This document shows positions 1 through 7,856 of a stretch of 7,856 bases of DNA, piece after piece. How positions within the stretch are numbered: position 1 is the first letter of the stretch; every line of letters begins with the position of its first letter. The translations under genes and the position numbers were made by a program. The notes under the pieces are model-generated. The model did not search any database, was not told the DNA's origin, and saw only the letters and a list, made by a program, of their open reading frames with translations. The DNA is from Chloroflexota bacterium (GTDB lineage: Bacteria; Chloroflexota; Anaerolineae; CG2-30-64-16). Location of the stretch: the NCBI GenBank assembly GCA_029555885.1, contig JAKPQT010000497.1:1-7856 (forward strand). The letters are read 5' to 3'.

Positions 1-2724
1 AGGCTGGCCCTCATGGTCCCGCTGGATGATCTCGCCGCCGGGGTCGTCAAACCCCTCGCGCCCGACCTGCCCGGCTTGCTGGGGCGCCCCATCCCCGACG
101 CGCCTGAGCTGGAAGGTGAGGCGGCCCGCCGGCGCCTGCACCTTGCCCTGGCCGAAATCTGTTGGGCGGCTGCGCGCGCCGGCGGGCCCCTGGTGTTGCT
201 CCTCGAAGATCTGCACTGGGCATTGGCGGGCATCGAGCCGCTCAAGGTCCTCAGTCGGGGCCTCGCTGATTTGCCGCTGCTGGTGGTCGGCACCTATCGC
301 AGCGAGGAGCGTCCCGACCTGCCCGCCGAATGCCCCATGATGATTTCGCTGCCCCTGGCGCCCTTGTCCTCTGAGAGCGTGGCCGAGTTGGCAGTCTCCA
401 TGTTGGGCGCGGCTGGGGAACAGCCGCGCGTGCTGGACCTGCTGCAGCGTGAGACCGAGGGCAACGCGCTGTTTCTGGTGGAAACGGTGCGCACCCTCGC
501 CGCAGAAGCCGGGCGGCTGCAGGAGGTAGCCGCCATGACCTTGCCGGACACCATCTTCCCCGGCGGTGTGCGGCAGGTTATGCGCAGACGCCTGGCGCGG
601 GTTCCGGCGTCTCATCGCCCCTTGCTGAAGCTGGCCGCGGTGGCTGGGCGCAGCCTGGATCTGGAGGTGTTGCACGCCGCCGATCCCGCTGTACACCTGG
701 AGACCTGGCTTGCCGACTGCGCCAACGTGGCTGCACTACACGCGCGTGAAGGCTCCTGGTGTTTCGTGCATGACAGGCTGCGCACCGAGCTCCTGGCCCA
801 ACTCGACGATGCGGAGCGGCCTCGCCTGCACCGGCAGGTGGCCGAAGCCTACGAGCAGGTGCATCCGGATGATCCCGCTTACGCGGCGGCGTTGGCGGCG
901 CACTGGGAAGCGGCCGGCGAGGGTCGCTCGCACGAGGGCGATGCAGGTGTGTCCCTTGCCAGGGCGGCATGTTATGCCCGCATTGCGGGGGAGTATGCTG
1001 CCGCGCAATATGCGGGCGCGGATGCAGTGCGCTTTCTCAGCAAAGCGCTGGCGCTCACGCCTGAGGCAGAGGCGGGTGAGCGGTACGGCCTCTATCTGGC
1101 CCGCGAGCAGGTCTACGACCTGCAGGGCGACCGGGAAGCCCAGGCGGCTGACCTGGCCCAGTTGGGCGTCCTGGCCAAGACGCCGGCGCAGCGCTGCGAG
1201 GTTGCCCTGCGCACCGGTGCGTATCATAATCAGGTGGGAGAATATCCGGCCGCGCTGGCTGCCGCGGAGCAGGCGCACCGGTGGGCCACCGCGTGTGAAG
1301 ATCGCGCCGGCCAGGCCCAGGCCCTGATTGTCGCCGGCCAGGCTCTCCGGCAACAAGGTGACTACGCGCTGGCCCGGCAGAGATATGAACGCGCCGCGGC
1401 GCTTGCTGCTGCGATCCCCGCGTCCGTTCAGCTTGCCCGCGCTCAGAGTGGCCTGGGCGAGGTCGCTCACCGGCAGGGCGACTACCCGGCCGCCATGCGC
1501 CATCACGAGGCGGCCCTGCGCCTGCAGCAGGACATCGCTGACCGCCCGGGTCAAGTGGAATCCTTACGCCGCTTGGGCCAGGTCACGAATGCCCAGGGGA
1601 ACTATGCCAGCGCTCGCAATCGCTATCTTGTTGCGCTGGAGCTGGCCCGGCAGATGGGTGACCGGCCGCAGGAGGGACAACTCCTGCTCGACCTGGCCGA
1701 AATCGATTGGCGGCAGGCCGCGTATCCACAGGCGATGGCTTCGTTGGAGCAGAGCCTGGCGCTGGCGCGTAGCACTGGCGACAGGCACACGGCTGCAGCG
1801 GCCTTGAACGGCATGGGCGCAGTGGCCGTTCAACAGGGTCGCTTGGACCGGGCGGAGGATTACTGGGAGCAGAGCCTTGCGCTCAAGCAGAAGATCGGTG
1901 ACCGGGCCGGCGCAGGGAAGACGCTGAATAACCTGGGGAATCTTGCGCGTCGGCAGAGACGTTATGAGCAAGCGCGCCGCTATTATGAGCGGAGTCTGGC
2001 CATCAAACAGGAGATCGGCGACCGGGCGGGAGTGGGCCGGACGCTGCAAAACCTGGGAGTGGTGGCTTATGACCTCGGGCAATATGACAGTGCTCTTGCG
2101 TACTATGAGCAAAGCCTGGTACTGGCGCAAGAGATCAGCGACCGGGCAGCCGAAGGGCTGATGCTGACCAACCTGGGCAGAGTGGTTTGGCACCAGGGTC
2201 AACATGACAGAGCCATCAGCTACCATGAACGGAGTCTCAGCATCGTGCGGGAGCTGGGCGATCGCTCGGAGGAAGGCATCATCCTGAACCGCCTGGGGGC
2301 CGTGGCCCTCCTGCGGGCTGAGTTCCAACAGGCCGAGCGCTACTACCGCCAGGCCATGACCATTCGCGAGGAGCTGGGCCAGGTCCATCATCAGGTGGAA
2401 GACTGGGCCGGCCTGGCACTCGCCCTCTTGCGCCAGGGCAATCTCGATGCGGCGCAGGCGTGGGCCGAACAGCTCCTGACCGTCTGGGCCGGCAATCCCA
2501 CGTTCGAGAGGGCTGATGAGCCGATGCGAGCCCTCTATTTCACCTGGCAGGTTTGGCAGGAGCTGGGGTGGCCCCAGGCGAATGAGCTCTTGGCCGCGGC
2601 GGCAGCGGTGCTGCAGACCGACCTGGACAACCATCCTGACCCGGAGATGCAGGCGGCTTATCTGCGCCAGCCGTATCACCGGGATTTCTGGGCAGCCTGG
2701 CTGGCCCGCAAATCGTCGGACTGA
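1..2724 (+). CDS. STAND/AAA-type ATPase with C-terminal TPR array, 5'-truncated by the window
   Basis: The frame is open from base 1, so the ATG at 13 is probably internal and the true N-terminus lies upstream. Numbering from base 1, residues 64-73 form a Walker B segment ending in EDLHW, followed by a sensor-like VVGTYR strand near residue 95. No P-loop is visible; in this family it normally lies some 80-100 residues before Walker B, so it should be outside the window. A helical winged-helix-like section follows, with an FVHDRLR motif at 255-261 of the type seen in MalT-like and AAA_16 proteins. From about residue 360 to 830 there are roughly twelve TPR units of 40 residues, many ending in GDR. 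The protein probably acts as a cytosolic nucleotide-dependent switch that senses a partner or ligand through its TPRs. No DNA-binding or catalytic output domain is present at the C-terminus; the missing N-terminus could carry a kinase, cyclase or SARP-like domain. It precedes the kinase gene by 10 bases. Confidence 0.9.
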   Translation, partial: RLALMVPLDDLAAGVVKPLAPDLPGLLGRPIPDAPELEGEAARRRLHLALAEICWAAARAGGPLVLLLEDLHWALAGIEPLKVLSRGLADLPLLVVGTYRSEERPDLPAECPMMISLPLAPLSSESVAELAVSMLGAAGEQPRVLDLLQRETEGNALFLVETVRTLAAEAGRLQEVAAMTLPDTIFPGGVRQVMRRRLARVPASHRPLLKLAAVAGRSLDLEVLHAADPAVHLETWLADCANVAALHAREGSWCFVHDRLRTELLAQLDDAERPRLHRQVAEAYEQVHPDDPAYAAALAAHWEAAGEGRSHEGDAGVSLARAACYARIAGEYAAAQYAGADAVRFLSKALALTPEAEAGERYGLYLAREQVYDLQGDREAQAADLAQLGVLAKTPAQRCEVALRTGAYHNQVGEYPAALAAAEQAHRWATACEDRAGQAQALIVAGQALRQQGDYALARQRYERAAALAAAIPASVQLARAQSGLGEVAHRQGDYPAAMRHHEAALRLQQDIADRPGQVESLRRLGQVTNAQGNYASARNRYLVALELARQMGDRPQEGQLLLDLAEIDWRQAAYPQAMASLEQSLALARSTGDRHTAAAALNGMGAVAVQQGRLDRAEDYWEQSLALKQKIGDRAGAGKTLNNLGNLARRQRRYEQARRYYERSLAIKQEIGDRAGVGRTLQNLGVVAYDLGQYDSALAYYEQSLVLAQEISDRAAEGLMLTNLGRVVWHQGQHDRAISYHERSLSIVRELGDRSEEGIILNRLGAVALLRAEFQQAERYYRQAMTIREELGQVHHQVEDWAGLALALLRQGNLDAAQAWAEQLLTVWAGNPTFERADEPMRALYFTWQVWQELGWPQANELLAAAAAVLQTDLDNHPDPEMQAAYLRQPYHRDFWAAWLARKSSD
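1501..2400 (+). repeat. 120-bp degenerate tandem repeats encoding TPR units
   Basis: Within the ATPase gene the codons for the inter-repeat GDR-type turn recur at exactly 120-base steps. The matching segments begin at 1531, 1651, 1771, 1891, 2011, 2131, 2251 and 2371 (the last has GQ in place of GDR). Each unit encodes one 40-residue TPR with an LxxLG...Y..A..YYE.SL pattern. The central units, about 1861 to 2220, are the most alike. There are no insertions or deletions across eight units. Confidence 0.85.
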
Positions 2725-2734
2725 GGGGCTAACG

Positions 2735-4489
2735 ATGACCGCGCAACCGGATCGAGAGAAGACCAGGGAGCAACTCGTGCAGGAGTTGGATGCCTTGCGC
2801 CGGCAAGTCGCCGAGTTGGAGGCGGCCCGCGTCCGTGACTACGAGCTGTTCGAACACTCCGGCGAGTCCATTTTCGTCATCGACCCCCTCACCTTTCGGA
2901 TTCTGCATGCGAACACCAATGCCGCCCGCCGCCTGGGCTACCGCCGGGATGAACTGCTGCGCTTGACACTGGCCGATATCGAAGTGCCTCGCAGCGGAGA
3001 CGGTTCGTTGGAGGAGTTCGCCTGGCAATCCGCCGTCAGCGACACGGTTTTCTACGAGTGTCTCTATCGATGCGCAGATGGCCGGGAGATGCCCGCGGAG
3101 GTCAGCAGCCGGCCGGGGCGTTACGGGGGGCAGGAAGTGCTGCTCAACGTCGTGCGCGATCTCACGGCCCGCAAAGAGGCCGAGCGCCAACTGGCCCAGT
3201 ACCGGCATCACCTGGAAGAACTGGTGGCCGCGCGTACAGCCGAGCTGGCGGCTGTTGCTGCCGAGGCACAGCACCTTAACCAGCAGCTCGAACAACGCTT
3301 GGCCGCGGAGCAGGCCATGCTCGAGGGCCTCGAAAAACGCGTGGTCGACCGCACGCGTGAGCTCAACACGCTCTACCAGGTGTCAGCGATTGCTGGTGAA
3401 GCCCTGCCCCTGGACAGGGCGATGGCTCGCTCGTTGGATGTGGTGCTGGCGACTCTGGGCTGTCAGACAGGCGTCATCCATCTGCGGGAAAACAACGAAT
3501 CCCCTCTACAGTTGGTGGCGCAACGGGGCTTCTCGCCCGAGGCTGCTGCAGAGCTGGCGGCTTCCCCTTCGGGAACGGAATGGTGGCACCAGGTGCTGGC
3601 CCGAGACCGGCCGCAGATGCTGCTCGGCACACCGCCTGCGCCGGGTGGGGCGGTCGCGGCCGGGCCCTCTGAGGTTGCGGTTGAGCCTCAGGCCTGCCTG
3701 GCCGTGCCCATTCGGATGCAGGGATGGCCGGCGGGGGTGTTGAGTGTGTTCCGCCAGCAGGGCCAGGGATTCATGGCCGAGGAGCTGGCCCTCCTGACCA
3801 CCATCGCCGACCAGCTTGGCACCGCAGTCGAGAGCGACCGGCTGCGCCGCAGCGAAGAACAGGCCCGGCTGCTGGAAGAGCGCCAGAGGCTGGCCCGCGA
3901 CCTGCATGACGCGGTTAGCCAGTCCCTCTACAGCCTGGCGCTCTTCGCCGACGCGGCACGCGCGCTGGACAGGCACGGTCAAGCCGACCGCGTGTCGCAT
4001 TATCTCGAACGGATCGAGCAGACGGCGCATCAGGCCCTCAAGGAAATGCGGCTGCTGATCTACCAGTTGCGTCCCTCAGGGCTGGAGCACGGCGGGCTGC
4101 GCGCGGCGCTCGAACGCCGGCTCGAGGCGGTCGAACGACGGGCCGGACTGGATGTCACCCTGGATGCGAGCGACGCCGCGGCAGAGCTGCCGGGCCCGGT
4201 CGAGGATGCCCTTTACCGCATTGCCCAGGAAGCCCTCAACAACGTGCTGAGACACTCCCAGGCGACGGCCGTCAAGGTCCAACTGGTAACAGGCCACGGC
4301 TGGGTCGAACTGGCTGTAGCCGACAACGGCATAGGCTTTGACCCCCAGGCTGCTGCCGCAGGGGGTGGCCTGGGCCTTGCCAACATCCGCTATCGCGCCG
4401 AGCAGGCCGGCGGCTCGCTGGTCATTACATCGATGCCCGGCCAGGGGACACAGGTGCGCGTGAGAGTCACTCACCCAGAGGTAGGCTGA
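2735..4489 (+). CDS. Cytosolic PAS-GAF sensor histidine kinase, HisKA_3 (NarX/DesK-like) type
   Basis: This 584-residue kinase should autophosphorylate and pass phosphate to the regulator encoded next. The ATG at 2735 is chosen because GAGGGG (2723-2728) sits 6 bases before it and the PAS-preceding coiled coil starts there; upstream in-frame ATGs lie inside the ATPase gene. In order it has a short coiled coil (5-33), a PAS domain (about 35-150), a second coiled coil (about 150-210), a GAF domain (about 210-368), the dimerisation/phosphoacceptor helix and a HATPase_c domain. The phosphoacceptor is H391 in an HDxxxQ motif (H391, D392, Q396), which in NarX/DesK-type kinases also supports phosphatase activity. 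The N box includes N502 and N503, the G1 box is DNGIG from D530, and a GGGLGL glycine loop follows. No signal peptide or membrane segment is visible, so it should sense something intracellular; the PAS or GAF ligand cannot be read from sequence. Confidence 0.96.
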
Positions 4490-5148
4490 TGGCTGATACT
4501 GAACCCATCCGTATCCTGATTGCTGATGACCATGCCATCGTGCGCGAGGGCCTACGGGCACTGATCGACTCCCGGCCCGACCTGCAATTGGTTGGCGAGG
4601 CCGCCGACGGTGCGGCGGCCGTCGAGAAGGCGAGGGAGTTGCGGCCGGACGTGATCCTGCTGGACCTGCTGATGCCGCGCAAGAGCGGCGTCGAGGCCAT
4701 CGGCGACATCGTCCGCGAGAATCCGGCGGCCCGCATCCTGGTGCTCACCAGCTTCTCAGACGATGACCAGGCGTTTCCGGCCATCAAGGCCGGGGCAATG
4801 GGCTATGTGCTCAAGGACTCGCTGCCGGAGGACTTGGTGCAGGCCATCCGGGCCGTGCACCGGGGCGAGCCCTCCCTCCATCCGACCATCGCTCGCCGGC
4901 TCATGCAGGAGTTGGGCGGGGCCAAGCCGGCGCCAGCCCCCGCCGACCTGTTGACCGAGCGCGAGCTCGAGGTGCTGAAGCTGATGGCCCGCGGCCTGAA
5001 CAATGCGGAGATTGCAGAGGCCCTGGTGGTCAGCAAGCGGACAGTCGACTCGCACATCAACAGCATCCTGGCAAAGCTCCAGGTATCCAACCGCACCCAG
5101 GCCGCGCTGTACGCCCTGCGCCAGGGGTTGGTGAGCCTGCACGACTGA
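4489..5148 (+). CDS. NarL/FixJ-family response regulator (receiver + LuxR-type HTH)
   Basis: This is a full-length 219-residue two-component regulator. The receiver has the acidic pair D13/D14, phosphoacceptor D59 in LLDLLMP, T87 and K109 in the YVLKD strand, so all catalytic positions are intact. A Pro/Ala linker (about 145-152) leads to a LuxR-type helix-turn-helix at about 153-219 with [15 protein letters not shown] and the recognition region [16 protein letters not shown]. Its ATG shares one base with the kinase stop (TGATG), which implies translational coupling, and AGAGG at 4477-4481 lies 7 bases upstream. It almost certainly receives phosphate from the adjacent kinase and binds DNA as a dimer. 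Its targets are unknown; the downstream membrane and lipoprotein genes are candidates by proximity only. Confidence 0.97.
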
Positions 5149-5196
5149 CCTCTCGGTAAATATACTGACGTCTCCTCCGTATAGTTGCCGGGCCAG

Positions 5197-5221
5197 GACC
5201 GCTCGCAAGAGCGGTCTTTTT
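5197..5221 (+). terminator. Rho-independent terminator of the ATPase-kinase-regulator operon
   Basis: A perfect 8-bp stem (GACCGCTC with GAGCGGTC) closes a GCAA tetraloop, a stable GNRA type, and is followed directly by five T residues at 5217-5221. It lies 48 bases after the regulator stop codon and is a textbook terminator for the + strand. Confidence 0.92.
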
Positions 5222-5326
5222 GCGCTCGCAAATTCGGGGGTCTTGCTGATGCGCTCGTAACCGAAGTGCGTCATATTGGCCGTGTATAAATCATGAATTT
5301 AGCCGCAGTGAGTCGCAGTGAACGTG
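5222..5326 (+). promoter_or_regulatory. Candidate upstream region of the receiver-META gene
   Basis: Because a strong terminator lies just upstream, the next gene needs its own promoter here. A TATAAA at 5285-5290 could act as a -10 element, but I see no convincing -35 at the right distance. An 8-base direct repeat CGCAGTGA occurs at 5304-5311 and 5314-5321 (10-base period), and the second copy covers the putative GTG start. TGCGCTCGCAA (5221-5231) recurs with one change at 5250-5260. No good ribosome binding site is visible. All of this is suggestive only. Confidence 0.3.
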
Positions 5327-6124
5327 ATGATCCTCGCCGCACCAGGACGCTTGCGCGATGGACTGCAAGCCCTCCTGGCTTCGTATCTCGATGCTGAGCC
5401 GCTGGTGGCCGGCGAAGGTCAGCCCGCGGCAGAGGCGATTCGCGACGTGCTGCCCGACCTGGTCATCCTGGATGCAGGGTGGTTGGGTGCCGGGACCGCG
5501 GCACTCGTGCAGGAGGTCAAGTCCCACTGGAGCCGGATGGGCTGTATCGTGATGGTGGACCGGATCGCGCACTTCCGGGCCATGCAGGAGGCCGGGGCGG
5601 ACCATGTCCTCTTACGAGGCTTTTCTGTGATCCGGCTGTTCGAAGCCGTCGATGCACTGCGCCGCCGTAACCCCGGCGGTATGTCTGATGTGCACGTCAC
5701 GCGAGATGCGTCCGAGCCGGCGCTTCGTAGTGCAGGCGACCCGGGCTCCGGCCCGGCGCACGATGACGTGCTGCCTGGAACTCGCTGGGCTGTCACAGCC
5801 TATGCTATGGGGCCGGGCCTGGCAACGCCCCAGGGCGATGCGGCCTTCACCCTGGAGTTCACGCTGGATGCCAGGGTCAATGTATATGCGGCGTGCAGTT
5901 ACTTCACAGCCACATACGCTGCGGAGGGAGATGCCCTTTCCGTTGCCGGGTTGTCGGGTGATACGAACCTGTGCGACCCTGCTGCGGTGAAGCACGTCAA
6001 TGCGTTCTTGGCCGCTATAAGTGCGGCCAGCAGCTTCAAGATGTTGGGCAATCATCTGTATATCACCAATGCTACCGGTCTGAGGATGCTTGAATGTGCC
6101 CAGATCGAAGCAACTAACTCATAA
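5318..6124 (+). CDS. Degenerate receiver domain fused to a META (HslJ-like) domain
   Basis: This is a 268-residue protein with two parts. Residues 1-118 follow the NarL-type receiver pattern: RLRDGLQALL after strand 1 and PDLVILD, which keeps the phosphoacceptor-like D52. However, the acidic pair is replaced by A7/A8, the conserved Thr by D81 and the conserved Lys by R100, so normal phosphorylation is unlikely. A Gly/Ser/Pro-rich linker (about 118-152) leads to residues 153-262, which fit the META domain pattern: GTRW start, a TLEFT strand, C193 in the usual GCN region, a DTNLC segment with C219, then LYITNATGLRML. META domains are usually in exported proteins such as HslJ, yet no signal peptide is present, so this copy should be cytosolic. 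The start is uncertain: GTG 5318, GTG 5324 and ATG 5327 are all possible and none has a clear ribosome binding site. A stop at 5309 bounds the frame. It probably heads a transcript with the next gene. Confidence 0.85.
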   Translation: MNVMILAAPGRLRDGLQALLASYLDAEPLVAGEGQPAAEAIRDVLPDLVILDAGWLGAGTAALVQEVKSHWSRMGCIVMVDRIAHFRAMQEAGADHVLLRGFSVIRLFEAVDALRRRNPGGMSDVHVTRDASEPALRSAGDPGSGPAHDDVLPGTRWAVTAYAMGPGLATPQGDAAFTLEFTLDARVNVYAACSYFTATYAAEGDALSVAGLSGDTNLCDPAAVKHVNAFLAAISAASSFKMLGNHLYITNATGLRMLECAQIEATNS

Positions 6125-6145
6125 CACAGAAAGGAAATCCAAGAC

Positions 6146-6538
6146 ATGGACACGGCAGCTTTCGCAATCGGCATCGTTACATCACTCGTCCTGACAACGC
6201 TCGTTAACGCGTTGGTCATCTGGATCGTCAGCAAGCTCAATCTCGGCTTGCGTGTCAGCGGCTTCGGCGGCGCGATTCTGGCAGCCCTCGTCATCGCATT
6301 CGTCAACTTCTTGCTGGCGCTCCTGCTGACTGCAGCGAGCGTCTCTATGGGTACAGGCATCCTGGGTTCTCTTGTGGCTCTGGTCGTCGCAGCTGTCGTG
6401 CTGCTGATCGGCGACAAGATCCTCCCGAACTTGAAGGTCTCCGGTTTTGGGGGAGCGATCCTTGCCGCCATCGCTATCGCTGTGTTCAACTGGCTCATCG
6501 GCGTCCTGCTGGCTGCGCTGGGCCTGGTCATCGGCTAA
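6146..6538 (+). CDS. Small four-helix membrane protein, YvlD / phage-holin-IV superfamily
   Basis: This 130-residue, very hydrophobic protein has about four membrane segments (about 6-29, 41-63, 70-90 and 103-129). Its diagnostic feature is the repeated motif VSGFGGAILAA at 37-47 and 98-108, each followed by a helix containing an Asn (N54, N115). This matches the two-fold layout of the PF04020-type family, named for a phage holin but common in bacterial chromosomes (YvlD-like) with no settled function. The ATG at 6146 has AAGGA at 6131-6135, 10 bases upstream. It lies 21 bases after the receiver-META gene, so the two are probably co-transcribed, and a terminator-like hairpin follows at once. 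There are no phage genes nearby, so a role in phage lysis is not supported; a membrane-stress or envelope role is only inferred. Confidence 0.88.
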   Translation: MDTAAFAIGIVTSLVLTTLVNALVIWIVSKLNLGLRVSGFGGAILAALVIAFVNFLLALLLTAASVSMGTGILGSLVALVVAAVVLLIGDKILPNLKVSGFGGAILAAIAIAVFNWLIGVLLAALGLVIG

Positions 6539-6548
6539 AATCGCCTGC

Positions 6549-6578
6549 AATAGCCCCGCCGTGCGGCGGGGCTATTTT
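6549..6578 (+). terminator. Intrinsic terminator or attenuator after the YvlD-like gene
   Basis: A perfect 12-bp stem pairs 6549-6560 with 6565-6576 around a GTGC loop. The GC-rich core AGCCCCGCC is flanked by an AT base that gives a short T-run, TTTT, at 6575-6578. It begins 10 bases after the stop codon. The next gene starts only 28 bases beyond, so it may be a partial terminator. Confidence 0.82.
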
Positions 6579-6594
6579 GGGATAAAGAGTCAAA

Positions 6595-6598
6595 GGAG
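6595..6598 (+). promoter_or_regulatory. Strong ribosome binding site for the BI-1-like gene
   Basis: AAAGGAG at 6592-6598 lies 8 bases before the ATG at 6607. It favours this start over the in-frame ATG at 6628, which has no comparable site. Confidence 0.75.
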
Positions 6599-6606
6599 AA
6601 TCAAAC

Positions 6607-7314
6607 ATGGCACAAGGTGTTCTTAACATGGACAGCAAGCAAGGGATTTCGACTCCCGTGCGTGAGGTGCTGAGTAAAGCCTTCGTCTGGATGTTGGGCG
6701 GGATGATCCTGGCAGCGCTGGGGGCTTTGGCTGCCAGTCGCTTCGACTTCCTGAAGAATTGGGCCATGAGCAACCCTGTTCCGACGCTGGTGCTGCTCGT
6801 CGTCTGGTTCGTCTTCTCGATCGGATTCAGGCCCCTGGTCAAGGCGGTGCCCGCTCCGGTGGGAGCCGTTCTCTTTGTGATTTATACCCTGGCGACAGGC
6901 ATCTTCTTGACAACCGTAATCAACCAGTACACCACCGCTTCCCTGGTCATTGCTTTTGTGGCAACCGTGGTGCTCTTCGGAAGCATGACGCTGTTCGCCC
7001 TGGTCACGAAGATGGACCTACGTAATATCCGCTTCTATCTCTGGGCGGCGGGCTTCGCCATCGTCGTCTTTGCCATCATCAATGTGGTGTTCCTGCGCAG
7101 TCAAGTCTTGGACTGGCTGATTTCGGTCGGTCTGCTCATCCTGTTCACGGTCTCGACCGCTTCCTCGATCCAGACCATCGCGCAGATGGCCGAGGAGAAC
7201 GACCCAAAGCTCAAGGACAGATTGGTGATCCTTAGTGCGGCCACGCTGTTCACGAACTTCATCATGATTTTCCTGCGCATTCTGCGGCTCTTTGGCCAGC
7301 AGCGCAAACGGTGA
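6607..7314 (+). CDS. BAX inhibitor-1 / YetJ (TMBIM) family membrane protein
   Basis: This is a 235-residue integral membrane protein, the usual bacterial BI-1 length, with about seven hydrophobic segments starting near residue 26 (about 26-44, 58-74, 84-105, 111-133, 145-163, 168-186 and 206-229). Family hallmarks are YTLATGIFLTTV (93-104), the following helix with FGSMTLFALVTKMDL (124-138), and a C-terminal LFTNFIMIFLRILRLFG ending in basic residues. Bacterial relatives such as YetJ form a pH-gated calcium leak controlled by two paired aspartates in the last two helices. Here the position equivalent to TAYDTQ reads TASSIQ (S187) and the LYLDFINLF position reads LFTNFIMIF (N217), so both acids look lost. 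Membrane placement is secure, but calcium leak of the known kind is doubtful. The gene lies 68 bases after the YvlD-like gene, behind a hairpin. Confidence 0.9.
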   Translation: MAQGVLNMDSKQGISTPVREVLSKAFVWMLGGMILAALGALAASRFDFLKNWAMSNPVPTLVLLVVWFVFSIGFRPLVKAVPAPVGAVLFVIYTLATGIFLTTVINQYTTASLVIAFVATVVLFGSMTLFALVTKMDLRNIRFYLWAAGFAIVVFAIINVVFLRSQVLDWLISVGLLILFTVSTASSIQTIAQMAEENDPKLKDRLVILSAATLFTNFIMIFLRILRLFGQQRKR

Positions 7315-7348
7315 CAGAGTTGTGGTGCTGCGCCTGTTAAGTTGATCG

Positions 7349-7392
7349 TCAACACAGGGGTTGAAATTACGCTTCAACCCCTGTGTTGATTT
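7349..7392 (+). terminator. 17-bp perfect inverted repeat, probable terminator after the BI-1-like gene
   Basis: Bases 7349-7365 pair perfectly with 7373-7389 around a 7-base loop, and T7390-T7392 follow. The stem is long enough for an intrinsic terminator, but the T-run is only three bases, so its strength is uncertain. It starts 34 bases after the stop codon. Each arm is also a separate dyad (TCAAC-N6-GTTGA), so a role as a protein-binding site is possible. Confidence 0.65.
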
Positions 7393-7479
7393 GACTGGGG
7401 CTTCTGAAAGAGAAGGATTCAGCTAGCAGAGGAGTATGTATCGATGCAGTTGGTATCTGAGAACAAGGAGAATTCAGAA
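7390..7479 (+). promoter_or_regulatory. Leader of the lipoprotein gene with two ribosome binding sites
   Basis: TTGACT at 7391-7396 could be a -35 element, but no good -10 follows at 16-19 bases. AGAGGAG at 7428-7434 precedes an ATG at 7444 by 9 bases, and AAGGAG at 7465-7470 precedes the in-frame ATG at 7480 by 9 bases. Both could start the lipoprotein; the downstream one gives the more normal signal peptide. Confidence 0.4.
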
Positions 7480-7856
7480 ATGAACGCAAACGATATCCTG
7501 GTCCCGTCTCGCCTGGTCCATCTGGTCCTGGCCGGGGCGATGCTGATGCTCGCATCCTGCACTTACCTGCCTCCCGCCCCGCCGCCCGCGGCCGGCGCCG
7601 GGCAGCCCGCAGGTCTCACCGGCGTCCTGAACGGCACGGTCACATACCGGGAGCGCATCGCGCTGGCGCGCGATGCCGTGGTGGAGGTCACGCTGCAGGA
7701 AGTTTCCCGCGCGGACGCGCCGGCCACGATCATTGCATCCCAGACGATCGAACCGCAGGGCGCACAGGTCCCGCTGGCCTTTACGCTGACTTACGACCCG
7801 GCGCAGATCAAGCCGATGGATATATGGGCTGTCAGAGCCACCATCAAGGAAGGCGG
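7480..7856 (+). CDS. YbaY-family lipoprotein, 3'-truncated by the window
   Basis: The first 125 residues are visible and the frame is open to the window end. A lipoprotein signal peptide comes first, with R11 in the n-region, a hydrophobic stretch (about 12-24) and a LASC lipobox, making C27 the lipidated residue. A Pro/Ala-rich linker (about 29-43) follows. From about residue 45 the sequence fits the YbaY-type domain: GTVTYRERIALARDAVVEVTL, then a VSRADAPATIIASQTIE stretch, VPLAFTLTYDPAQI and WAVRATI. Members are envelope-anchored beta-sandwich proteins of unclear function; in other bacteria the domain is often joined to META or MliC domains, so the missing part may hold one. The start at 7480 is preferred for its AAGGAG site and 27-residue signal peptide; ATG 7444 in the same frame would add 12 residues. 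Confidence 0.85.
   Translation, partial: MNANDILVPSRLVHLVLAGAMLMLASCTYLPPAPPPAAGAGQPAGLTGVLNGTVTYRERIALARDAVVEVTLQEVSRADAPATIIASQTIEPQGAQVPLAFTLTYDPAQIKPMDIWAVRATIKEG

Follow-up and report, generated by a model that had tools for sequence, protein, structure and literature searches.

The window analysed here, a stretch of 7,856 nucleotides from a Chloroflexota bacterium, raises the question of what a receiver domain does when it has lost most of its active site, is fused to a META domain, and is encoded after a sensor kinase and a response regulator with an intact receiver (Table 1). The fusion gene has a possible alternative start, an ATG at 5327, and P0003, the one other protein found with this architecture, begins at the matching Met.

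Table 1. Positions of the fusion gene, its parts and its neighbours in the window
Feature	Position	Strand	Basis or remark
PAS-GAF-HisKA_3-HATPase sensor kinase, presumed partner	2735..4489	+	Pfam (scanned from 2729)
NarL-type response regulator (receiver and GerE)	4489..5148	+	acidic pair, Asp, Thr and Lys all kept
Intrinsic-terminator-like hairpin (9 pairs, loop of 4, T run)	5196..5221	+	in the regulator/fusion gap
Pseudo-receiver-META fusion gene, 268 aa	5318..6124	+	GTG start
Pseudo-receiver domain, residues 1-118	5318..5671	+	predicted model, Foldseek and VIA, family alignments
Linker, residues 119-151	5672..5770	+	drifts relative to P0003, low pLDDT
META domain, residues 152-257	5771..6088	+	Pfam, model, alignment
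META cysteines C193 and C219	5894-5896 and 5972-5974	+	alignment
PF04020 membrane protein gene	6146..6538	+	Pfam; starts 21 nt past the fusion gene

The terminator-like hairpin in front of the fusion gene has a z of -3.67 (fold of 5185-5230) and was also found by a separate hairpin scan; it is absent from the output of a consensus scan. Another strong hairpin (about 6549-6576, z -4.37) follows the PF04020 gene, and the fusion gene and the PF04020 gene are probably carried on one transcript. Further downstream are genes for Bax1-I and then a YscW lipoprotein (both by Pfam), and between these two lies a long hairpin at 7348-7390 with 18 pairs and no T run (z -5.98, fold of 7335-7410). The gene directly 5' of the kinase (13-2724), which is cut at the window start, encodes a large TPR protein that also matches AAA_16 weakly. 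The Pfam scan of the kinase itself marked no membrane segment. A consensus promoter scan of the window gave nothing above chance, and a TATAAA at 5285-5290, picked out by eye, is unsupported as a promoter element.

The first half of the fusion protein is predicted to adopt the (beta/alpha)5 receiver fold, as the earlier note had proposed for residues 1-118, and its Foldseek structural matches are receivers. A profile search against PF00072, also proposed there, gave 14.1 bits, which is under the curated cut-off of 30.2, and two relatives scored 25.3 and 23.9 bits. Because the Pfam score is below the cut-off, the receiver assignment rests on structure and relatives. Matches to quinolinate phosphoribosyltransferase at about residues 50-119 were ruled out, since the structural matches there are receivers. 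The overall quality of the full-length model is low (pLDDT 57, pTM 0.47), such that the relative placement of the two domains is not readable from it.

The acidic pair that binds Mg2+ is replaced by A7/A8 (5336-5341), and the Lys site is occupied by R100 (5615-5617). The phospho-acceptor D52 (5471-5473) is kept. The earlier note had assigned these positions in the same way; its D81 at the Thr site was off by one, as counting from the conserved AGAD places V80 (5555-5557) there. The protein therefore lacks the full set of residues (DD, D, T and K) that marks a phosphorylatable receiver. A pseudo-receiver, as defined in the accessible part of a 2025 review, is a receiver without at least one of the five active-site residues (PMC12632262), and the first half of the fusion is a pseudo-receiver by this definition. 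It is not an aspartate-less receiver (ALR), a term that the accessible part of its source applies where the phospho-acceptor Asp is missing (PMC4395418), because D52 is present. The domain should not bind Mg2+ normally, and it is probably not phosphorylated.

The META barrel is usually a domain of envelope lipoproteins. Here the second half scores 43.6 bits against PF03724 (cut-off 24), a META fold is predicted when the domain is folded alone, and the alignment agrees, which together bear out the earlier identification of a META domain with cysteines C193 and C219. The claim that there is no signal peptide also holds: by eye, the fusion has no lipobox-like or signal-peptide start, and the receiver occupies its N-terminus. 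A lipobox-like start was seen by eye in 17 of 27 META ORFs from the same class, the others being cut or starting otherwise. The META profile, the predicted fold and the two cysteines are held in common with HslJ (2kts), 2la7 and Leishmania META1, and MxiM is a fold relative. In contrast to the HslJ-type envelope lipoproteins, the META domain of the window follows a receiver, lacks a lipobox start and has lost several META residues. In an alignment from which three loci (L136, L142 and L144) were dropped, it departs at five residues that are near-invariant in other METAs (G189, N194, M224, Q226 and E227), and this loss is consistent with a changed role.

There are only two matches to the full-length protein among the 7,995 candidates scored from about 5.8 billion proteins, namely its own cluster (4 member sequences) and P0003, which has the same receiver-META architecture with 73% identity over 97%. 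The META half alone retrieved the same two proteins (134 candidates). With a 19-row family profile, 66 proteins were found among 7,999 scored candidates, and PF03724 is marked in only two of them, which are again these fusions. The survey for the same domain order that the earlier note had called for thus recovered the fusion in just two proteins, both metagenomic; as the searches score only candidates with shared short words, further fusions may exist. The nearest relatives lack META: P0011, with 119 aa, is 72% identical over 44% of the query, and P0007, with 124 aa, is 62% identical. No match was found in a plasmid collection. No relative was found in genome contigs scanned with a two-row alignment, for which the peptide patterns were narrow (P0011 fits neither), and order-wide searches of 48 and 25 genomes with strict cut-offs gave no closer relative, an empty answer that is uninformative. 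With the regulator as query, the best matches are Anaerolineae and Chloroflexi MAGs (60 and 56% identity), followed by Actinomadura (48%). Judging from these relatives, the META fusion appears to be a rare, late addition, and the conserved unit is a stand-alone pseudo-receiver near a kinase/regulator pair.

The first such relative (L081) came from a search of six Chloroflexota-type genomes reached via the regulator; it is a 130-aa stand-alone receiver located 3' of a kinase and a NarL regulator. With a three-row profile, at least 109 of 396 genomes of the class Anaerolineae have a match at E <= 1e-8, with at most 11 candidates scored per genome and a weak end that includes ordinary regulators. 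We collected 60 loci from the best 67 matches listed (7 were skipped, two of them with long ORFs), which were picked by receiver similarity and not by neighbourhood, and aligned them with the window, P0003, P0007 and P0011 to give 64 rows. The acidic pair is missing in 53 of these rows, two of which are cut before the pair. Among these 53 pseudo-receivers, 46 keep the Asp and 26 keep the Lys; in P0011 the second acidic position is occupied by Glu, and P0007 has Glu at the position of D52 and Thr at the Lys site. Most have the sequence A-x-P-G-x-x-R-D in the former acidic pocket, and 59 of the 64 rows have a Gly after the Lys site. The remaining 11 rows keep all five active-site residues and are canonical single-domain receivers.

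A quick maximum-likelihood tree of 104 rows, which excludes the cut receivers G281 and G282, places 51 pseudo-receivers on one side of a branch with an SH-aLRT of 99 (86 once ten active-site columns are left out). Next to them are the 11 canonical single-domain receivers (83) and then 35 NarL receivers, with 7 OmpR receivers as the outgroup; trees were built on 115-125 columns, and many forks are open. The window and P0003 (94) nest with the unfused P0011 and P0007 (100). Because of this order, the history is most simply read as one in which a NarL-type single-domain receiver would have lost its chemistry and META was joined later in one lineage. The NarL-type origin suggested in the earlier note is supported by this branching away from OmpR receivers. 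The canonical single-domain receivers (L129, L130 and nine other rows) are candidate ancestors of the pseudo-receivers. Like the pseudo-receivers, they have Gly after the Lys and often follow a NarL regulator (8 of 11); unlike them, they keep the active site, and three have an ACAACA-type dyad instead of TACGTCA.

Helix alpha-1 is a main kinase-contact surface of receivers, and alpha-4 and alpha-5 form the usual dimer face. Within the family, alpha-1 is the best-kept helix, with a mean top-residue frequency of 0.54 as compared to 0.35-0.41 in the other helices, and it is also the most regulator-like (0.30 versus 0.12-0.17). This conservation may be partly structural.

At least 1 kb of upstream DNA is available for 56 of the 60 loci, and a NarL regulator is present on the same strand within 1 kb in 34 of these (26 pseudo-receivers and 8 canonical single-domain receivers) and absent in 22. 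A kinase precedes the regulator in all 34 loci. Pseudo-receiver distances track regulator distances (Mantel r 0.53, 27 pairs, 0 of 5000 permutations as high), which shows shared inheritance of the two, not contact. A terminator-like hairpin occurs in 22 of 32 regulator-to-receiver gaps, against 0.7 expected from shuffles that, as in the k-mer, 350-nt and dyad tests below, hold base counts and not dinucleotides; the window has such a hairpin as well. Thus, the receiver gene often forms a transcription unit by itself. The genes that follow it differ from locus to locus. Among 51 scanned neighbours, mostly downstream, no Pfam family has more than four matches (first 25 of 66 families), and so no common output partner is seen. 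META genes with lipoprotein-type starts by eye lie downstream in two loci (L161 and, after a canonical receiver, L194), PF04020 genes lie near the pseudo-receivers of L201 and L217, and a YscW lipoprotein gene follows one canonical receiver (L212). As these are few of 60 loci, an envelope theme and a nearby source of META are suggested rather than shown. In one locus (L168, 2921-3672, genome G225), the regulator and pseudo-receiver genes are separated by two small genes that by eye resemble toxin-antitoxin genes.

The candidate operator TACGTCA-NN-TGACGTA emerged from k-mers enriched in 33 upstream regions, taken from 32 loci plus the window. The 60 loci (570,791 bases) contain 33 sites that score 11 of 14 or better, and 18 of these fall within 300 nt before the receiver, where 1.0 is expected; loci L001-L080 have 19 matches in 1,340,055 bases. 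Measured upstream from the start of the profile match and not from the start codon, a site of this score lies within 350 nt in 20 of the 50 loci with a pseudo-receiver (a set that includes the window, which has none) and in 0 of 11 canonical loci, with 0.7 expected over all 61; the other 30 pseudo-receiver loci are below the threshold. Of the 28 loci outside the discovery set, 10 carry a site no more than 302 nt from the receiver match, and three of these ten (L168, L181 and L182) are closely related to a locus used for discovery. In 12 whole genomes, picked mostly because a locus had a site, there are 11 places with at most one mismatch, in 8 genomes (4 of 12 have none), and 8 of the 11 lie before a pseudo-receiver; a reversed control gives 5 places. 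The pseudo-receiver promoter is the sole such place in five genomes and one of two in three more. A large regulon of weaker operators is unsupported, as counts at up to three mismatches are below the control in five of six genomes and above it in one. Elsewhere, L215 (G033) has three operator-like sites, which precede the receiver match by 73, 692 and 1495 nt, and the outer two lie among genes between the regulator and the pseudo-receiver. In G002, the gene after the pseudo-receiver encodes an MCP-type dCache domain, and a second operator copy (TACGTCATTTGTCGTA, L222, G002:C254:918-933) lies 5' of two genes for signalling proteins, of which the second looks CheW-like by eye. These neighbours hint at a connection to chemosensing.

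The NarL heptamer consensus is TACYYMT. The candidate operator shares its 7-2-7 geometry with high-affinity NarL sites, as given in a paper that also describes an engineered NarL site (PMC4549865). With a dyad criterion that is blind to the inner bases, a dyad is found in 22 of 61 regions, where 4.6 are expected. The heptamer agrees with the recognition helix of the regulator in 16 of the 18 loci that have both, a count inflated by kinship and by the drawing of the three classes after the data had been seen. Helices of the form [E/D]RT-x-R accompany TACG[T/G]CA in 7 of 7 loci, EAT/ETT-x-R accompanies ACAACA or CCAACA types in 3 of 3, and in all 6 loci with RT-x-[S/A/G] the sixth base of the heptamer is A. 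Several of these rows are closely related to one another, and the two other dyad loci, G223 and G231, fit no class. The regulator used was the best match in the stretch, with 4 of the 22 dyad loci lacking a regulator peptide and five regulators (G225, G347, G033, G217:C141 and G231) lying at a distance of more than 1 kb or on the opposite strand. Some ERT-x-R regulators are found without a dyad by the blind criterion (e.g. G335:C227, G393 and G308:C7). The agreement between helix and heptamer nevertheless supports direct binding of the candidate operator by the pair's own regulator in relatives. There is no 7-2-7 dyad upstream of the window's fusion gene (best score 9 of 14), and its regulator has the recognition helix SKRTVDSH, unlike the helices of operator-bearing loci. 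We infer that the fusion gene is nevertheless under its own regulator, though the operator is absent there.

The reading that we favour, at roughly even chances, is that the pseudo-receiver is a feedback brake on the kinase, with the META barrel as an added input or a tie to a membrane protein in the lineage of the window. The residue pattern, the link to the regulator in many members and the conservation of alpha-1 lead us to favour this explanation. The pseudo-receiver would be made when the pair's regulator is active, would dock on the partner kinase via its retained alpha-1 face, and would limit autophosphorylation, closing a negative feedback loop. Most probably, the META barrel joined to the brake either gives it a second input or ties it to the membrane protein encoded next door. 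The input would be a hydrophobic molecule bound inside the barrel, or the invariant thiol pair C193/C219, which here would lie in the cytosol. The phosphorylation-independent docking or sensing module envisaged by the earlier note is supported in part, by the frequent loss of the acidic pair, the well-kept alpha-1 and the many kinase/NarL neighbours. Against a brake, D52 is kept and many relatives keep the Lys, so that weak phosphorylation is possible. A bolder version, to which we give rather low credence, is that the pseudo-receiver brake is the strongest target of the pair's regulator, and that one lineage's brake captured META as a cytosolic sensor, providing a second, independent input.

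It is unlikely, in our estimation, that the pseudo-receiver instead pairs with the NarL regulator as a heterodimer, tuning its phosphorylation or DNA binding and not the kinase. The two proteins have locus and history in common, and the accessible text of the review offers WhiI with BldM, and CmrT as proposed, as precedents (PMC12632262). However, alpha-4 and alpha-5 (0.41 and 0.38) are less conserved than alpha-1.

A reading without feedback, in which the pseudo-receiver is an output switched on by the regulator, such as a constitutively active adaptor, seems distinctly unlikely. In the window, the domain would hold META beside the co-transcribed membrane protein, the PF04020 gene begins right after the fusion, and in L201 and L217 a PF04020 gene lies near the pseudo-receiver. 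The genomes in which the pseudo-receiver promoter is the sole near-perfect site, or one of two, also fit an output. The lack of a common downstream partner argues otherwise, and the kinase/regulator pair is the commoner neighbour.

We consider it improbable that D52 is still phosphorylated, inefficiently, making the domain a phosphate sink or slow receiver. Such a role would suit the retention of Asp and Lys in so many pseudo-receivers and the Glu of P0011, and the review notes that phosphorylation is not necessarily lost when DD, T or K is substituted (PMC12632262). However, the acidic pair, Thr and Lys are all altered in the window, P0007 has replaced even the Asp, and Osp and FixT are reported as unphosphorylated in the accessible portions of their papers. 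Finally, it is very improbable that the fusion is a decaying or chance product of read-through from a pseudo-receiver gene into a META gene: the altered META residues, the rarity of the fusion and a weaker codon-position GC bias in the META half would fit, but P0003 has the same architecture and the same META departures, and both halves are conserved between the two proteins while the linker drifts.

Known systems offer precedents for a brake, described here from the accessible portions of the papers. Osp of Rhodobacter sphaeroides keeps the Asp but has neither the acidic pair nor the Lys, and it is not phosphorylated. It inhibits the autophosphorylation of CckA, CtrA activates it, and osp adjoins a TetR-type gene and not its kinase (PMC9430884). 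FixT of Caulobacter and Sinorhizobium inhibits FixL autophosphorylation (PMC9430884, PMC7078487), and in Caulobacter a sensory Fe-S cluster is tied to FixT stability (PMC7078487). The window's protein resembles both in having a single receiver fold without the acidic pair, and its META domain is an addition comparable to the Fe-S module. The genes for FixT and Osp are activated by their own two-component systems; here the corresponding sign is the operator and helix agreement in relatives, with none in the window. Unlike these alphaproteobacterial proteins, which have no META, many relatives here lie beside a HisKA_3/NarL pair with a NarL-type operator. The likeness is one of residue pattern and regulator link, and kinase inhibition here is predicted. 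CmrT of the Clostridioides difficile CmrRST system is likewise a pseudo-receiver encoded with an otherwise normal kinase/regulator pair (PMC12632262). CmrT is itself an OmpR-family regulator (PMC12548384), in contrast to the present family, in which a DNA-binding output domain is absent.

The abstract of the 2025 review describes the activation and inactivation of bacterial pseudo-receivers as a mystery (PMC12632262). In a literature search that left most subscription papers outside, no paper was found that names both a META domain and a receiver domain, or both a pseudo-receiver and Chloroflexi. The family has many members, often with a kinase/regulator neighbour, and its operator is paired with the recognition helix in many relatives, which makes the feedback idea directly testable. 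The canonical single-domain receivers in the same gene position provide a before-and-after comparison, and the META fusion would be a case of a usually exported domain reused inside the cell.
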